Origin: Verrucomicrobiota bacterium
GTDB lineage: Bacteria; Verrucomicrobiota; Verrucomicrobiia; Chthoniobacterales; UBA10450
Reading direction: 5' to 3'
Length of the DNA stretch: 64,000 nt
NCBI GenBank assembly: GCA_003218375.1
Contig: QHNH01000009.1
Location: 124,001-188,000 of the forward strand
The position numbers were made by a program, and so were the translations under genes. Under the pieces are notes generated by a model. That model searched no databases. It was given only the letters and a program-made list of their open reading frames with translations, and was not told the DNA's origin. Positions within the stretch are counted from its first letter, which is position 1. Every line of letters begins with the position of its first letter. This document shows, piece by piece, positions 1 to 64,000 of this stretch.

Positions 1-229
1 CATAATCGCGCTCGCCTACTTTGACTTGGCGCTCTACGAGCCGACCAAGAAATGTCTGGAATCGATCAGACCGCATCTGATGCGCGGCAGCGTCATCGCG
101 ATGGACGAGTTAAACTCGCACGACTTTCCGGGCGAAACTATCGCCTTAAAGGAAGTCCTTGGACTAGACAAATGTCAGATTTTGCGCTCCCGCTTTTTGC
201 CTGATCGGTCTTATCTCATCATCGAATAA
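1..229 (+). CDS. Methyltransferase-like protein, C-terminal end only
   Basis: Only about the last 75 codons are inside the window; the frame is open from the first bases and ends in TAA. The order 'DLALYEPT', 'VIAMDELN', 'FPGET.AL.E' resembles the end of TylF/macrocin O-methyltransferase-like Rossmann enzymes, where an acidic residue after a core strand is followed by a PGE loop. This assignment is from motif memory and is tentative. A sugar acyltransferase gene follows 48 bases later on the same strand, so it is probably an upstream member of the same glycan cluster. Its start lies outside the window. Confidence 0.5.
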   Translation, partial: IIALAYFDLALYEPTKKCLESIRPHLMRGSVIAMDELNSHDFPGETIALKEVLGLDKCQILRSRFLPDRSYLIIE

Positions 230-277
230 GGTGCTTTTCCTTTTTGGGACCAGCAGTCGCGACGCCTAACAGACACC

Positions 278-946
278 GTGAGTAGGAAACGATTGGTGCT
301 CATTGGTGATAGCGTTTTCGCACAAATTGCCTGTGAGTTCTTTCAGTTCGACTCGGATTATGAGGTGGTGGGGTTCTCAGTCGAAAGTCGATTCCTGACC
401 CGCCAGGAGCTGTTCGGGCGACCGATCGTTGCCTTTGAGAACCTGCCGGATCTTTATCCCCCCTCAGATCACTATGCGTTCGTTCCTATTGTCTTTACCC
501 AGTTCAATCGGCTTCGCACCCGACTTTACTGTGAGTGTAAGATTAGGGGATATCGAATGGCCTCTTACATTAGTTCCGCCGCGCTGGTTCGCCCGCACAG
601 CAAAATCGGCGAACATTGCTTTATCTGTGAGGACACGGTCATCCAGCCCTTCGCCGAAGTGGGCCATAACGTTGTTATCTGGAGTGGTAACCAGATCTGT
701 CATCGCTGCCGGATCGGTGATAACTCATTCCTATTACCAAATTGCGTCGTCTCCGATGGCGTGACATTCGGAGAAAACGCCATTGTCGGCGCGAATGTCA
801 CCGTTATGTCGGATCGCACAATCGGTAAGGACTGTTATCTCGGCCCGGCTACATTAATCGACGCCGATCTACCCGACGGATCTGTCCTTGAGCGGACACC
901 TACCGGGAGCGCGCCGGAAATTCCGATCGAAAAGCCGATCCCATGA
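278..946 (+). CDS. NeuD/PglD-type sugar O/N-acyltransferase (left-handed beta-helix)
   Basis: 222 residues from a GTG start. Residues 1-95 form a small Rossmann-like domain beginning 'RLVLIGDSVFA' that in the PglD/NeuD family binds UDP-sugar. Residues ~96-205 are imperfect hexapeptide repeats ('AEVGHNVVI', 'CRIGDNSFL', 'VTFGENAIVGANVTV', 'RTIGKDCYLGP') that build the acyl-CoA-binding beta-helix. Known relatives acetylate amino-sugars during surface glycan synthesis; the substrate here cannot be read from sequence. The stop overlaps the next gene by four bases (ATGA), implying translational coupling. Length fits the family. Confidence 0.85.
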   Translation: MSRKRLVLIGDSVFAQIACEFFQFDSDYEVVGFSVESRFLTRQELFGRPIVAFENLPDLYPPSDHYAFVPIVFTQFNRLRTRLYCECKIRGYRMASYISSAALVRPHSKIGEHCFICEDTVIQPFAEVGHNVVIWSGNQICHRCRIGDNSFLLPNCVVSDGVTFGENAIVGANVTVMSDRTIGKDCYLGPATLIDADLPDGSVLERTPTGSAPEIPIEKPIP

Positions 947-1857
947 CTTGGCGCAAAGGTGGCCTGATTTACGTTCCCGATGGCACGCTCGCGTGGGCAA
1001 AGGCCGGCGCGCAACTTCCCACGGCCGAGCTAATCAATCCGGACGTTATTCGCGTATATTATGTTTCAAAGGACCGCGAAGGCTTTGGCCGCATCGGTTC
1101 AGTTGATTTGGACGCGCGCTCCCCTAACCGCGTCCTCGCGGTCGTGCCTGAGCCGGTCCTTGACCTCGGAGAGTTGGGGGCGTTTGACGATTCCGGGGTC
1201 GCGCCCAGCACGTTGGTGCGAGTTGGAAGCCAGCGATTTCTTTACTATCAGGGATTCCAGCGATCGGAAAGGGTGCCATACCTTACCTTTACCGGCCTGG
1301 CCATCGCGGATACCAACTCCGGCGGTTTCAAGAAAGTCTCTCGCGTCCCAATTATGGATCGGACCGATGAGGAGCCGTTCATACGCAGCACCTGCTCTAT
1401 CCTTTGCGAGTCCGGGCTTTGGAAGATGTGGTACGTCTCGACAGTCAAATGGACGAAGGACGAGAACGGCCTGCACTATATTTGCGTTATCCGATATGCC
1501 ACCTCTGGAGATGGTCTCTGCTGGCAGACGCATCCTCATATTTGTCTCGAACCCGACTTCCAGGATGAATACGCAGTCGGCCGACCATCGGTCATCCGGG
1601 ACCGCGACGGTTATCGGATGTGGTATTCCATTCGCTCTTTTCGCCGGCTTTATGTAATCGGTTACGCCGAATCTGAAGACGGCATCCATTGGCAGCGAAA
1701 CGACGCGGCCGCGGGGGTCGAAAAATCGGGCGACGGATGGGATTCGGAAATGGTCTGTTATCCTTTTGTCGTAGATATAAACGGCGAACGCGTTATGTTC
1801 TATAATGGCAACGGCCGTGGCATAACTGGATTCGGCTACGCGGTTTTGGTCCGTTAA
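943..1857 (+). CDS. Five-bladed beta-propeller, GH43/GH32-like glycosidase-type protein
   Basis: 304 residues starting at the ATG inside the ATGA overlap with the acyltransferase gene. There is no signal peptide, so it is probably cytoplasmic. Repeated blade-like segments ('RFLYYQGFQ', 'LWKMWYVSTVKW', 'GYRMWYSIRSF', 'ERVMFYNGNGRGITGFGYA') are typical of the GH43/GH62/GH32 propeller superfamily, here in the compact form found in O-antigen clusters. I cannot confirm the catalytic acid triad, so enzymatic activity is unproven and it could be a sugar-binding or remodelling protein. Its placement between an acyltransferase and a dioxygenase suggests a role in making a modified glycan. Confidence 0.6.
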   Translation: MTWRKGGLIYVPDGTLAWAKAGAQLPTAELINPDVIRVYYVSKDREGFGRIGSVDLDARSPNRVLAVVPEPVLDLGELGAFDDSGVAPSTLVRVGSQRFLYYQGFQRSERVPYLTFTGLAIADTNSGGFKKVSRVPIMDRTDEEPFIRSTCSILCESGLWKMWYVSTVKWTKDENGLHYICVIRYATSGDGLCWQTHPHICLEPDFQDEYAVGRPSVIRDRDGYRMWYSIRSFRRLYVIGYAESEDGIHWQRNDAAAGVEKSGDGWDSEMVCYPFVVDINGERVMFYNGNGRGITGFGYAVLVR

Positions 1858-1889
1858 ACCGCGCTTTGGGAAAAATTTTGAGGCAAATT

Positions 1890-2711
1890 ATGAGCACTGA
1901 CGAATTGAAATCCTACGGCGTCCGGCAGGCCACAGCACTTCAGTCGGACGTAGATCGGTTTCGGGAAGAGATCGTGATCAATGGCTTCACGGTAGTGCCC
2001 GACTTGGTATCCGAAGCTGAACTTGCCGAAGCACGAAAAAGGATCGACGCCGTATATGCTGAGCAGGTGAACGAAGTGGGAGGCGAAGAGAATCTGCGCA
2101 AGATAAACGACGCCCGGGTGGGTCGCTGTCTGCTGGCATATGATGACTACTTCCTAGGCTTTGCAACAAATCCCCGGGTCCACGCCGTCGTCGCATCTCT
2201 GTTAGGGGAATACTTTACAATCCTGCAGCAAAATGCAGTGATCAACGCCCCTACCAATAAGCATTACCAAAGCGCCTGGCACCGCGACCTCGCCTACCAG
2301 CATTTCGTCTCGTCGCGACCGCTGGCGGTGAGCGCGCTTTTTTGCATAGACGATTTTTCGGAGGTTACCGGCGGCACTTATGTGTTACCCGGTTCGCATA
2401 AGACCGAGCCGTTTCCTTCACCGGAGTTCATCAAGGCTCACGAACGAACGGTTACAGCCAAGGCGGGATCTGCCCTCATCTTTGACTCAATGATCTACCA
2501 TCGCGGCGGCGTCAACCGGTCCACCGGCCTGCGTCGCGGCATCAACCACCTATTTGGGCTTCCGTTCATCAAACAACAAATTAGCTTTCCGAAAAGCTTG
2601 GGCGGTAAGTACAAGGACGATCCGGCTCTCAGCCGATTTCTGGGTTATGACACGGAGGCGGCGGAGAGTGTTGTGCATTGGAGAACGAACCGTATCCAGG
2701 CGGCGAAATAA
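1890..2711 (+). CDS. Phytanoyl-CoA dioxygenase (PhyH) family oxygenase
   Basis: 273 residues from the ATG preceded by GAGG six bases upstream; an in-frame TTG 24 bases earlier is less likely. It has the double-stranded beta-helix of Fe(II)/2-oxoglutarate oxygenases: the metal triad is visible as His-x-Asp in 'AWHRDLAYQ' and a distal His in 'MIYHRGG', with the 2-oxoglutarate arginine in 'LRRGINH'. PhyH enzymes hydroxylate diverse small molecules; in glycan clusters they probably act on sugars or acyl groups, which is inference here. It is co-directional with both neighbours with small gaps. Confidence 0.85.
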   Translation: MSTDELKSYGVRQATALQSDVDRFREEIVINGFTVVPDLVSEAELAEARKRIDAVYAEQVNEVGGEENLRKINDARVGRCLLAYDDYFLGFATNPRVHAVVASLLGEYFTILQQNAVINAPTNKHYQSAWHRDLAYQHFVSSRPLAVSALFCIDDFSEVTGGTYVLPGSHKTEPFPSPEFIKAHERTVTAKAGSALIFDSMIYHRGGVNRSTGLRRGINHLFGLPFIKQQISFPKSLGGKYKDDPALSRFLGYDTEAAESVVHWRTNRIQAAK

Positions 2712-2741
2712 CGAGCGTTCTTTCTTCCACGGAACAACGTC

Positions 2742-3716
2742 ATGCGCGTCGAACGCTACCAGGAATCCGATAAGGAGGCGTGGGACGCGTTCGTTAGGCA
2801 AAGTAAAAATGGGACTTTTCTTTTCCTTCGGGATTACATGGATTATCACCGTGCCCGATTCGAGGATCATTCACTGGTAATCCGGGATGACGATGACCGG
2901 ATCGCCGCCCTCCTTCCGGCAAACGTCCGCGACCAGCTGCTCTCTAGTCATGCCGGCCTGACTTACGGCGGTTTCGTCGCCGATGAACAAATGAAGTTAC
3001 CTAAAATGCTGGTGGTTTTTGAAGCGGCGCTCTCGTTTCTGAAGGATCGAAGTTTTGCCGCGCTCGTTTACAAGTGTGTCCCGCACATTTACCATCGCGC
3101 CGCCGCCGAAGAAGATTTGTACGCCTTGTTTTTGTGCAACGCCAAGCTACGCCGCCGGGGGGCACTAACCGTTGTCGAGGGCGCGCATCGTCTCGCGGTG
3201 CAGGAACGGCGCCGCCGCGGCGCCCGGAAGGCCCAGAAGAACGGCGTCGTCGTTCGTCAGTCTGACGATCTCCCAACATATTGGGAAATCCTGAATGAGC
3301 GGCTGCTCAGCACATACGGCACCCGCCCCGCGCATGCCGTCGAAGAGTTGCAGTTATTGCGCTCCCGGTTTCCGAATCATATCAAACTGTTCGCCGCCTA
3401 TCAGGAAGGGACGATGCTCGCCGGCGTTGTGATCTACGAGAGCTACAACGTCGCCCACGCCCAGTATATTGCCGCGAACGAGCGGAGCCGGACCCTGGGC
3501 GCCCTTGATCTGATCTTCGAAGAGCTCTTGGATAACATTTATCAGTCAAAGAAATACTTCGCCTTCGGTACGTCCGACGAACAGGAAGGACGAAAGTTGA
3601 ATCGCGGTCTCATTGATCAAAAAGAAGGCTATGGCGCCAGAGTAGTGGCACACGATCATTATGAACTAAACCTTGCCGACTGGACGCCCGGCCAACTAAT
3701 AGAAGCTTTGGCATGA
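2742..3716 (+). CDS. FemAB-like GNAT N-acyltransferase
   Basis: 324 residues. Start 'MRVERYQESDKEAWDAFVRQSKNGTFLFLRDYMDYH' matches the opening of the FemAB-related GNAT family (Acetyltransf_6 type) common in exopolysaccharide loci, with a second acceptor-binding half around residues 150-300 ('GVVIYESYNVAHAQYIAAN', 'YFAFGTSDEQEGRKLNRGLIDQKEGYGAR'). Such proteins move acyl or aminoacyl groups to an amino group, probably on an amino-sugar intermediate. The four-base overlap with the FdtA-like gene downstream, whose product class yields keto-sugars that are then aminated, fits N-acylation of a 3-amino-3,6-dideoxyhexose. That pathway link is inference. Confidence 0.75.
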   Translation: MRVERYQESDKEAWDAFVRQSKNGTFLFLRDYMDYHRARFEDHSLVIRDDDDRIAALLPANVRDQLLSSHAGLTYGGFVADEQMKLPKMLVVFEAALSFLKDRSFAALVYKCVPHIYHRAAAEEDLYALFLCNAKLRRRGALTVVEGAHRLAVQERRRRGARKAQKNGVVVRQSDDLPTYWEILNERLLSTYGTRPAHAVEELQLLRSRFPNHIKLFAAYQEGTMLAGVVIYESYNVAHAQYIAANERSRTLGALDLIFEELLDNIYQSKKYFAFGTSDEQEGRKLNRGLIDQKEGYGARVVAHDHYELNLADWTPGQLIEALA

Positions 3717-4132
3717 GCATTCAACTTTGCCAGCTGATTGACCTGCCGAAGATTGCCGATCCGCGCGGTAACCTGACCTTTTTGGAAGCGGGGCGACACA
3801 TCCCGTTTGAAATTAAGCGCGTTTTTTACTTATACGACGTTCCCGGCGGCGAAACTCGCGCCGGCCATGCCTTGCGGAGCTGCCATCAATTCATCATTGC
3901 CATGTCGGGCAGTTTTGATGTCGTGCTCGATGACGGCCAGGAAAAGCAACGCTATCAGCTGAATCGCTCTTATTGCGGCCTCTATGTTCCGCCCTTAATC
4001 TGGCGCGAGCTCGACAACTTTTCGTCGGGCTCGGTTTGCACCGTTTTAGCATCGGAATGCTACGACGGGGAGGGTTATTACCGCACCTACGAAGATTTCC
4101 TCGCCGCGCTCGGCGGAAAAAAGACTGAGTAA
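3713..4132 (+). CDS. FdtA/QdtA-like sugar 3,4-ketoisomerase (cupin), altered motif
   Basis: 139 residues, single cupin domain. 'DPRGNLTFLE', 'PFEIKRVFYLYDVPGG', the glycine-His turn at residues 50-54, and 'SVCTVLASECYDGEGYYRTYEDF' are hallmarks of the FdtA/QdtA/WxcM ketoisomerases that convert dTDP-4-keto-6-deoxyglucose to the 3-keto sugar. The family motif normally reads G-x-H-A-H; here His52 is kept but the second position is Leu54, with another His at 58. Activity may therefore be altered or lost. The DegT-type aminotransferase a few kilobases away is the natural next enzyme (3-amino-3,6-dideoxyhexose pathway). Confidence 0.8.
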   Translation: MSIQLCQLIDLPKIADPRGNLTFLEAGRHIPFEIKRVFYLYDVPGGETRAGHALRSCHQFIIAMSGSFDVVLDDGQEKQRYQLNRSYCGLYVPPLIWRELDNFSSGSVCTVLASECYDGEGYYRTYEDFLAALGGKKTE

Positions 4133-4140
4133 TTAATTCG

Positions 4141-5064
4141 GTGAAGACCATATCGGTTGTCGTTCCGGTCTACTACAACGAAGGCTCACTCGAGCCCTTG
4201 TTGAATGAACTCCTCGAGGTCGAAGCGCGCTTGCAGGAGCGCAACATGCGACTGGAATTGATTTTTGTGGATGATGGTTCCGGGGATCGTTCGTTCGATG
4301 AGTTGATGAAAATAAAACGGCGACGGGCGGCGACCAAAATCATCAAGCTAACGCGCAATTTCGGGGCGATTCATGCCACCAAGACCGGCTTCCGATTTGT
4401 GACAGGAGATTGTTTTATGAACCTGGCCGCGGACCTCCAGGACCCGCCGGACTTAATCTTGGAGGTCATAGAAAAATGGCAGCAGGGATCGAAGTTTGTC
4501 CTCGCGGTCAGAAGTCATCGGACAGATTCTCTTTCGACGAAGCTATTCGCGAGGATCTACTACGTTCTCCTGCGTTTATTTGTGGTAAAGGATTATCCTC
4601 CCGGTGGCTTCGATTTGGCACTCATGGACAAGGCCTTGTTGCCTTATCTGAATAACAGCAGCAAGAACATCAACACCCCGCTTTTCGCCTACTGGCTCGG
4701 TTTCAAGCCGGATGTGATTACGTATGCCCGCCGCGAACGCGCCTACGGAAAATCACGTTGGAGTTTTTGGAAGCGCCTGAAGCTTTTCATTGACGCGCTT
4801 CTAGGGTTCTCCATCGTGCCGATTCGAATGATTTCGCTCATTGGCCTTATCGTTTCAATGTTGAGTTTTGCTTACGGCGCCTTGATCCTTATGAACACCT
4901 TGATCGGGAGGGGCGCGGTCCCTGGCTTCGCCACTATCGTCGCCCTCACTTCTTTTCTCTTAGGTCTCGTTATCGTGATGCTCGGGGTTATCGGCGAATA
5001 CCTGTGGCGCATTTTTGACGAGACGAACAAGCGCCCCGAAGCCGTGATCGACGAGGTTTATTGA
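4141..5064 (+). CDS. Family 2 glycosyltransferase, GtrB/polyprenyl-phosphate type
   Basis: 307 residues from GTG. The N-terminal GT-A domain shows 'VVVPVYYNEGSLEPLL', 'FVDDGSGD' (residues ~43-50) and 'AADLQDPP' (the DxD-like metal site near residue 97). Two C-terminal hydrophobic helices (about 232-254 and 263-290) anchor it in the inner membrane, as in GtrB and dolichol-phosphate-mannose-synthase-like enzymes that load a sugar onto undecaprenyl phosphate. The next gene is a GtrA-type flippase candidate, so the two probably charge and flip a lipid-linked sugar for side-branch decoration of a surface glycan. Confidence 0.88.
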   Translation: MKTISVVVPVYYNEGSLEPLLNELLEVEARLQERNMRLELIFVDDGSGDRSFDELMKIKRRRAATKIIKLTRNFGAIHATKTGFRFVTGDCFMNLAADLQDPPDLILEVIEKWQQGSKFVLAVRSHRTDSLSTKLFARIYYVLLRLFVVKDYPPGGFDLALMDKALLPYLNNSSKNINTPLFAYWLGFKPDVITYARRERAYGKSRWSFWKRLKLFIDALLGFSIVPIRMISLIGLIVSMLSFAYGALILMNTLIGRGAVPGFATIVALTSFLLGLVIVMLGVIGEYLWRIFDETNKRPEAVIDEVY

Positions 5065-5096
5065 GCTCCTGGCGGCGTCGCGTTATTCAGTAAGAT

Positions 5097-5510
5097 ATGT
5101 CAACCCGCGGGCGGGACAGTAGAGTTCAGCGGCCATGGCGCGAATTCGCCAGGTTCATTTTGTTCGGCGTGGTCAATCTGATTTTCACCTACCTCGTCTA
5201 TCTAATTCTTCGTGTGTTTCTACCCTACCCCGCCGCGTATACTGGATCCTACGCGGGCGGCATTCTGATTTCGTACGTCCTTAATGCGCGGTTCGTCTTT
5301 AAAGAAAAGCTTCGAATCACGAAGGCTTTGCAATATCCGATCGTCTATGTGTCGCAGTACCTGCTCGGAATGGCGTTGCTCTACCTTTTGGTGGAGATAG
5401 GACACGTGAGTAGTTCGCTCGCGCCCCTTGTTATCCCTGTGGTAACCGTGCCCGCAACGTTTATCCTAAGTCGCTACCTGATCAAAGGGTTGCTTTTTTG
5501 CCCACGCTGA
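5097..5510 (+). CDS. GtrA-family membrane protein (lipid-linked sugar flippase candidate)
   Basis: 137 residues with four predicted transmembrane helices: 'FILFGVVNLIFTYLVYLIL', 'AAYTGSYAGGILISYVLNARFVF', 'PIVYVSQYLLGMALLYLLVEI' and 'SSLAPLVIPVVTVPATFILSRYLI'. The loop 'YVLNARFVFKE' is the classic GtrA signature (normally N-x-x-[WF]-[TV]-F). GtrA proteins are thought to translocate undecaprenyl-phosphate-sugar made by the adjacent GtrB-like enzyme. It is the last plus-strand gene of the block and converges with a minus-strand methyltransferase 34 bases on; I see no clear hairpin terminator between them. Confidence 0.85.
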   Translation: MSTRGRDSRVQRPWREFARFILFGVVNLIFTYLVYLILRVFLPYPAAYTGSYAGGILISYVLNARFVFKEKLRITKALQYPIVYVSQYLLGMALLYLLVEIGHVSSSLAPLVIPVVTVPATFILSRYLIKGLLFCPR

Positions 5511-5543
5511 CGGCCGCTTGCCCCAGGCCGAGGCGGAGGCCGC

Positions 5544-6185
5544 TCACGGCGTTGACGCCGTAGGCCCTGGTTTCTGATATACTGAAATGCAATGATCATA
5601 TGGAATGCGCATGAAGTCGGAGCGGACGTCAGTTCGAACGTGCTCAAGCTCCGGGCCGGCAAGGCGGGCGTAGCCTTCTTTCGTTCTGATGCTCTTACCA
5701 CGGTCGAAGGACATTACCATTCGCGCTAATGGATTTTGCCGCTCGCGGAAAACAGGATCCGACACAACCAGGCGGCCGCCTGGCTTCAGCAGTTTGCTCA
5801 CCGCGCGAAAAAGCTCCTTTGCCTCTCCGTCATCCAGGTGATGGACGACGCCTATTGTTATCGCGAGGTCAAACTCGCAGTCGAATTTTGCCGCCAGATC
5901 TTGAACCCTGGCGTGAATGAACGTAGCGCGGCCGCCGTATTTTACCGTAGCCTGTTTGATGAAGTTCTCTTCTAAGTCCAGGCCGGTGTAATTCACGTCT
6001 TTCAGGTAAGGTAACATCGAGGCGGGTCCGCACCCGATATCGAGAAGCCGGTCGCCCGCGTTGGGTCTAATGTATTCGTCGACTAAAACACGACGAGCAT
6101 CCCGCCGGACAACCAGCCGATGGAAAGCGCCGAAAATGGCCGGCCGATTCAAGATTGAATAAATGCCCGAAACATTTTCGCCCAT
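5544..6185 (-). CDS. Class I SAM-dependent methyltransferase
   Basis: 213 residues. Motif I is 'DRLLDIGCGPASMLPYL' (about 45-60), motif II 'YTGLDLEENFIKQA', post-motif 'FDLAITIGVVHHLDDGEAKELFRAVSKLLKPGGRLVVSDPVF', typical of Methyltransf_11/25 enzymes acting on small molecules. The acceptor is unknown; a sugar or lipid in the adjacent glycan pathway is likely. It sits 30 bases downstream of the DegT aminotransferase on the same strand, so these two and the GT39-like gene form a probable three-gene minus-strand operon. Confidence 0.85.
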   Translation of the reverse strand: MGENVSGIYSILNRPAIFGAFHRLVVRRDARRVLVDEYIRPNAGDRLLDIGCGPASMLPYLKDVNYTGLDLEENFIKQATVKYGGRATFIHARVQDLAAKFDCEFDLAITIGVVHHLDDGEAKELFRAVSKLLKPGGRLVVSDPVFRERQNPLARMVMSFDRGKSIRTKEGYARLAGPELEHVRTDVRSDFMRIPYDHCISVYQKPGPTASTP

Positions 6186-6215
6186 AACGCTAGAGCGTCT
6201 TGTTAAGCTTCACCC

Positions 6216-7379
6216 TCACGGTTGCCATCGGTTGCAAGCATCGACGACCTTCTCTATTTCCCTCTCAGTGAGAAACGGATGAATCGGTAACGAGATTTCG
6301 CTGAGGGCGATTCGCCTAGCCCGGTCGGGCTCGAACGCGACTTCATGAGCAAGCTCTGCCATCGCAGCTTGGTCAGGAATAATGCGTGGGTAGTGAATCC
6401 CGGTCCTAATGTTCTGGGCAATCAAGCAATCTCGAAATTGATCTCTTTGATGGGAGGCGACCTGGACTGGGAACAGATGCCAGGCGGCATTAGCCGTGTC
6501 AGGCAAAACTGGCAAGCGAAGCAACGGATTCACGATTCGGCTGCGATAAGCTTGAGCCACCTCGCGCCGTGCTTCAATCCAAGCTACCAAGTGAGGCAAG
6601 AGCGCATCCCGCAGGATAGCGGCGTGGAGTTCGTCCAGTCGGCTGTTGAGTCCGGCCTCAGTGTGATGGTAGAGGCTGGATTGTCCGTAGTTTCTCAGGC
6701 ACCTGGCTTGGTCTCTGATTGCCTCGTCGTTAGTCAACAAAGCCCCGCCGTCTCCCAAGGCTCCGAGATTCTTCGTAGGATAAAAGCTCGTTGCCGCCAC
6801 TTGTCCAATCGTGCCGACCGCAATGTCGTGCCACTTCGCCCCAATCGCCTGTGCGCAATCTTCAACCATCCGAAGGCCGAATTCGTCTCGTAGTTTTCTC
6901 AATTCGATAAGGTCCAACGGAAAGCCATAGAGATGGACCGGTACAAAAACACGAATCGAGCGATCGCGGCTCAGAATGTCATGGCACTGGCCCAAATCGA
7001 TCAGCCCGCACTCGTCGACGTCGACAAAAACCGGCTGACCTCCGGCACGAATGATTGCCAGGCTAGTGGCGAAAGCCGACAAGGAAGTAGTTAACACCTT
7101 TTCGCCCGGCCGTAGTTTCAAGCAGCGCAGCCCCACTTCAATCGCGTCCATGCCATTAGCGGTTCCAACGGCGTAAGCGACTTGCCAAGCATTGGCCAAC
7201 GTCGTTTCAAACGCTTCAACTTCCTGGCCAAGGATATACCAGCCGCTGGCGCCGACCCGTTCCACGGCTCGGCGAACTGCAGGACCGATCACGGCCCACT
7301 GCCGCTTAAAGTCGTTCTGGAGGACAGCCTGTGCTGTCTCTGCATCTGGCCCACGCTCCACTCGAGAATCTCCTCTCAT
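6216..7379 (-). CDS. DegT/DnrJ/EryC1/StrS sugar aminotransferase
   Basis: 387 residues, fold-type I PLP enzyme. The cofactor lysine is Lys203 in 'SFYPTKNLGALGDGG'; 'MVEDCAQAIGA' (171-181) supplies the acidic residue and Gln that contact the pyridine ring. The family transaminates nucleotide-linked keto-sugars from glutamate. With the FdtA-like ketoisomerase nearby the closest functional analogues are FdtB/QdtB-like enzymes making a dTDP-3-amino-3,6-dideoxyhexose, which is inference from context. The ATG used has no obvious Shine-Dalgarno, and the first ~20 residues look non-conserved, so a later start is possible. Confidence 0.88.
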   Translation of the reverse strand: MRGDSRVERGPDAETAQAVLQNDFKRQWAVIGPAVRRAVERVGASGWYILGQEVEAFETTLANAWQVAYAVGTANGMDAIEVGLRCLKLRPGEKVLTTSLSAFATSLAIIRAGGQPVFVDVDECGLIDLGQCHDILSRDRSIRVFVPVHLYGFPLDLIELRKLRDEFGLRMVEDCAQAIGAKWHDIAVGTIGQVAATSFYPTKNLGALGDGGALLTNDEAIRDQARCLRNYGQSSLYHHTEAGLNSRLDELHAAILRDALLPHLVAWIEARREVAQAYRSRIVNPLLRLPVLPDTANAAWHLFPVQVASHQRDQFRDCLIAQNIRTGIHYPRIIPDQAAMAELAHEVAFEPDRARRIALSEISLPIHPFLTEREIEKVVDACNRWQP

Positions 7380-7409
7380 TGATAACTACAAAATATCGCG
7401 CGTCCGCGA

Positions 7410-9077
7410 TTACTTATCTGACTTCGCTTGCGCCTCCTTGTGTTCCTTCAGGACGGCTGCGAGGCCGTCGGGGTCCATAAAGCCAAAGCGCGTGCAGAAA
7501 TCATCGAAAATATCCTTCGCCGCCCGGTCGCCGCGCGATTCTAGGACACAGATGTGGTCCCAGCAAGTTGTCTCATATTGTTCCTCGGCTACCTCGCGGA
7601 CAGTGGCCTGCAAGGGTGCGCGCGTTGGAACCATTGCGAACACCTTGCCTGTGACATGATCAATATGTCGAAACGGGATAGCAGCCCAATTCTTCGAGCC
7701 CATGGTAATGACTTCCTGAACTGCGCTGTTGTTTCGAAGATAATACGGGTCGGTCGCCCTGAACCATCCGCTATGCCAGAACGTTATCTCGCCAAAGCCG
7801 ATGACGATATCATTTGGCTTAGCCCGGCTTATGACATAGGCGTAGGCGCTTCGCAGATCGACGGGGACCTCCTTCGGATCATGGCGATAAAGCGCCCGCA
7901 GCGGTCGAACCGTTAGAACAAGGACAAGCGCCGTCAGACCAAAGCGCGCCACGGCTCCGGAATTATTCACCAGATCACGCTGCGCCAGGCGATGCACGAC
8001 CCGCACGATGCCCTCGGACACCGCCAAGATCCCAGCCCCGATGAAGGCAAGGTAGGCCGGGGTCACGAACTGAAGGTAACGAGTTGAAGAGATGAGAGCT
8101 TCACCGCTATTACGGAACGCTGCGAGCGAAATCGGCAGCCCTATCCAGAGCAGACACAGGGCGGCTCCGCGGGGATATCGCCACAGGGCATAGATGACGC
8201 CGAGAATTGCCAGGCCGCCAATAATATAGACCGTCGCGTTATCACCCAAACCAATATCGTATGCGAAGATCGTCCGGAGAGTTTTCGGAGTTAGGGGCAA
8301 TGTGCTGCGCCCCCGATACCCAGTGTTACTCACGGCCTTCTGGAATCGAAGATAAAAGCCGACGACCGGCAGCAGTCCGAGGCCTATCACGAGACCGCTG
8401 GCGGCAGCCAGGCCTAACCTCACATAAGATGGTCCTCGCGAGTTCGTGCCGTAGCCGGGGAGGTAACTTGTGATGAGGTTGAACACAATCCAGCCACCGG
8501 CGAAAATCCCCCAGGCCAGGACATTGGTCGCGGCCATGAAATGATTATAAAGCTCAAGCACGACTGCCACGCAAAATAAAGCCCAATGCTTCACCGAATT
8601 CGTTCGCAGAGCGCGATGGAGAGAAAAGGCTGCAATGCAAGCCAGGAGAACAAAAAGCGAATAAGCGCGCATTTCCTGGCTGTATTGGATAAGGCGCGGC
8701 CAGCACGCGGCCAGACAGGCAGCGATCCAGGCTGCGCGTTCTTCAAAAGCTTCGCGAACGAGGAGAAAGATAACTCCGACCGACGCGACGCCAAAGATAA
8801 CCGGCGAAAAACGGAGCTGCCAGGCATCTGCATCGAAGTGCGTAAGGATGTGGAGATGGGTGACGAGCATGGACAAAAACATTTGATCGATGGGAAACGA
8901 ATTGGCGTCTCTGATGCGGTCCAAGGGATGATCGGATGAGCCGTACTGCCAGGCTTCGTCTAACCAGATGCTATACGCGTTAAGCCGGTAGAGCCGAAGG
9001 GACAACGCGAGGCACAGCAGGAGCAACAACAAGTGCCAACGCCGCTGCGGTAGAAAAGTCCGTAAGCGAGCCAGCAT
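7410..9077 (-). CDS. GT39/ArnT-like integral membrane glycosyltransferase
   Basis: 555 residues with about ten transmembrane helices over residues 15-400 and a soluble C-terminal part. The first periplasmic loop carries 'SIWLDEAWQYG' (Asp-Glu pair near residue 40), and 'PRLIQYSQEMRAYSLFVLLA' follows the second helix pair; both are typical of PMT/ArnT/RgtA-type enzymes that use polyprenyl-phosphate sugars in the periplasm. Acceptor and donor are unknown. It is the first gene of the minus-strand trio with the aminotransferase and methyltransferase, so it may transfer the amino-sugar they make. Confidence 0.8.
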   Translation of the reverse strand: MLARLRTFLPQRRWHLLLLLLCLALSLRLYRLNAYSIWLDEAWQYGSSDHPLDRIRDANSFPIDQMFLSMLVTHLHILTHFDADAWQLRFSPVIFGVASVGVIFLLVREAFEERAAWIAACLAACWPRLIQYSQEMRAYSLFVLLACIAAFSLHRALRTNSVKHWALFCVAVVLELYNHFMAATNVLAWGIFAGGWIVFNLITSYLPGYGTNSRGPSYVRLGLAAASGLVIGLGLLPVVGFYLRFQKAVSNTGYRGRSTLPLTPKTLRTIFAYDIGLGDNATVYIIGGLAILGVIYALWRYPRGAALCLLWIGLPISLAAFRNSGEALISSTRYLQFVTPAYLAFIGAGILAVSEGIVRVVHRLAQRDLVNNSGAVARFGLTALVLVLTVRPLRALYRHDPKEVPVDLRSAYAYVISRAKPNDIVIGFGEITFWHSGWFRATDPYYLRNNSAVQEVITMGSKNWAAIPFRHIDHVTGKVFAMVPTRAPLQATVREVAEEQYETTCWDHICVLESRGDRAAKDIFDDFCTRFGFMDPDGLAAVLKEHKEAQAKSDK

Positions 9078-9244
9078 CGTCTTAGAGCCAATCTATCATC
9101 GCGGAAAAGGACGTAGCGCAGTTCCCTGGAGGAGTCAATCATTGGAAGAGTGGAGAGTCCTCGACTGCCAACGTTTTGTTGTTGCTCGCTTCATTCCATC
9201 TTGGTAAACATCTCGGCCACCCTTTCATTATGGAGACTGCTTCG

Positions 9245-9784
9245 ATGAAACTGACCGCGATCGGTGCTCTTCTAACAATCGCGATAAGCTTTATTCCGGG
9301 ATGCCGGGATCGCCCGCAGCAGAGAAGGGCTGGCGTTGCGTCTGACCAGCAGTTCGCTGCTACAACGGAATCGGCGGAAACAGTTCTTGCGTTACCGCAG
9401 TTCGATGTTTGTTCCATGGAAAGTGTCCGATCGGTCTCCGATAACTCTTTGAATCCGGGGGATGTCCCGAATTCATGGAAGGTGGAGAAGGGACAGGCTT
9501 ACGACATTTCGGGGTTTGTGGTAGATAAGGCTCAGGGATCGGTTCCTCAAAGAATCCGATTGCTACTGGTGGGAAAAAATGTCCATGCAGTTACAACGAG
9601 GACCGGCGTGGAGCGTCCGGATGTAGCGCAGTACTTTAGCTGGGGAGGCTTCTTGCGCGCCGGGTATTCATCTGAAGTGGCATTTGACGATGTTCCTGCC
9701 GGTGACTATCAAATATTGGTCGCTGAGACGCAAGATAGCCGGACCTTCGTCTGCCGGACCTTCCAGACGATTAGCATCCGGTAA
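9245..9784 (+). CDS. Putative lipoprotein, unknown function, upstream of acetylation cassette
   Basis: 179 residues from an ATG with GGAG nine bases upstream; in-frame ATG 15 bases earlier lacks one. The N-terminus is a lipoprotein-type signal, 'MKLTAIGALLTIAISFIPGC', with Cys20 the likely lipidated residue, although Pro at -2 makes the lipobox atypical. The remainder includes 'YDISGFVVDKAQGSVPQRIRLLLVG' and 'DDVPAGDYQILVAET', which suggest a small beta-sandwich. I do not recognise the family. It is 16 bases ahead of the MBOAT gene, so it is probably an accessory factor of polysaccharide acetylation. Confidence 0.7.
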   Translation: MKLTAIGALLTIAISFIPGCRDRPQQRRAGVASDQQFAATTESAETVLALPQFDVCSMESVRSVSDNSLNPGDVPNSWKVEKGQAYDISGFVVDKAQGSVPQRIRLLLVGKNVHAVTTRTGVERPDVAQYFSWGGFLRAGYSSEVAFDDVPAGDYQILVAETQDSRTFVCRTFQTISIR

Positions 9785-9800
9785 GTCTCGGAGAGACCGC

Positions 9801-11240
9801 ATGCTTTTCAGCTCCCTCGTCTTTATTGCTTATTTTTTGCCGCTCCTTCTTGGGGTTTACTTGTTGAGTGGCCTCCGAACGGCCGTGCTTTTAACCGGGA
9901 GTGTGATTTTTTATACTTGGGGCGAAGGCGAATACGTTGTTCTTCTAGCGGGTCTGATTCTTCTGAACTTTCATTTGGCGCAAGTCTTGAGGAAGGCCCA
10001 AGGCCGAAGCAGGACCATGTGGCTCACTGTCGCACTGATTGTCGATCTCGGAGTTCTTGGAACCTTCAAGTACGCCAACTTCATTGTTCAAATTTGCAAT
10101 GGCTTGCCCGGGTTTCCTGCCGTGCCGCCCATTTCGCTGCGGCTCCCACTCGGCATCTCGTTTTTCACGTTCCAGCTCATCTCTTATCTGGTGGACATTT
10201 ATCGTGGAGACGTGAAGACCGAAAACAACCTTTGGCGGTTTGCCACCTACATCTTGATGTTTCCGCATCTGATCGCCGGCCCCATCGTTCGGTATGCACA
10301 AATCCGAGACGAATTGGCGGAAAGATCATATGAACACCGGAAGCTTGGCCTTGGGATACAATACTTTATTGTAGGATTAAGCCAGAAAGTGCTGATCGCC
10401 AATACGGTGGCGACACTCGCTGATCATGCCTTCGCTCTTCGAGCCAACGAACTTGATGCGGCGGTGGCATGGCTTGGGATTTTATCGTATACGCTTCAGA
10501 TTTACTTCGACTTCTCTGGTTATTCCAACATGGCCATCGGGCTTGCCTTTATGCTGGGGTTCACCTTTCCGAAGAATTTCGATTACCCCTATGCGGCCCG
10601 TTCGATTACCGACTTTTGGAGAAGATGGCATATGTCGCTATCTTTCTGGCTCAGAGACTACCTCTACATTCCTCTCGGTGGCAACCGCGGCGGTCGCTCG
10701 AAGACGATTCGTAATCTGCTGATCGTTTTTTTTCTTACCGGCCTTTGGCACGGGGCCGCATGGAAGTTTGTCGTCTGGGGGCTCTTTCACGGCACCTTTT
10801 TGTTAGTCGAGAGGGTCTGGTTGGGTTTTCGGCTCGCTCGCCTCAGCTCCTTTATCGGGTGGGTTTACACAATCGGCGTCGTTATGGTTGGTTGGGTCTT
10901 TTTTCGCGCTGACAATCTCGGACACGCGTTTCTATACCTCCGGCATTTGTTCGATCCGACGCAGTTTTATTTTCTTGCCGTCGGGACGCGCATTCTTCTT
11001 ACGCCCGAAGTCGTGGCGGCGTTGGTGCTGGGCGCGGTCTTGTCCTTTCCGCTTGTGCCGGCGTTGCTCGATGCGGCAGGAAAGAAAAGATTCTCCCGGT
11101 CTTCGGAAATAGGCGAGGCAAGGCTGGACACCCTGTACGTTCATCCGCAGCCGGTCCCGCTCTTAATCGGAGGGTTTCTTTTGTGCTGCGCACTGCTTTC
11201 CAGTACAAGTCTAAATCCATTTCTCTATTTTAGATTTTAA
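9801..11240 (+). CDS. AlgI/DltB-like MBOAT O-acyltransferase
   Basis: 480 residues. The ATG at 9801 is preceded by GGAGAG and starts 'MLFSSLVFIAYFLPLLLGVYLLSG', the usual AlgI-type beginning. About eleven membrane helices. The family core is complete: 'SITDFWRRWHMSLSFWLRDYLYIPLGGNRGG', then the catalytic His317 in 'LTGLWHGAAWKFVVWG'. AlgI-like proteins pass acetyl groups across the inner membrane to periplasmic transferases. The AlgJ/AlgX-like gene begins ten bases after the stop, giving a two-component O-acetylation module for an exopolysaccharide. Confidence 0.93.
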   Translation: MLFSSLVFIAYFLPLLLGVYLLSGLRTAVLLTGSVIFYTWGEGEYVVLLAGLILLNFHLAQVLRKAQGRSRTMWLTVALIVDLGVLGTFKYANFIVQICNGLPGFPAVPPISLRLPLGISFFTFQLISYLVDIYRGDVKTENNLWRFATYILMFPHLIAGPIVRYAQIRDELAERSYEHRKLGLGIQYFIVGLSQKVLIANTVATLADHAFALRANELDAAVAWLGILSYTLQIYFDFSGYSNMAIGLAFMLGFTFPKNFDYPYAARSITDFWRRWHMSLSFWLRDYLYIPLGGNRGGRSKTIRNLLIVFFLTGLWHGAAWKFVVWGLFHGTFLLVERVWLGFRLARLSSFIGWVYTIGVVMVGWVFFRADNLGHAFLYLRHLFDPTQFYFLAVGTRILLTPEVVAALVLGAVLSFPLVPALLDAAGKKRFSRSSEIGEARLDTLYVHPQPVPLLIGGFLLCCALLSSTSLNPFLYFRF

Positions 11241-11250
11241 TGGACTCTGT

Positions 11251-12402
11251 ATGAAACGCGATCGTTGGTCAGCCCTTGTAGTCGGAATCGCGGGATCCGT
11301 GTGTCTTATGCTCGGCGTAAACCGACTTCCCGGGCTTATCCGCCCGGAGATTGGCGAGAACAGGCGTTTAACAGAAATGCCCGCGATACCGAGGAGTATG
11401 TCAGCGTTGCGGAGCTACCCAAAGAGAATGGATGCCTACGTGGCCGATAATTTCCCGGCGCGGCCGCACTTCATAGCGACATTAAACTACCTGCGGTATA
11501 AGGCGGGTTATTCGGGCACTGCCACGGTGTTTGTAGGGAAGAGCGGCTGGCTGTTTTACGATGACGGCGGCCATCTTGATCAGGCGCGCAATGCTATGCC
11601 GCTTACCGCGACGGAGCGTCGAGCATGGGTCACCACCCTGGCGGCGCGGGCCGAACAGCTTCGCTCAAAAAATGAGGTTTACATTGTGTTGTCGGCGCCG
11701 GTCAAAGAATTGATCTTCCCTGACAAACTCCCTCGGTGGGCCCGGGTCGGTCATGGCGATGCCGAGGTCCTGGAGGCGGATGCGCGGAAGTTGAGCCAGC
11801 CGAATTTGGTGGCTCTGCGAAGCGCTTTGGTTGGCGAACGGCTGCTCCATTCGGACATCTACACGCCCTACGACACGCATTGGACTGGATACGGTGCGCG
11901 AGTGGCCTACCGAGCCCTCTGTTCAAAACTCAACGAACTTGGTTTCGCCATGGAGCCGCTACCATTGAACAACTTCTCTCTCTCAAATTCCCGCGCCTGC
12001 GATCTCGCGCAAATGCTCGGAATCTCGAGCCTGATCCGGCCCTATTCTCCCCGCCTGCAACATCCAATCCAAGTAAAGCTCAAAACCACCTATTTAAGCG
12101 ACAAGGCAGATCCGACGAGACCACGTGTCGTAGACACCGGCTTGGCCGATAAGCCCACCATTCAATTAACCGTAGATTCTTTTGGTGAGGAGCTATTGAA
12201 CTTCTTGTACCCTCAGTTTAGCCGGCTCATCCTATCGCATCCTAAAGATGGCTTTTACCGAGAAGATCTGATTTCCACTTACCGCCCTAATATTGTAGTG
12301 TTGGAAGTGATCGAGTCCGGGCTCCGATTTGGAATGAGTCCGGCTTCTGAACCGGAACCCGTGGTGCGAGATCGCATTCGCGAATACTTTCGCGAACAAT
12401 GA
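11251..12402 (+). CDS. AlgJ/AlgX-like SGNH-fold polysaccharide O-acetyltransferase
   Basis: 383 residues with an N-terminal signal anchor ('ALVVGIAGSVCLMLGV'), so periplasmic and inner-membrane tethered. The catalytic set matches the AlgJ/AlgX order: Asp208-x-His210 in 'YDTHWTGYGA', then Ser310 in 'LTVDSFGEELLNF'. 'ENRRLTEMP' and 'DNFPARPHFI' near the N-terminus are also typical of this family. It should accept acetyl groups delivered by the MBOAT protein and place them on a secreted polymer whose identity is not revealed here. Close packing with the two genes upstream indicates one operon. Confidence 0.88.
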   Translation: MKRDRWSALVVGIAGSVCLMLGVNRLPGLIRPEIGENRRLTEMPAIPRSMSALRSYPKRMDAYVADNFPARPHFIATLNYLRYKAGYSGTATVFVGKSGWLFYDDGGHLDQARNAMPLTATERRAWVTTLAARAEQLRSKNEVYIVLSAPVKELIFPDKLPRWARVGHGDAEVLEADARKLSQPNLVALRSALVGERLLHSDIYTPYDTHWTGYGARVAYRALCSKLNELGFAMEPLPLNNFSLSNSRACDLAQMLGISSLIRPYSPRLQHPIQVKLKTTYLSDKADPTRPRVVDTGLADKPTIQLTVDSFGEELLNFLYPQFSRLILSHPKDGFYREDLISTYRPNIVVLEVIESGLRFGMSPASEPEPVVRDRIREYFREQ

Positions 12403-12460
12403 ATACGCGAAGCTCGAACCTTCGGTAAAACCAAGTCCAAGGTTCGTGCTATAGTGTGCG

Positions 12461-13207
12461 ATGGCAGAGGCAACTTCGGAAGAAAGGTCCGCAGCTCAGC
12501 CTAATATTCTTTGGCAGAAGCTACGCGGAGATTTTCCAATCGGCAGCGAACCGCATGCCCGCGGACAGCCCGCGGTCGTGGACATACCGAATGCGGCGCT
12601 GCGTGAATCATCAAGTGACGCGGACCTGGGAAACTTTTACGCGGTCGGTGAAGCCTGGGCGCAGCTAGCGATGTCGCTGACTACCACGAGCACGCCGAGG
12701 ATTGTCGACATCGGCTGCGGATGTGGAAAGATGGCGCGATTCTTCGTGGTGAACCCTCAGGTACACTACTGTGGAATCGACGTCTTCGGACCTGCCATTG
12801 CCTGGTGTCTGGAAGCATTTCAGCACTTCCCAAATTTTCGGTTCGAACACCTGAATGTTTATTCCAGCGTTTACAACCCGGCAGGTGCGATGCAATCCGA
12901 GACCGTCGTCCTGCCTGTAAAGGACGGCGCTGCCGACGTTGTAATTTGTGCGTCGCTATTTACCCATCTGCTTCAGCCCGAATTTGTCCGCTATATCGCC
13001 GAGCTGGGTCGAATTCTGGTGCCAAACGGTCGCGCTCTAGTTTCCATTCATGACGAGCCGAAAGACAGCTCATTCTCCGGCGACGCCTCCCGAATCGATA
13101 TCGACAGATCGTACTTCGTAGACACCGTCACGGCAACTGGACTGCAGGTTAGTAGACGGATTGGAGCTGTCTACGGGCAACAGGTTTATGTCCTGTCGAA
13201 ATCCTGA
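12461..13207 (+). CDS. Class I SAM-dependent methyltransferase
   Basis: 248 residues. 'TPRIVDIGCGCGKMARFFV' is motif I (residues ~76-95), 'HYCGIDVFGPAIAW' follows, then 'ADVVICASLFTHLLQPEFVRYIAELGRILVPNGRALVSIHDEP'. The first 70 residues are an extra N-terminal segment with no recognisable motif. Substrate unknown. It lies 58 bases after the acetylation cassette; the gap contains an inverted repeat with 8-bp arms (CGAACCTT/AAGGTTCG) that could be a weak attenuator or terminator. The cysC fragment converges on it from the other strand. Confidence 0.85.
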   Translation: MAEATSEERSAAQPNILWQKLRGDFPIGSEPHARGQPAVVDIPNAALRESSSDADLGNFYAVGEAWAQLAMSLTTTSTPRIVDIGCGCGKMARFFVVNPQVHYCGIDVFGPAIAWCLEAFQHFPNFRFEHLNVYSSVYNPAGAMQSETVVLPVKDGAADVVICASLFTHLLQPEFVRYIAELGRILVPNGRALVSIHDEPKDSSFSGDASRIDIDRSYFVDTVTATGLQVSRRIGAVYGQQVYVLSKS

Positions 13208-13264
13208 CCCTTCCTCCAGTCGCGGCGACGACCTTTTAACTTCGCAATTGCCGGCAGGGCGCCT

Positions 13265-14246
13265 TCACGTTGTTCCCAACCTTAGCCGTGGAAGCAGCTC
13301 CGTGAGAATTTGGTAGACCGATTCTGCTGGCGTCTGTTCGTGCGTGCGAACGATGATCTCCGGATCGTCGGGAGCCTCGTACGGAGCATCGATTCCGGTA
13401 AAGCCTTGGAGTTTGCCCGATCGCGCTTTTCGATAAAGGCCTTTTGGATCGCGCTGTTCGCACACCGACAGTGGCGCATCGACGAAGATTTCGACGAACT
13501 CGGCGCCGGCTTGGAGCGCGATGGCGCGGGCGCGGGCGCGGGCCACCCGATACGGTGAGATAAACGAGGTAATCACCACCGTGCCGGCGTCCGCCATCAG
13601 CTTGGCCACTTCGCTGACCCGGCGAATATTTTCGGCGCGATCTTCGGGCGCAAAACCGAGATTCGCGTTCAAACCATGGCGCAAATTATCTCCATCGAGG
13701 ACATACGTGTGCATGGAAAGTTGAAACAGTTCCTTCTCGAGGCCGCGTGCGATCGTCGATTTCCCCGCGCCGGAAAGTCCGGTCAGCCAAACGACGGCGC
13801 CACGGTGCTGATTGCGCAGGGCGCGACGCTCTGCCGTGATTTCGCTCTCACTCCAAAAGATGTTTTCACTCTTAACGGTTTTCGAGCTGGTGTAGACCGC
13901 GCCGGAAATGATGCCGCCGCCCACCAGGTTACTGCCATCGGTCAGGACAAACCGGCCCATCGTCGGAATGCGATCGTGGTTGTCGAGAACGAGTGGGCCG
14001 CGCGTTTGCAGCGTCACTTCGCCTACTTCATTAATGCGTAGTTCGGTGCGCTCCGTTGCAGCGTGATCGAGCGTGGCGACGTCGACGACATTCGACAGCG
14101 CGACGACCTCGCATTCCACGTTCTGGGTTACCAGCTTCAGACGATAGCGCGCGCCAGTTCGCAACGGTTCGGCGCCAATCCAGAAAACCTTGGCGTGAAC
14201 ACGATTCGATTCGACCGGCGCCTCCGCTTCATGGGAAGCGAACGGA
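13265..14246 (-). pseudogene. cysC: cysN C-terminal part fused to complete APS kinase (cysC), frameshifted
   Basis: This frame resumes CysN at 'ASHEAEAPVESNRVHAKVFWIG', one frame away from the 5' part. It continues through the last CysN beta-barrel ('MGRFVLTDGSNLVGGG') into a complete adenylylsulfate kinase with P-loop 'GLSGAGKST', 'LDGDNLRHGLN', 'ENIRRVSEVAKLMADAG' and 'FVDAPLSVCEQRDPKGLYRKAR'. CysC phosphorylates APS to PAPS. No good start codon exists at the junction, so the kinase is expressed only by reinitiation, frameshifting, or not at all. The start given marks where homology resumes. Confidence 0.75.
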
Positions 14247-15044
14247 CGACGCCGGCCAGCGTTCGATCGTGGCCACGCGCGCCGTCTTATGATGGGGTGA
14301 GAAGAGAAGCTGGTCGCCCACGCGCAGCGTGCCCGATTCGATCCGCCCGACGAGGATGCGACGATTCTCGATGCGATAAACGTCCTGGATGGGAAAACGC
14401 AGCGGCTGCGCTTCGGCGGATTGCGTCGGCTGGAATTCGTCGATTGCCTGGAGCAAAGCCGGGCCGCGGTACCATCGCATCGCCGCCTCATTGCGGATGA
14501 CATTCGCGCCTGTGCTGGAGGAAATCGGTGTGAACGCGCGCGCGGTTAACCCAAGGCCTCGCAGAAACGCGCCATATTCGCGCTCGATCTGCTCGAACGC
14601 GGACTCGGCATAATTCACCAAATCCATCTTGTTAACCGCGACGATGATCTGGCGAATCCCAAGCAGGCTCAGCAATTGTCCATGACGGCGGCTTTGTTCG
14701 CGCGCGCCTTCATCCGCGGCGATCACCACCACTGCGGCATCGGCGCTGGCCGCGCCTGTGATCATGTTCTTGAGAAATTCCTCGTGCCCGGGCGCATCAA
14801 TGATCACGTAGTGACGGCTCGGGGTCCGAAAATGGATCTGGGTCGTGTCGATCGTGACATTCTGCTGCTGTTCTTCGGCCAGCGCGTCGAGGACAAAGGC
14901 GTACTCGAACCGTCGACCTTGCGCGTCACAACTTGCGCGCAACGCCTCGATCTTTCCTTCCGGCAACGATCCCGTCCCTTCAAGGATCCGCCCAATCAAA
15001 GTCGATTTGCCGTGGTCGACGTGCCCAACAAAAACGATTTTCAC
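14229..15044 (-). CDS. cysN: Sulfate adenylyltransferase subunit 1 (CysN), truncated by frameshift
   Basis: 271 residues of CysN: P-loop 'GHVDHGKSTLIGRIL', switch 'VTIDTTQIHF', 'DAPGHEEFLKNMITGAA', 'NKMDL', then the start of the second barrel ('GRIESGTLRVGDQLLFSPHHKTARVATIERW'). It then runs into an unrelated tail and stops. The expected segment of about 28-30 residues (the 'AGEsIgltL..d..i.RG' strand region) is absent, and the rest of CysN continues in another frame. CysN is the GTPase of ATP sulfurylase, working with CysD; it overlaps cysD by four bases. The disruption is probably inactivating unless it is an assembly error. Confidence 0.8.
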   Translation of the reverse strand: MKIVFVGHVDHGKSTLIGRILEGTGSLPEGKIEALRASCDAQGRRFEYAFVLDALAEEQQQNVTIDTTQIHFRTPSRHYVIIDAPGHEEFLKNMITGAASADAAVVVIAADEGAREQSRRHGQLLSLLGIRQIIVAVNKMDLVNYAESAFEQIEREYGAFLRGLGLTARAFTPISSSTGANVIRNEAAMRWYRGPALLQAIDEFQPTQSAEAQPLRFPIQDVYRIENRRILVGRIESGTLRVGDQLLFSPHHKTARVATIERWPASSVRFP

Positions 15045-15856
15045 ATGAAGCCCTTTGCTCGCAGCTTCTGCATCGCGTGCGGTTCGTAATGATCCTGGGC
15101 ACGGCCAGCGCGCTCGCTGGAACGCGTTTTCTCCAGCTCGGCGATGATTTCCGCGATGGTCGCAGCGTTACTTTCGATCGGATGAGTGATCGGGCGGCAA
15201 CCTAACGAGCGGTAGCGCTTGCCATTCTGGGCGAAATAAAGAGGCGGGATCGGAATCTTCTCGCGCTCGATGTAGCGCCAGACATCGACTTCGGTCCAAT
15301 CAAGCAAAGGCTGGACGCGGACATGTTCGCCCGGCGCGTTCTTCATGGCGAATTGTCCCCAGAATTGCGGCGGCTGATGTTTGTAATGCCATTCGGAATC
15401 GGAGTCGCGCGGTGAAAAATAACGTTCCTTCGCCCGGGTCGGATCTTCATCGCGGCGGATACCCGTGATGAGTGCGTCCCATTGATGTTCGGCGATCGCC
15501 TGTTTCAACGCGATCGTCTTGAGCTCGTACGTCACCGTCACCGGATCGTGCGTTTCATAACCGATCCCCCGCTCGCGCGCCTCGGTGTTCACTTTCACGA
15601 TCACCGTGATGCCGTAGTGCTTCATCGCCCATTCACGGAACTCGAGCATCTCAGGGAACTCGTAAGTGGTATCGATGTGCAGGAGTGGGAATGGCACCTT
15701 GCCGAGGAACGCCTTGAGCGAAAGCCAGAGCAGGACGTTGGAATCTTTCCCCATCGACCAAGGCATAGCCATGTTGCGGAAGGCATGGTTGGCCTCGCGG
15801 AGAATGAAGATGCTGTGGTTTTCCAGCGCATCGAGATGGGTCTGCTCGCCGTTCAT
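15041..15856 (-). CDS. cysD: Sulfate adenylyltransferase subunit 2
   Basis: 271 residues. The PP-loop ATP pyrophosphatase motif is 'PWSMGKDSNVLLWL' (near residue 32; the family usually has S-x-G-K-D-S). Also visible are 'HIDTTYEFPEMLEFRE', 'DALITGIRRDEDPTRAKERYFSPRD' and 'PLLDWTEVDVWRYIEREKIPIPPLYF', all characteristic of CysD. It adenylates sulfate to APS with energy from the CysN GTPase. It is the first gene of the cysD-cysN-cysC operon, whose second gene is broken. Product PAPS would feed cysteine synthesis or sulfation of surface glycans; no sulfotransferase is seen in the window. Confidence 0.95.
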   Translation of the reverse strand: MNGEQTHLDALENHSIFILREANHAFRNMAMPWSMGKDSNVLLWLSLKAFLGKVPFPLLHIDTTYEFPEMLEFREWAMKHYGITVIVKVNTEARERGIGYETHDPVTVTYELKTIALKQAIAEHQWDALITGIRRDEDPTRAKERYFSPRDSDSEWHYKHQPPQFWGQFAMKNAPGEHVRVQPLLDWTEVDVWRYIEREKIPIPPLYFAQNGKRYRSLGCRPITHPIESNAATIAEIIAELEKTRSSERAGRAQDHYEPHAMQKLRAKGFM

Positions 15857-15906
15857 GAGATATCAACAAGCCGCAGGGCGGGCGCGCACGAGCAATCGGA
15901 AGACAG

Positions 15907-15979
15907 AGCCGGCAGACGGATTCGAACCGACGACCTGCTGATTACAAATCAGCTGCTCTACCAACTGAGCTATGCCGGC
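15907..15979 (-). tRNA. tRNA-Thr (anticodon TGT)
   Basis: A full cloverleaf is readable on the minus strand: acceptor arms GCCGGCA/TGCCGGC pair perfectly, the D-arm is 'TAGCTCAGTTGGTAGAGCA', the anticodon stem-loop is CTGAT-TTGTAAT-CAG with anticodon TGT, and the T-arm contains GGTTCGAATCC. Discriminator is U and CCA is not encoded. It stands between cysD and a GNAT gene with about 50 bases on each side. Confidence 0.97.
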
Positions 15980-16030
15980 AATTGCGCGCAGTGTAGCGCA
16001 GCGACCCTTACGGGACAAGCGCGCCCCTGC

Positions 16031-16720
16031 CTACATTCGCGAGCGAACATCGACGGTGAGCGGCTCAGCCGTCTCGAGCGTTTTAACGACCGTGCTCAGG
16101 TAAACCGATTCCGGATAATACGCCTTGTATTTCGTGATCTCGGCCCGGTTCAAAACTTTGAACCCGTAACGCTCGAACATCTTTTCGCCCCGCCGATCCT
16201 GGAACGTGGCGATCTGGCCGTAGACGTGTTTTTCGCCGCTGCGGTAGAGATAACTCAGATACGCGCTCATCAGCGCGCGCGTGGTCGACATCTTGCGCGC
16301 GTCCGGCAGCAGGTTGATGTGGAAATGCGGCGTGCGCCGCGGCGCGGCCGGAACTTCGCGCCAGCCGTGGCTGATCATCCAACGAATAAACCGGCGCGAG
16401 CGCTGATCGTAATGCGGGTAACGCCAGAGAGCGCGCAGAAAGAGCCGGATGTTTTGGCGAAAGGAATAGAACTGGTTCCAGAGCGGCTTGCGCGAGCCGA
16501 GCAAGTACCCGCGTATCTCGCCGTCGAGCTCGAGCACGAACGACGACTCGGGTTCTTTGTCGGTGTAATAGGTCGTGAGGAAATCGGCGAACAGTTCGTG
16601 GTCGTCGTAAACCGGATCGATCGGTTCGCCCAGGAACCCGGTCTGGCAACAGAGTCGCCGGACCGCGGCGCGATCGGTCGCGCGGTAGCTGCGAATGGTG
16701 AATGCTTTGTCGGAGTTCAT
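16031..16720 (-). CDS. GNAT-like N-acetyltransferase
   Basis: 229 residues from the ATG that overlaps the upstream glycosyltransferase stop (ATGA); an upstream in-frame start would run deep into that gene. 'FTIRSYRATDRAAVRRLCCQTGFLGEPI' is a normal GNAT beginning, 'SSFVLELDGEIRGYLLGSRKP' is the beta4 region, and 'FHINLLPDARKMSTTRALMSAYLSYL' and 'QIATFQDRRGEKMFERYGFKVLNRAEITKY' cover the acetyl-CoA site and C-terminal strands. Substrate unknown; translational coupling with the glycosyltransferase suggests a shared glycan or glycolipid pathway. Confidence 0.75.
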   Translation of the reverse strand: MNSDKAFTIRSYRATDRAAVRRLCCQTGFLGEPIDPVYDDHELFADFLTTYYTDKEPESSFVLELDGEIRGYLLGSRKPLWNQFYSFRQNIRLFLRALWRYPHYDQRSRRFIRWMISHGWREVPAAPRRTPHFHINLLPDARKMSTTRALMSAYLSYLYRSGEKHVYGQIATFQDRRGEKMFERYGFKVLNRAEITKYKAYYPESVYLSTVVKTLETAEPLTVDVRSRM

Positions 16721-17895
16721 GGGCCAGACCGTGTGTAGTTTGCGCAGACCTCGCGGTAAATGCAAAACAGTCTATGGAACACCACCGGCCAGGCGTATTC
16801 CGCGGCCGCCTTCTGCGCCGCCACGCGGCCGATCGCCTTGAGATCTCGCGCGCTGAACTGCTCGATCGCGTTCGCCAACGCCGCCGGGTTATTCTCCTCC
16901 GCCCAGCTTTCCTGGTCGTGCAGAATGATCCCGTCGAGCCGCGACCCACGGATCCCGACGATCGGGGTTCCGCAGGCCTGACTTTCCAATGCGACCAAGC
17001 CGAATGTTTCCTGCATTCCTGGATGAACAAACAAATCCGCGGCGCGATAGTAGCCGGCTAATTCCAGCGGGTCGGTACAGTAATTGATCCAGTTCACGCT
17101 TTGTGTGCCCGCCTCCACCCGGCGCAGTTGCTGTCGCTGCGATCCGTCGCCGATGACCAGAAGTTTGAATTCGCCAGGCCGTCGTTTCGACAGAATCTCG
17201 AACGCCGCGAAAAGCGTCACGGTATTTTTTTCCGGCGCCAATCGGCCCACGTAAAGAAGAAGCTTCGGTCCCGGCTCGATTCCGAGGGCCTTGCGCGTTT
17301 CTACGGAGTCGTCCGGATCGGGAATGAAGTTGTTGGTGTTAACGCCGAGCGGCACCAGCCGTGTATTGCGCACGCCCCACCCTTCCAGAATCTGCGCCAG
17401 CGGTTGGGAAGGAACGAGCGTGGCCTCGAACCGGTTATACATCTTGCGCACGTAGCGTTGCGCCGCGGACATGAGCGATTTTCCCGCGCGATGGCCGAGC
17501 AGTTTCGACGCGCCCCGCAAATAGGCTTCCGGAAAGTGCGAGTGATAAAACGCGACGACCGGGATGCGGCCCGACTTTCCGAACGCGATCGCTTTCCAAC
17601 CGACTTGATATGGATCACTCGATTCGATGATGTCCGGCCGTTCGCGCTCCAAGATTTCGCCGACGGCGCGCAGATCGAGCAGAGCGCGGTAACGCGCCGA
17701 GCGCGAGATCAACGGCGACCGAATCGAGTAGACGCGTGAACGCTCGCCGTCGATTCGCTCCGTTTTTTCGCCCGGAACAATGAGCAGATGTTCGTCGTTC
17801 GTCCCGTTGCGAATGTAATCCGCCTTCTCGTGGACGTACCGTTTCACTCCACCGCTGAGCGGTGAATAGAATTGGGTCAGGTCGCAAATCTTCAA
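16717..17895 (-). CDS. GT4-family glycosyltransferase
   Basis: 392 residues, GT-B fold. N-terminal 'LTQFYSPLSGGVKRYVHEKADYI' is the usual GT4 acceptor-domain loop; 'RLVPLGVNTNNFIPD' (about 180-195) links the domains; 'KLLLYVGRLAPEKNTVTLFAAFEIL' and 'LFVHPGMQETFGLVALESQACGTPIVG' form the nucleotide-sugar domain with the E-x7-E motif. It is cytoplasmic or membrane-associated and retains the donor anomeric configuration in known relatives. The acceptor cannot be inferred. A TGTAGC-type palindrome lies just upstream of the gene, between it and trxB. Confidence 0.9.
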   Translation of the reverse strand: MKICDLTQFYSPLSGGVKRYVHEKADYIRNGTNDEHLLIVPGEKTERIDGERSRVYSIRSPLISRSARYRALLDLRAVGEILERERPDIIESSDPYQVGWKAIAFGKSGRIPVVAFYHSHFPEAYLRGASKLLGHRAGKSLMSAAQRYVRKMYNRFEATLVPSQPLAQILEGWGVRNTRLVPLGVNTNNFIPDPDDSVETRKALGIEPGPKLLLYVGRLAPEKNTVTLFAAFEILSKRRPGEFKLLVIGDGSQRQQLRRVEAGTQSVNWINYCTDPLELAGYYRAADLFVHPGMQETFGLVALESQACGTPIVGIRGSRLDGIILHDQESWAEENNPAALANAIEQFSARDLKAIGRVAAQKAAAEYAWPVVFHRLFCIYREVCANYTRSGP

Positions 17896-17902
17896 CGGCC
17901 TA

Positions 17903-17978
17903 CTGTAGCCGCTTCGCTATGCGAAGCGCGAGAGTGAGCAACGCAACCGTCACGCCGCCCATAGGGCGGCGGCTACAG
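17903..17978. repeat. TGTAGC/GCTACA palindromic repeat, copy 1
   Basis: Ends are CTGTAGCC and GGCTACAG. The left half contains the hairpin GCTTCGCTATGCGAAGC and the right half GCCGCCCATAGGGCGGC, joined by an unstructured spacer. Similar elements occur at 35083, 36200, 55509, 56421, 60651 and 61220. It fills the whole gap between trxB and the GT4 gene. Confidence 0.85.
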
Positions 17979-17979
17979 G

Positions 17980-18903
17980 TCATTTCCCCAGCGCCCCCAA
18001 ATATTTCTCCGCTTCCATCGCCGCCGCACATCCGGATCCGGCCGCGGTGATCGCCTGCTTGTAAACGCGGTCTGCGACATCGCCGGCGATGAAGACTCCC
18101 GGATGTTTGCTCTCCGCGAGATGCCTCACGAGCAGATATCCATCGGGATCGGTCTCGAGTTTGCCCTGGAACGCCTTCGTATTTGGATCGTGTCCGATCG
18201 CGACGAAAACGCACGCGACCGGCAACTCCCGCTCTTCGTGCGTCTGGACATTGCGCAAGACTACCGCGCTCATCTCACCTTTTTCATCGGGAACGTAGCG
18301 AGTGACGACCGTGTTCCAGATCGGCTCGATCTGTTCGCAAGCCAGGACGCGGTCCGCCATGATCTTGGAGGCGCGAAGCGCATCGCGGCGATGGATCAGG
18401 TAAACCTTGGAGGCAAACCTGGTCAGAAACAGCGATTCCTCCGCGGCGGAGTCGCCGCCGCCGATCACGCATACCGGAACATTCCGGTAGAACGCGCCGT
18501 CGCACGTTGCGCACGAAGTCAGGCCGTGGCCGACAAGCTTTTCTTCGTTCTCCAAACCGAGCCAACGGGCCGACGCACCACTTGCAACGATCAAGGCGCG
18601 CGTCTCTAACCATTCGTCGTCCGCCTTGATGCGAACGTGATCCGGCTGCGGATCGTAATCGGTCACCTCGGAGTAGGCGAAGCGCGCTCCGAATTTTTCC
18701 GCCTGCTCATGCATGTTGATGATCAGTTGCGGACCGTCAATCCCTTCGGGGAAGCCGGGAAAATTTTCGACCATGGTAGTCGTGGAAAGTTGCCCGCCGG
18801 GCTGGCGCCCCTCGAGCACGAGCGGGCTGAGATTGGCGCGCGCCGCGTAAATCGCGGCCGTCAGCCCGGCGCACCCGCTGCCCACAATGATCACTTTCTC
18901 CAT
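17980..18903 (-). CDS. trxB: Thioredoxin reductase
   Basis: 307 residues from the ATG giving 'MEKVIIVGSGCAGLTAAIYAARA' (FAD-binding GxGxxG); an in-frame ATG eight codons earlier adds non-conserved sequence. The redox-active pair is Cys131-Cys134 in 'SCATCDGAFYR'. The NADPH site is 'VCVIGGGDSAAEESLFLTR', and 'GVFIAGDVADRVYKQAITAAGSGCAAAMEAEKYL' closes the FAD domain. It reduces thioredoxin with NADPH. Length and order match low-Mr bacterial TrxB. It is divergent from the MutM-like gene with about 77 bases between them. Confidence 0.95.
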   Translation of the reverse strand: MEKVIIVGSGCAGLTAAIYAARANLSPLVLEGRQPGGQLSTTTMVENFPGFPEGIDGPQLIINMHEQAEKFGARFAYSEVTDYDPQPDHVRIKADDEWLETRALIVASGASARWLGLENEEKLVGHGLTSCATCDGAFYRNVPVCVIGGGDSAAEESLFLTRFASKVYLIHRRDALRASKIMADRVLACEQIEPIWNTVVTRYVPDEKGEMSAVVLRNVQTHEERELPVACVFVAIGHDPNTKAFQGKLETDPDGYLLVRHLAESKHPGVFIAGDVADRVYKQAITAAGSGCAAAMEAEKYLGALGK

Positions 18904-18980
18904 GCGTAAACTTAGCACACCGCGCAAACCCGCGTCACATCGCGAATCGACAGTGACGAACCGCCATCCTATTTTGCGCG

Positions 18981-19775
18981 ATGCCGGAACTCGCCGAGGT
19001 CGAATTCTATCGCCGGCAATGGGACCCGGGGCTCGGACAGAAAATCATGCGCGTGCAGATCCATCCGCGAAAGCGAATTTTTCGCGGCTCAAATCCGCGA
19101 GCGTTTGTGCGCGAGCTAACTGGAAGTTGTTTTCTTCGTTCGTTCGCCTGGGGAAAACAGATGCTCTTCGAATTTTCCGGTGGCAATTGGATCGGGATCC
19201 ATCTCGGCATGACCGGGACGTTGCGCATCGAGCCGCCGAACTTTCGCCCGGAAAAACACGATCACCTCGTCCTGCATCAAGCGAGGCGCTCTCTGGTTTT
19301 CCGCGATGCGCGCCTCTTCGGTCGGGTGCGCTTTCATCGCGGACAATCGGCTCCGCCCTGGTGGCGCGCGGGAGGACCGGACATCGCGTCTGATACTTTC
19401 GATCGGAAATTCCTCGACGCGTTTCTGCGTCGCCACGGTCGGGCGCCGGTGAAGTCCGTTCTTCTCCTGCAAAGCGGTTTCGCCGGCATCGGCAATTGGA
19501 TGGCCGACGAAATCCTTTGGCGCGCGAAGATCCCACCGCTGACCGCCGCCGGCGCGTTGACCGCAGCCCAGGGCACACGTCTGTTCCGCGAGACGCGGTT
19601 CGTCGCGAGCGAATCGCTCCGCATCATCGGTCCCAACTTTAGCGATCCGCCACGCGATTGGTTGATCCATCAAAAATGGAAACGCGATGGTGTGTGCCCA
19701 AAGCATCACACGCCGCTGCGGAAAGCGATCATCGGCGGCAGAACGACCGCGTGGTGCCCGCGCTGCCAAAAATAA
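18981..19775 (+). CDS. MutM/Fpg-family DNA glycosylase, variant zinc finger
   Basis: 264 residues. After Met removal, Pro2-Glu3 form the catalytic N-terminus (MPELAEVE; most Fpg proteins have MPELPEVE). Lys59 in 'FAWGKQMLFEF' matches the conserved beta-turn lysine, and 'GFAGIGNWMADEILWRAKIPP' is the helix-two-turn-helix. The C-terminal zinc finger is C239-x2-H242...C259-x2-C262, so one Cys ligand is replaced by His; Arg254 in 'GGRTTAWCPRC' is kept. It probably excises oxidised bases (8-oxoguanine or similar) with AP-lyase activity, but the variations suggest a subfamily other than classical Fpg. Confidence 0.85.
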   Translation: MPELAEVEFYRRQWDPGLGQKIMRVQIHPRKRIFRGSNPRAFVRELTGSCFLRSFAWGKQMLFEFSGGNWIGIHLGMTGTLRIEPPNFRPEKHDHLVLHQARRSLVFRDARLFGRVRFHRGQSAPPWWRAGGPDIASDTFDRKFLDAFLRRHGRAPVKSVLLLQSGFAGIGNWMADEILWRAKIPPLTAAGALTAAQGTRLFRETRFVASESLRIIGPNFSDPPRDWLIHQKWKRDGVCPKHHTPLRKAIIGGRTTAWCPRCQK

Positions 19776-19780
19776 TTCTT

Positions 19781-19840
19781 GGAGGGACGGCCGCCGGGCC
19801 GTCCCAACATAATGGGACGCGATGGAGCGCATCCCTCCAC
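19781..19840. repeat. TGGAGGGA...TCCCTCCA inverted repeat, copy 1
   Basis: Short element in the gap between convergent genes. Ends TGGAGGGAC and GCATCCCTCCA, with an inner GGACGGCCGCCGGGCCGTCC hairpin. A second, diverged copy lies at 37575-37631. It could also act as a bidirectional terminator, but it has no U-tract. Confidence 0.7.
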
Positions 19841-19843
19841 TCG

Positions 19844-21391
19844 TTAGGTCACGTACACCGTGATCTTGTGGAATCCCGTGGTGCCTGATTTGAACGGGCG
19901 TTCTTCGTCCAATTCCTGGACTGCGCCTTCGCCATCGGTGGCGCGGACAACGAGCGTGTAATTGTCCGGGCCCGGTGGCCGCCAATCGTAACTCCAGAGC
20001 GCCCAGGTCAATTTCGTCCCGGGATAATCGAGCTTCGCTTCCTGCCAGGTGGCGCCGTCGTCAAAACTAAACTCGACGCGCGAGATCCCGCGATCGCCGC
20101 CGAAGGCGACGCCGCGCACCGCGATGCCGTTGGCGGCGACGGCGCTGCGGAAGGTCGAATAATTATCCGGCTGGTCGAAACGCGAACGCGTCGGCACGAT
20201 GAAGTCCGGGCCCCAGCCCTGTTTTTCATAGAAGCCTATCGCGCTTTCATCGGCCACTTCGATCCGCGTGATCCATTTCACATGTTTCTCGCCGAAATAA
20301 CCGGGCACGATGACGCGGGCCGGGAACCCGTGGCGATCCGGCAGGGTTTCGCCGTTCATTTCGTAAACGACGAGCGTGGTCGAGTCCATCGCCTTCTCGA
20401 GCGGAAACGTGTCGGTATAATTATCGACGCCGTGGAGCCGGACTTTCGTGGCACCCGCCAGCGGCGAAGCGGCGGAGAGGAGCACGCCCATCGGCACACC
20501 TTTCCACTTCGCGTTGCTCATCAGGCCGGCATCGAGTCCGTTGCTGATGCACATCAAGGTCGTCTCCTGCTCGACGGCGGGAAGCGATTTGAGCCGGTCG
20601 AGCCGATAGGTCTGCCGGGTTTGGACGAGGCCGGTAATCTCGAGCCGCCAGAGATCGGCGTTCACCTTTGGATCGACGACGTTCTTCGTCACGCAGTAGA
20701 ACTGGTCGTTAGGCGTGATCGCTTGCACGACGCGGCCTTTGTACTGGGTGCCATCGTAACTGAAGGTGGCGGCGCGATAGAGCCGGCGAAGAAGTTCCGT
20801 GGCGCCGCCCGCAGCCAGCAGCGCAATTCCACCGGTGATCAACGCCCGGCGGCCGATTGGCGGGCTGAATTCCTGATCGTTGACCTGCACGCGCGGCCGG
20901 GTGAGAAAACGGAAGACCAGCACAAGAATGCGTTCGAAGACGATGAACGCCGCGAGCAAGCCGGTGAGAGTGACGACCATTGCGCGATTGATCGGCAACC
21001 CGTGATAATGGGTGCCGAGCACCGGCCACAGAAGTATTCCGACCGCTGCGAGCGGCAGGAGGATGAAGACAATTCCAGTGACAATGAATCTGCTTCGGTC
21101 GCGTCGCCGCATGACCAGGCCGTAGATTATTCCACCGAATCCGCCGACCAGCAGCTGGCCGACAATGATGGAACCGACGCCGAGCTGCTTCATGTTGTTG
21201 TAACCGCCTACGCGCCCCATCAGGGAAAGAAACGTGTCCGCTGGAATGAAGACCGAAAGCCGGTCGCCGAAGATCACGAGGGGAGTCGCCACTCCGAAAA
21301 GCCACGCGAGCAAGAGCATCGTCACCGTCATCAACAACGCCGCGGTAATGCTGGCGAGAAGTCCATCTGAGATTGCTTTCATCCTGCTCAT
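19844..21391 (-). CDS. Membrane-anchored sulfite-oxidase-fold molybdopterin enzyme
   Basis: About 515 residues. Four N-terminal membrane helices (roughly 12-40, 74-94, 102-123, 137-162) precede a fifth hydrophobic stretch after 'GRRALITGGIALLAAGGAT'. The molybdopterin domain follows (about 215-400) with the Mo ligand Cys281 in 'LMCISN', 'GVDNYTDTFPLEKAMDSTTLV' and 'DRHGFPARVIVPGYFGEKHVKWI'; then a Mo-co dimerisation (Ig-like) domain ('FDDGATWQEA', 'TWALWSYDW'). Family members oxidise sulfite or reduce sulfoxides. Electron partner and substrate are unknown. The ATG at 21391 is chosen because the upstream ATG at 21421 lies in a repeat. Confidence 0.85.
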   Translation of the reverse strand: MSRMKAISDGLLASITAALLMTVTMLLLAWLFGVATPLVIFGDRLSVFIPADTFLSLMGRVGGYNNMKQLGVGSIIVGQLLVGGFGGIIYGLVMRRRDRSRFIVTGIVFILLPLAAVGILLWPVLGTHYHGLPINRAMVVTLTGLLAAFIVFERILVLVFRFLTRPRVQVNDQEFSPPIGRRALITGGIALLAAGGATELLRRLYRAATFSYDGTQYKGRVVQAITPNDQFYCVTKNVVDPKVNADLWRLEITGLVQTRQTYRLDRLKSLPAVEQETTLMCISNGLDAGLMSNAKWKGVPMGVLLSAASPLAGATKVRLHGVDNYTDTFPLEKAMDSTTLVVYEMNGETLPDRHGFPARVIVPGYFGEKHVKWITRIEVADESAIGFYEKQGWGPDFIVPTRSRFDQPDNYSTFRSAVAANGIAVRGVAFGGDRGISRVEFSFDDGATWQEAKLDYPGTKLTWALWSYDWRPPGPDNYTLVVRATDGEGAVQELDEERPFKSGTTGFHKITVYVT

Positions 21392-21413
21392 GACGCGCCC
21401 TGAATCAAGATGC

Positions 21414-21528
21414 CGGAACATAGGCTTATAGCCTGTGTGCCCAGCGGAGTTTTACTCCGCTGACCCGGCACCAAAATCACAGCGGCCAGAATGTTCGCTG
21501 GGCGCACAGGCTACAAGCCTATGTTCCG
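21414..21528. repeat. 115-bp element with 33-bp terminal inverted repeats
   Basis: Arms 21414-21446 and 21496-21528 are inverted copies matching at about 31 of 33 positions. Inside is a small AGCGGAGTTTTACTCCGCT hairpin. The right arm encodes the last residues and stop codon of the GT2 gene; the left arm contains an ATG in frame with the molybdopterin enzyme. There is no coding capacity of its own, so it looks MITE-like or REP-like. Confidence 0.85.
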
Positions 21529-22212
21529 CCGTTCCATCGCCACCCGAAGGAGCGTCGCCATAATCCGGACACCGGCGACGAATGTTCCGCGGAAGGTCCC
21601 GGACACTTTCGATTCCCCGCCGGTCCGGCAACGGTGGTTCACCGGGACTTCCAGAATGCGCAGGCGCGCCCGCGCGGCGCGCATCTGCATCTCGAGGTTC
21701 CAGCCGTAGGTCGGTTCTTTCATCCCGAGTTTGTCGAGCGCGGAACGGCGAATCGCGCGGAATGGGCACATGTCGGAATACCGAACGCCGTAAAGCAGAC
21801 GAAGAAACCAGCCGGCGACGCGGCCCGCAAAAACCTGCTGGAAATTCATGCTGCCGGGCTCGCGTTTTCCGCGGGTGCGCGAGCCGATCACAAAATCCTG
21901 TTCTCCTCGCGCGATCGGCTCGACCAGTTGCGGCATGAACTCGGGGCAATCGCTGCCGTCGCCGTCCAGGAAGACGACGATGTCGCACTCGGGCGCCAAG
22001 GCGCGAATCCCAGCCGCGCAGGCGCGGCCGTAACCAGGCGTCGGTTCCGAAACCACCGTGGCGCCCGCGGCCTGCGCCCGGTCAGCCGTCCGATCGCTGC
22101 TACCATTGTCTACGACGATGACTTCGCCTGGCAAACCAGTCGTTAGGCAAGCGCGCACCACCGCCGCGATCGGCTCTTCTTCGTTCAGGGCCGGAATGAT
22201 TACCGAGATCAT
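21511..22212 (-). CDS. Family 2 glycosyltransferase (DPM/UgtP-like GT-A domain)
   Basis: 233 residues from the ATG inside the ATGA overlap with the MgtE-like gene. 'SVIIPALNEEEPIAAVV', 'VIVVDNGSSDRTADRA', 'CDIVVFLDGDGSDCPEF' (metal-binding DGDG region) and 'VIGSRTRGKREPGSMNFQQVFAGR' are standard for bacterial GT2 enzymes that act on polyprenyl phosphate or lipid acceptors. There is no C-terminal membrane segment. The final residues and stop codon come from a flanking inverted-repeat element, so the original C-terminus may have been replaced. It is the last gene of a five-gene minus-strand operon. Confidence 0.88.
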   Translation of the reverse strand: MISVIIPALNEEEPIAAVVRACLTTGLPGEVIVVDNGSSDRTADRAQAAGATVVSEPTPGYGRACAAGIRALAPECDIVVFLDGDGSDCPEFMPQLVEPIARGEQDFVIGSRTRGKREPGSMNFQQVFAGRVAGWFLRLLYGVRYSDMCPFRAIRRSALDKLGMKEPTYGWNLEMQMRAARARLRILEVPVNHRCRTGGESKVSGTFRGTFVAGVRIMATLLRVAMERRNIGL

Positions 22213-23225
22213 CCCAGAACGAGCCAGGCGAGAGAGAAGTAAAACGCCAGTGCGCAGAAATCTGTCACCGCGAGCGTGACCGGGCCCGCGGCGATTTTCG
22301 GATCGAGTTTCAGCCCATGTAAAAGCGACGGAACGCTGAATCCAAACAGGCAGGCGGTGACGAGTGAAACCGCTATACTCGTGCCAATCACCCCCGCGCT
22401 CCTTGGATCCTCCCGCCAAACCCAAACGATGGCGCCGACCAGAAGCCCGCAGGCCAGGCCGAGTAAGACGGCCGTGGCGAGTTCGCGTCGAAGATTATGC
22501 ACAAACCAGCGGCGGGTCAGGGTGTTCGCGCGCAGAGCCTGGATCGTAAGGGTCATCGATTGCATGCTCACGCTTTCGTTCAGGCCGAGCACCATCGTAA
22601 GAAAGAATGCGATCACGAGACTGCCGGCGAGAGTTGTCTCAAACGCGCCGGCGAGCAGAGCGCAGGCGGTCCCAGCACCGACCGTCGCGAGTAACCACGG
22701 GAATCGATAACGAAACACGCGCCAGGGCGACGCTCCGCGGACCTGGGCCAGGCGAAACCCGAGCGCTTCGAAAACATCGTCCGCCACGTGCGCCACACTC
22801 CGCCGCTCGTCTTCGCGCTCACCCATCTCCAGCATTTCCTCGGCGAACAAACTCACGTCCACGACGCCGACGACGCGCCGCGCGCTGTCAACGACCGGAA
22901 AGGCAAAGAACTTGTAGAGCACGAAGAATTCGCACGCTTCCAGCACCGTCGCGCTCGCCGGGATCGCCACCACCCGCCGGACCATGATTTCTTCGAGTCG
23001 CGTCGCGAGCGGGGCCGTCAGCAACCGGCGTGTCGGTAAAACTCCGACGAGGCGTTGCTCCGCATCGGTGGCGAAAAAATAAATGACGCGCTCGCCCACG
23101 CCTTCGCGCCGGATGCGATCGAGCGCCTCGGCCACACTCATGTTCGCGTCGAGCAGCGGAAAATCTTTCCGGGCGTGCTCGACGATCGACGAATTGAAAT
23201 CGGGGATCTTAACCGCCTCGCTCAC
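22209..23225 (-). CDS. MgtE-like CBS-domain divalent cation transporter, short form
   Basis: 338 residues. A CBS pair covers about 15-130 ('SVAEALDRIRREG', 'LVGVLPTRRLLTAP', 'PASATVLEACEFFVLYKFFAFPVVD', 'VVGVVDVSLF'). Five membrane helices follow (about 185-338), with 'FFLTMVLGLNESVSMQSMTLTI' in the position of the MgtE pore motif. MgtE proteins are Mg2+ channels gated by cytoplasmic Mg2+. The N-terminal superhelical domain of full-length MgtE (about 450 residues) is missing, and the pore motif is atypical, so ion specificity is uncertain. Start overlaps the epimerase gene by 17 bases. Confidence 0.8.
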   Translation of the reverse strand: MSEAVKIPDFNSSIVEHARKDFPLLDANMSVAEALDRIRREGVGERVIYFFATDAEQRLVGVLPTRRLLTAPLATRLEEIMVRRVVAIPASATVLEACEFFVLYKFFAFPVVDSARRVVGVVDVSLFAEEMLEMGEREDERRSVAHVADDVFEALGFRLAQVRGASPWRVFRYRFPWLLATVGAGTACALLAGAFETTLAGSLVIAFFLTMVLGLNESVSMQSMTLTIQALRANTLTRRWFVHNLRRELATAVLLGLACGLLVGAIVWVWREDPRSAGVIGTSIAVSLVTACLFGFSVPSLLHGLKLDPKIAAGPVTLAVTDFCALAFYFSLAWLVLG

Positions 23226-24357
23226 CGCGCGACTTTACGCGATGAACAATCCCTTTGCTGCGAAGAATGTTCGCCGCTTCGCTGAAATAATCGCGGACGT
23301 CGGCCTGCTGGCGGATCCAATCAAGGTAACGCCGGATGCCAGTGGCGAGATCGACTTGCGGCGCATAGCCGGCCGCGCGGATGCGCTCCGTGTCGCTGGT
23401 GAGATGGCGCATCTCGCCGGGACGAAATTCGCCGTTCACTTCCGGGGTTATGTGGATGCCGAGTGCATCGGAAATCTGCTCGGCTACCTGGCGAATGCTG
23501 GCGCCCTCGCCGCTGCCGACATTCACGGGAAGGCCGTCGAGCTTGTCGGATTCCGCGGCCAGCAGGTTCGCCCGCGCGATGTCCTCGACGAAAGAGAAAT
23601 CGCGGGTCTGCTCGCCATCCTCGTAAAGGACCGGAGGAAGATCGTTGAGGAGGCGCGTGCAGAAAATCGCAATCACGCCGGTATAAGGATTGAAGATCGA
23701 TTGGCGCGGGCCGTAGGTGCAGGAATAGCGCAGGGCCACCGTGGGAATTCCGATTTGTTTGCCCCAGAGCAGCACTAGTTTTTCCTGGTCGACTTTCGTG
23801 AGGCCATAAACGGTCTCGCCGCCAATGGGAGCGCGCTCCGGAGTGGGCGCGCTGGTGGTGACCGCCTGGCAAATCGGACAATGCACCGACCAATCGCCGA
23901 GCTGCAATTGCTCGATCGGGCGAACATCGGGAAAAACAAGGCCGTGCTCGGGACAGGTCGCGGCGCCTTCGCTGTAGACAGCCTGCGAAGAAGCGACCAC
24001 GATTTTTTTGATCGGCAGGTTTTGTTCGCGAATAATCTCCAGCATTTGCGCGGTGCCGAAGCTGTTAACGCGAACGTATTTCGCGATCTCCGGCATGTAT
24101 CCTCCGTAGGCCGCCTGATGGAAAACTACATCGATGTTCGCTAGTGCGGCGGTGATGGTTCCCCGATCCACGACATCGCCTTCAATGAACTCGATATCAT
24201 TTCCGACCCAGGGAGGTTTGCCCTTGCGATGCGTCTGCGGCTCCAGGTTGTCGAGGACGCGAACCCTCCAGCCTTCACGCCGCAGCAAATCCGCGACGTG
24301 GGATCCGATCAGTCCGGCGCCGCCACTGACGAGAGCGCGTTTTCCGTGCGCCGTCAT
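23209..24357 (-). CDS. NAD-dependent nucleotide-sugar epimerase with Cys-rich insertion
   Basis: 382 residues, extended SDR. 'ALVSGGAGLIGSHVADLL' binds NAD, 'SSQAVYSEG' supplies the serine, 'YGLTK' the Tyr-x3-Lys pair, and 'RYSCTYGPRQSIFNPYTGVIAIF' the substrate-binding region. It most resembles UDP-glucose/dTDP-rhamnose-type 4-epimerases. Between the serine strand and the YxxxK helix there is an insertion with 'TCPEHG' and 'HCPICQ', four potential metal ligands about 30 residues apart. That suggests a small zinc site and is uncommon among SDRs known to me. It overlaps the upstream gene by four bases. Confidence 0.88.
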   Translation of the reverse strand: MTAHGKRALVSGGAGLIGSHVADLLRREGWRVRVLDNLEPQTHRKGKPPWVGNDIEFIEGDVVDRGTITAALANIDVVFHQAAYGGYMPEIAKYVRVNSFGTAQMLEIIREQNLPIKKIVVASSQAVYSEGAATCPEHGLVFPDVRPIEQLQLGDWSVHCPICQAVTTSAPTPERAPIGGETVYGLTKVDQEKLVLLWGKQIGIPTVALRYSCTYGPRQSIFNPYTGVIAIFCTRLLNDLPPVLYEDGEQTRDFSFVEDIARANLLAAESDKLDGLPVNVGSGEGASIRQVAEQISDALGIHITPEVNGEFRPGEMRHLTSDTERIRAAGYAPQVDLATGIRRYLDWIRQQADVRDYFSEAANILRSKGIVHRVKSRGERGG

Positions 24358-25142
24358 GGGTTCGATTCGTTAGGCCAGATCCGGTCCCGCCCTTCGCGTT
24401 CGATCAGGTTGGAGAGAAATCCGCGCGTCGCCGGCGCCGCGAAGCCGCTCCCAGCGCTGCCATTCGAACCGAAGAATTCGCCGCAGAGTCGGGACAGAGT
24501 CGAGCGGTCGTCGACGTCGTACCAAGTCGGCAACAGATGCACCGGCAGATTAATCTCTCGGGCCGCTTCGATGGTCTGTTCGAAGACGCGCTCGGTGCTC
24601 CAATCGATCGTGTCGAACAGACGCCGATGCAGTTTCTTCAAACCGATCAGGTAATACCCGCCGTCATCTGAAGGACCGAGGACGACCGAATCCTCGGCGC
24701 GCGCGAGAAAGTCGACTGCTTCAGCGAAAGCTTTTTCGGGCACTGTCGGGCTGTCGGAATCGATCAGGCAAAGCGAATCAAACCCGAGCTGGAGCAGATC
24801 CTCCGTCGCTGCGGAAAGCCGTTCGCCGAACGCTTCGCCACGTTGGGGGACGAGCGCGAATTCGTCCGGCCAAATCCCGGCGTAGGCTTCCTCCGCGCCG
24901 ATCGGTGTATAAACCGCGATTCCTCTCGCGCTTTTTCCGTTGGTGGTCCGTAAAATCGCTGACGCGGTATCGCGCAAAAAACAAATGTTTAATGCCGCCG
25001 CTTCCTCTGGCGACAAAGGCGGCGTCAGCCGTGTCTTTACGCGACCCGCCTGGGGTGCCTTGGTCATCACGGCGAGGGCGCACAAACCCGCCGGGACACG
25101 GTCGTTTTTGCGTGGGTCGAGGACGCGATGGATCGCTTTCAT
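24354..25142 (-). CDS. DUF2064/TIGR04282-type GT-A glycosyltransferase
   Basis: 262 residues. 'LAVMTKAPQAGRVKTRLTPPLSPEEAAAL' is the signature start of the DUF2064 family, followed by 'GIAVYTPIGAEEAY', 'LCLIDSDSPTVPEKAF' (DSDSP, metal site) and 'VVLGPSDDGGYYLIGLKKLHRRLF' with 'WYDVDDRSTLSRL' near the end. The fold is that of nucleotidyl/GT-A transferases; family members have been linked to arsenosugar and other glycolipid pathways, which I cannot confirm here. Both ends overlap or nearly touch neighbours, placing it in the methyltransferase-DUF2064-epimerase-MgtE-GT2 operon. Confidence 0.85.
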   Translation of the reverse strand: MKAIHRVLDPRKNDRVPAGLCALAVMTKAPQAGRVKTRLTPPLSPEEAAALNICFLRDTASAILRTTNGKSARGIAVYTPIGAEEAYAGIWPDEFALVPQRGEAFGERLSAATEDLLQLGFDSLCLIDSDSPTVPEKAFAEAVDFLARAEDSVVLGPSDDGGYYLIGLKKLHRRLFDTIDWSTERVFEQTIEAAREINLPVHLLPTWYDVDDRSTLSRLCGEFFGSNGSAGSGFAAPATRGFLSNLIEREGRDRIWPNESNP

Positions 25143-25175
25143 GCCGACGTGCTCTCTGCGCGGGGGCGCAGAGCG

Positions 25176-25940
25176 TCAATCTTTTTCGCACAGGGCGTAT
25201 TGATAGCGCCCGTCCCGCCAGGTTTCTATTCTCCGCCACGGTTGCGTGGCAAAAAGGCGGTTCATCTCGCGAGTCGACAACACCCGGGCGCGGCTCGGTT
25301 CGCGATAGCCGTTTTTGAAATGGGTCAGGCCGGCGAGCAGCCACATTGTAAAAAGCGGGATTGAAGCCCAGAACGCCCAGCGCGGTTCGGCTATGAAACA
25401 ACGGCCGCCGGGGCGAAGGACACGATACATTTCCGCCACCGCCCGGCGCCGGTTCGGCAGGACCGTGAAAAGCCGTGACGCGATCAAGACATCAAAGCTG
25501 GCGTCTGGGTGCGACAACTCGAGGACATTGTCGCTTTGGAATCGGCAGTTGTTCAAGCCGAGAGCGTTTCGCTTTTCCCGGGCCCAGCTGAGCTGGCTCG
25601 GCGAACGATCCACCCCGAGCACTGTAATTTCGCGGAAACGTTCCGCCAGGCCGCATGAATAAAATCCGGGTCCGCACCCTAATTCGATGATCTTCCTTCC
25701 CGGCGCCGGCTTTCCGGTCGGCCACAGTGCCGCGATCATGCGCTCGGTGTCGTCCCGGAAAAGTTTTTCGCGGCAGAAAATGTAGAGCCAGGGGAAATGC
25801 TCGAAGAGGCTGTCAGAAGAACTGTCGCTTAATTCGTCGGAGGAAACGGACGCGAGCGTTTGCGCGACGGATGTTTGAGCGAGCGGCAATACTTCCGGTT
25901 CGGCGAGCGTGGCTGAGTCGGATGGAAGAGTTTTAAACAC
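25176..25940 (-). CDS. Class I SAM-dependent methyltransferase
   Basis: 254 residues. A serine-rich N-terminal segment (residues 1-45) precedes a Methyltransf_11-like domain: 'GRKIIELGCGPGFYSCGLAERF', 'VLGVDRSPSQLSWAREK', 'FDVLIASRLFTVLPNRRRAVAEMYRVLRPGGRCFIAEP'. A hydrophobic stretch 'AFWASIPLFTMWLLAGL' after the core may bind lipid or membrane. First gene of the minus-strand operon; about 220 bases of non-coding DNA lie upstream of it and should carry the promoter. The substrate may be a lipid or quinone-like molecule, which is speculation. Confidence 0.85.
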   Translation of the reverse strand: MFKTLPSDSATLAEPEVLPLAQTSVAQTLASVSSDELSDSSSDSLFEHFPWLYIFCREKLFRDDTERMIAALWPTGKPAPGRKIIELGCGPGFYSCGLAERFREITVLGVDRSPSQLSWAREKRNALGLNNCRFQSDNVLELSHPDASFDVLIASRLFTVLPNRRRAVAEMYRVLRPGGRCFIAEPRWAFWASIPLFTMWLLAGLTHFKNGYREPSRARVLSTREMNRLFATQPWRRIETWRDGRYQYALCEKD

Positions 25941-26164
25941 CTTCTTTAAGATTTAATCTTTAAACACGAGAGCGTTCTTAATCTTATCGGTGCGGACAAC
26001 TCGGTTGGACTCTAGGTTTCACCTCCCGACCGGCTCGAACTTTCGTCTGTTGATAACACCACGCGGGAGTTCCGACAAATCCGTTTCGGCCAGAGGAGAC
26101 GAAAACTGTTGGGCGTTATTCGATCTTGTTGGCTTCTTGTTGAGGGATCGTTTAACAACGCAAA

Positions 26165-26948
26165 ATGATGAGGGCTAAAGAGCTGACCTCGCTCGGGCTG
26201 GTTGTTCTGATCACGGCAGCCGCGCGGGCAGCCGAGCCGACGCTGCTCGAAAATCAAAAGATTTTGGAGAGCGCGAAGTTTATCGAATTAACCCATGCCT
26301 TTGAGCCCGGCATTCCGCGGTGGCCGGGATTCCCCGACGAAAAAGCGGGAGACGGCGTATCGGTACGAAAAAGGCCGCGGCTTGCTCGGCACGGGATTTT
26401 TAACGGAGATTTTTACCCACGTCGGGCAATGGGCACGCATGTCGATCCGCCGGCCCATTTTATTAAGGGGATTCGGACCGTCGACCAGATCAGCCCGAAG
26501 GAAATGATTTTGGCGCTGGTGGTGTCGACGTTCACAGCGAGGTGGCAAAAAATCCCGATTACACATTAAACATCGAGCGTATCAAAAAATGGGAGATGGA
26601 CTACGGTCGCGTACGACTGGGCGCATTCGTGCCGCGATGGAGAATAAGGACTCGGCTGGCGTTTCGCATTACCTGGGCTGGAGTATGCCGGCGCTGAAGT
26701 ATCTTTACGAGGAATGCGAAATCACTGCTTCCGGTCATGAGACGACGGACACCGCTCCGGGCGTCGCGACCACGAAGGAAGATTACTCGCTCGAAACCTA
26801 CAGTCTTAAAACAAACCATTATCAAATCGAGCTCCTGGCTAATCTCGATCAGGTTCCCGAAAGCGGCGCGCTGATCGTGGCGACGTTTCCGAAACCAAAA
26901 GGTGGCTCCGGTTTTCCCGCGCGCGTCTTCGCGATCCGCCCGCCGTAG
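26165..26948 (+). pseudogene. Cyclase-family (kynurenine formamidase-like) protein, multiply frameshifted
   Basis: Recognisable pieces of a secreted Cyclase (PF04199-type) hydrolase occur in order but in changing frames: a signal peptide plus 'KFIELTHAFEPGIPRWPGFPDE'; then 'KRETAYRYEKGRGLLG' and 'FLTEIFTHVGQW' in a second frame; back to the first for 'GTHVDPPAHFIKGIRTVDQISPKEMIL'; a third for 'VDVHSEVAKNPDYTLNIERIKKWE'; and the second again for 'GVSHYLGWSMPALKYLYEE' to the end. At least four indels are needed, plus a missing segment after 'RVRLGAFVPR'. It is dead or badly sequenced. The HxDxPxH motif (THVDPPAH) is still readable. Confidence 0.85.
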
Positions 26949-26961
26949 GCGCCCAGCGAAA

Positions 26962-27828
26962 ATGGATTTATTAGACGAACTCGAAAAACGAGTCGTCTGC
27001 GGCGATGGCGCGATGGGGACACTGCTGCTCGATGACGGTGTGCGGATGAGCCGCTGTTTCGAGGAGCTTTGCGTCTCGGAACCGGAGCGGATCCAGAAGA
27101 TCCATGAGTCTTACATCACAGCCGGCGCGCGTGTCATCGAGACAAACACATTCGGCGCGAACGCCGTGCGGCTCCAGCGCTTCGGCATGGAGGAACGCGT
27201 TTCCGAAATCAATCGGGCGGCGGTTGCGGTTGCAAAAAGCGCGGCAAGAAACAGAGACATCTGCGTGGCCGGCTGCGTCGGTCCCTTGGGTATCACCGCG
27301 AGGGATGCCGCGGCGCGAGGGATCGATCGGGCGCGATGTTTCCGCGAACAAATTACGGCATTGCTCGAAGCGGGTGTGGACGCGATTTTTCTCGAAACGT
27401 TTACGGACTTTGACGAGATCGAGATTGCGTTGCGGGCGAAGAAGACGGTCTCCGAAGCGCCGGAAATTTGTTCGTTTGCCTGCAGACCGGACGGACGGCT
27501 TCGCTGCGGCGCGATCTTGGGCGAGGCGTTCAACCGCCTTCGGGAAATGGGCGCGAAAATACTGGGCGTGAATTGCATGAACGATCCGGCAGAAATGGTG
27601 GTGTTACTGCGGCAATTACCGGCGGAATTTCCTCTCGCCGTTTACCCGACGGCCGGCCGGCCACGACTGCGAGACGACCGTTTTCATTACGACGTCGCCC
27701 CACAATCTTTCGCCGACGCCGCGCGCGACCTCGTGGCAAAAGGCGCCCGCCTGGTCGGCGGTTGCTGCGGCACTACCCCCGCTCATATCACCGCTCTCGG
27801 AAGCGCGATCGCGAATCTGCCTTCATGA
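26962..27828 (+). CDS. Homocysteine S-methyltransferase family protein (MetH N-domain-like)
   Basis: 288 residues from 'MDLLDELEKRVVCGDGAMGTLL'. The TIM-barrel homocysteine-binding module is complete: 'ITAGARVIETNTFGANAVRL', 'AGCVGPLG', and the zinc cysteines Cys205 ('GVNC') and Cys268-Cys269 ('GGCCGTTPAHI'). Enzymes of this family pass a methyl group from betaine, S-methylmethionine or methyl-folate/cobalamin to homocysteine. No folate, cobalamin or activation domain follows, so it is a stand-alone form. Methyl donor unknown. It starts 14 bases after the pseudogene ends and may share its old promoter. Confidence 0.88.
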   Translation: MDLLDELEKRVVCGDGAMGTLLLDDGVRMSRCFEELCVSEPERIQKIHESYITAGARVIETNTFGANAVRLQRFGMEERVSEINRAAVAVAKSAARNRDICVAGCVGPLGITARDAAARGIDRARCFREQITALLEAGVDAIFLETFTDFDEIEIALRAKKTVSEAPEICSFACRPDGRLRCGAILGEAFNRLREMGAKILGVNCMNDPAEMVVLLRQLPAEFPLAVYPTAGRPRLRDDRFHYDVAPQSFADAARDLVAKGARLVGGCCGTTPAHITALGSAIANLPS

Positions 27829-27879
27829 CGTTGTGCCAGACAATTTGCGTGTGGCGTTGGCAGCGGTGAGTATTGCGCA

Positions 27880-28662
27880 ATGGTGCAAATTCGGCGCGCT
27901 ATCATTCTGCAATTGGGCGGTCTGCTCGTCACAGGCCTTTTATTCTTTTTCCTGAGCCGCCTTTTTCCCGTCGTCGATATCCTGTCCGATGTGCAGCAAC
28001 GCGTCATGCGCTGGGGAGCCTGGAGCGCGATTTGGTATCCGGTTCTCTACGCATGCTGCAACGTCCTGCTACTTCCAGGAGGAGTATTGAGCGTGGGCGC
28101 GGGATTTTTCTTCGGACTTTGGTGGGGGTTTCTAATTGCGCTCGTTGGAAACGTTAGCGGCGCCGCAATCTCATTTTTTATTAGCCGATCGCTGGGACGG
28201 CAATGGTTGAAGCGCAAGCTGCTGCGCAACCGGACACTGATCGCGTTGGAACCGGCAATCGAGAAGGAGGGATGGAAGATCATTCTGCTCAGCCAACTGC
28301 ATCCCCTATTCCCCACAAGCCTGTTGAACTACCTCTATGGCATAACCCGGATCCGCTTTCGGACTTGCATGTTGTGGGTAGCAATCGGGCAAGCGCCAGG
28401 TTTGTTCTTGTATTCGTATTTGGGAACGCTAGGGCAGCTCGGGCTGAACCTGGCCCGGGGCAAGACGCATCCCCGAGTTATTGAATACTGGATATGGCTG
28501 GGGGGATTTGCCAGCGCGGCCATCATTCTTATTTTGCTTGGAAAGGTTGCGCTTAAGTTATTACAACATACTCAAAAGGAGAGTGATAAAGAAAATAAGT
28601 TACCAACGGGAGGACAGGGATTAGCGGTCCAACCAATCTACGTGACGCCGCATGAAAAGTGA
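27880..28662 (+). CDS. TVP38/TMEM64 (DedA-like) membrane protein
   Basis: 260 residues, five to six membrane helices. The central 'GGVLSVGAGFFFGLWWGFLIALVGNVSGAAISFFISRSLGR' segment is the SNARE-associated/VTT domain signature (G-x-x-F-G...G...G-x2-[SA]-F), and 'SQLHPLFPTSLLNYLYGITRIRF' is the matching second half. Members of the DedA/VTT superfamily act as lipid scramblases or transport polyprenyl phospholipids; the precise role here is unknown. The gene overlaps the cytidine deaminase start by eleven bases, so it is the first gene of a run with cdd and mnmG. Confidence 0.88.
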   Translation: MVQIRRAIILQLGGLLVTGLLFFFLSRLFPVVDILSDVQQRVMRWGAWSAIWYPVLYACCNVLLLPGGVLSVGAGFFFGLWWGFLIALVGNVSGAAISFFISRSLGRQWLKRKLLRNRTLIALEPAIEKEGWKIILLSQLHPLFPTSLLNYLYGITRIRFRTCMLWVAIGQAPGLFLYSYLGTLGQLGLNLARGKTHPRVIEYWIWLGGFASAAIILILLGKVALKLLQHTQKESDKENKLPTGGQGLAVQPIYVTPHEK

Positions 28663-29053
28663 CCTTCGAGAAGCTGCGGCTCAGGCTCGTTTGCGGGCAT
28701 ACGCCCCATACTCCGGATTTCTGGTAGGTGCCGCTCTTCGCTTGACCTCCGGGGCGGTAGTATCCGGCTGCAATGTTGAGAACATCTCCTTCGGTCTCAC
28801 GATGTGCGCCGAGCGGGTTTGCGCGGGGAAGGCAATCGAGCAAGGCGAGAAAGGTTTTGAAGCACTGGCCATCGTTGCTGATACCGAAACTCCGATCGTG
28901 CCGTGCGGAGCCTGCCGTCAGGTATTGGCCGAATTCGCACCTGCGCTCGTAATTACCAGCTGGACCCTTGACGGCAAAAGCCAGGAATTTTCACTGGCTG
29001 ATCTATTGCCGTTAGCGAAGCAAGGGATCTTACAGGTTCCACGTGGAACATGA
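28652..29053 (+). CDS. cdd: Cytidine deaminase
   Basis: 133 residues. Zinc site residues are Cys52 in 'MCAERVC' (with catalytic Glu54) and Cys85/Cys88 in 'PCGACRQVL'. '[14 protein letters not shown]' and '[13 protein letters not shown]' are the substrate-binding segments. It deaminates cytidine and deoxycytidine in pyrimidine salvage, as the homotetrameric form. Its stop overlaps the mnmG start (ATGA), and its last codons form a parS-like palindrome, so the C-terminal 'VPRGT' is constrained by DNA sequence there. Confidence 0.93.
29035..29050. promoter_or_regulatory. parS-like palindrome at the mnmG start
   Basis: GGTTCCACGTGGAACA, one mismatch from TGTTCCACGTGGAACA, the parS form used by Pseudomonas ParB and close to the general consensus TGTTnCACGTGnAACA. 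It overlaps the last cdd codons and the first base of mnmG. mnmG (gidA) is commonly origin-proximal. Binding is inferred from the sequence alone. Confidence 0.6.
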
Positions 29054-30921
29054 GCGCAGGACTGAAACACTACGACGTCGTCGTGGTCGGCAGCGGGCAT
29101 GCCGGCGTCGAGGCAGCCTTGGCTGCGGCCCGGCTCGGAAGTTCAACCCTGCTCCTGACCCAAAACCTCGACACGGTCGCCCAAATGTCGTGCAACCCGG
29201 CCATCGGCGGCTTGGCCAAGGGCCAGATCGTTCGCGAAATCGACGCCCTCGGAGGCTCTATGGGAATCAACGCCGATGCCACTGGAATTCAGTTTCGCCT
29301 GTTAAATCGCACCAAGGGGCCCAGCGTCCGCGCGCCGCGGGTCCAGTGCGATAAGAAGGCCTACCAATTTCGAATGAAAGCCGTGCTCGAGCGCGCACCC
29401 AACTTGGATATCAAACAAGCGACCGTCTCACAGATTCTGGTCGACCGACAATCAAGAGCAGCCGGAGTTGAGACGGATATTGGAATGCAATTCACGGCCG
29501 GTGCAGTGGTGGTGACCTCCGGCACTTTTCTCCGAGGCCTGTTGCACGTGGGGAGGCACACACGGCCCGGCGGCCGGATGGCGGACACTAGCTCGGGCTT
29601 GAGTGAATCCCTGCGCGAACTCGGGTTCGAAGTCGGCCGGTTCAAGACCGGCACTCCGTGCCGGATTAATCGGCGCTCAATCCATTTCGAGCGGTGCGAG
29701 AAACAACGCGGCGATGTTCCACCGCCCTGCTTCAGCTTCTTGCCGCCTCCCGACGAGCAGAATCCCGACGATGTTTTCACCCTGAACTCAGCAATGTTCC
29801 CGGTGGAACAATTGCCGTGCTGGATAACCTACACCACCACGGAAACTCACGAAATTATCCGAGAGAATCTCGGGAAATCGGCCTTGTATTCTGGTCGAAT
29901 CGAAGGCACGGGCCCACGGTATTGCCCGTCGATCGAAGACAAGATCGTCAAGTTTCCGGACAAGGCGGCGCACCAGATTTTCTTGGAACCGGAAGGCCGC
30001 CACACGGAGGAATTCTACGTTAACGGGCTGTCTACGAGTTTGCCCTATGAGATCCAAGTTGAATTCATCAGGTCGATCCCAGGGTTGGAAGAAGCTGAGC
30101 TGATGCGGCCCGGCTACGCTGTGGAGTATGACTATTTCCCTCCCACGCAGCTGACAGAAACTCTCGAAACCAAGGTGGTCGACGGGTTGTATTTTGCAGG
30201 GCAAATCAACGGAACATCAGGATATGAAGAGGCTGCAGCACAAGGACTTATATCAGGGACCAACGCAGCTCTAAAAGTCCAAAGGCGACCGCCTTTCACG
30301 GTTTCGCGCAAAGAAGCGTACATTGGTGTGCTGATCGATGATCTGATAACACACGGAACCGACGAGCCCTATCGCATGTTCACCAGCCGAGCCGAAGAAC
30401 GTCTTTCGTTGCGGCACGACAACGCCGATCAGCGGTTAACGAATCGCGGATTCGAAGCGGGTCTGGTCGATTCACACCGGCACACCATCTTCCACGCAAA
30501 AATGGATTCCCTGGAAAAGTTGCGACGCGCGGTCCGCGAAATCGCCATCGATGGAAAACCCCTTATGTCGCTCCTCAAGATGCCAGAGTTCGGTTTCCAA
30601 TCGCTCCCGGCAGACATCCAACGGCTCGCACCATCGGATCTGTGGGAACTCGTAGAGACCGATCTGAAGTATGAAGGCTACGTCCAGCGGCAAACCGCTC
30701 AAAACGCCAAACTGTTTCGTGACCGAGGCCGCGCCATTCCCGCGGATCTCGATTATGAAATGATTGCTGGGCTGCGGCGCGAGACCCGGCAAAAATTATC
30801 CGCGATCCGCCCACCGTCGCTCGGACACGCCGCGCAAGTAAGCGGAATTACCCCAGCCGACATTTCGATCATATCGATCTGGTTGCAGAAAAAAAAGTTA
30901 ACCCAGCCAGCCGCCCGTTAG
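29050..30921 (+). CDS. mnmG: tRNA U34 carboxymethylaminomethyl synthase subunit MnmG
   Basis: 623 residues, normal length. '[23 protein letters not shown]' binds FAD; '[24 protein letters not shown]' and '[10 protein letters not shown]' are MnmG signatures; 'FKTGTPCRI' and '[30 protein letters not shown]' complete the FAD domain; the C-terminal helical region '[16 protein letters not shown]' contacts MnmE and tRNA. With MnmE it installs the cmnm5 group on wobble uridine. Its second parS-like site lies inside the coding region at 29795. plsY follows 21 bases on. Confidence 0.96.
29795..29810. promoter_or_regulatory. Second parS-like palindrome, inside mnmG
   Basis: TGTTCCCGGTGGAACA matches TGTTCCACGTGGAACA at 14 of 16 positions with both outer six-base arms perfect. 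A matching half-site (TGTTCCAC) occurs at 29715-29722 and a degenerate one (TGTTGCACGTGG) at 29540. The clustering is what raises interest; coding constraint could also explain a single match. Confidence 0.45.
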
Positions 30922-30942
30922 GCGCACGGCGAAAAGACTTTC

Positions 30943-31572
30943 GTGTGGTCCTTGATCCTAGCCTGCTGCGCCGTCGGCTATTTTTTCGGATCGTTTCCCG
31001 CGGGATATTTCGCGGGGCGCATCGCCGGCATTGATGTTCGTTCCGTCGGAAGCGGAAACATCGGCGCCACGAATGTGCTGCGCGTCCTGGGAAAACGTTG
31101 GGGTTATCCCGTCTTCGCGATCGATGCATTCAAAGGGTTCGCTGCGGTTCGGCTCGCGTTTTTGCTGGTAAAATATTGGCCCGCGGCGCAGCCCTACGCG
31201 GAGTATTTCGCGATCATCACCGCGATCATGTCGGTAGCCGGACACATGTTCCCGGTCTGGCTGCGGTTCAAAGGCGGCAAAGGCGTCGCGACCTCCGCCG
31301 GCGCCCTCTTTGGTCTCATGCCGTGGGCCGTTCCCTGTGTTTTTCTTGTTTGGTTTATTGTCTTCGAGATCAGCCGATACGTTTCGCTCGCCTCGATCAT
31401 CGCCGCCATTTCGCTCCCGATTATCGTCAGCCTTTTCGCACACTGGAAATTCATCGACACCGCGGCGCTGATTTATTTTTCCTTGCTGATCATGGTCCTC
31501 GTCCTCTGGCGGCATCGCTCGAATTTTTCTCGTCTTCTCAAAGGAACCGAACAACGCTTCGACCGGAAGTGA
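30943..31572 (+). CDS. plsY: Acyl-phosphate:glycerol-3-phosphate acyltransferase
   Basis: 209 residues from GTG, five membrane helices. PlsY motifs are in order: 'GSFPAGYFAGRIAGIDVRSVGSGNIGATNVLRVLG' (motif 1), 'RFKGGKGVATSAGALFGLMPW' (motif 2) and 'YVSLASIIAAISLPI' (motif 3). It acylates glycerol-3-phosphate with acyl-phosphate from PlsX as the first step of phospholipid synthesis. The stop overlaps the gpsA start (GTGA), and GpsA makes the glycerol-3-phosphate substrate, so the two are coupled in expression and pathway. Confidence 0.95.
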   Translation: MWSLILACCAVGYFFGSFPAGYFAGRIAGIDVRSVGSGNIGATNVLRVLGKRWGYPVFAIDAFKGFAAVRLAFLLVKYWPAAQPYAEYFAIITAIMSVAGHMFPVWLRFKGGKGVATSAGALFGLMPWAVPCVFLVWFIVFEISRYVSLASIIAAISLPIIVSLFAHWKFIDTAALIYFSLLIMVLVLWRHRSNFSRLLKGTEQRFDRK

Positions 31573-32570
31573 GTTTTCGACACACGGCGATCATCGGTGC
31601 AGGCGGCTGGGGAACCGCGCTCGCCGTCCTTTGGTCGAAGCGCGGAAACGCCATCACCCTTTGGGGAAACAACCCGGAGCGCACGGCGCAGCTGCGCGAG
31701 ACGCGCGAAAACAGCGAGTATCTCCCGGGGATTAAGCTACGCGATGCGATCCGCGTCACGAGCGACATCGCCGATTGCAGTCGCGCGGACCTGATTGTTT
31801 TCGTCACGCCATCGGTCGTGTTGCGTTCAGTCTCGAAACGTCTCCAGGCCACGAACCTGAACTCCAGCGCCATTCTTTTGAGCGGCACGAAAGGGATCGA
31901 GCACGGCACCGGAATGCGCATGACTGAGGTCTTGCACGAGATCTTTCCCGATCACACCGTCGCGGTCCTTTCCGGTCCCAATCTCGCCGTGGAAATTTCA
32001 CGCGATCTGCCCACCGCCGCTGTTCTTGGCTGTCGCAATCACGAGTGCGCCGAGGAGCTGCAAGCTTATCTCGGCAGTGAACGCTTCCGGATTTATTCGA
32101 GCGACGAGACGATCGGCATCGAGCTTGGCGGCGCCTTAAAAAATGTGTTCGCGATCGCGGCCGGGGCCGGCGACGGCTTCGGCCTGGGCGACAACTCGAA
32201 GGCCGCGCTCGTTACCCGATCGCTCGCAGAGTTGTTGCGACTCGGGACCGCGATGGGCGGGAACCCGCGAACGTTTTACGGATTGAGCGGCGCCGGAGAT
32301 TTGATCGCCACCTGTTTCAGTCAGCTCAGCCGGAATCGGCGCGTTGGTGAACGGCTGGGTCGCGGCGAAACGCTGGAACAGATTTGCGCGAGCACCCATA
32401 CGGTAGCGGAAGGAATCCCGACGGCGAAAAGCGCCTACGAATGCGCGCGCAAATTGCAGATCGAGACCCCGATCATCGACCAGATTTATTCCGTCGTCCA
32501 TAAAGGCAAACGGCCCGACCAGGCGATGCAGGAACTTCTCGGGCGCGACCAAAAAGCCGAGCGCGCCTGA
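31569..32570 (+). CDS. gpsA: NAD(P)H-dependent glycerol-3-phosphate dehydrogenase
   Basis: 333 residues from a GTG start overlapping the plsY stop by four bases. 'HTAIIGAGGWGTALAVLWSKRG' is the nucleotide-binding loop, 'SGPNLAVEISRDLPTAAVLG' and 'GGALKNVFAIAAGAGDGFGLGDNSKAALVTRSLAEL' carry the substrate-binding lysine and catalytic residues, and 'GLSGAGDLIATC' is the family signature. It reduces dihydroxyacetone phosphate for phospholipid backbones. Length and order are normal. It converges with purN ten bases further on. Confidence 0.96.
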   Translation: MSFRHTAIIGAGGWGTALAVLWSKRGNAITLWGNNPERTAQLRETRENSEYLPGIKLRDAIRVTSDIADCSRADLIVFVTPSVVLRSVSKRLQATNLNSSAILLSGTKGIEHGTGMRMTEVLHEIFPDHTVAVLSGPNLAVEISRDLPTAAVLGCRNHECAEELQAYLGSERFRIYSSDETIGIELGGALKNVFAIAAGAGDGFGLGDNSKAALVTRSLAELLRLGTAMGGNPRTFYGLSGAGDLIATCFSQLSRNRRVGERLGRGETLEQICASTHTVAEGIPTAKSAYECARKLQIETPIIDQIYSVVHKGKRPDQAMQELLGRDQKAERA

Positions 32571-32580
32571 TTGCGAAATC

Positions 32581-33159
32581 TCACACCTCGCAGAATTGCG
32601 CAATCACTTCCGGGTAGAGGGCCCGTTCCGCAATTTGGATCCGGGCGTGCAACGATTCCGGCGTGTCGCCCGGCAGCACCGGCACTTTTCGTCGGGCAAT
32701 GACTTCGCCGCTGTCAATCCCGGCATCAACGTAGTGCACCGAACAGCCGGTGATCTTTTCGCCGGCCGCCAGCGCTTGTTTCCAGGATTCGATGCCGGGA
32801 AACTTCGGCAAGAGCGAAGGATGAATGTTGATGATGCGGCGCCGATACGCCCCGAGCATCGGCTCTTTGAGCACTCGCATGAAACCGGCCAGAACCACGA
32901 GCTCCACGCCAGCTTGTTGAAGCAGGCGCTCCAATTCCATTTCCACATTCGGTTCGAGCCGCGTCCGAAATTTTCCCGGCGGCAGATAAACGTTCGGCAC
33001 CCCGAATTCGCGCGCGACGTCGAGAATACCGGCATCGAAAACATCGGAAACAACAAGGCGCGCTTCCGCCGGTAAATTGCCGGCGCTGATTTGCTCAAGG
33101 ATCGCACGGCAATTACTTCCCTTGCCTGATCCGAGAATTCCCAGCCCCAGTTTTTTCAT
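32581..33159 (-). CDS. purN: Phosphoribosylglycinamide formyltransferase
   Basis: 192 residues from the ATG that overlaps the upstream stop (ATGA). 'LGILGSGKGSNCRAILEQI' binds the nucleotide substrate; 'LVVLAGFMRVL' and 'RIINIHPSLLPKFPGIESWKQALAAGEKITGCSVHYVDAGIDSGEVIARRKVPV' contain the catalytic Asn-His-Asp set. It transfers the formyl group from 10-formyl-THF to GAR in purine synthesis. It is the last gene of a three-gene minus-strand operon behind the lipid kinase and the RfaE2-type gene, an unusual mix of envelope and nucleotide functions. Confidence 0.94.
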   Translation of the reverse strand: MKKLGLGILGSGKGSNCRAILEQISAGNLPAEARLVVSDVFDAGILDVAREFGVPNVYLPPGKFRTRLEPNVEMELERLLQQAGVELVVLAGFMRVLKEPMLGAYRRRIINIHPSLLPKFPGIESWKQALAAGEKITGCSVHYVDAGIDSGEVIARRKVPVLPGDTPESLHARIQIAERALYPEVIAQFCEV

Positions 33160-33644
33160 CCGCCGCCGTGTTGCTTGATCTTCGTGAGCAAACCCGAGGT
33201 GGAATGCCCGGCCTCGAACGGCAGAATCCGAATCTCGGTTCCGATCCGCGCCAGCGCCGCGCGTTCGTCGGCATGCAAGCTCGCCGCCGTGTAGTCGCCG
33301 CCCTTCACGTAGATCGCTGGCCGCACGATCTCGAGCAATTGCGTCGCGCGAACTTCGGGAAAGATCACGACCTGATCCACGCATTCGAGCGCCGCGATGA
33401 CTTCCGCTCGATCTTCCGCACGGTTGAGCGGGCGACCTTCGCCTTTCAACTCCCGCACCGATTCATCGCCGTTGATCGCAACGAGCAACGCATCGCCGAG
33501 GGCCCGCGCCGCCTGGAGATAACGCACGTGCCCGGCATGCAGCAGATCGAAGCAGCCATTCGTAAAAACAAGTTTGCGTCCGCTCTCGCGCCACTCTTGT
33601 CCGAGAGCGCGCGCTTGTTCGATAGTGAGGATCTTTTTCTTCAT
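33156..33644 (-). CDS. rfaE2: D-glycero-beta-D-manno-heptose 1-phosphate adenylyltransferase
   Basis: 162 residues. Nucleotidyltransferase motif 'VFTNGCFDLLHAGHVRYLQAARALGD' (HxGH near residue 37), then 'INGDESVRELKGEGRPLNRAEDRAEVIAALECVDQVVIF' and 'YVKGGDYTA', as in the stand-alone RfaE2 or the C-terminal half of HldE. It makes ADP-heptose for lipopolysaccharide core, which supports an outer-membrane-bearing cell. The kinase half is not in the window. Four-base overlaps at both ends couple it to the lipid kinase upstream and purN downstream. Confidence 0.92.
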   Translation of the reverse strand: MKKKILTIEQARALGQEWRESGRKLVFTNGCFDLLHAGHVRYLQAARALGDALLVAINGDESVRELKGEGRPLNRAEDRAEVIAALECVDQVVIFPEVRATQLLEIVRPAIYVKGGDYTAASLHADERAALARIGTEIRILPFEAGHSTSGLLTKIKQHGGG

Positions 33645-34528
33645 TGCTTCGGTGCGATGAAACGTAGTGCGCGCGGCAGAATTTCAAAACGCGCCGGCTC
33701 ATTGCCCACCAGTTCTCCATCCACGTTGAACCACATTCCCGGTTTGGAATTCACCGTCAATTGCGCGGCGCGCCGGAAAACAATCGCGCCGCTCGAGAGA
33801 TGGGTGCCCATCGCCACTTGCGCCGCCAGCAGCGCCAGCTCCGGCGCCGAACGCTTCGGGATCAGGACGACGTCGAGCAGCCCGTCATCGATCGACGCTT
33901 CCGGCGCGATCAACGTCCCACCGCCGACATAGCGCCCGTTCGCCACCACCACATTGTAGAGATCGAGCATCAACGACTCCGAGTTATCGAACGCCAGCGT
34001 CGTCCGGTAGGCGCGCAGTTCCGACAATGCGGCGGCCGCACCTCGCAGATACGCCAGCGGTCCCCACGTCTTCTTCATCTTCGGCGTCAACTTTTCATCC
34101 ACCAATCCGCTGAACCCGCCCGCGGAAACGTTCACGAAATAACGGACCTCGTCGCTGGTCACGCGCACCAGGTCCACTGGGCGTGTTTCGCCGGCGACGA
34201 TCAGGTCGATCGCCGTCGCCAGGTCTGTCGGCACTTCGATTGTTCGCGCAAAATCGTTCCCAGTGCCCAATGGAATCAAACCCACCCGCGCTTCGCCCAG
34301 GTTTTCCCCGATCCCATTGATGACTTCATTCAGCGTCCCGTCCCCGCCAGCCGCGATAATGATCTCGCGCCCCTTTCGGAGCGCCGTCCTGGCGAACCGG
34401 GCCGCTGAACCCCGCCTGCCCGTGAGCCGAATCTCGGCTTCCGGCAGCCGCCTTAGTTGGGCCATGACGACGTCGAGATCGTCAACGCCGCCGGCCGTTG
34501 GATTGAGAATGATGCAGATATTGCCCAT
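33641..34528 (-). CDS. Diacylglycerol/sphingosine kinase-like lipid kinase (YegS/DagK family)
   Basis: 295 residues from the ATG giving 'MGNICIILNPTAGG'; an in-frame TTG two codons earlier is the alternative. 'IIIAAGGDGTLNEVINGIG' (GGDGT, nucleotide site), 'VGLIPLGTGNDFARTI' and 'SIDDGLLDVVLIPKRS' are the conserved blocks of the DAGK_cat family. It phosphorylates a lipid alcohol on the inner face of the membrane. First gene of the operon with rfaE2 and purN; the substrate could be diacylglycerol, but YegS-type enzymes differ. Confidence 0.9.
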   Translation of the reverse strand: MGNICIILNPTAGGVDDLDVVMAQLRRLPEAEIRLTGRRGSAARFARTALRKGREIIIAAGGDGTLNEVINGIGENLGEARVGLIPLGTGNDFARTIEVPTDLATAIDLIVAGETRPVDLVRVTSDEVRYFVNVSAGGFSGLVDEKLTPKMKKTWGPLAYLRGAAAALSELRAYRTTLAFDNSESLMLDLYNVVVANGRYVGGGTLIAPEASIDDGLLDVVLIPKRSAPELALLAAQVAMGTHLSSGAIVFRRAAQLTVNSKPGMWFNVDGELVGNEPARFEILPRALRFIAPKQ

Positions 34529-34634
34529 CGCCAATTAAAGACCGGACAGGTTGGGCCAGCCCCGCTCAAGTCTCAACGTTTTATGGGTGCGCGGTATTAC
34601 GTCGGTCGTCTCAGTCAAAATCCCATGTCGTAGG

Positions 34635-35045
34635 TTACGACCGAAACTTCACGCCGGCCTTCTGCACTTCGCGATAAGGCAGGAGCCAGATGAGCGATTC
34701 ATCGTGGAGATCGACCACCTGAATCCGGTTGCCCCACGGATCACGAAAATCGCACCGGAACGGCGGCATCAATTTCAGCCCATACTTTTCCGTCACTTTC
34801 TTGCGCACCTCGTTCACCTGCTCTTCGTCCCGGACCATGATGCCGAAGTGCCGGGTCCGATCCGGCTGGAGCTTCTCCACTTCGAAGATGGCCAGGAACT
34901 GATGATCGCCCAACTGAAAGAACGCGTCCCCTTCGCCGCTCTTTAGTTTCTTCAGGTTAAACACGTCCTCATAAAACTTCACCGCCGCCTTCACATCATC
35001 CACCTCGATGGCGAGGTGGTTAGATCCATAAACCTGTACACTCAT
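34635..35045 (-). CDS. VOC (glyoxalase/bleomycin-resistance fold) protein
   Basis: 136 residues from the ATG giving 'MSVQVYGSNHLAIEVDDVKAAVKFYEDVFNL'. Potential metal ligands follow the VOC order: His in 'NHLAIEV', Glu in 'FLAIFEVEKL', His in 'RHFGIMVRDEEQV', and 'FRDPWGNRIQVVDLHD', the classic product strand of the superfamily. It could be a lyase, epimerase or dioxygenase; nothing nearby points to a substrate. It is monocistronic, with an 89-base gap to the lipid kinase and a TGTAGC-type palindrome upstream. Confidence 0.85.
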   Translation of the reverse strand: MSVQVYGSNHLAIEVDDVKAAVKFYEDVFNLKKLKSGEGDAFFQLGDHQFLAIFEVEKLQPDRTRHFGIMVRDEEQVNEVRKKVTEKYGLKLMPPFRCDFRDPWGNRIQVVDLHDESLIWLLPYREVQKAGVKFRS

Positions 35046-35082
35046 TGCGGAAGGTAACACGAAAAGCAGTGACCAGTGAGGC

Positions 35083-35154
35083 GGCTGTAGCCACGGCGCT
35101 GTGTCGCCGGATCGGGAGTGACATCGCCTCGACATAGCGGGGCGGCTACAGGCT
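35083..35154. repeat. TGTAGC/GCTACA palindromic repeat, copy 2
   Basis: Ends GGCTGTAGCC and GGCTACAGGCT, internal GACATCGCCTCGACATAGCG segment. It is closest in sequence to the copy at 36200; the two flank the secreted NTF2-like protein gene in the same orientation. Confidence 0.85.
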
Positions 35155-35283
35155 AGCTGGATCGTCTTTGCAAACAGGTCGAGTTCTCCTTTGTTTTCAA
35201 AAGCATCACCTAATTGAGATTGAAAGGGTTCAGGAACTCTGGCTAATCTTTCAATCGTGGAACGCCTCCAGCGAAGGAGATCG

Positions 35284-36189
35284 ATGGGGATTTCGCCATT
35301 CGCCGTGCTCGCAGCGGCGTTCCTGGTCTTTTCGACGGCTGAACGTTTCCAGGCGGCCGCCGCGGAAACAGCCGGCGAAGCCCCGGTTGAATTTACTTAC
35401 GGCGGGATCGCGCCGGACAAAACAAAGTTCGTCTACAAGATCAAGGTGAACACGGACAAACCGATTAAGGAGGTCCATATGAATCACAAGGAAATGGACG
35501 CCAGCGGAAAGGTTCTGGTCGAGAACACCGTAATCTGGCGAAACGTTGTCCATTCAACAGAACAGCCGATCGAGCAAGGCAAGACCTACGAAGATTACAC
35601 GATGCTTAATTCGGGAGCGGTCAAAGCCGAGTGTTCATTGGCTGAAGTAATCTTCAAGGACTTCACCAGATGGAGCGCGACCGCCTCAGCCAAGGCTACG
35701 CCGACGCCCGCGCCAGACACCAAGCCTCCGCAAACCAAGGAGCCTCCGCGAGTCACTGAGTCTCCCGCTCCCATAGCTCCCGATCGGCTTGCAGGTATCC
35801 AGGCTGAAGTCGAAAGCTTCATTAAGTCCGTCTACCGCGATATGGAACAAGATGACCCCGACAAAGTGTTACGGAGCTTCGATGCCAAGGTGGACTACTA
35901 CAGTTATGGGCCGAAAGAAAAGGCATTCATTGCCGAACAATTACGCCAATACTTTGCGGCCTTTCCCATCCGTTCGTTTTCCGTTGGTGAAGTCACCTTG
36001 CAAGCTCCGCCGTCTAACTCCCGGAAAGTTTCGGTAACCTTCGACGTTCGTTACTCGCTGAAGGATGCGTCGAAGGGCGCCACCAGCACCGGCCGTTCGC
36101 ACGTTGAGTGGGACCTGATTAAACCTGACAAAGTCATCAAGATTGTCCGTTTCACCGGAACTTCGTATCCGGACCCCGCCGCCCCTTGA
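35284..36189 (+). CDS. Secreted protein with C-terminal SnoaL/NTF2-like domain
   Basis: 301 residues from the ATG with AAGGAG four bases upstream. Residues 1-30 are a signal peptide ('FAVLAAAFLVFSTA...AAAAE'). Residues ~30-135 look like a beta-sandwich; a Pro/Thr-rich linker follows ('TPTPAPDTKPPQTKEPP'); residues ~170-300 ('IQAEVESFIKSVYRDMEQDDPDKVLRSFDAKVDYYSYG', 'VSVTFDVRYSLKDA') fit an NTF2/SnoaL fold. No catalytic residues are evident. It is flanked on both sides by related palindromic repeats. Function unknown; exported to periplasm or cell surface. Confidence 0.75.
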   Translation: MGISPFAVLAAAFLVFSTAERFQAAAAETAGEAPVEFTYGGIAPDKTKFVYKIKVNTDKPIKEVHMNHKEMDASGKVLVENTVIWRNVVHSTEQPIEQGKTYEDYTMLNSGAVKAECSLAEVIFKDFTRWSATASAKATPTPAPDTKPPQTKEPPRVTESPAPIAPDRLAGIQAEVESFIKSVYRDMEQDDPDKVLRSFDAKVDYYSYGPKEKAFIAEQLRQYFAAFPIRSFSVGEVTLQAPPSNSRKVSVTFDVRYSLKDASKGATSTGRSHVEWDLIKPDKVIKIVRFTGTSYPDPAAP

Positions 36190-36199
36190 GCTTGGCGCC

Positions 36200-36270
36200 G
36201 GCTGTAGCCACGGCGCTGCGTCGACGTGTCGGAACAAGAACGCCTCGACATAGCGAGGCGGCTACAGGCT
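36200..36270. repeat. TGTAGC/GCTACA palindromic repeat, copy 3
   Basis: Starts ten bases after the upstream stop codon. Ends GGCTGTAGCC and GGCTACAGGCT; the inner part 'CGCCTCGACATAGCGAGGCG' forms a strong hairpin. Near-identical outer arms to the copy at 35083. Confidence 0.85.
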
Positions 36271-36332
36271 GGGTCCATTTAGCGCCGGCAATTTGTGATT
36301 GACCGATCGGGCCGTCACCCTACCGTCGATGT

Positions 36333-36887
36333 ATGAATCCAGCATCGCCGCGCAAACAGACCATTCACTTTATCTCTCGCCTTGCGACGGCCTCCATGGC
36401 AGCCACGCTTGCCGTGATTGCCCTGTTTGGTTTCACCGCCGCACCCACGACCCGTGCCGAGGCCCCAGAAAAAGAACTCAAGGTCGCCGGCGCAATCCCC
36501 CTGAACACCGAACTTCTCGATAAGATGGAAAAGTTTCTCAGCAGTATTAAGAGCGATGCGGCAGCCAAGGCGGAGCTCGTCGCCGGTATCAAAGGGATCA
36601 GGGACAATCCAAACCTGACAGGTGAAGCCTGGGGGAGCGTCATCAGCGCGAAATGCCCGAAGACGGTCGAAATTTTCCAAGCTTCCGGCTTGACCCCGGA
36701 GGAATTCGGCAAGGCAGCCTTCGCAATCGAAGCCATCATATTTGCCGACGCAATGGCACCACCCGGGGACAAAGACAACATGGCGAAGTCCGAGGACAAG
36801 GCCGTTGCCGCCAATGCCACTTTTGTTGCGGCAAACAAAGCCCGCGCCGAAGCCGTTTACGCCAACTTTACGATCCTGGGACTTTAA
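36333..36887 (+). CDS. Small secreted protein, tandem paralogue A
   Basis: 184 residues. A long signal region (cleavage probably after 'TTRAEA', residue ~43) precedes a helical mature domain: 'LKVAGAIPLNTELLDKMEKFLSSIKSDAAAKAELV', 'AWGSVISAKCPKTVEIFQASGLTPEEFGKAAFAI', 'VAANATFVAANKARAEAVY'. One conserved Cys in 'SAKCPK'. The same block order is repeated in the next gene, so this is a recent tandem duplication. The family is unknown to me; a periplasmic helical-bundle role is possible. A 90-base gap separates the two copies. Confidence 0.75.
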   Translation: MNPASPRKQTIHFISRLATASMAATLAVIALFGFTAAPTTRAEAPEKELKVAGAIPLNTELLDKMEKFLSSIKSDAAAKAELVAGIKGIRDNPNLTGEAWGSVISAKCPKTVEIFQASGLTPEEFGKAAFAIEAIIFADAMAPPGDKDNMAKSEDKAVAANATFVAANKARAEAVYANFTILGL

Positions 36888-36976
36888 AAAATAACTACGG
36901 CCTCGTTAAAACCGTGCCGCCCAGCATTTCACAATCTTCAAAAATCGCTCTGCTTAACACTAACCTAACTCTTACT

Positions 36977-37501
36977 ATGATCCTCATTCGCTCGCTTACT
37001 CGCTCTTTGTTGCTTCCTTTTATCTGCGCCGTCGCCATTTCTACGGCTGTCCCTGCCCTTCGCGCCGAAATCCCGCCCGACCAGATCAAAGCCGCCGGCG
37101 CCATCCCCCTTACCACGGAACTGCTCGACAAAATGGACAAGGTTGTCAAAGCGCTCACCACCGACGCCGCAGCGAAAGCGGAGCTGAACGCGATGCCCAA
37201 CGATCCCAACCAGACGGCCGAAGGGTCGGGGGCCGCCATCTCCTCGAAATGTCCGAAAGCCACGGAGCACTTCAAGTCGGCCGGCATCACGCCGGAGGAA
37301 TTCATGAAAGCCATCACCGCGATGATGGCCGTGGGGATGGCCGAGGTGATGGGCGGAGACCTGGCCAAGTCCACGGACAAGACCGTTGCGGCCAACGCCG
37401 CTTTTGCCGCGGCGAACAAAAACCGCCTCGACGCAGTCGTCGGCGGTTTCATGACGTTAGCGGAACCAGGGCCTTCCTCCTCGCCGCCTCCAACCCCCTG
37501 A
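36977..37501 (+). CDS. Small secreted protein, tandem paralogue B
   Basis: 174 residues from the ATG giving 'MILIRSLTRSLLLPFICAVAISTAVPALRA', a clear signal peptide cleaved after 'LRA'. The mature part parallels the preceding gene: 'IKAAGAIPLTTELLDKMDKVVKALTTDAAAKAEL', 'SGAAISSKCPKATEHFKSAGITPEEFMKAITAM', 'VAANAAFAAANKNRLDAVV'. The spacing is kept except for a shortened loop after 'AELNA'. The C-terminus has a Pro/Ser tail ('PSSSPPPTP') absent in copy A. Function unknown. The Cys and the 'GITPEEF' motif are the best-conserved features. Confidence 0.75.
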   Translation: MILIRSLTRSLLLPFICAVAISTAVPALRAEIPPDQIKAAGAIPLTTELLDKMDKVVKALTTDAAAKAELNAMPNDPNQTAEGSGAAISSKCPKATEHFKSAGITPEEFMKAITAMMAVGMAEVMGGDLAKSTDKTVAANAAFAAANKNRLDAVVGGFMTLAEPGPSSSPPPTP

Positions 37502-37819
37502 CGTTGTAGCCACGTCGCTGGCGCTGGGTCAAACGATCCAAAGAAAAAAAGAGTCCCATCGGCACGAAAGATCCTGGAGGCACGGGCGCCGCCCGTCCGA
37601 TTATTTGGGACGACCGGCGGTCATCCCTCCATCACCTATCGCGCCGCCTCTTTTTTCCTTCCCATTGGTCGCTGCCCGCTTCTGCCAAAGATCGGGGAAA
37701 ATTCTTTGCCCAATGTCTGGCCGCGGTAGAAATAGAACGGGACCAACGGCAGCGCATGCCTCACCGCATCCACCACCATCGCCTTGATCCGCGCCAGGCT
37801 TTTCGCGCGGAGACGCGCC
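37502..37819. other. Intergenic region with repeat remnants, no gene
   Basis: About 320 bases without a convincing gene. Just after the upstream stop there is a half-element 'GTTGTAGCCACGTCGCTGG' of the TGTAGC family, then the second TGGAGG/CCTCCA inverted repeat. The rest shows no motif; possible ORFs are short and off-frame with neighbours. Confidence 0.6.
37575..37631. repeat. TGGAGG...CCCTCCA inverted repeat, copy 2
   Basis: Diverged relative of the element at 19781-19840: ends TGGAGGCACGGGCG and TCATCCCTCCA, inner GGGCGCCGCCCGTCC hairpin and TTTGGGACG motif. Both copies carry GGGACG before the right arm. Confidence 0.65.
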
Positions 37820-38386
37820 CTACTTCGGCCAGGCTGCCTTCAGCTTCGCCGCGATCGACGCATATTCCTCCGGGGAAAGCTTCTTCCTCGGCGCGGGCGT
37901 ACCGGGCGGGCCGTCGCCGAAATAAGGAACGACATGAAAATGCGCATGGTAAACGGTTTGATTGGCGCTCAGCCCATTGTTCTGGCTGACCCTGAAACCG
38001 GTTGCTCCCAGTCCCTTGCGTTGGGCGATGCCAGCTTTTTGCACCGCGACCATCAGGTCCCGCAGTTCGTCCGGCTTGAGATCAAGTATGTTCCGCGCAC
38101 CCATTCGTTTCGGGACCACCAGCACGTGACCGGGCGCGGCCACCTCTTCCTGCGGCAGCGGCATGAAGACGAGCACATGTTCATCCTCGAATATCTTCGA
38201 CGCAGCCGATTCAGCACTCTTGTCGCGGATCAGTTGCGCGATGCCATTCTCCGGATCGTATTTGCCACTGAGACCGGTATCGGTTCCCGGAGGAGGCATC
38301 TCGCTCGCCGGGATTTGGGCGGTTAATGGCGCCGCTTCCAATAAGAGCAGCGCGGCCAAACTAAAAAACATTCGGATCAGTTTCAT
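37820..38386 (-). CDS. Secreted HIT-family protein
   Basis: 188 residues with a signal peptide ('MKLIRMFFSLAALLLLEAAPLTAQ'), which is uncommon for HIT proteins. The HIT domain begins near residue 62 ('KIFEDEHVLVFMPLPQEEVAAPGHVLVVPKR') and ends with the triad 'YHAHFHVVPYF' (His-x-His-x-His), the nucleotide-phosphate-binding catalytic motif of HINT-type hydrolases. A periplasmic or extracellular nucleotidyl hydrolase is the simplest reading. The first ~66 residues and leader are duplicated in a truncated copy 600-800 bases upstream on the same strand. Confidence 0.85.
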   Translation of the reverse strand: MKLIRMFFSLAALLLLEAAPLTAQIPASEMPPPGTDTGLSGKYDPENGIAQLIRDKSAESAASKIFEDEHVLVFMPLPQEEVAAPGHVLVVPKRMGARNILDLKPDELRDLMVAVQKAGIAQRKGLGATGFRVSQNNGLSANQTVYHAHFHVVPYFGDGPPGTPAPRKKLSPEEYASIAAKLKAAWPK

Positions 38387-38523
38387 GGTATAAGAATCCT
38401 CCGTGCGGTGCGCCGGGTGTCGAACGACTACGCCGGTGGGTTGTAGGCGTTTTGCTGCATCTTCTTGAGTGGGTCGCTGATGTGGGACCTGGTCTTCGAT
38501 GCCTTGGCTTCGGCTGCGCTTTG

Positions 38524-38880
38524 CTAGTGCGCCTTAACTTCACCAACGATGTTCAAAAGGTTTTGGACGTTCATCTTCAAAGCCACCCCCTTGGCGAATT
38601 TCTCTCCGGCGATGCCGGCAGCCGAAACCTGCTTCACTCCCGCGGAAACCTTGATTGAGTAATTCCCCGTGATGGCGCCCGTAGAAGTGAATTGCACATC
38701 ATAAATGCCTGGCTTGACCTTGTCGGTGGTGAATGTGCCCTGGGCATCCGTTTTACCCCTGAAGGCGACTTTGCCGCTGGCATCGGACACAGTCACATTC
38801 AACGGCGGGACGGCACCATAAGCCATACAGGCGATGGCAAAACAGAAAGAGAGGACAGTGCCGCGGATCAGGTTCTTCAT
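38524..38880 (-). CDS. Small secreted protein with carboxypeptidase-regulatory/SpaA-like fold
   Basis: 118 residues. Signal peptide 'MKNLIRGTVLSFCFAIACMAYGAVPP', then one beta-sandwich: 'LNVTVSDASGKVAFRGKTDAQGTFTTDKVKPGIYDVQFTS', as in CarboxypepD_reg/SpaA-like domains. After the TAG stop the same frame stays open for 31 more codons with coding-like composition ('AAEAKASKT', 'SDPLKKMQQNAYNPPA') to a TAG at 38428, so the stop may be a recent nonsense mutation that removed a C-terminal tail. It lies between the intact and the truncated HIT genes. Confidence 0.7.
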   Translation of the reverse strand: MKNLIRGTVLSFCFAIACMAYGAVPPLNVTVSDASGKVAFRGKTDAQGTFTTDKVKPGIYDVQFTSTGAITGNYSIKVSAGVKQVSAAGIAGEKFAKGVALKMNVQNLLNIVGEVKAH

Positions 38881-38989
38881 GATCCGAACATACTTCAAAT
38901 CATGGCCGCGCCAAGCGTAGACCCCGGCGGCGAGAAATATCCCCGCGTCGAAAAGCAGAGGCGCCAAATCCAATGATCGATCCGTCGAA

Positions 38990-39196
38990 CTCGCGCACCA
39001 ACCCCCTGCCCGCGCCCGACTCCCCTTTCTTATCCCTGATCAGTTGTGCGATGCCATTCTCCGGGTCGTATTTGCCATCGAGACCGGTATCAGTCCCCGG
39101 CGCCGGCATCTCGCTCGGCGGGATTTGGGCGGTTAATGGCGCCGCTTCCAGGAAGAGCAGCGCGGCCAAACTAAAAAGCATGCGAATCATTTTCAT
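38990..39196 (-). pseudogene. Truncated duplicate of the secreted HIT gene (5' part only)
   Basis: From the ATG it encodes 'MKMIRMLFSLAALLFLEAAPLTAQ', 'PGTDTGLDGKYDPENGIAQLIRDK', nearly identical to the first ~60 residues of the HIT gene at 37820-38386, then departs into non-homologous sequence before the HIT domain. The bases just before the ATG are also similar ('AGGATTCTTA/AGGATTCTGA' type), so promoter or leader was copied too. No HIT catalytic residues remain; a short exported peptide could still be made. Confidence 0.8.
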
Positions 39197-39334
39197 GGTG
39201 TCAGAATCCTCTGTGCGACGAGGAGTATGCTGCCGCCGCGGTGCGATGGTCAATACGCGAGCAGGGATGCCGTCGGATAGACGGTTGGGCCGCACAGGTA
39301 GCGGGAGCCGGGTTGGGATACGAACGAATCAATC

Positions 39335-39583
39335 ATGAAATATTATCTTGAGCCCCTGATCCTGCGGAAGGGCGAAGCCAGCCGCTGTTACAGTCCAGAA
39401 GCAACAAGCATATCGCTTCTTGATCGCAAAGGCGCAGCAAAATTGTATCCGCGAACGAGCAAAGAAATCCAAAAGATCGTCGATGAGCGAAAGCGCGTTT
39501 TGTCTGCCGTCCTGCAGGCGGAAGGTTTGCCGGCAAACTTGAAACAGCGCTATAAGGCGCAGATCGAATCGTTGCCGAAGTAA
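39335..39583 (+). CDS. Small hypothetical protein
   Basis: 82 residues, charged and probably soluble, no signal peptide or membrane segment. 'SPEATSISLLDRKGAAKLYPRTSKEIQKIVDERKRVLSAVLQAEGLPANLKQRYKAQIESLPK' suggests a C-terminal helical hairpin. I do not recognise the family. It stands alone between the truncated HIT copy and the convergent beta-helix gene, separated by 80 bases from the latter. Start ATG has no strong ribosome-binding site, so the confidence is modest, but codon use looks coding throughout. Confidence 0.55.
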   Translation: MKYYLEPLILRKGEASRCYSPEATSISLLDRKGAAKLYPRTSKEIQKIVDERKRVLSAVLQAEGLPANLKQRYKAQIESLPK

Positions 39584-39663
39584 TTGAATCCGTGAGCGTC
39601 ACACGGTGGCGTGACGTTGAGCGCAGTTAGAATTTTGGAATAAAGAATCCGACTGCGCCTTTC

Positions 39664-42036
39664 CTACTTAATAAGGCCCGTCAGCGCAGCTAGGAAGATC
39701 GGAACAAAAACCCATCCCGCCAGGATATGCACACGAACGTAATGTCGCAGAAAAGTCCGACTTCGTTTCGGCTTCCATAACTTATCCACGTTTAGGTCTA
39801 TAAAAGGCAGAAACAGACCTAAGCTATACCAAAATCGATTGTAAACGCGGGGCGGATCACCCTTTTCATGCTTAACCTGCAACTGCATTGTTTCCTTACT
39901 AAAAAGAAAGCACCCCAACGCGACAAAAAACGCGCAGATGTATCCAGCATTCGAGGGATGACGACCATACCCCACGAGACCATCAAGCAAGAAACTCTCG
40001 ATCCAAAAGAACCCCTTTAGGACTTCGTCGCGTTCTCGCCGCTTGCCCGCAATAAAAATTTCATCACCCGCCTTTCGATCGCCGGCCCGGATTTGAAATT
40101 GTTCAAGGTTGGTATACAAATCAGCGGCGTATAAAGACTGATTCGCGAACGCCAAGAGATTCTTACGCGAGGCCCCGCCATCCTTGGAAATGACTTTTAT
40201 AGAGTCGTAGGTCGTCGCTTCCATATCGAAAAAGCCCTCGCCCTTTTTCGGCCAAGAGCATTCTTCGACCTGAAGCAGATAGAAGTGGCTATATCGTATT
40301 TCAGCATGATGCTCAACGTTAACGGCTTTGAAAACTGCTGGGCCGTTGACTGTGATTCCGTCCGCATGAAGTTCGGCAATTTTGATCTGTCGGAGCACAA
40401 GTGAGCGCTGAAAAACACTTCCGTTGAGGCGGAGTTCGGGAACGGACGGCGAGTCAAGGAGCGTATTGATGACGAGATCGCCAAAATTCGCTCCTACGCA
40501 GGATACCTTGCCCGCGAAAATAACTGACAAAAAGTTTCCCGCGCCGCCACACTTCATGGATAGGCAGACATCACCACTTACACTTTTGAACCTTGCCTCA
40601 TCAGCTAGAAAATTCTGCGCAACTTCTGCCAGGCAGAAAGTCGCCGGCCCCTCGAAGACCGCCCGGCGAAAAAAGGCCGTACCTCCAATTTTCACGGCGT
40701 TGAAGCTTGCCTCCTTCTCGCTATTGAAATGTGCATCATCTGCATTCAGCTGACCTTTGATAGTTGCTCCGATGAATTCGACTGGACCTTCGAAAGTCGC
40801 CTTTTGGAGAGAAAAGGTGTATTCTACCTTCATCCCACTAAAGCTTGCTGCCTTCGCCTTATTCTTAAACCACGTCCCATCGAGTTCGAAGTAGGCCACT
40901 TCCGTAAAACGAAGATCGACTGAACCTTCAAATACGGCCCGCCGGACAAAAGCGCCGGAGTCTACCTTCAGGTTGGTGAAAACGGCAGCCTTTTCCTTGT
41001 TATTAAATTGCGCCTCGTTGGCAACGAATTGAACTTTAATAGCAGCCCGGTTAAAAAATACCGCACCTTCGAACACCGCCTTCTCAAAGCTAGCCGAGCC
41101 GCCCACCTTGAGATCGGCGAAGTAAGCACCTTGCATGGCGCTACAAAATTGCGCGTCATCAACAAGAAGGCAATTTCCGATATCGGCCCGGCTAAACACA
41201 ACCGGACCTTCGAACACTGCTTTTTGTAACGAGGCGGATCCAGCGATCTTCGCGTCGTTAAAGTATGCGCCCGTTCCTTCTTCCAGGAATTGCGCACCAG
41301 CGGCGGAAAAATCGGTGCCGACACTTATCGAACCGAAATTTGCCGGCCCATCGAACATAGCATTTTGAAAAGACGCGGAATGTCGAGTGCTCATAGCGTA
41401 GAAGTTCGCGTCACCTACAAAACGGGCGTTTTGAAAAAAAACCGATTCTTCAACTTTAATAGCGAAGAAATCCGCTGCTTGTTTACCGTCGATAAACTGC
41501 GAATCTTGGGCGAGCAGCTGACCAGCGATCTCGGCTCCTCCGAAGCTAGCCTTGCCGTCGAAAATCACCTTCCGAAAATCGGCCGAGCCTCCGATTTTTA
41601 TAGGAGAAAAGGTTGCGTTGGCCCTGAACCTACTTTCTTCGAATGAAATACCCGCCAGGCAGTTTGCGCCCCCCAAATTAACTTCTTGGATGAATTGGCA
41701 ATGCCGCAAAGTGACCCAAGAGGGAATTTGGGCATTAAGAAGATTAAGTGGCTCATGTATGGTAGCCCCAGTTATTTTCACACCATTACGGTGAGGCTTG
41801 ACGTTGGGTAACGCACCCGTGAGCAAATCCTCTAAAAATTGTGCGCTAAGCCCACGGTCCTTTTCATCGGGGAATTTTGTTTCTAAGTCAGCGACGTCGC
41901 CGTTTGTAATCTGATCGACAATCCATTGCTCCTTTGCAGTTAGTTTGGTCTTCTTCGGCGACGGCTCCGCGGCGATCAATGCGACGGATGAGAGACATGC
42001 CGCGAGAGTGATCGAAAACCAGGTGGGGAACTTCAC
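39664..42036 (-). CDS. Large pentapeptide-like beta-helix protein with C-terminal membrane helices
   Basis: About 790 residues. Signal-like N-terminus 'VKFPTWFSITLAACLSSVALIAAEP', then a conserved start 'LTAKEQWIVDQITNGDVADLETKFPDEKDRGLSAQFLEDLLTG'. Residues ~100-570 are repeats of 20-44 residues built on A(D/E)F/A.F units ('ASFQKAVFEGPVVFSRADIGNCLLVDDAQF' style), forming a right-handed beta-helix. The C-terminus has two to three membrane helices ('SNAGYICAFFVALGCFLF', 'ILAGWVFVPIFLAALTGLI'). Ectodomain or cytoplasmic placement and function are unknown. GTG at 42036 is preferred for the signal; TTG at 42078 is the alternative. Confidence 0.75.
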   Translation of the reverse strand: MKFPTWFSITLAACLSSVALIAAEPSPKKTKLTAKEQWIVDQITNGDVADLETKFPDEKDRGLSAQFLEDLLTGALPNVKPHRNGVKITGATIHEPLNLLNAQIPSWVTLRHCQFIQEVNLGGANCLAGISFEESRFRANATFSPIKIGGSADFRKVIFDGKASFGGAEIAGQLLAQDSQFIDGKQAADFFAIKVEESVFFQNARFVGDANFYAMSTRHSASFQNAMFDGPANFGSISVGTDFSAAGAQFLEEGTGAYFNDAKIAGSASLQKAVFEGPVVFSRADIGNCLLVDDAQFCSAMQGAYFADLKVGGSASFEKAVFEGAVFFNRAAIKVQFVANEAQFNNKEKAAVFTNLKVDSGAFVRRAVFEGSVDLRFTEVAYFELDGTWFKNKAKAASFSGMKVEYTFSLQKATFEGPVEFIGATIKGQLNADDAHFNSEKEASFNAVKIGGTAFFRRAVFEGPATFCLAEVAQNFLADEARFKSVSGDVCLSMKCGGAGNFLSVIFAGKVSCVGANFGDLVINTLLDSPSVPELRLNGSVFQRSLVLRQIKIAELHADGITVNGPAVFKAVNVEHHAEIRYSHFYLLQVEECSWPKKGEGFFDMEATTYDSIKVISKDGGASRKNLLAFANQSLYAADLYTNLEQFQIRAGDRKAGDEIFIAGKRRERDEVLKGFFWIESFLLDGLVGYGRHPSNAGYICAFFVALGCFLFSKETMQLQVKHEKGDPPRVYNRFWYSLGLFLPFIDLNVDKLWKPKRSRTFLRHYVRVHILAGWVFVPIFLAALTGLIK

Positions 42037-42173
42037 GCTTTCAACGGTCTTAACAGGCCGTCCGTTTAAGTGCAGCAAAAAAAAGCGCGGGCCCGATGCC
42101 GAACCCCGCCCGCATGAAATCGACGGCCAGAGGCGCCGCTACAGACACTAAGCGGCAGGCCTAACCGCGCACC

Positions 42174-42407
42174 TCACGCCTCGTCGGTGAAAGACCGATT
42201 GGCGTAGAAGGCGGCGGCGGTGCGGTTCTCGACACCGAGCTTCTCGAGAATCCGGTGGACATGTTTCTTCACGGTGGCCGTTTTCATTCCAAGGATTATT
42301 CCTATCTCTTCGTTCGTCTTCGCTTCCCGGAGCCAGGGCAACACCAGCAATTCGCGCCCGTTGAGTAATCCTTCCTCGATGATGTGCTCTTCCAGAATCA
42401 CGCACAT
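42174..42407 (-). CDS. LuxR-type HTH domain, N-terminally truncated regulator
   Basis: 77 residues. 'LLNGRELLVLPWLREAKTNEEIGIILGMKTATVKKHVHRILEKLGVENRTAAAFYANR' is a nearly complete GerE/LuxR DNA-binding domain of the form common in Verrucomicrobia-like regulators (normally 'LT.RE.EVL.W...GK.N.EI..IL'). Upstream of residue 1 the frame enters DNA belonging to an Fn3-type gene on the other strand, so the sensory N-terminal domain has been lost at a rearrangement junction near 42.4 kb. It may survive as an orphan DNA-binding peptide or be a pseudogene. Confidence 0.65.
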   Translation of the reverse strand: MCVILEEHIIEEGLLNGRELLVLPWLREAKTNEEIGIILGMKTATVKKHVHRILEKLGVENRTAAAFYANRSFTDEA

Positions 42408-42410
42408 CGC

Positions 42411-42906
42411 GCGCTTGCGGTTGCAATCGATCTGGAAACCGCCTTGGGCAACCTCGGCAACTACGTTAACATCATCGCCGACGGCGACCCTGCCATTCTC
42501 GTTCAGAGCGGTTTTCTTTCCTACGGAACCGATCACACGCCCGACACCACGCCGCCGGGCGCGCCCCAAAATCTCGTGGTGCGCCAGGGCGACCTGAGCG
42601 GCACCCTGGTCGCGCGCTACCAGCCCGATCGTCAACACAGCATCAACGACGTCCAGACGAACACCGGCGACCCGAACACGGAAAGCGATTGGAAACCGGC
42701 CGGCATGTTCAGCGGCGGCAAAGCGACGCTGAGCGGATCGATTCGGCCGCTCCCGCCGCCTCACTCTTCCGGCCAGGTCTATGTCGCACCGCTTCCCGCG
42801 GGCTCCATTCACGCCCGGCACAGTCATCTGGGTGCGGGTGCGCACCGTCGGTCTCAAAGGCGTCAGGGGCGCCTGGAGCGCCCCCGCCCAGATTCGAGCC
42901 GGCTGA
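42411..42906 (+). pseudogene. Fibronectin-III-like surface protein, 5' truncated and frameshifted
   Basis: 'AIDLETALGNLGNYVNIIADGDPAILVQSGF' and 'TTPPGAPQNLVVRQGDLSGTLVARYQPDR' open the piece in one frame through 'DWKPAGMFSGGKATLSG'; an insertion of about 65 bases shifts the frame, and the end continues as 'APFTPGTVIWVRVRTVGLKGVRGAWSAPAQIRAG' to TGA. The pattern is that of a short Fn3-like protein whose first exon-equivalent is missing. The 3' end and downstream terminator recur four more times within 2 kb. It is not expected to give a full protein. Confidence 0.75.
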
Positions 42907-42990
42907 TTCCTCAGCCTAACGAGCGGAGACCGGGCCCGAACCAAATTTTCCACAATCGTTTTCTCAGTCCTCGCCACGGGCGCTGTACGT
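42821..42990 (+). repeat. Fn3-gene 3' end + terminator unit, copy 1
   Basis: Unit reads GTCATCTGGGTGCGGGTGCG ... GGTCTCAAAGGCGTCAGGGG ... GCCTGGAGCG ... CGGCTGA, then CCTAACGAGCGGAGACCGGG and a T-rich tail. It is the reference for four more degenerate copies at 43161, 43850, 44096 and 44546. Confidence 0.8.
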
Positions 42991-43134
42991 GATTCACGTC
43001 TACGCGAACACGCGCGCTGCCGAACTATCGTAAGCAGCTTACGATGTATCCAGGCACGGGCATTGATGACTCCCGGGGGTGACTCGTAGACCGATGCTAT
43101 GCGTGACTCACGTATAGCACCATGACGCGCGATG
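42982..43134. repeat. 153-bp block with two operator-like palindromes, copy 1
   Basis: Begins and ends with a 23-base palindrome of core TATACGTGAnTCACGTATA type (42982-43004 and 43096-43118). Between them are 'GAACACGCGCGCTGCCGAAC', 'TTACGATGTATCCAGGCACG' and 'GCATTGATGACTCC'. The same block recurs at 43431-43587 at about 90% identity. Confidence 0.8.
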
Positions 43135-43160
43135 TAGATTGCAGGGGTTTCAATCATGCC

Positions 43161-43320
43161 CGGCATAGCCATCTGGATGCGGGTGCGTACCGTCGGTCTC
43201 AAAGGCGTCAGGGGCGCCTGGAGCGACCCCGCCCAGATTCGAGCCGGCTGATTCCTCAGCCTAACGAGTGGAGACCGGGCGCGAACCAAATTTTCCACAA
43301 TCGTTTTCTCGATCCCCGCC
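43161..43320 (+). repeat. Fn3-gene 3' end + terminator unit, copy 2
   Basis: Closest to copy 1: same GGTCTCAAAGGCGTCAGGGG, GCCCAGATTCGAGCCGGCTG and CAAATTTTCCACAATCGTTT segments, differing at scattered positions. The coding frame is intact only for the last ~25 residues of the Fn3 protein. Confidence 0.8.
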
Positions 43321-43326
43321 TCGGGC

Positions 43327-43349
43327 GCTATGCCTGATTCACATATAGC
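43327..43349. promoter_or_regulatory. Operator-like palindrome, degenerate copy
   Basis: Same 23-base pattern as the palindromes at 42982, 43096, 43431, 43547 and 43672, with two changes in the left arm (GCTATGCCTGA). Followed by ACCATGACGCACGAGG, which also follows two of the others. Confidence 0.55.
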
Positions 43350-43430
43350 ACCATGACGCACGAGGTGGCTTACGGGACCTTCGATTCACGCCGGACGGGA
43401 CCATCTGGGCTAAGCGCGCCGTGGATTTGG

Positions 43431-43587
43431 GCTATACGTGTGAATCACGTCTACGCGAACACGCGTGCTGCCGAACTATCGTAGGCGGCTTACGATGCAT
43501 CCAGGCACGGGCATTGATGACTCCGGGGGATGACTCGTAGACCGGTACTATACGTGACTCACGTACAGCACCATGACGCGCGAGATG
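43431..43587. repeat. ~155-bp block with two operator-like palindromes, copy 2
   Basis: Second copy of the block at 42982-43134, with palindromes at 43431-43455 (two-base insertion in the centre) and 43547-43569, and the shared GCTGCCGAACTATCGTA and CCAGGCACGGGCATTGATGA segments. Confidence 0.8.
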
Positions 43588-43671
43588 GTTTACAAGGCCT
43601 TCGCTTCACGCGCATCGTCGAGACATCCGCCCAAGAGTGCGACCTGGGTAGCCACTGGCGTTGCCTTGGGT

Positions 43672-43694
43672 GCTATACGTGATTCACGTATAGC
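43672..43694. promoter_or_regulatory. Perfect 23-base palindrome, best copy of the family
   Basis: Eleven-base arms around one central base; core TATACGTGATTCACGTATA. The odd-length dyad with 11-bp arms is typical of binding sites for homodimeric HTH regulators. No promoter or gene start is evident beside it. Confidence 0.6.
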
Positions 43695-43849
43695 GCCATC
43701 CGAAGTCGCAATATATGATCTGGGGCCGGGTCCGGAAGATTGGCACCGGCGGCAAAGCGAGGCGGAGCGGCTTGATTCGACTGCTCCCACGGCATCACCC
43801 TTCGGGGCAGGACTATGTCGCACCGCTCCCTCGGGCTCCATTCACGCTC

Positions 43850-44030
43850 GGCACAGTCATCGGGTGCGGGCGGACACCGTCGGCCTCAAAGGCGTCATGG
43901 GCGCCTGGAGCGACCCGGCCAAACTAATGGTGGTGTAACGCGACCACCGCTCCTCCGCTCCTCCTGACGACCGAAGAACGGGCGAAAATATTTCTGCCGC
44001 CGCTTTTTTTCTCTTCTGGCACTCGGGGTA
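43850..44030 (+). repeat. Fn3-gene 3' end + terminator unit, copy 3
   Basis: Shares GGCCTCAAAGGCGTCATGGG, GCCTGGAGCGACCCGGCC and the ending ATGGTGGTGTAA (Met-Val-Val-stop). Just upstream (43748-43850) it also contains the inserted segment seen in copy 1 (GACTATGTCGCACCGCTCCC region), so copies 1 and 3 share the same insertion. Confidence 0.7.
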
Positions 44031-44063
44031 TCGCCCATCTGGAAAAGCGGCGCCCTTAAACTT

Positions 44064-44080
44064 GACCGCTTTAAGCGGTC
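44064..44080. repeat. GACCGCTTTAAGCGGTC palindrome, copy 1 of 3
   Basis: Perfect 17-base odd dyad. Identical copies at 44266-44282 and 44499-44515. In copies 1 and 3 it is followed by GTTCCAnCC.CAC.CTCAA and TAACGGACG, then an Fn3 3' end, so it forms the upstream boundary of the repeat unit. Confidence 0.85.
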
Positions 44081-44095
44081 GGGTTCCAGCCCCAC

Positions 44096-44222
44096 ACTCA
44101 AGAGTAACGGACGAACGCGGGCGGCTGGAGGGACCTCGCCCAGATCCGAGTCGGCTGATCCCTTGATCTAACGAGCGAAAGAACGGGCGGAAATATTTTC
44201 TACGGCGCTTTTTCTCTTCTGG
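44096..44222 (+). repeat. Fn3-gene 3' end + terminator unit, copy 4 (most decayed)
   Basis: Only the last part is recognisable: GGCTGGAGGGACCTCGCCCA, GATCCGAGTCGGCTGA, then TCTAACGAGCGAAAGAACGG and a decayed hairpin with CTTTTTCTCTTCTGGC. Confidence 0.6.
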
Positions 44223-44265
44223 CAATCGAGCGGCCCGTCCATTTCAAAGGCGGTCTGCTAAACTC

Positions 44266-44282
44266 GACCGCTTTAAGCGGTC
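44266..44282. repeat. GACCGCTTTAAGCGGTC palindrome, copy 2 of 3
   Basis: Identical to the copy at 44064. Here the sequence after it does not lead into an Fn3 end but into a TGTAGC-like segment (44321-44371) and unassigned DNA up to 44490. Confidence 0.85.
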
Positions 44283-44498
44283 GAGTTTCCTTGGGTCGAG
44301 TTCCGGACCATCTTGAGATTTGTAGCCTCGGCGCCTGCTCGCGAATGGAGCGAGCCGGGAGGCTGCGACATAGATCACAAAACCTGAGGGGCGAAGGCGA
44401 GAGAGTGGGAAGCGAACGAGTCAAAGCTTTCGGAGCTGTGCCGCCGTACCTGGGTAGACGCCTCGCCAACGCACCGGCGGCGAACGCCCGGCCGACTT

Positions 44499-44515
44499 GA
44501 CCGCTTTAAGCGGTC
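44499..44515. repeat. GACCGCTTTAAGCGGTC palindrome, copy 3 of 3
   Basis: Identical to the other two, again followed by GAGTTCCAACCGCACGCTCA and an Fn3 3' end unit. Confidence 0.85.
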
Positions 44516-44545
44516 GAGTTCCAACCGCACGCTCAAAAATAACGG

Positions 44546-44730
44546 ACGCCCGGCACCGTCATCTGAGTGCGGGTGCGCACCGTTGGTCTCAAAGGCGTCA
44601 TGGGCGCTTGGAGCGACCCGGCGAAAATCATGGTGGTGTAACTGGACCGCCGCGCAGATCCACGGTGTCTGAAACTGCATCCTAACGAGCGAAGAGCGGG
44701 CGGGAATAATTTTCCCGCCCGTTTCTTTTC
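44546..44730 (+). repeat. Fn3-gene 3' end + terminator unit, copy 5 (best terminator)
   Basis: CACCGTCATCTGAGTGCGGG, GGTCTCAAAGGCGTCATGGG, GAGCGACCCGGCGAAAATCA and TGGTGGTGTAA give the last ~25 codons of the Fn3 protein; an in-frame TGA replaces the Trp codon of 'VIWVRV'. It ends in the intact intrinsic terminator. Confidence 0.75.
44697..44729 (+). terminator. Rho-independent terminator
   Basis: Perfect ten-base stem CGGGCGGGAA/TTCCCGCCCG with a five-base loop, then TTTCTTTT. Decayed versions of this hairpin follow the other Fn3 3'-end copies. Confidence 0.8.
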
Positions 44731-44753
44731 CGGCGATCACCCGCACGACAGAC

Positions 44754-45140
44754 ATGAATCGTCTCGCGTTTGGAATGAGTCAGCGGCCACAGTGTATCCA
44801 ATTGAGCGCGGAAAAACTTTGTATCTGGCGTCCGCTAAGGCGGCGTCACAATCAACTCTTGCAGCTTCTGGGGTACGGGTACACCGACCGCGAGGCTGCG
44901 CAGCACATGCGAATCGGCCTCGGCACTGTGCGAACTTATTTGGCACAGATGAGAGTCTCCCTTCATGTATCTACTCTCTCTGGGGTGCGCCGTCTGGCGC
45001 GAGACTGGATCGCCGGGAAAACGAATCGGCGGGCAAAAGACACAGATAAACTCAGGCCGCGGCACTGCTCGTTTGGCTTTCGCCCATCATTAAGCGCTCT
45101 CCTGTCACGGCCTGCGACTAACAGGTGGGGAGACACATGA
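44754..45140 (+). CDS. LuxR/GerE-type HTH protein
   Basis: 128 residues. 'RRRHNQLLQLLGYGYTDREAAQHMRIGLGTVRTYLAQMRVSLHVSTLSGVRRLARDW' (about 28-90) fits the four-helix GerE fold, including the recognition helix 'GLGTVRTYLAQMR'. No receiver or ligand-binding domain precedes it, and the ~40-residue C-terminal tail is basic and unstructured. It begins 25 bases after the strong terminator, so it is the start of a new unit, and it overlaps the sigma-like gene by four bases. Probably a small DNA-binding regulator; target unknown. Confidence 0.6.
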   Translation: MNRLAFGMSQRPQCIQLSAEKLCIWRPLRRRHNQLLQLLGYGYTDREAAQHMRIGLGTVRTYLAQMRVSLHVSTLSGVRRLARDWIAGKTNRRAKDTDKLRPRHCSFGFRPSLSALLSRPATNRWGDT

Positions 45141-45667
45141 ATCCTGAAAAAAACGGTGAAAACACCGACTCCGAAACGCAGATATCGATGGACGATCAAG
45201 ATGCGCAGCTTGGTGCCGCAAAGCAGGCAGCAGCTAGTGGTCAGCCGATTCAGATGCTTGAGTGCCTGCACAAAAGCCGCGCACTTGATGGCCTTGTTCG
45301 ACGCTTGCAATCGAAATGGCAAGTCTTGGCCTCTTCGGACATCGACATGGCTGTCGCAAAGGCGGTCGACGCCGCATACAGTTGTCTAAGGTCCGGCAAA
45401 ACCGTGACCCGCTTCGCGGGCTTCTTATGGAAAGTCGCAGATCGACGAGCATTCGACTGCGCGCGTCTATTGCATGGGCAAATGCCGACAGACCCGACCG
45501 TCCTCGAAAACATCGCCGACCCGAGCAGCGTCCTTCCAGGTCACGATCCGGACGACGCGGAGGATGAGCGTAATGCTATGATTCGGCGCGCCGCACAGAT
45601 CGCGCGCAAGTTAGTGCCCAAAGTCCACTTTCGACTTTATTCCTCCTTTTGCTCAGTGAAGGCGTAG
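45137..45667 (+). CDS. Sigma-factor region-2-like protein, C-terminus probably replaced
   Basis: 176 residues from the ATG with GGGGAG five bases upstream. 'ALDGLVRRLQSKWQVLASSDIDMAVAKAVDAAYSCLRSGKTVTRFAGFLWKVADRRAFDCAR' resembles ECF sigma region 2 (helices 2.1-2.4) weakly. Region 4 is absent: after 'IRRAAQIARKLVPKVHFRLYSSF' the frame enters an ORF6N-gene remnant read antisense. That suggests a truncated regulator whose original 3' half was lost at a junction near 45.64 kb. Coupled to the HTH gene upstream. Assignment is tentative; a nucleic-acid-related regulator is the broadest safe statement. Confidence 0.45.
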   Translation: MNPEKNGENTDSETQISMDDQDAQLGAAKQAAASGQPIQMLECLHKSRALDGLVRRLQSKWQVLASSDIDMAVAKAVDAAYSCLRSGKTVTRFAGFLWKVADRRAFDCARLLHGQMPTDPTVLENIADPSSVLPGHDPDDAEDERNAMIRRAAQIARKLVPKVHFRLYSSFCSVKA

Positions 45668-45828
45668 GGGCGGTATTTGATGTTCTGTCCCCGTTTCAAG
45701 GTCGCAAATTGCGACCCCAAAGCAGCGCTCTCCTTTGCTGTGAGCTGGAACATGAAATCGTCCGGAAACCGCTCCCGATTTCGCTTAACCTGCTCGTTCA
45801 GGCGCTTGGTTGTCACGCCATAGAGTCG
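45641..45828 (-). pseudogene. ORF6N-domain protein remnant
   Basis: Read on the minus strand: 'RLYGVTTKRLNEQVKRN', 'ERFPDDFMFQLTAKE', 'GSQFATLKRGQNIKYRPYAFTEQK' is the core of the ORF6N/KilA-N-type DNA-binding domain found in phage antirepressors and chromosomal relatives. It lacks any start and is cut off at both ends: by a purine-rich repeat upstream and by the sigma-like gene downstream. No frameshift is visible inside the ~62 codons, so the loss is recent. Confidence 0.85.
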
Positions 45829-45829
45829 C

Positions 45830-45901
45830 GAGGATGGAGGATAGAGGATGGAGGACGGAGGATTGAGGATAGCGCGTGAGGAAGGAAGCAGAGGAGGGAG
45901 G
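45830..45901. repeat. Purine-rich GGAGGAT-type short tandem repeat
   Basis: Degenerate seven-base units (GGAGGAT, GGAGGAC, GAGGATA and relatives) run for about 70 bases with almost no pyrimidines on this strand. Similar tracts with other seven-base units flank several nearby genes (47010, 48415, 51120, 51777). Confidence 0.75.
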
Positions 45902-45978
45902 GCGAAGACGACCTAAGGCAGCGGCCGCCAAAAAAATCTCTTGACCTTGGAAGCCGCACCGGGGCTTAGGCTCCTTTC

Positions 45979-46476
45979 ATGGAGCAATCTTTCGGAAAGA
46001 CACCAAGCGCGGGTGAGCTCGCCCGGCGGGCAGGAGTGAGCGCGGATACGCTTCGGCATTACGAACGCAAAGGAGTGATCGCTCCGCCACCCCGTAGCGC
46101 GAATGGCTATCGAAAATATCCGGAGGAAACGCTGGCGCGCGTCCAATTGATCCGCCGCGCCCTGGGCCTCGGCTTTACCCTCGACGATCTAGCGGGCGTC
46201 CTCCGAATGCGCGATCGCGGCGGCGTTCCTTGCGGACGGGTGCGAGCACTTGCCGCAACGAAATTAGAAGAAGTCGAGGCGCGCCTGCTGGAGCTAATCA
46301 CTCTTCGCAACGACCTGCGTTCTGCTCTTCGCGCGTGGGACATGCAGCTCGCGAAGACACCGCCCGGGAAACGCGCCGGACTCCTGGATTCACTGTCCAG
46401 CGTCAGCCCAGTGAGCCCGAAACGTTCCACTCCTTTTTCGACCAACAACAACCAACGAAAGAACAAGAAACAATGA
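45979..46476 (+). CDS. MerR-family transcriptional regulator
   Basis: 165 residues. 'SAGELARRAGVSADTLRHYERKGVIAPPPRSANGYRKYPEETLARVQLIRRALGLGFTLDDLAGVL' is a full MerR winged HTH. The dimerisation helix follows with a single Cys in 'GGVPCGRVRALAATKLEEVEARLLELITLRNDL', the place where metal-sensing MerR proteins have a first ligand, but the usual C-terminal CxxC-type loop is absent. The stop overlaps the next gene by four bases (ATGA), so regulator and secreted protein are co-translated. Metal or redox sensing is a plausible inference. Confidence 0.9.
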   Translation: MEQSFGKTPSAGELARRAGVSADTLRHYERKGVIAPPPRSANGYRKYPEETLARVQLIRRALGLGFTLDDLAGVLRMRDRGGVPCGRVRALAATKLEEVEARLLELITLRNDLRSALRAWDMQLAKTPPGKRAGLLDSLSSVSPVSPKRSTPFSTNNNQRKNKKQ

Positions 46477-47012
46477 AAGTTCGAGCACTTACGGTAGCTC
46501 TCTCAATCATCGCGGCCGCGGCACCCGGCCTCGTGGCGCAGGAACCGGCTCATAATCACGACGGCATGGCGGATTGCCCGCTGAAGGCGGACCACGCCGC
46601 CGGCGTGGACGATCGGGGTGACAAAGGGATGGGTTTTTCCCATACGGAAACCACCCACCATTTCAGGATCAGAACTGATGGCGGCGCGATCGAAGTGACA
46701 GCCAACGATGCAAACGATCAGGCCAGCCGCGATCAGATTCGCGCACACCTGGCCCACATCGCAATGCTGTTCGGACTGGGAAATTTCGACATCCCGATGT
46801 TTGTGCACGACCAGAAGCCGCCGGGGGCAGACGTGATGGGCCGGATGAAGTCGAGCATCGTCTATCAGTATGAGGAAATGGAAACGGGCGGGCGGGTGCA
46901 GATCAGAACGACCGATCCGCAGGCGCTCAGCGCAGTCCACGATTTTCTCCGTTTCCAGATCAAGGAACATCGCACCGGTGATCCAATGGAGGCGCTGCAA
47001 AGTAGAAATTAG
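46473..47012 (+). CDS. Secreted His-containing protein coupled to MerR regulator
   Basis: 179 residues; signal peptide 'MKVRALTVALSIIAAAAPGLVAQ'. The mature N-terminus is His-rich with a Cys ('EPAHNHDGMADCPLKADHAAGVDD', 'SHTETTHHF'), a possible metal site. The rest is one domain: 'HHFRIRTDGGAIEVTANDANDQASRDQIRAHLAHIAMLFGLGNFDIPMFVHDQ', 'IVYQYEEMETGGRVQIRTTDPQALSAVHDFLRFQIKEH'. I recall similar secreted proteins in environmental genomes but no established function. Coupling to a MerR gene suggests metal handling in the periplasm, which is inference. Confidence 0.75.
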   Translation: MKVRALTVALSIIAAAAPGLVAQEPAHNHDGMADCPLKADHAAGVDDRGDKGMGFSHTETTHHFRIRTDGGAIEVTANDANDQASRDQIRAHLAHIAMLFGLGNFDIPMFVHDQKPPGADVMGRMKSSIVYQYEEMETGGRVQIRTTDPQALSAVHDFLRFQIKEHRTGDPMEALQSRN

Positions 47013-47150
47013 GAAGCAGGAAGCAGGAAGGAGAAAGGAGGAAGTAGAAAACGGGGACGGAAGACGGAGGTCAGAAGTCGGAAGTCGGACGAAGCGGAGC
47101 TTCGGAGACAAGTGCGTTTCCGTTCCCAAGTACAACTTGGGAACGAGGAG
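47010..47150. repeat. Purine-rich short tandem repeat plus 70-bp direct repeat (left copy)
   Basis: First a tract of GGAAGCA/GGAAGGA-type seven-base units, then (47081-47150) GGAAGTCGGACGAAGCGGAG, CTTCGGAGACAAG and a hairpin GTTCCCAAGTACAACTTGGG. The 70-bp part recurs in the same orientation at 48541-48607, so the pair flanks the ferritin-like gene. Confidence 0.8.
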
Positions 47151-47244
47151 CGAGAGAGGTGGAGGCAATTTGTTTTTAAGCGGGAAACGCAGGTAACAGC
47201 GGTGTTACGTTTCGCTGGAGGCCCAAGGACGGTAACGGGCCGAA

Positions 47245-48414
47245 ATGGTTTGTATGAAAGCGAACATACAAACGCAGTCTGTTAACGCTCCGACGGAATT
47301 GCCTCCGGCTTTTCCTTCTTCACATCGTGTCGCTCGCCGATCTTTCCTGCGAAGGCTCGGCCTGGGCGCGGCCTTGCTCGCACCGGGCGCGGCCCTCTTC
47401 ACCACAGCCAAAAATTCCCGGGCCGCCGATAATAGCAACGGGAAAAAACTGACGAAAGGCGACGCCGATATTCTGCGATTTCTCGCCGCGGCCGAGATCA
47501 TCGAGACGGATTTGTGGCAGCAATACACGGAGCTGGGTGGCCAGGATGCGCCGGAGTCCAGTTATCGCGGGGGGCTGGAAATCCTCGATGAGGATCAGCC
47601 GCAATATATTTCCGACAACACGGACGACGAACAAAGTCACGTGAACTTTCTCAATGCCTATCTGCATTCGAAAGGCGAAAAGGGCGTGAACCTGGACGCG
47701 TTCCGGACGTTGCCGAGCAGTCAGGCGGCGGGCGCCCAGCAAATCGGACGGCTGACGAACCTGACCCAGCTCACCGTGGATACGAGTTGGTGGACGCGTT
47801 ATCGCAGCACGACGAATCCGGATCTCGGGGCGACGTTCCCGCACGCGGTGCCGAGCCTGGCGACTGGGTTGCACACAGCGATTCCGCGAAACAACAACGA
47901 CCTCGGCAGTAACGACCCGGAGAATCCGAGCGATCACATGAAGGCGGTCGCGTTCACGGCCGGGTTCCACTTTGCGTTCATCGAGCAAGGCGGCACGAGC
48001 CTTTACGCGGCCATGGCGCAGAAGGCCAGCAGCCTGGAAGCGCTCCAGGTTATCCTGAGCATCGGCGGATCGGAGATCATGCATTTCCAGACCTGGCAGG
48101 ATAAAGCGGGGAACGCGACGCCGGTGAGCGACTTTGATCCGGTGAATAGTTCGACGGTGACGTTCCAGGATCTCAAGACGGGACAGCCGGAAACGTTGCA
48201 GGCGAATTTGATCATGCCGGAGCCGTGCGACTTCATCAGCACGAGTCTGCCGGCTTGCTCGATCATTCGGCCCACTGGCGCGGCGCATGTAAGCGCGATG
48301 GGCGCGGTGAATGCGTTCACGGCTGACGGCTTGTTCAGGGGACAACCACAGAAGTTCCTGGATTTCCTGAAGTCGTTGGCAGCGGCGGCGGATGCGGCGC
48401 AAAGGGGAGACTAG
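47245..48414 (+). CDS. Tat-exported ferritin-like domain protein
   Basis: 389 residues. Twin-arginine signal 'RRSFLRRLGLGAALLAPGAALF' near residue 32. The four-helix ferritin-like bundle is seen as 'DILRFLAAAEIIETDLWQQYTEL', 'DDEQSHVNFLNAYL', 'AVAFTAGFHFAFIEQGGTSLYAAMA' and 'VILSIGGSEIMHFQTWQDKAG' (E...ExxH-like pairs), matching the Ferritin_2 type. A beta-rich tail follows. Tat export suggests cofactor binding before secretion. Enzyme activity is unknown; similar proteins are annotated as desiccation-related or ferritin-like. It is bracketed by direct repeats at 47081 and 48541. ATG at 47254 is an alternative start. Confidence 0.85.
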   Translation: MVCMKANIQTQSVNAPTELPPAFPSSHRVARRSFLRRLGLGAALLAPGAALFTTAKNSRAADNSNGKKLTKGDADILRFLAAAEIIETDLWQQYTELGGQDAPESSYRGGLEILDEDQPQYISDNTDDEQSHVNFLNAYLHSKGEKGVNLDAFRTLPSSQAAGAQQIGRLTNLTQLTVDTSWWTRYRSTTNPDLGATFPHAVPSLATGLHTAIPRNNNDLGSNDPENPSDHMKAVAFTAGFHFAFIEQGGTSLYAAMAQKASSLEALQVILSIGGSEIMHFQTWQDKAGNATPVSDFDPVNSSTVTFQDLKTGQPETLQANLIMPEPCDFISTSLPACSIIRPTGAAHVSAMGAVNAFTADGLFRGQPQKFLDFLKSLAAAADAAQRGD

Positions 48415-48607
48415 GAGAAAGGAGGAAGGAGGAATTCGGAATGCGGAATGCGGAAGGCCGAAGCAAACGCCGAACGCCTAACCCGCCTTCGCAAGGCTAC
48501 GGCGCGGCAGGCGCTCAACGCCGAATGTCGAATGAAAGAGGGAAGTCGGACGAAGCGGAGCTTCGAAGACAATGGCGTTCCCAAACTGGAGTTTGGAAAC
48601 GAGGAGG
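48415..48607. repeat. Short tandem repeats plus 70-bp direct repeat (right copy)
   Basis: GGAATGC/GGAAGGC seven-base units directly after the ferritin-like gene, a stretch of mixed sequence, then (48541-48607) the second copy of the GGAAGTCGGACGAAGCGGAG element with hairpin CCCAAACTGGAGTTTGG and GAACGAGGAG-type end. Confidence 0.75.
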
Positions 48608-48613
48608 GGAAGA

Positions 48614-48679
48614 TGTAGGGGCGGCTGTCGCTAGCCGCGAATGTAGGAAGGACTGCGGGTGGGGACACCCGCCGCTACA
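48614..48679. repeat. TGTAGG/CCGCTACA palindrome, divergent family member
   Basis: Ends TGTAGGGGCGGC and CCGCCGCTACA with an inner GCGGGTGGGGACACCCGC hairpin. It abuts the stop codon of the TPR gene. Confidence 0.65.
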
Positions 48680-51061
48680 TTACAGCGCATTTTTGGTTTC
48701 GAGGTCGGCGAGGAACTTGGCGTATTTCTGGGTGGTGGGGTTGGTGGGGCCGAGAATTTTGCGGGCGGTGTCGGCGGCGCGGCGAGCGAGGTCTTTGGCT
48801 TCGGGGAGTTTGTTTTCGCGGGCGAGGTTGCCGGCGAGGTCGTAGCAGGCTTCGAGCGTTTCGGTGTGATCGGGGCCGCGAACTTTTTCGATCAGCCGGA
48901 AGACTTCTCGGTATTCGGGTTCGGCGGCGGCGTAGATGCCCTGGTTGAAAAAGGCGTTAGCCAGGCCGCGATGGCTTCTGATGGTAAGAGCGTGCTCGGG
49001 CCCGAGGGCTTTGGTCTCGATGGCGATCAGGTCGCGGAACATGGTCTCGGCTTCGAAGTATTTTTTGTCGGCCATCAACGCGTTCGCGAGGCTGTTGCGG
49101 TTGACGAGCGTGTTCGGGTGCTCGGGGCCGATAACTTTTTCTTCGAGCGCGATCACGTCGCGATATTGAGCGGCGGCTTCGGAGTGTTTGCCCTGGGCTT
49201 GTAAAGCGTTAGCCAAGCCAGACCGAGCGGAGAGAGTGTCGGGATGTTCGGGGCCAAGGATTTTTTCTTCGACGGTAACCAGGCCGCGGAAATCGGTTTC
49301 AGCTTCGGCGAATTTGCCCTGGCTCATCAGGACTTTGTCGAGCCGGAGCCGGCTGATAAGGGTGTCGGGATGCTCGGGACCGAGGACGCGTTCCTCGAGC
49401 CGGATAACATCGCGCAGGTTTAACTCGGCTTCGGAATACTTACCCTGGTTATTCAAGGCATAGGCAAAGCTACTCCTGCTTCTAAGTGTATCGGGATGCT
49501 CGGGACCCAGGACCTTGTTCTCCAAGTCGATGACTTGCTGGTATTCGCTGGCGGCTTCCGCGTGTTTGCCCTGACGATCCAGAGTTAGCGCAATGTTATT
49601 CCTTGTCCTAAGAGTGTCGGGATGCTCAGGGCCTAACACCTTCGCTCTTATGGCGAGGATCCGGCGATGTTCGGCTTCGGCTTCGGCGGGCTTGCCTCCG
49701 TTATCGAGGGCGATAGCGAGGCCGTTCCGGGCCAGCAAGGTATCGGGGTGCATCGGGCCGGAGATTCTTTCTTCCAAGGCCACGATGCCGCGGAACCCGG
49801 CGATCGCGTCGTTATACTTGCCCTGGCGGTATTGTGCGTAGGCGAGGCGGGTCCGGCTCCTAAGTGTGTCGGCATGCTCGGGACCGAGGGCGCGCTCGCG
49901 AGCGTCGGCCGCGACGCGAAGCACTTCCTCGGCGTCGCGATAAGAGCCTTGCTCCATCAAGAGATCGCCGATGGCGTGCTGGACGTTGGCCCACTGAGTG
50001 GCGTTGCTCTGGCGATCGGTGAGTTTTTCCGCGGCGCGGAAATGTTCCAGCGCAGTCTTGTACTGGACGCGTTTCTGGGCGGAGAACCCGGCCAGCGTAT
50101 AGGCCTGGAAGATGTCGGCGGGCCTGGCGTTCCCGGTCTTTTGGATTTCGTCGATAGCTTGCAAGGCGAGGCGCTCCGATTCCAGGTAGTCATTAGCAAC
50201 ATAAGCAGCATTGGCGCGCTCGTAGGTAGTAGCATCGGGCGCGCGCTGGATGTTGAGAGCTATGTCGGGCAGCTTCTTGCGCAACACCTTGGCGTCGACG
50301 CCGACTTCTTTACTAAGAGCGTCGTAGACCTTTTCCTGGACGGCCGCCGGGTTTTCTTCGGTCTGCGACTGGCGGACTTCGGCTTCAACGCGGGGATACT
50401 TGAGGAGACCTTCGCGGAGCTTCGTCATTTCCTGGCCCATCGCGACGACGGCGTTCTGCGCTTCGGTTACACGCTTGGTGGTCTCGCGCTGGCTATAAAG
50501 AAGCCAGAGACCTAGGCCGACGCTGATGAGAAGAAGAATAGCGACGCCGGCAGCCCATTGTTTCACGCCGCGCCGGAGCCGGACGAGATCGCCGCGCAGT
50601 TTCAGGACGCTGGCCTCAAGACCTTCCGGAGTGGTTAGCGGATGGAACAGGTGCGCGTCCGATTGTAACTTCTGGCGGTAGGCGCGCTGGAGGGCGCGCA
50701 ATTCTTCCGGCTCCCCTTCACAGGCGTCGCGCGGGAAAGTTTCGTCAATGAAGAGATACCAGACTTTCTTTCCGCGCTGACGCGCATAGAGCGCCTCGTA
50801 TTGGGTGTAGCTGACCCGGCCAAACTGCGGATCGGGCTCGGGCGCCTCGGCGCCGTAGCAGTTGCCGACGATCTGGAGCACGCCTTTGCATTGGTCGATC
50901 TGCTGGCGCAACATCGCGCGGAGATCGCCGGTCTCGGTGCCGAAGATGTCCTGCCAGATCGGCTGATAACCGAGGAAGGTGAGGGTGTTGGCAGCGAGTT
51001 GGCGGCCGCTGCGCAGTTCACGGCTAACCGCGGAAATGAAGATGAGCGGGAGCGAGGCCAC
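48680..51061 (-). CDS. DUF4062-TM-TPR receptor-like protein
   Basis: 793 residues. Residues ~5-110 are a DUF4062-like domain ('IFISAVSRELRSGRQLAANTLTFLGY', 'LRAMLRQQIDQCKGVLQIVG', 'KKVWYLFIDE'), related in fold to TIR-like modules. A single membrane helix lies at ~168-190. After a linker (190-330) there are TPRs, and residues ~372-750 are nine 42-residue kinesin-light-chain-type repeats with the recurring 'LGPEHPDTL' turn. The layout suggests cytoplasmic signalling plus a repeat sensor or scaffold. DUF4062-TPR proteins occur in bacterial conflict contexts, but no effector nuclease or NTPase is present here. Confidence 0.8.
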   Translation of the reverse strand: MASLPLIFISAVSRELRSGRQLAANTLTFLGYQPIWQDIFGTETGDLRAMLRQQIDQCKGVLQIVGNCYGAEAPEPDPQFGRVSYTQYEALYARQRGKKVWYLFIDETFPRDACEGEPEELRALQRAYRQKLQSDAHLFHPLTTPEGLEASVLKLRGDLVRLRRGVKQWAAGVAILLLISVGLGLWLLYSQRETTKRVTEAQNAVVAMGQEMTKLREGLLKYPRVEAEVRQSQTEENPAAVQEKVYDALSKEVGVDAKVLRKKLPDIALNIQRAPDATTYERANAAYVANDYLESERLALQAIDEIQKTGNARPADIFQAYTLAGFSAQKRVQYKTALEHFRAAEKLTDRQSNATQWANVQHAIGDLLMEQGSYRDAEEVLRVAADARERALGPEHADTLRSRTRLAYAQYRQGKYNDAIAGFRGIVALEERISGPMHPDTLLARNGLAIALDNGGKPAEAEAEHRRILAIRAKVLGPEHPDTLRTRNNIALTLDRQGKHAEAASEYQQVIDLENKVLGPEHPDTLRSRSSFAYALNNQGKYSEAELNLRDVIRLEERVLGPEHPDTLISRLRLDKVLMSQGKFAEAETDFRGLVTVEEKILGPEHPDTLSARSGLANALQAQGKHSEAAAQYRDVIALEEKVIGPEHPNTLVNRNSLANALMADKKYFEAETMFRDLIAIETKALGPEHALTIRSHRGLANAFFNQGIYAAAEPEYREVFRLIEKVRGPDHTETLEACYDLAGNLARENKLPEAKDLARRAADTARKILGPTNPTTQKYAKFLADLETKNAL

Positions 51062-51293
51062 GGAACGTGATAACGATTATCGCGCCGTCTGGCAAGGCGC
51101 GGGATGGCAAGGCGCGGGAAATGTGGAAGGCGGAAGGCGGAATGATTGGGGGAAAGTGACGTGTGACGAGATGGAAGGGGAAATGACGAATGACGAATGA
51201 CGAGTGGCAACGGATGCGGTTGTCTACAATGGCCAGGCCAGAGGGAGTGTATTCGCTTGCCATCGGCGAGGCGCGGCGTACAAGGGCACTACG
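51062..51293. repeat. Intergenic region with CGAATGA-type short tandem repeats
   Basis: GGCAAGGCGCGGGATGGCAA repeats, then GGAAGGCGGAATG, then GACGAATGACGAATGACGAG (seven-base units). No gene. The promoter for the divergent TPR gene and the next small gene must lie here. Confidence 0.6.
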
Positions 51294-51776
51294 ATGAACA
51301 CACGGATTTTGAAAGGGGCTTGCCTGTTAACAATCGGAGCGATCCTGGCGAGCGCTTCTATCGGCACGGCCCGCGCGCAATTACCCTTCGTTCCGAGCCT
51401 GCCGTTTAACAGGAGCAGCACAGCGGAGAAAGTCGTGACCGCCGCAGTGATTGCGATGACGATCTATTTCATTGCCAGATACGAGGCGACGGAACGGCAG
51501 CGGGAGGTGGCCGAGATGCGGGCGCGCCAGTCGTATGCGCGGATGTCGGCGAAGCGCAGAGCGGACATGAAAGCGAGGAAGGTGCGTTATATCGCGGTGG
51601 ATACGGAGCGAGGCCAGAAGACCTCGCCCAAGGCAAAGAAGACGGTGATGATTTACGATACGCAAACGCAGAAGGTGGCGAGCAACACGGCCTACGACGT
51701 CGAGAAAGCACCTGACGTGGGAAGTACGGCGAAGATCGATAACTATTCGGCGGAATACGTTGGGTCGGGGCAGTAG
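51294..51776 (+). CDS. Small secreted or membrane protein, unknown
   Basis: 160 residues from the ATG giving 'MNTRILKGACLLTIGAILASASIGTARAQ', a signal peptide. A second hydrophobic helix 'KVVTAAVIAMTIYFIARYEA' (about 45-65) then a very basic, Arg/Lys/Met-rich helix 'ERQREVAEMRARQSYARMSAKRRADMKARKVRY'. The rest is hydrophilic ('VDTERGQKTSPKAKKTVMIYDTQTQKVASNTAYDV'). It probably stays membrane-anchored with a basic periplasmic or cytoplasmic arm. Family unknown. It stands between two repeat-rich gaps and may be expressed alone. Confidence 0.65.
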   Translation: MNTRILKGACLLTIGAILASASIGTARAQLPFVPSLPFNRSSTAEKVVTAAVIAMTIYFIARYEATERQREVAEMRARQSYARMSAKRRADMKARKVRYIAVDTERGQKTSPKAKKTVMIYDTQTQKVASNTAYDVEKAPDVGSTAKIDNYSAEYVGSGQ

Positions 51777-52100
51777 GACGGAGGTCAGAGGTCAGAGGTC
51801 GGAGCGAAGAAGTTAGTGTAGCTGCCGCCAGCGCTGACGACAGCTACACCTCCTCGTTGCTACACGAGATAGCATAAAGACGTTTCCTGTTCGGATGCGG
51901 AAATCGCCCCGGATGGGAGGGGGTTCACGCGCGGTGGCCGCCCAGGGCCGCATCCCTTTCTCTGCGAACCAGATATTTTTTCACAATTATTTTTGGAAAA
52001 GTCGGGTCGAGCAGAGCCGGGAGGCTTTTTGGGCGCGAACCAGGAGGTAACCGACAATAACGCTGCATTTCGCGGCGCTTCGGCCCACGACACCACGCTT
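51777..52100. other. Leader region of the large secreted protein with repeats
   Basis: Contains AGGTCAG/AGGTCGG seven-base units (51785-51805), a small palindrome GTGTAGCTGCC...CAGCTACAC (51816-51849) of the TGTAGC type, and about 200 bases of AT-richer leader before the next gene. No RNA motif or gene recognised. Confidence 0.55.
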
Positions 52101-55100
52101 ATGATGACTCATTTTTCTTCGACCTGTCTCGTAACGCCGCGCCGGATGCTTCTCGCCGCCATCAGTTTTGGACTCAGCCTTGCGGCGATGACGTATGCCG
52201 CCAACCCGAATCAAGGCACGCTCAATCCGGGGAGCGCCGCGGCGTTACAATGGGTCGGTGACGCGATTGGCGGGCCGTCCGTCACGACGGAATCAACCTG
52301 CCAGGATGGAGTTAACTGCGACGTTTTCACGATCCATCTCACCGGGGCCGCGTCGGATTACGCCGGCAAGCAGCTCGTGGTTAAAATCACCTTTTCCATG
52401 TTGAGCGACTACGATCTCTACGTTCATAAGGACACCGTAAACGGAAAAGTCGTGTTTCCAGGCGGGAACGGTTCGCAGCCAGGAACCTTTGAACAGGTCG
52501 TCATCAATCCCGCGACGTCCGGCGCCGGCGATTACGTTGTCCACGTCACCTATTCCGATGTCGTGCCGTCCGATCAATATCATGGCACGGCGACCATCAT
52601 GAGCGCGGCAACGGCGACTCCGCCGCCGATGCGGACCGCGAACTACATTTCGGGTGGGATTACTTTCAGCAACAGCATTCCGGTGAAAGCCCCGGTCGCC
52701 TTGCGCGATGGAGAGCCGAGCAATCGGACCGACTTCGCGGGCAACGCTTACGTCGGCGCGATTCGCGGATTTCCTGCCGGCGTCGATCTCTGGCGTTTCG
52801 ATTTGAATCCGTTGAGCCCGTCGTTCGACCCGAACATGCGGGTGCCGATTTATCGCGGGCAACCGGACGCGTTCAGCCCGGCCGCGACCGAAGCCGAGCT
52901 GGGCGGTGACGGCGGCGGCGACATCGATCTGGCGGTTCCGTTCAGTCTCCCGCCGAGTCAGGCGAATCCGACGCTGTCGTTTTGCAGCTTGATCGCGGCG
53001 AATATTTCGACGGGGAATTCGACTGACCGTGCCGCGACTTTCCAAAAGAACCCGGTGGGCAATGGGACCGGGGGCGTGATCGTGGATGACCGGCAGTGGC
53101 AGGAATTTCTGGGGAACACGTCGGTTTACATGTGGTATCGGACGCTGCAACCGGCGGTGACCCAGATTCAGCGCTCGGATGATGGCGGATTAACTTTCGG
53201 GCCGGCGGTGACCGCGGGCACGACGACGCAGGTGGGACCGATCGACGTTCATCAATCCGATGGCGTCGTCTATGCGGGAACGAGCCAGGGCACCGTCGCC
53301 GTGGGAACGCCGCCGGGTGTGGGATTGCCGCCGACTTCCTACACGGTGAATCAGGCCGCGACCGATCCGAACGGCGTCGCGCATCTTTTCTTCGTCACGA
53401 AAGTGGCGGATGACGGGACACCGAACGGGACCGTTTACGTTTGTTATTCCAACGACGCCGACATCCTGTTGAAACATTCCACCGACAAAGGCGCCACCTG
53501 GAGTCTGCCGGTGCGCGTCAACAACGTCGGCACGAACAGCAACGTTTTCCCATGGATGGAAACGGGTCCGACGCCCGGCTCTGTCGGCATAGTTTGGTTC
53601 GGCACAGTCGGGGGCAACGATGACAACGCCGAGTGGCGAGTTTACTACGCGCAATCGTTCAACGCGTCTTCAGCCAATCCTACGTTCCGCGAAATCCAGG
53701 TAACCGAGCCGGAGCACATCATCCATGCCGCCAATATTTCCGAAGGCGGCCTGACCGGCGCGAACAATCGAAACCTGATCGATTACTTCCAGGTCTCGTT
53801 CGATCCGCAGGGCGCGGCGGTGGTCGCTTACACCGACGATCACAACGATTACGATGGGCACACCTATGTGTCGCGCCAGCTCAGCGGGCCCAGCATTAAC
53901 GGCGGAAATTTGCCAGCGCAGGTGGAGGGAACCGCGCTGGTCATCCCACCCGGCACGGCGACCGTGAGTTCTGATGAAGTGATGCCGCCGCGGGTTCCCG
54001 GTTTGAATGGCGAGCAGGTCACCGATTACAGCCAGGATTTGCAGGAAGGCAGCATCCCGCGGATTCACGCCGCGGACGCCTCCGATGTTTTGACGACGCG
54101 CTACGAGACTTCCGGGAGCGGGCCAAATTTTGCCATCGCCGCCACGATGCGCGTCTCGGACCTGAGCTTCATCCCGGGGCAGACCACCTGGCAGATGAGC
54201 TTCGCGGCGAACGCGCCGCATAATGTTTTGAGTCCCACCGGCACTTATTCTTTTGGCGCGTCCGATCACGCCGATCAGTTTTTCGTCGAGGCCGATACCG
54301 ACGTGAATGGAGGGCAAACCTTTACCTACGGGGTCACGGCGCGGGCCAACGATGGCAAACTCATTTATACGATTGTCGGGAACGCCGATGCCGGAGAGTT
54401 TAACCAGGCCGACAACACAATCTCGGTGCAGGTGAGCGTGGCGAAATTGAACGCCATCCTCGGCACGGCGGGTCACCCGTTGATCACGAACGGCACCGTC
54501 CTTTCCGGATTGCGCTCGCGTTCCTACACGATCGAAGTGGTCCCGCCGGTGAGCGGCCAGGCTTCGCGGCAAGGCCGGCGCGATATCGCCCGTGGCGGGA
54601 CACAATTCGTCGCGCACGATACTTCGTTTAATCCGGGTCCCATACCGACGGCGACTCCGTATCCGCCGCCGTTCGTCGCGCCGGGTACTACGCCGGTCCC
54701 GACGCCACCGCGCCGGCGGCTCGCGAATATCGCGACGCGCGTGAACGTGCAGGGCGGCCAGAACGACGGCATCGCCGGATTCATCAAACGAAATGCCGCC
54801 ACGAAACGAGTAATGGTCCGGGCCCTCGGCCCGTCCATCGGGATCGCCGGCGGATTGCAGGACCCGGTCTTGAGAGTTTTTGATTCCACCGGCGCGCAAA
54901 TCGCGACCAACGACAATTGGCGCACGACGCAGCAGGCGGAAATTTCCGCCAGCGGTCTCGCGCCGAAGAACGACAAGGAAGCCGCGGTCATCATCAACTT
55001 GACCGGCGCGACCGCGCACAGCAATTACACGGCGATTCTGAGTGGCGCGAATGGCGGTACCGGTATCGGGCTCGTCGAAGTTTACGATCTCGATGCGGAA

Positions 55101-55508
55101 TCGTTCGCCGATCTGGGCAATGTCGCCACGCGCGGCTTTGTCGGGACTGGCGACAACGTTCTCATCGGAGGATTTGTGGTGCGCGACGATTCGCTCACGA
55201 ACCAGCCGCAAAACATTCTTGTGCGCGGGATCGGCCCATCGCTCAGCGCGGCCGGCGTTTCGAATCCGCTCCAGGATCCATTCATCGAGCTGCACGATGC
55301 CCAGGGCGCGTTGGTCGTTTCGAATGATGACTGGGGATCGAGTCCGGACGCAGCGGCGCTGACCACCAGCGGTCTGGCCCCGACCAACCCGAAGGAGTCG
55401 GCGATTCTGAAGACGCTGGCGCCCAGCCCTTACACGGTCATTCTCAAAGGGGCGACCGGTGGGACCGGCGTGGGCAACGTCGAGGCGTATAACCTCGGCA
55501 ATCAATAA
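52101..55508 (+). CDS. Large secreted protein: BNR/propeller region with C-terminal repeat domain
   Basis: 1135 residues. Signal peptide 'RRMLLAAISFGLSLAAMTYAAN'. Residues ~45-165 resemble a bacterial pre-peptidase-like sandwich ('FTIHLTGAASDYAGKQLVVKITF', 'YDLYVH'). Residues ~185-590 look like a sialidase/BNR-type propeller ('RSDDGGLTFGPAV', 'HSTDKGATWSLPVRV'). A Pro/Thr linker ('TATPYPPPFVAPGTTPVPTPP') leads to two tandem ~115-residue modules ('RLANIATRVNVQGGQ' ... 'VRALGPSI'; 'FVGTGDNVLIGGFVV' ... 'VRGIGPSL'), a C-terminal domain I associate with Verrucomicrobia secreted proteins. Sugar-binding, glycosidase or adhesive role possible. Two adjacent ATGs; the first is used. Confidence 0.8.
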   Translation: MMTHFSSTCLVTPRRMLLAAISFGLSLAAMTYAANPNQGTLNPGSAAALQWVGDAIGGPSVTTESTCQDGVNCDVFTIHLTGAASDYAGKQLVVKITFSMLSDYDLYVHKDTVNGKVVFPGGNGSQPGTFEQVVINPATSGAGDYVVHVTYSDVVPSDQYHGTATIMSAATATPPPMRTANYISGGITFSNSIPVKAPVALRDGEPSNRTDFAGNAYVGAIRGFPAGVDLWRFDLNPLSPSFDPNMRVPIYRGQPDAFSPAATEAELGGDGGGDIDLAVPFSLPPSQANPTLSFCSLIAANISTGNSTDRAATFQKNPVGNGTGGVIVDDRQWQEFLGNTSVYMWYRTLQPAVTQIQRSDDGGLTFGPAVTAGTTTQVGPIDVHQSDGVVYAGTSQGTVAVGTPPGVGLPPTSYTVNQAATDPNGVAHLFFVTKVADDGTPNGTVYVCYSNDADILLKHSTDKGATWSLPVRVNNVGTNSNVFPWMETGPTPGSVGIVWFGTVGGNDDNAEWRVYYAQSFNASSANPTFREIQVTEPEHIIHAANISEGGLTGANNRNLIDYFQVSFDPQGAAVVAYTDDHNDYDGHTYVSRQLSGPSINGGNLPAQVEGTALVIPPGTATVSSDEVMPPRVPGLNGEQVTDYSQDLQEGSIPRIHAADASDVLTTRYETSGSGPNFAIAATMRVSDLSFIPGQTTWQMSFAANAPHNVLSPTGTYSFGASDHADQFFVEADTDVNGGQTFTYGVTARANDGKLIYTIVGNADAGEFNQADNTISVQVSVAKLNAILGTAGHPLITNGTVLSGLRSRSYTIEVVPPVSGQASRQGRRDIARGGTQFVAHDTSFNPGPIPTATPYPPPFVAPGTTPVPTPPRRRLANIATRVNVQGGQNDGIAGFIKRNAATKRVMVRALGPSIGIAGGLQDPVLRVFDSTGAQIATNDNWRTTQQAEISASGLAPKNDKEAAVIINLTGATAHSNYTAILSGANGGTGIGLVEVYDLDAESFADLGNVATRGFVGTGDNVLIGGFVVRDDSLTNQPQNILVRGIGPSLSAAGVSNPLQDPFIELHDAQGALVVSNDDWGSSPDAAALTTSGLAPTNPKESAILKTLAPSPYTVILKGATGGTGVGNVEAYNLGNQ

Positions 55509-55589
55509 CTGTAGCCGCTTCGCTGTGCGAAGCGTGAGAGTTGGCGTTGCCGCGTCGATCTCGCGTCGCCCATAGGGCGACGGCTACAG
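55509..55589. repeat. TGTAGC/GCTACA palindromic repeat, copy 4
   Basis: Begins at the upstream stop codon. Left hairpin GCTTCGCTGTGCGAAGC, right arm GTCGCCCATAGGGCGACGGC. Closest in layout to the copies at 17903 and 61220. Confidence 0.85.
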
Positions 55590-55650
55590 CATTGCAAGAA
55601 GAGCGAGAAAACTCGGTCGAGCCCGCGACGATTTTGTGTATCGTCGAGAG

Positions 55651-56418
55651 ATGGCAAACGACGTGGCTGATCTCACCGACGCGGCAGAAGGCGGCGCGGA
55701 GTTTGTCTTGTCGAGCACCCCGGTTGTGCCGCCGGAAAAACGCGCGCCCGATTCCGCGAGCCTGCACGATTACGAAAATCTCGGGGAGCTGCCCCGCTCT
55801 TACGGCGGCGCGTTTCTTTTTGCGATCGCGCGCGATCCGCACACGCTTTTTGTTTATTGGGACATCGATTGGGTGGCGGTTTTCGGTGACAGGCCGCCGG
55901 TGGATCGCAAAGTGCACCTGCGCGTTTTGTGGCATGAAGGCATCGAGGAATCCACCGCCGCGGTCGAACCGCTCGCAGCCAGTCACTTGGTTTCGGTGCT
56001 GCACGCGCGCAGTTCCTACCGGGTCGAGATCGGTTATTACGCGCCGGAGAACGTCTGGAATTCCGTCGCGATTTCGGCCGCCGTCATCACTCCGCCTGAT
56101 GAGGTGGCGGAAAATGGCCCGGTTGATGTGGCCACGATCCCATTTCACCTGAGCTTCCAGCGGATCGTCGATACCTTCCGCGGCTCGAAATATGACGGCG
56201 ACGCGCTCGCCGAGATTCTCGGCCGGTTGCAGCATCACGCCGATAGCTCGGACGCGACCCTGCCGGAAAGCGAACGCGAACTTTTGCGCGCTCTCGAGTC
56301 AGGCCTGTCCGAAACGAGCGCATCTCAACGCGCCCGGCTGCGGCGGGCGCCGGATCTGTTCGCGAGCCGCGAACGCGTGGAATCGATCCTCGGTTTCGGC
56401 GCGACCAGCCCGATGTGA
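55651..56418 (+). CDS. DUF4912 domain protein
   Basis: 255 residues from the ATG giving 'MANDVADLTDAAEGG'. 'LGELPRSYGGAFLFAIARDPHTLFVYWDIDW' (about 44-75) is the DUF4912 signature (L-P-x-x-Y...L..RDP..L..YWD), continued by 'HLRVLWHEG' and 'SSYRVEIGYYAPENVWNSVAISAAVITPPDEVA'. No signal peptide. The last 80 residues are helical ('LAEILGRLQHHADSSDATLPESERELLRALESG'). In other phyla DUF4912 proteins accompany glycogen or envelope-related genes, but no function is established to my knowledge. It is bounded by palindromic repeats on both sides. Confidence 0.85.
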   Translation: MANDVADLTDAAEGGAEFVLSSTPVVPPEKRAPDSASLHDYENLGELPRSYGGAFLFAIARDPHTLFVYWDIDWVAVFGDRPPVDRKVHLRVLWHEGIEESTAAVEPLAASHLVSVLHARSSYRVEIGYYAPENVWNSVAISAAVITPPDEVAENGPVDVATIPFHLSFQRIVDTFRGSKYDGDALAEILGRLQHHADSSDATLPESERELLRALESGLSETSASQRARLRRAPDLFASRERVESILGFGATSPM

Positions 56419-56420
56419 TT

Positions 56421-56500
56421 TCTGTAGCCGTCGCCCTGTGGGCGACGTGAGAGCAGCGACGATCTCTCTCGCGCTTCGCACAGCGAAGCGACTACAGAAG
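56421..56500. repeat. TGTAGC/GCTACA palindromic repeat, copy 5
   Basis: Ends TCTGTAGC and CTACAGA, hairpins CGTCGCCCTGTGGGCGACG and CGCTTCGCACAGCGAAGCG. Two bases after the DUF4912 stop. The order of hairpins is reversed relative to copies 4 and 7. Confidence 0.85.
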
Positions 56501-56516
56501 AGCGGAACAAGAAACA

Positions 56517-58025
56517 TTATTTACTCAGCTTTATTCCCTCGGGCATTTCCGGCGGCGGTGCGCTGATGTGGCTGTGGCTCTTCCCGTAGCCAAAATAGAA
56601 GATGAACCCGATCAGGAGCCAGACGATCAAGCGCATCCAGTTGGTCCATCCGAGGCCGTAGATCATCGCGCCGCAGACGAGGATCCCGAGGATCGCGACC
56701 ACCGGCAGCGCCGGCACTCGGAATCCGCGCTCGAGATCAGGACGCCGAACCCGCAAAATCCAGACGCCGGCGCAAACCAACATGAAGGCGAAGAGCGTTC
56801 CGATGCTGGTCATCTCACCGACGACATCTTCTGGAATAAAGGCCGCGAAAACGCCCGTGAAGACAAAGAACAGCAGGTTCGATTTATAAGGCGTCCTGAA
56901 GCGCGGGTGCACATCAGAGAAAATCTTCGGCACCAGGCCATCCTTGCTCATGGAATAAAAGACGCGCGACTGACCGAGCAGCATCACGAGAATTACCGAG
57001 GAGAAGCCGGCGAGAATGGCGACCGTTACCGACTTCGACAGCCACTCGTAGCCAGTCATGTATTTGGTGATGGCGAACGCCACCGACGCTTCGCGACCGG
57101 CGCTTCTGAAATCCTGAACACTGGCAACACCGCTCAAGACGTAGGAGAACAGCACGTAGAGCACGGTGCAAAGGACCAGCGACCCGAGGATACCAATCGG
57201 CATGTCACGTTTCGGATTCCGCGCTTCCTGCGCGGCGGTCGACACAGCATCGAAGCCGATATAGGCGAAGAAGACGACCCCCGCGGCGCCGAGAATACCC
57301 AGGATTCCACCGTAGGCGTGCTGGATACCTTGCGGCGTCGTATAAGTCGTCGCCGCTGGAATCAGCGGCGTGTGGTTCACGGGATTCATAAATCCCCACC
57401 CGATTCCAATGACGAGCAACACGATGCTCACCTTCAGGACGACGATAAGACCATTCACAAACGCCGATTCCTTGGTACCGCGGATAAGCAGGAGGGAAAG
57501 GAGCAGAAGGATGAACACCGCCGGGATATTCATAATGCCATGCACGCCTGTGCCCGCGGCCGCCTCGAACGGCGAGTGCGACCACTCGTATGGAATGCGC
57601 CAGCCGAACCAGTCGAGCACACGATTGAAATACGCGCTCCACGCGATGGAGACGGTGGCCGCGCCTACCGCATATTCGAGAACTAAATCCCAGCCGATGA
57701 TCCACGCGACGAACTCGCCCATGGTCGCATACGAGTAGGTATAGGCGCTGCCGGCTACTGGAATCAGGGAAGCGAATTCCGCGTAACAGAGACCGGCAAA
57801 GGCACAGCCGACGCCGGCAACGATAAAGGCGATTACAACCGATGGGCCCGCCCGATCCGCAATTGCGGCCGCGGTGCGCACAAAGAGACCGGCGCCGATG
57901 ATCGCCCCGATGCCGAGCGCCACCAGATTCCACGGCCCGAGTGAGCGTTTCAGGCTGTGTTCGCCGACCTCCTCCGCCTCATGCATTAGTTTATCCAGAG
58001 GCTTTCTTGCGAATAGATTTGCCAT
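56517..58025 (-). CDS. APC-family amino acid permease (CAT/YhdG-like)
   Basis: 502 residues from the ATG giving 'MANLFARKPLDKLMHEAEEVGEHSLKRSLGPWNLVALGIGAIIGAGLFVRT', the usual start of cationic-amino-acid-transporter-like APC proteins. About twelve to fourteen membrane helices; 'GIGAIIGAGLF' is the substrate-site loop of helix 1, 'GFDAVSTAAQEARNPKRDMPIGI' the helix 6-7 signature. Transport substrate cannot be assigned. An AAGGAAA ribosome-binding site precedes the start. A second, related permease gene lies 46 bases upstream on the same strand, so the two form a pair. Confidence 0.9.
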   Translation of the reverse strand: MANLFARKPLDKLMHEAEEVGEHSLKRSLGPWNLVALGIGAIIGAGLFVRTAAAIADRAGPSVVIAFIVAGVGCAFAGLCYAEFASLIPVAGSAYTYSYATMGEFVAWIIGWDLVLEYAVGAATVSIAWSAYFNRVLDWFGWRIPYEWSHSPFEAAAGTGVHGIMNIPAVFILLLLSLLLIRGTKESAFVNGLIVVLKVSIVLLVIGIGWGFMNPVNHTPLIPAATTYTTPQGIQHAYGGILGILGAAGVVFFAYIGFDAVSTAAQEARNPKRDMPIGILGSLVLCTVLYVLFSYVLSGVASVQDFRSAGREASVAFAITKYMTGYEWLSKSVTVAILAGFSSVILVMLLGQSRVFYSMSKDGLVPKIFSDVHPRFRTPYKSNLLFFVFTGVFAAFIPEDVVGEMTSIGTLFAFMLVCAGVWILRVRRPDLERGFRVPALPVVAILGILVCGAMIYGLGWTNWMRLIVWLLIGFIFYFGYGKSHSHISAPPPEMPEGIKLSK

Positions 58026-58071
58026 GGGTTCGCTTTCCTTTTGGGTTGCTGTCCGAACTCTTTCGGTTTCG

Positions 58072-59580
58072 CTAGGTGGGCTGGTCGCCTGATGGCGCCC
58101 CAGCATTCGATTTCCGCCAGAAAAAATAAACCGGCACGCCGGTAAGGACGATCATGAGGCCGGGCCACGTCGTCGCCGTTTGATAGATAAAGAGCACGCC
58201 GAGGATGACAGACGCGCCGATGATATAAAGCGCGGGCACGATCGGATAACCGAAAGCTTTATAGGGGCGCTCAGCGTCCGGTCGTTTCCGTCGCAGCACA
58301 AAAATCCCGATGATCGTCAGGATGTAGAAGATGAGCGCGGCCGAAATGACGTAGTCGAGCAAATTGCCGTAAAGGTTTCCGTAGGTGATCGTGCCGGTCG
58401 CGTCGGTCTTGACCGTGCGCGGCAGAACGAGGATGCCGGCCCAGATACCTTGAATGATGAGGCCCCACGAAGGCACGTGTTGCTTGTTCAATTCGCCCAC
58501 CCGCCGGAAAAACAGACCGTCGCGCGCCATCGCGTAGTAGGCACGCGCACCCGCCAGGATCAGCCCGTTGTTGCAGCCGAAGGTCGAGACCATGATCGCG
58601 ACGGCCATGATCGCAGCGCCGGCGCCGGGGAAAATCACATTGGCCGTTTCGGAAGCGACGCGATCGCTCGGCGCATTCTGAATTGCCGAGAAAGGCAGCG
58701 CTGCCAGATACGCGACGTTGGCGAGGAGATAGAGACCGATGACCAGGATTGTCCCGAAGGCCAGCGACAGCGGAACGTTCCGGCGCGGATTGATGACCTC
58801 GCCGGCGGTGAAGGTAATGTTGTTCCAGGCGTCGGCGGAAAAGAGCGAATTCGTCTGGGCCACGCAAATGCCGACGAAGAGACCGAACGCCGTCACCGCG
58901 GAGAGACTTGGCCCGACATCCTGCAAATTCCCGCGCAGGGTCCAGAAGTCGCTGAAATTCGCCGCGCCCGCGCCCGATCTTAACCCGACAACGATGCCGA
59001 GCACAATCAGCGCGACGAGTGCGCCGGTCTTCGCCGTGGTGAAAACGTTCTGGACGAGCTTGCCCAGTTTGAGGCCGCGCGTGTTCATGAACGTCAGGAG
59101 CGCGATCATGGCCAGGCCGACGAACTGGGCGGTCGAAAGCGACAACGCGTAGCCGCCGAAACGAATCGGCGCGATCAGGTAATTCGATTCCGACACCCAC
59201 GGAATGAGCACGCCCATGTAGCGCGCGAATCCCACGGCGACGGCTGCGATCGTGCCGGTCTGGATCACGAGGAAAAGCGTCCAGCCATAGAGGAAGCCCC
59301 AGAGCGGCGAGAAGGCTTCGCGCAGGTAAACGTATTGGCCGCCGGCCTTCGGCATCATCGCGGCCAGCTCGCCGTAGGAAAGCGCCGCCATCAGGGTGAG
59401 CAGGCCGGTGACGAGCCAAACGACGAGCAGCCAGCCGGGCGCGCCGACCTGCCGCGCAATGATCGACGAGACGATGAAAATGCCCGAGCCGATCATCGAG
59501 CCGGCCACGAGCATGGTCGAGTCGAGGAGACCGAGCCCGCGGATGAACTTGCCGTTAGTGGGTTCGGATGATGGTAACAT
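58072..59580 (-). CDS. APC-family amino acid permease (LAT-like)
   Basis: 502 residues from the ATG giving 'MLPSSEPTNGKFIRGLGLLDSTMLVAGSMIGSGIFIVSSIIARQVG'. Helix 1 loop 'GSMIGSGIF', 'PKAGGQYVYLREAF' after helix 2, and 'SADAWNNITFTAGEVINPRRNVPLSL' in the helix 6-7 region are typical of the LAT branch of the APC superfamily. Twelve predicted helices. It is more similar to LAT than to the downstream permease, so not a recent duplicate. In-frame ATG 12 codons upstream is an alternative start. Substrate probably neutral amino acids, by family only. Confidence 0.9.
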   Translation of the reverse strand: MLPSSEPTNGKFIRGLGLLDSTMLVAGSMIGSGIFIVSSIIARQVGAPGWLLVVWLVTGLLTLMAALSYGELAAMMPKAGGQYVYLREAFSPLWGFLYGWTLFLVIQTGTIAAVAVGFARYMGVLIPWVSESNYLIAPIRFGGYALSLSTAQFVGLAMIALLTFMNTRGLKLGKLVQNVFTTAKTGALVALIVLGIVVGLRSGAGAANFSDFWTLRGNLQDVGPSLSAVTAFGLFVGICVAQTNSLFSADAWNNITFTAGEVINPRRNVPLSLAFGTILVIGLYLLANVAYLAALPFSAIQNAPSDRVASETANVIFPGAGAAIMAVAIMVSTFGCNNGLILAGARAYYAMARDGLFFRRVGELNKQHVPSWGLIIQGIWAGILVLPRTVKTDATGTITYGNLYGNLLDYVISAALIFYILTIIGIFVLRRKRPDAERPYKAFGYPIVPALYIIGASVILGVLFIYQTATTWPGLMIVLTGVPVYFFWRKSNAGAPSGDQPT

Positions 59581-59689
59581 GGTTGGCGTCCGTCTGAGCC
59601 GCGCAGAGTTAATCATCAGGCGGCCTCGCTGCGCAACGCCAAAAGACAACCGTTCGCGCCCCGGGGCGAGTGTGCTATTCTCTGCGCTC

Positions 59690-60643
59690 GTGTCCAGTCG
59701 CCTCCGGATTGCATTGATTAGAACCAATTTCGCCGCGCTCTTAGTGTGCCTGGCGATCGCGCCGGCAACCCGCGCCGCGACCGCGGGCGCTCTCCAATAC
59801 GAAGCGCTTCCCCTCATTCGTTCGGCCCAAAATCATTTGCTCGTCCGCGCGGAGATCAACGGCAAGCCCGCGCTCCTCGGCGTGGACACAGGCGCGCCGG
59901 TCAGCGCGATCGCGCTCAATCGCCGCGCTTATTTTGGAATGGCGCCCATCACCGGAAAATCCACGCTCCCAACCCGGCTCAGCATTAACGGCGCATTCAA
60001 CTCCGTGGCGATCGCGCGCAATCTCCGGCTCGGCGCGCTCAACCTGGTCGACGAGCCGATGGTGATGGTCGATCTCGGCGGGCTGCGCCGTTCCAGCAAA
60101 CGCGATGAAATCGACGGCATCCTCGGCGCTGACATTCTGTTTCCCACCAAGGCGCTCCTCGATTGCCAGCGGCAAATCCTGATCCTGAAAATAAATCCGA
60201 GCGTGCCCGGCACGGTGCCCGGGTTCGACCTGGGCGGATTCCGCCGGATCCCGATGCACGTCAGCGACGGCTTTAATCTTTACGTCGATGGCTCCGTGAA
60301 CGGAAGGAAGGCGAGGCTGATGGTGGATACGGGCGCGTTCGCGACCCTGCTCCATTCGCAGTTCGTGCGCGGGATGCGGATTCCGTTGCGCGACACGCCC
60401 TTCAGTTCTTCCGGCGTGAACCTGAAACAGCGCGGCGTGCAGATGGCCACGATCTCGCGTCTCTCGATCGGCCCGATCGATCTGGAGCGAAATGATGTGG
60501 GCGTAATCAACCTCGAAGGCTTGATCCACGGCGGCTTGCTCGATGCCTCACCGCCTGTCGCCGGCCTCCTCGGCTCCGAGATTTTGCGCCGCCATCACGC
60601 CATCATCGATTTCGGGACGAAAAACCTCTACCTGAAACGGTGA
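59690..60643 (+). CDS. Two-domain retropepsin-like aspartic protease, secreted
   Basis: 317 residues from a GTG; signal peptide 'RTNFAALLVCLAIAPATRAA'. Two retropepsin-like lobes are fused: lobe 1 with 'PALLGVDTGAPVSAIALN' (Asp66-Thr-Gly) and 'IDGILGADIL'; lobe 2 with 'KARLMVDTGAFATLLHSQF' (Asp213-Thr-Gly) and 'VAGLLGSEILRRHHAIIDFGTKNLYLK'. Each has its own psi-loop-type 'GxLG' motif. Single-chain two-lobe organisation imitates pepsin and differs from dimeric bacterial retropepsin-like proteins such as the PerP/SpoIIGA class. Periplasmic proteolysis is inferred. The start is uncertain by a few codons. Confidence 0.75.
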   Translation: MSSRLRIALIRTNFAALLVCLAIAPATRAATAGALQYEALPLIRSAQNHLLVRAEINGKPALLGVDTGAPVSAIALNRRAYFGMAPITGKSTLPTRLSINGAFNSVAIARNLRLGALNLVDEPMVMVDLGGLRRSSKRDEIDGILGADILFPTKALLDCQRQILILKINPSVPGTVPGFDLGGFRRIPMHVSDGFNLYVDGSVNGRKARLMVDTGAFATLLHSQFVRGMRIPLRDTPFSSSGVNLKQRGVQMATISRLSIGPIDLERNDVGVINLEGLIHGGLLDASPPVAGLLGSEILRRHHAIIDFGTKNLYLKR

Positions 60644-60650
60644 TGCTTCT

Positions 60651-60734
60651 TCTTCTGTAGCAGCGGCCCTGCGGGCCGCTTGTCGAAACACGAGGCCGTT
60701 CTCGAGCGGCCCACAGGGCCGCTGCTACAGAAGA
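60651..60734. repeat. TGTAGC/GCTACA palindromic repeat, copy 6 (perfect 21-bp arms)
   Basis: Arms 60651-60671 and 60714-60734 are exact inverted copies (TCTTCTGTAGCAGCGGCCCT at the left). A second inner hairpin pairs GCGGGCCGCT with AGCGGCCCAC. It is the best-preserved copy in the window. Confidence 0.9.
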
Positions 60735-60750
60735 GGGTTGAAACCGCGAG

Positions 60751-61170
60751 CTATTCGATGTCCAGCTCGCGCACTTTCTTTTGGGCGCGGATGATCTCCA
60801 CCTGGTTCCGCAACTTATCGGCCAGCCCGACTTTCTGCGAAATGCCGTCGATCAAAATAACGGGCGACGAAAGATCGGAAGTGTTCACCTTGATGTTTTC
60901 CAACCCGACAATCCGATAAATGAACGGCTGCAAAACCTCGATGTCTTTCACACGATACAGCTCGAGCGTTTCGGTGATTTTGCTGAAAATGCCCTGCGTC
61001 GTTTTCAAGCGCTCACTCGTCAGCTCGAACACCTGGTTCTTCGTTTCCAGGTACCGCCGAAATCCGATGAAGATCGGGACGATGAGCCAGCAGAACAGGA
61101 AGCAGAGAATGAAACAGCCGAGATTTTTCAGTTGCGACGCTGTCCCGCGCCAGATCGTTTCTTCCGCCAT
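60751..61170 (-). CDS. bPH2 (DUF304)-domain membrane protein
   Basis: 139 residues from the ATG giving 'MAEETIWRGTASQLKNLGCFILCFLFCWLIVPIFIGFRRYLE', so one or two membrane helices at 15-37. The rest is a bacterial pleckstrin-homology domain: 'QVFELTSERLKTTQGIFSKITETLELYRVKDIEVLQPFIYRIVGLENIKVNTSD', where 'ITETLELYRVKDIEV' is the signature of the bPH2/DUF304 family. Function unknown in most bacteria. It lies between two TGTAGC-type palindromes, convergent with the retropepsin-like gene and divergent from the nucleotidyltransferase. Confidence 0.85.
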   Translation of the reverse strand: MAEETIWRGTASQLKNLGCFILCFLFCWLIVPIFIGFRRYLETKNQVFELTSERLKTTQGIFSKITETLELYRVKDIEVLQPFIYRIVGLENIKVNTSDLSSPVILIDGISQKVGLADKLRNQVEIIRAQKKVRELDIE

Positions 61171-61219
61171 GAGCCCAGTTCTATCAGAGTGGCGGCGCAG
61201 CACAAGCATCGTGGCCGCT

Positions 61220-61308
61220 TCTTCTGTAGCCGCTTCGCTATGCGAAGCGCGGTTGTCGGCATCGCCGCGCGAATCTCACGGCACCCACAGGGCGACGGCT
61301 ACAGAAGA
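61220..61308. repeat. TGTAGC/GCTACA palindromic repeat, copy 7
   Basis: Ends TTCTTCTGTAGCC and GGCTACAGAAGA, left hairpin GCTTCGCTATGCGAAGC. An extra right end (GGTGGCTACAGAAGATG) follows immediately and contains the start codon of the next gene. Confidence 0.85.
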
Positions 61309-61329
61309 GAAATGCGGTGGCTACAGAAG

Positions 61330-62271
61330 ATGATTGATCAGGCTTTCGTTCTCGGCGCGGGGCTTGGGATGCGGCTGCGTCCGCTCACCGAAGATCTGCC
61401 CAAGCCGTTCATCCCGATTTTCCAGAAGCCGCTGATCACCTTTGTGCTCGATCACCTGATCGCGGCTGGCGTGCGCTCGTTCATTATCAACACTCACCAT
61501 CGTCCCGAAGCGTTCCGGGAATTTTTCGCGGAGAAAAATTATCGCGGTCACCCAGTGCAACTGGTCCACGAGCCGGAAATCCTGGGAACGGGTGGCGGGA
61601 TCAAGAATGTCGAATCGTTGCTGCGGGCGGAGCATTTCATTTCTTACAGCGGCGATCTCCTGACGGACATCGAGCTGGCGCCGTTAGTCGAAGAACATTT
61701 CCGCGCGGGGAACGACGTGACGCTTGCCTTGCGCGAAACCGAGCACGGCCGTGATGTGGCGATTGAGGACGGGCGCATCGTGGACATCACGAATCGATAC
61801 GGTCACCCGGGCCGCTACGATTTCGCCGGCATTTGCATCTGGACGCGAGCGGTCTTCGAGCGCATTCCGAGCGGGCGCGTTCTTTCCTACATTTCGGTCC
61901 TGACGGAATGGATCGGGCAGGGTGGCAGGATTGGCGGCGTTGTCTTGAACGAGCGAAAATGGTTCAACATCGGCTCGCGCAAGGAATATCTCGCCGCGCA
62001 TCGCGTCATTCTGGAAGAACATTGGAAACCCGATTACCTGGAATCCTCCACCTGGCCGGTCAGCGTGGCCAGCGACGCGGAGATCAATCCAAGCGCCACG
62101 CTCTCGGGCTTTTATTCGATCGGGGCCGGTTGTCGGGTCGGCGCTGGCGCGACCCTGGAGGACACAATTCTCTGGCCGGGCGCACAAATCGCTTCCCGAT
62201 CTCACCTTCGTAACTGTATTGTCCGCTCCCAGCGTAAAGCGGAAGGCGACCTCAGTGACACCGACATCTAG
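61330..62271 (+). CDS. Nucleotide-sugar pyrophosphorylase (MurU/ManC-like NTP transferase)
   Basis: 313 residues from the ATG giving 'MIDQAFVLGAGLGMRLRPLTEDLPKPFIPIFQKPLITFVLDHLI', where G-x-G-x-R and the PKP loop bind NTP. 'VHEPEILGTGGGIKN' and 'FISYSGDLLTDIEL' carry the metal-binding Asp; 'GRYDFAGICIWTRAVFERIP' the sugar site. After residue ~235 there is a short left-handed beta-helix tail ('INPSATLSGFYSIGAGCRVGAGATLEDTI'), absent from MurU. With the kinase gene next, a sugar-1-phosphate activation pair as in AmgK/MurU cell-wall recycling is likely. The start codon lies in a repeat end. Confidence 0.85.
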   Translation: MIDQAFVLGAGLGMRLRPLTEDLPKPFIPIFQKPLITFVLDHLIAAGVRSFIINTHHRPEAFREFFAEKNYRGHPVQLVHEPEILGTGGGIKNVESLLRAEHFISYSGDLLTDIELAPLVEEHFRAGNDVTLALRETEHGRDVAIEDGRIVDITNRYGHPGRYDFAGICIWTRAVFERIPSGRVLSYISVLTEWIGQGGRIGGVVLNERKWFNIGSRKEYLAAHRVILEEHWKPDYLESSTWPVSVASDAEINPSATLSGFYSIGAGCRVGAGATLEDTILWPGAQIASRSHLRNCIVRSQRKAEGDLSDTDI

Positions 62272-63265
62272 AACCACCAGGACCGAGCTGCTCCTCCGGC
62301 AGACCCGGATTCATTTTCCCAGGCTTGAAGACGCGAAGGTCAGGATCACGCCGATCGAGAAGGGCGGCTCCGACCGGAAATTCTATCGCGTTCGTTGTTC
62401 GCCGGAACAGACGATCATCCTCGTTAAATACAATCTCGAGCGCGAAGAGAACCGGCATTACGTCGAGATCGCCGAGTTCCTGGCCGCGCACAAAATTCGC
62501 GCTCCGAAGATTTATTTTCACGATGCCGCGGAAGGCCTGATCTGGATCGAAGATCTCGGCACGACCGACCTTTGGAGTCACCGCCATGAAAGCTGGATGG
62601 TGCGCCGCGCTTTTTACGAATCAGCGCTCGGCGAAATCGTGAAATTGCATTGCCTGCCAGAACAAGCGCGGCAGAACATTCAGAAAAATTTACCGGCGGA
62701 ATTCGACGCGGCGCTCTATCGATGGGAGCAGAACTATTTCTTCGAGAACTGCCTCGGCCGTTTTTTCGGCGTCGCAGCGAATGAGCTTTCCGAGCTGGCA
62801 AAGCTGCCCTCGTTAGGCCAGATTGCGGAAGAGCTCGCTCGGCGGCCGCGCGTTCTCGTTCACCGCGACTTTCAATCGCAAAACATCATCATTCGCAACG
62901 GCCAGGCGCACTTCATCGATTTCCAGGGAATGCGTCCCGGTCTCGCCGAGTACGATCTCGCCTCGCTCCTCTTCGATCCCTACGTCACCTTTTCGCGCGC
63001 GGAATGCGAGGAGCTTCTGGCGGATTATGAAGCGAAACGCGCCGCCGCCGGCAGCTCGGTCGCGCCCGATTCGCGCTCGATCTTTCGCCTCTGCGGAATC
63101 CAGCGGCTGATGCAGGCGCTGGGCGCATATGGATTCCTCGGGCTCGTCAAAGGCAACGGGACATTCCTCGAACATATTCCCGCCGCGATCGGTTCGCTGC
63201 GCGGGCTGGTGGCGGAGATTCCGGATCTGAAAAAACTGAGCGTGGCGCTCGACCTCGTGTCGTAA
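62255..63265 (+). CDS. AmgK-like sugar kinase (aminoglycoside phosphotransferase fold)
   Basis: 336 residues from the GTG preceded by GGAAGG; it overlaps the pyrophosphorylase gene by 17 bases. 'IEKGGSDRKFYRVRCSPEQTIILVKYNLERE' is the nucleotide loop; 'VLVHRDFQSQNIIIRNGQAHFIDFQGMRPGLAEYDLASLLFDPYVTF' contains the catalytic Asp (HRD) and Mg-binding Asp (IDF). AmgK phosphorylates MurNAc or GlcNAc at the anomeric carbon, giving the substrate for MurU. Conservation of the neighbouring transferase supports that role; the order is reversed relative to Pseudomonas (kinase second here). Confidence 0.87.
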   Translation: MTPTSRTTRTELLLRQTRIHFPRLEDAKVRITPIEKGGSDRKFYRVRCSPEQTIILVKYNLEREENRHYVEIAEFLAAHKIRAPKIYFHDAAEGLIWIEDLGTTDLWSHRHESWMVRRAFYESALGEIVKLHCLPEQARQNIQKNLPAEFDAALYRWEQNYFFENCLGRFFGVAANELSELAKLPSLGQIAEELARRPRVLVHRDFQSQNIIIRNGQAHFIDFQGMRPGLAEYDLASLLFDPYVTFSRAECEELLADYEAKRAAAGSSVAPDSRSIFRLCGIQRLMQALGAYGFLGLVKGNGTFLEHIPAAIGSLRGLVAEIPDLKKLSVALDLVS

Positions 63266-63276
63266 GCGCAGCGGCG

Positions 63277-64000
63277 ATGTCCGCAAGGCAGATGAACCCC
63301 GCTACCCCAGCATCCTCGAATTCCTTGCCGCGCCTCATCGCGTGGACCGCCGTCATTGGCAGCACGCTGCCGGAAATTATCTGGCAGGAATCCGGGCATC
63401 AGGTGGGGTGCTGGTTCACGACGATCGAATCGTTGGTGATCGTGGCGGCGGCGCTCCTGGCTATTTGGATTCCATCGTTGCGCGCGCTGGTGAGATTTTT
63501 GGTCGCGGTCGCGCTCCTAAATCTGGTGTGGGGCTGCATCTCGCCGGCGCTGGTGGCGCTGCCTGCGGTTCGCGCCGTGACGGACAATGCCAGCTGGGGC
63601 GCGCGCTTGTTCCTGGCCCGGACCTTCACGGTTTCCGGCGCGATTCTCGTCAGCTTTACCTTGATCGGCAGCGGAATTACGCGGCGCGATTTGTTTTTAT
63701 GCTGGGGAAATCCGGCCGCGCCGGCGCAACCGATCCCATTTCTCGGCCTGCGCAAATCGGTTCCGTGGACGTGGCTCGGCCCGGCCTTCGTCCTGGTTTT
63801 CGCGGTGGTGCTCTCGCCTTATCTTTACCTGACGGTGCACCCGAATTTCAGTTTCAGTGAACGCATCGTGCGCACGTTCCCCTGGAGCATCGCCGTCGCC
63901 ACGCTCAACGCGGCCAGCGAGGAATTTCAATTTCGCAGCGTCCTTCTCGCGCATCTCCGTGGCGTTTTTCGCCCGGCGGAAACGATTTTGCTGACGGCGG
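63277..64000 (+). CDS. CPBP-family intramembrane protease (5' part)
   Basis: About 241 residues are present; the gene runs past the window end without a stop. 'IAWTAVIGSTLPEIIWQESG' opens the protein, followed by membrane helices ('VIVAAALLAIWIPSL', 'FLVAVALLNLVWGCISPALVAL', 'FTVSGAILVSFTLIGSGI', 'WLGPAFVLVFAVVLSPYLYL'). The motif 'NAASEEFQFRSVLLAHL' with Glu215-Glu216...Arg220 is the EExxxR signature of CPBP/Abi proteases (Rce1-like). Substrate unknown; many are linked to bacteriocin immunity or membrane-protein maturation. The ATG at 63292 is an alternative start. It follows the kinase by 11 bases and may share its operon. Confidence 0.85.
   Translation, partial: MSARQMNPATPASSNSLPRLIAWTAVIGSTLPEIIWQESGHQVGCWFTTIESLVIVAAALLAIWIPSLRALVRFLVAVALLNLVWGCISPALVALPAVRAVTDNASWGARLFLARTFTVSGAILVSFTLIGSGITRRDLFLCWGNPAAPAQPIPFLGLRKSVPWTWLGPAFVLVFAVVLSPYLYLTVHPNFSFSERIVRTFPWSIAVATLNAASEEFQFRSVLLAHLRGVFRPAETILLTA

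Follow-up and report, generated by a model that had tools for sequence, protein, structure and literature searches.

A probable dead gene pair with a decaying, duplicated 3′ end in a palindrome-rich stretch of a verrucomicrobial genome

Three described systems serve as points of comparison for the locus reported here. The first is the autoregulated XRE-type repressor with a palindromic operator, in which the regulator has an MqsA/HigA-like HTH. The second is formed by the Rickettsia palindromic elements, which are about 100–150 bp long. The third is the REP cluster: the parts of the published account drawn on here describe tandem reiteration of such clusters along with segments of flanking DNA, and present O. 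terrae as a verrucomicrobial genome rich in REP-type repeats (PMC3733652). The array analysed below resembles clusters reiterated in this way (PMC3733652), yet its palindromes, termed A, B and C, fail two REP features.

The array lies in a window (the whole stretch of DNA analysed, 64,000 nucleotides) from a genome of 3.96 Mb in 52 contigs (G000; C numbers denote contigs), which we compared, among others, with the congeners G003 and G007, the latter a MAG of an uncultured Spartobacteria bacterium. We consider it likely that the locus is a dead gene pair, one member of which had its 3′ end amplified stepwise and is now decaying in a palindrome-rich stretch. It is thus a mostly ordinary locus, with the operator family of palindrome A as an unexpected by-product. 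The literature searched yielded no published account of such growth of an array from a dead gene end or of the link between palindrome A and a regulator.

Structure of the array

Self-alignment of positions 42401–44760 of the window (E ≤ 1e-3) recovered 19 repeat blocks, the longest of 198 bp, as against none in 100 first-order Markov shuffles of the same interval; the unit structure expected by an earlier, sequence-only reading is thus evident. The features are as follows:

42174–42432, minus strand: 3′ remnant of a LuxR/GerE-type regulator gene (GerE, E = 5.6e-13), homologous to the LuxR-type genes at the intact relative and in G003
~42428: fusion junction of the LuxR-type remnant and the Fn3-like body, with CGAT microhomology
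42428–42736, plus strand: 5′-truncated Fn3-like gene body, matching G000:C42:222290–222598 at 95% over 309 nt, with no stop in the 100 codons read
42737–42804, plus strand: E insert, a dispersed repeat, present also in the G007:C24 copy
42805–42960, plus strand: tail T1, short form, without terminator
42983–43003: palindrome A, decayed (3 mismatches)
43028–43044: palindrome C
43097–43117: palindrome A, one arm change
43149–43325, plus strand: tail T2, sister of T1
43328–43348: palindrome A, decayed (3 mismatches)
43479–43495: palindrome C
43548–43568: palindrome A, one arm change
43673–43693: palindrome A, perfect
43744–43836, plus strand: second E insert with flanking gene sequence (86%, to 42710–42888)
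43838–44013, plus strand: tail T3, long form (..DPAKLMVV-stop), with a decayed terminator
44060–44084: palindrome B
44110–44217, plus strand: tail T4, last codons only, short form
44262–44286: palindrome B, perfect
44322–44437, plus strand: D, a dispersed repeat that starts with GTAG and has 87% copies in G003
44495–44519: palindrome B
44546–44733, plus strand: tail T5, with the sole intact terminator hairpin

The five copies of the gene tail differ markedly in their state of preservation. T1, which comes after the 309-nt gene body and the E insert, and T2 both lack the terminator hairpin as well as the final coding stretch (..AKLMVV-stop). T3 has the final coding segment and the terminator, both decayed, with CTAACGAGCG degraded to CTGACGACCG; T4 retains only about 12 final codons, and the tail is complete in T5. 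The terminator folding energy is −28.9 kcal/mol for T5 versus −10.1 to −12.9 kcal/mol for T1–T4, in agreement with the earlier observation that the last terminator alone is intact. The same reading had given each of five copies a full unit: the five copies are there, but the unit is incomplete in T1, T2 and T4 and decayed in T3. A scan of 41900–45200 against Rfam returned nothing above threshold, and no sigma-70-like promoter was found in 42100–45200.

The repeat blocks themselves are of graded similarity. The A-C-A segments (42989–43132 and 43440–43583) are 92% identical over 144 bp, with a period of 451 bp, and the T1/T2 blocks (42800–42997 and 43145–43342) are 91% identical over 198 bp, with a period of 345 bp. 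The E-bearing blocks (42710–42888 and 43744–43920) follow at 86%, the tail-spacer-B units at 77% over 124 bp with a period of about 203 bp, and T3 matches T4 and T5 at 77% and 75%, respectively. This gradation (92, 91, 86, 77 and 75%) fits duplications differing in age; for the T1/T2 and A-C-A pairs, which keep a fixed order, local duplication is plain. The three periodic sets of repeats support stepwise tandem amplification in place, as first proposed from the sequence, and the E-bearing blocks correspond to the insert then recognized as common to copies 1 and 3. Several block ends coincide with palindromes, in that block 42800–42997 stops in A, block 42989–43132 begins in A and block 43964–44085 stops at B, each in both copies; this coincidence is partly a consequence of the palindromes being repeated themselves.

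A fragmented assembly of 52 contigs, compared with a congener that is itself a MAG, might raise the suspicion of an assembly artefact. This is scarcely credible here: the copies differ by 8–25%, which is excessive for stuttered or collapsed reads, and like mosaics occur at G007:C12 and G000:C8.

The intact relative and the loss of the gene starts

The full-length gene that had been postulated elsewhere in the genome was found on contig C42, as an open frame of 209 codons whose body matches the window at 95% over 309 nt and whose tail does so at 85% over 168 nt. Its body runs into its tail without an array: the gap between the two is four bases at C42 versus 1.8 kb in the window. A Pfam search with the 209-codon protein returned no family; a paralog on C2 has a fibronectin type III match (E = 4.9e-4) under the curated cut-off, which makes ‘Fn3-like’ a fitting label. 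The terminator of the intact gene (8030–8120 of locus L020, G000:C42:214000–230000) carries about 80 nt extra in its loop relative to its relatives. Pentapeptide-repeat genes adjoin both the window copy (39664–42078) and the intact copy (6113–7930 of L020), though in a differing arrangement.

At C42 a LuxR/GerE-type gene adjoins the Fn3-like gene in the opposite direction, as it does at G003:C4. The window carries the same two genes, both truncated and fused at about 42428: LuxR-type homology extends to 42432, Fn3-like homology begins at 42428, and CGAT is common to both sides. The approximately 1.1 kb between the two genes at C42 is absent from the window, so that the intergenic region, the expected promoter site of both genes, is gone. 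The sequence-only reading had recognized the repeated 3′ end but had missed the 5′ truncation of the gene, the fused LuxR-type gene and the palindromes. We also considered retro-copying, by which 5′-truncated copies ending at the terminator would arise, and dropped it, as C42, G003:C4 and the window all retain the LuxR-type neighbour.

Tail types, congener copies and the order of events

The tails come in two forms. The short form (..PAQIR-G or close) is seen in T1, T2 and T4, as in G003, and the long form in T3, T5, C42 and G007:C24. In a tree of 11 tails, T1 and T2 form the sole well-supported group (100); T4 falls with the G003 tail type, unsupported. Further, 43715–43757 is similar to the tail type of G003 and G007:C12. 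The presence of both forms in one array is not explained by amplification of one tail and points to mixing between family members: not every copy would then stem from one tail, and two tail types appear to have been mixed. The earlier description of the array as one gene's 3′ end was in this respect too simple.

The two tail types, and the resemblance of 43715–43757 to the G003/G007:C12 type, would also fit an array left over from a tandem cluster in which several paralogous Fn3-like genes had been deleted down to their tails. We regard such a cluster as unlikely as the source of the array, given that the similarity and fixed order of the T1/T2 (91%) and A-C-A (92%) segments mark them as local duplications, that a single body is present, and that no tandem intact genes were seen around C42 or G003:C4.

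The congener G007 offers two further points of comparison. At G007:C24 there is a single tail with the E insert, as in the window, and no array at that place; its flanks are unlike those of the window, making it a relative whose orthology is not proven. At G007:C12, tail fragments lie among palindromes B and C, and a composite of palindrome B, spacer and tail recurs at this non-syntenic place with 85–87% identity over 78 bp. To judge from this shared composite, part of the array may predate the divergence of the species or may have been relocated. This second tail/B/C array has as direct neighbours a gene for type IIG restriction-methylation and one of the AAA type (3052–10833 of L097, G007:C12:145000–164000).

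These copies also bear on exchange between family members. Three copies share 233 nt of body, over which the window has 12 differences from C42 and 22 from G007:C24, whereas the first 57 nt of T1 are identical to G007:C24 and show 5 differences from C42 (counted by eye on the alignment). The uneven split of differences between body and T1 tail (Fisher p = 0.005, n = 25 differences) is a weak hint that one old exchange between copies may have taken place. The sequence-only reading had offered two suggestions on the origin or role of the array. The analyses made lent no support to the first, a relic of repeated homologous integration, on which they bear only indirectly. The second, put forward as speculative, was that the array might be a reservoir from which an intact copy elsewhere could draw donor sequence by gene conversion. 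An intact target does exist at C42, and the body lies closer to it while the start of T1 lies closer to G007:C24; yet the tails are only 84–92% identical to C42, the copies carry deletions and frame-breaking inserts, and G007, which has an array too, yielded no intact gene. No near-identical tracts common to the array and the intact copy were found, exact matches reaching at most 67 nt for the body and 38 nt for the tails, and we hold a donor store to be highly improbable.

We thus return to a dead gene pair with a growing and decaying 3′ end. The intact relative and the single copy in the congener allow the steps of its growth and decay beside palindromes to be ordered. The starting point would have been a divergent pair, present twice in G000, of a LuxR-type regulator gene and an Fn3-like gene that belongs to a small set of paralogs. 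A deletion of about 1.1 kb, for which the short CGAT matches are the likely end points, would have removed both gene starts and the intergenic region; the loss itself is apparent against the intact pair. The Fn3-like remnant would then have gained the E insert in its 3′ part, and its unconstrained 3′ end would have grown via several tandem duplications of unequal lengths, carrying along the dispersed palindromes A, B and C, presumably with admixture of the other tail type known from this gene family. The palindromes, as slippage or recombination points, probably promoted the duplications. No function could be demonstrated for the array itself. Tandem repeats around A are also found elsewhere in the genome, at G000:C8 (167 bp) and C19:195k (168 bp).

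The palindromes and an XRE-type regulator

All three palindromes have a one-base centre and are perfect or nearly so: A is CTATACGTGANTCACGTATAG, B is ACTCGACCGCTTNAAGCGGTCGAGT and C is ATCGTAAGCNGCTTACGAT. At up to 3 mismatches, G000 has 18 places with A and nine with B, and the array holds five and three of these, respectively; a reversed control gave no match. Within the family, 21 of 37 genomes have A (≤1 mismatch), as against none of 21 from other families in the order. B occurs in frame inside two genes. One, an 8-oxoguanine glycosylase-like gene, has it just upstream of the portion aligning to solved relatives; the other encodes a glycerate kinase and has it in a loop that exceeds its counterpart in solved relatives in length. 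These placements suggest that B entered both frames by insertion. The prmC gene contains, in frame, a copy of A that has one change (5435–5455 of L094, G000:C10:69000–80000); the candidacy of this copy as an insertion was rejected, the alignment to PDB structures giving a net insertion of almost nil (one residue).

In function, the genes near A are a mixed set. Three of the inspected loci carry defence-type genes (hand-picked proteins): Hachiman, type IIG restriction-methylation and TIR/SAVED-TIR. In one, palindromes C, C, A and C directly precede the Hachiman pair HamA and HamB (3904–9446 of L099, G002:C34:12000–22000); in another, one A site separates a TIR-domain gene from a SAVED-TIR-like gene (3336–6882 of L093, G000:C28:70000–81000).

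Eight of 20 A-bearing stretches, drawn from 8 genomes, carry next to A a small gene (about 73 codons) encoding an HTH_3 protein (E = 1.2e-8); the other 12 have no such gene nearby. The 20 comprise all G000 places of A outside the window and part of those in ten other genomes. A profile built from five of the proteins gave 21 matches in 58 genomes, and the core ATACGTGANTCACGTAT (≤2 mismatches) lies within 250 nt upstream in 17 of them and within 120 nt downstream in 12. A was the criterion by which eight of the 21 loci had been chosen, and the upstream site is present in nine of the 13 others; the genes without it are those of G003:C20, G053, G050 and G027. Among the 37 family genomes, 15 have both gene and palindrome, one the HTH gene only, six A only and 15 neither (Fisher p = 1.3e-4, a test that ignores kinship). 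Thus, palindrome A is probably the operator of a solitary XRE-type regulator, as far as its placement and co-occurrence indicate. Conserved across a bacterial family and linked with a small family of regulators, this 21-bp palindrome turns from an anonymous repeat into a testable operator. None of ten hand-picked neighbours of C matches an HTH family.

The array might, on these grounds, be a decoy or control cluster for the regulator binding A: 5 of the 18 genomic A sites fall within it, and A lies upstream of 17 of the 21 HTH genes. Yet only one of the five sites is perfect and two have 3 changes, no HTH gene of the palindrome A type was found in the window, and the promoter search was likewise negative, making a decoy very unlikely. 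A broader proposal, which we consider doubtful, is that A is an operator that often brackets its gene, and that the operator-gene-operator unit, or the operator alone, would have dispersed across one verrucomicrobial family as an element able to spread itself and seeding local tandem duplications; the window array would be a scar of this, and B and C may be sister operators. An integron-like cassette array, with A sites separating short gene segments at G000:C8 and elsewhere, was dropped, A being symmetrical and an operator role fitting better.

Set against known systems, B recalls the Rickettsia palindromic elements in lying in frame inside the glycosylase-like and glycerate kinase genes, and differs from them in its length of 25–27 bp and in that its insertion is here a deduction from position. 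With REP/BIME-type clusters (GTAG and CGTC families), as portrayed in the parts of the literature used here, the palindromes share their shortness, mostly intergenic placement and tandem clusters reiterated with flanking DNA. However, A, B and C fail two defining REP features, the tag and the RAYT association: they have a 1-nt centre and are without the GTAG tag, no GTAG/CGTC tag is common among the flanks of A and B, and no A, B, C, D or E lies within 1.5 kb on either side of any of the genome's 12 Y1_Tnp matches, so that RAYT-driven REPs are not supported. As for the autoregulated XRE-type repressors (MqsA/HigA-like), A departs from them in often lying just downstream as well (12 of 21) and in having many sites without a gene nearby, but is like them in the pairing of a small HTH_3 protein with a palindrome that closely precedes its start.

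Follow-up and report, generated by a model that had tools for sequence, protein, structure and literature searches.

The HigA2 antitoxin of Vibrio cholerae (higBA2) has a footprinted operator, TGTACGC-N5-GCGTACA, which begins after the -35 element and covers the -10 box of its own promoter (PMC11006873). Rickettsia palindromic elements are ~150 bp long, encode a conserved peptide and bear a CGTC tag at one end (PMC10969869, PMC3733652). REP/REPIN sequences and the RAYT genes associated with them form a third system of reference.

The family described here, P1, is a dispersed bacterial palindrome of 23–29 bases that is linked to a candidate binding protein. Two old questions become jointly testable with it: the role of scattered palindromic repeats, and the way in which operators become dispersed over a genome. 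Like the Rickettsia elements, P1 occurs between genes and as in-frame gains in protein genes. Unlike them it is short, with a signal that ends ~14 bases from the centre, has no CGTC tag and is tied to a small regulator gene. With REP/RAYT systems it shares short dispersed palindromes, species-specific variants and a gene bracketed by palindromes; it differs in that the consensus flank is devoid of GTAG/CGTC, the centre is a single base and the partner is an XRE regulator.

The window is a stretch of 64,000 nucleotides from a genome of 3.96 Mb in 52 contigs (G000). A pattern search with the P1 core, TATACGTGAnTCACGTATA, finds five matches in it with 0–3 mismatches, at 42982, 43096, 43327, 43547 and 43672, and zero copies in 100 dinucleotide-preserving shuffles. 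Copy 1 (42982..43004, GCTGTACGTGATTCACGTCTACG) has four mismatches to the 23-mer, copy 2 (43096..43118, GCTATGCGTGACTCACGTATAGC) one, copy 3 (43327..43349, GCTATGCCTGATTCACATATAGC) three and copy 5 (43547..43569, ACTATACGTGACTCACGTACAGC) two. Copy 6 (43672..43694, GCTATACGTGATTCACGTATAGC) is perfect, as the first-pass annotation stated, and is the only one in the window with perfect 11-base arms; here TTGGGT lies 17 bases ahead of TATAGC. That annotation counted six palindromes, five of which are genuine. The other, placed at 43431, is only a relative (43432..43456, GCTATACGTGTGAATCACGTCTACG) in which two additional central bases, read from the sequence (GCTATACGTGtgAATCACGTCTACG), break the arm spacing. 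The remark that three copies are trailed by ACCATGACGC is correct. Start-to-start distances are 114, 231, 104, 116 and 125 bases, which does not agree with the regular spacing originally described.

Duplication around the palindromes, reported as ~155-bp blocks, is real and larger in extent. Block A (42800..43002, + strand) and block A' (43145..43347, +) each span 203 nt, are 90% identical and end inside copies 1 and 3, respectively. Block B (42989..43151, +) and block B' (43440..43602, +) each span 163 nt, are 88% identical and start inside copy 1 and inside copy 4, the latter lying within the duplicated block. Because block edges fall inside palindromes, the cluster is a mosaic jointed at palindromes. 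Around it, the DNA contains several repeats of a single gene-like sequence's 3' end (repeat families D1–D5). Four copies of such an end (..RVRTVGLKGVMGAWSDPAK..), at 42832–42918, 43177–43263, 43864–43950 and 44567–44653, are apparently decayed tandem duplicates. The window P1 sites are among the most decayed of the genome, and the array looks like a group of duplicated, decaying relics from which the partner HTH gene is absent. As remnants of the start of that gene the window copies are unconvincing, since 11 of 200 and 17 of 200 shuffles matched its flank equally well (ten tests). Positions 42000–45200 contain zero Rfam families of structured RNA.

Pattern searches put the number of P1 copies in this genome at ~19, distributed over eight places. 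Apart from the window cluster, six copies lie at C8:52.3–56.3 kb, three at C19:195.3–195.6 kb with ~168-base spacing and two at C19:226–230 kb, with single copies on contigs C10, C28 and C47. Among 58 genomes of the order, P1 (consensus from 100 distinct copies, GATGCTATACGTGAnTCACGTATAGCATC) is present in 23 of the 37 from the same family and in 0 of the 21 from other families, at 1–16 copies per genome at the search threshold. Exact 23-mers in public genomes are nearly confined to Chthoniobacterales/Spartobacteria and Verrucomicrobia assemblies. A search of the open literature with the core sequence returned zero matches. A phage origin was rejected: the exact core is absent from viral contigs, and the HTH protein was not found among phage records.

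To characterize the neighbourhood of P1, ORFs within 3 kb of a copy were clustered into families, with no prior search for an HTH gene. A small HTH protein emerged as a recurrent family, at 16 loci. The gene is a stand-alone XRE/HigA-like gene of ~73 aa, and P1 or a clear variant lies just upstream of it at 18 distinct loci. The gap from palindrome to start codon is roughly 8–31 bases at the 15 loci with a readable start, and a second P1 often follows ~30–45 bases past the stop codon. The window's genome carries the gene at C8:54828–55046, on a contig other than that of the window. In aligned loci the right arm of P1 serves as the -10 box, and the layout is conserved. Of the 16 P1 copies upstream of the gene, 11 show the promoter spacing TTG-N16-TATA, compared with 11 among the 262 orientations of copies elsewhere (p = 1.6e-10), and all 16 of the 37 family genomes that have the gene carry P1, against 7 of the 21 that do not, with P1 absent in the other 14 (Fisher p = 2.1e-5); the 16 promoter sites share descent, so that these p-values overstate independence. 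Sequence comparison is sufficient to establish the conserved promoter position and the co-occurrence. Three of the seven family genomes with P1 and no detected HTH gene are at least 90% complete (G010, G025, G028), with only 1–2 sites each. Four weaker homologues of the HTH protein occur outside the family, and P1 is absent from the three flanks that could be scanned (L207, L209, L211).

The HTH gene is under purifying selection (dN/dS 0.04–0.36, seven pairs). Its product matches Pfam HTH_3 (PF01381) at 35.3 and 32 bits against a curated cut-off of 23, and its nearest solved sequence relative is the HigA2 antitoxin. In an AlphaFold model (pLDDT 76.7) the N-terminus is short and modelled with low confidence. 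The best fold matches of the model are tied at Z 7–8 and include HigA2; with Z below 8, the fold by itself is of a common type. Both proteins share the HTH_3 fold, and both associated sites are inverted repeats that cover spacer and -10 box in the protein's own promoter. The HigA2 operator and P1 (TATACGT-N5-ACGTATA) have the same 7-base arms and 5-base centre, with five of seven half-site bases equal. Residues R47, Q50, E51 and R56 are invariant in the alignment of the small HTH proteins. In the authors' own residue alignment, which allows the numbering of the paper and that of the chain to differ by one, two of the four base-contacting residues of HigA2, both arginines, align with R47 and R56, and the other two positions are occupied by Q50 and E51. 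Unlike the HigA2 operator, P1 recurs within a genome, in up to ~19 copies. No toxin was recognized by eye among the ORFs that neighbour the ~73-aa gene at nine loci.

Promoter placement, co-occurrence and the likeness to the HigA2 operator together make P1 best read as an autoregulatory operator, and it is probably the site through which the stand-alone ~73-aa XRE/HigA-like repressor acts on its own promoter. The small HTH protein is thus predicted to bind P1 and to repress transcription. A dimer would grip TATACGT-N5-ACGTATA, a site that spans the spacer and -10 box of a TTG-N16-TATAGC promoter immediately 5' of the start codon, and once bound would shut off that promoter. Further operator copies may have spread by duplication and as inserted segments that carry a palindrome, some of them in frame within protein genes. 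Most scattered copies, those of the window included, are off promoter positions and lie in mosaic duplications; they may be either additional binding sites or inert. In the window, at most the better copies at 43672, 43096 and 43547 might still be bound. The second P1, past the stop codon, would not be needed for repression and counts against the operator reading, as do the seven family genomes with P1 and no detected HTH gene. An operator-like character was already proposed for the window palindromes and is borne out: throughout the family P1 holds a promoter position ahead of a small HTH gene and co-occurs with it, the partner being XRE/HigA-like in place of LuxR-type. The outcome named as refuting that proposal, a generic repeat common in the genome and devoid of a binding protein, applies by half: the repeat is dispersed, yet there is a protein that likely binds it.

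Away from the HTH gene, P1 copies avoid genes: 18% lie inside ORFs versus 72% of random positions. Within spacers these other copies are not concentrated at gene starts, so a simple regulon fails to account for them, and a role for P1 as a general promoter element is rejected. Individual placements near genes do occur. P1 lies ~13 bases upstream of the ATG of a GNAT-like acetyltransferase gene, conserved in three congeners, and a class A beta-lactamase-like gene has a nearby upstream copy in two genomes. Dispersal extends into coding sequence, where the comparison of orthologues establishes in-frame gains. In one genus a glycosyltransferase-like gene has gained 10 codons that include P1, and from species to species of that genus the palindrome is decaying. 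A DNA-glycosylase-like gene has gained 23 codons that end in a variant palindrome in one congener (G006), the other orthologues being without them; its orthologue in the window's genome has a different 23-codon gain, which bears a palindrome of another family, P3. This would be a second bacterial group in which palindromes appear to become protein parts. In prmC and aroC, P1 appears without length change; for prmC this seems to have happened independently in two genera. Whether in genes or in spacers, copies decay from one sister species to another.

Symmetric variants add a further aspect. In G006 the prmC copy reads ATACGTCAgTGACGTAT, with both arms altered symmetrically. The variant TACGTCAnTGACGTA is present in five copies in this genome (C9:372762, C12:51597, C15:68125, C17:65352 and C22:252986), two of them within prmC and aroC, and in 0 of 36 other genomes. 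Two of the G006 variant sites coincide with standard-form sites of the window's genome. Other genomes carry further symmetric variants, for example GATATACGTGAnTCACGTATATC and GACATACGTGAnTCACGTATGTC. Dyad symmetry is therefore maintained, by selection or by arm-to-arm copying. No partner gene was identified for the G006 variant palindrome. Such species-specific variants form a natural set for following joint change in the sites and in the small HTH protein.

Dispersal on this scale raises a credible, if less than probable, alternative: P1 may be mainly a selfish palindrome of the RPE/REP type, with the HTH gene carried in a mobile cassette of ~285 bp and promoter use secondary. P1-HTH-P1 units of ~283–310 bp do stand next to different genes in different species, and the in-frame gains and the decay of copies in genes and spacers between sister species fit the same picture. 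The low copy number argues against it, as does the appearance of P1 in prmC and aroC at constant length, which is unlike insertion. Nor were clean empty sites found for intergenic copies in a sister genus, where one copy is common to three species and one lies at a synteny break. A transposase partner is also lacking. RAYT/Y1 transposases were rejected in this role: the window's genome has ~11 Y1 genes, and the eight loci inspected bear other palindromes and zero P1. A more elaborate form of the idea is rather doubtful, namely that the P1-HTH-P1 arrangement, at ~285 bp, is a minimal selfish unit that does without a transposase and in which the ~73-aa XRE protein restrains itself via a palindrome that spreads even into reading frames, with two other palindrome families, P2 (with a small basic ORF) and P3, as parallel systems.

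A role as a chromosome-organizing or genome-wide binding site, comparable to matS or parS and recognized by the small HTH protein, would suit the presence of P1 in genes as well as spacers and the same symmetric change at several sites of one congener, prmC and aroC included. It is nevertheless unlikely, given the very uneven clusters, the lack of P1 in 14 of 37 family genomes and the decay visible in sister species. Still less probable, indeed very much so, is that the window cluster is a working multi-site operator of neighbouring LuxR-type genes. The presence of six sites within 0.7 kb, flanked on both sides by HTH-like ORFs, invites this reading, and the first-pass annotation took both flanking genes for LuxR-type HTH genes. 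Of these, the ORF at 42174 (395 codons) matches GerE only in its last ~57 residues and runs back through the first palindromes, so that the LuxR match is a C-terminal fragment of an ORF crossing the array; the ORF at 44754 has zero Pfam matches at E 1e-3. The sites concerned are strongly decayed, and at other loci the gene that recurs beside P1 is of XRE type. LuxR genes were rejected as partners of P1, as the recurrent gene families near it at other loci include none of LuxR type (judged by eye). A replicon's iteron or partition array, also suggested initially, is exceedingly improbable: several copies do lie within a short stretch, but the repeats are inverted, not direct, the spacing is irregular (104–231 bases) and copies occur at eight places in the genome.

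Other palindromes lie near the autoregulatory operator candidate P1 in the window and elsewhere. P2 is a second odd palindrome family (ATCGTAAGCnGCTTACGAT), with 22 places in the window's genome within two mismatches. In the window it is found at 43027..43045 (ATCGTAAGCAGCTTACGAT) and, with one mismatch, at 43478..43496 (ATCGTAGGCGGCTTACGAT). About half of all P2 places fall in one 2-kb array at C34:143.1–145.2 kb (L191), where one copy precedes a small basic ORF (VTLSAKVREYFAEIGRRGRSAGRRQLTRQQAKLMVAIREAKR...) by ~25 bases; P2 and this ORF are possibly a parallel palindrome/small-protein pair. The third family, P3 (CGACCGCTTnAAGCGGTCG), is represented in the window at 44058..44085 (AAACTTGACCGCTTTAAGCGGTCGGGTT), at 44260..44288 (AAACTCGACCGCTTTAAGCGGTCGAGTTT, with perfect 14-base arms) and at 44495..44520 (ACTTGACCGCTTTAAGCGGTCGAGTT). 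The P3 copy in frame within the DNA-glycosylase-like gene is at C3:9864–9882. A perfect palindrome of separate sequence, CGTTCCCAAGTACAACTTGGGAACG, occupies window positions 47121–47145, and a close variant occurs at two places at C19:226–230 kb. The eight inspected Y1 (RAYT-like) loci are on contigs C51, C28, C52, C25, C32, C3, C19 and C11 (L072–L079), and several are bracketed by a palindrome of their own with a 2–4 base loop.
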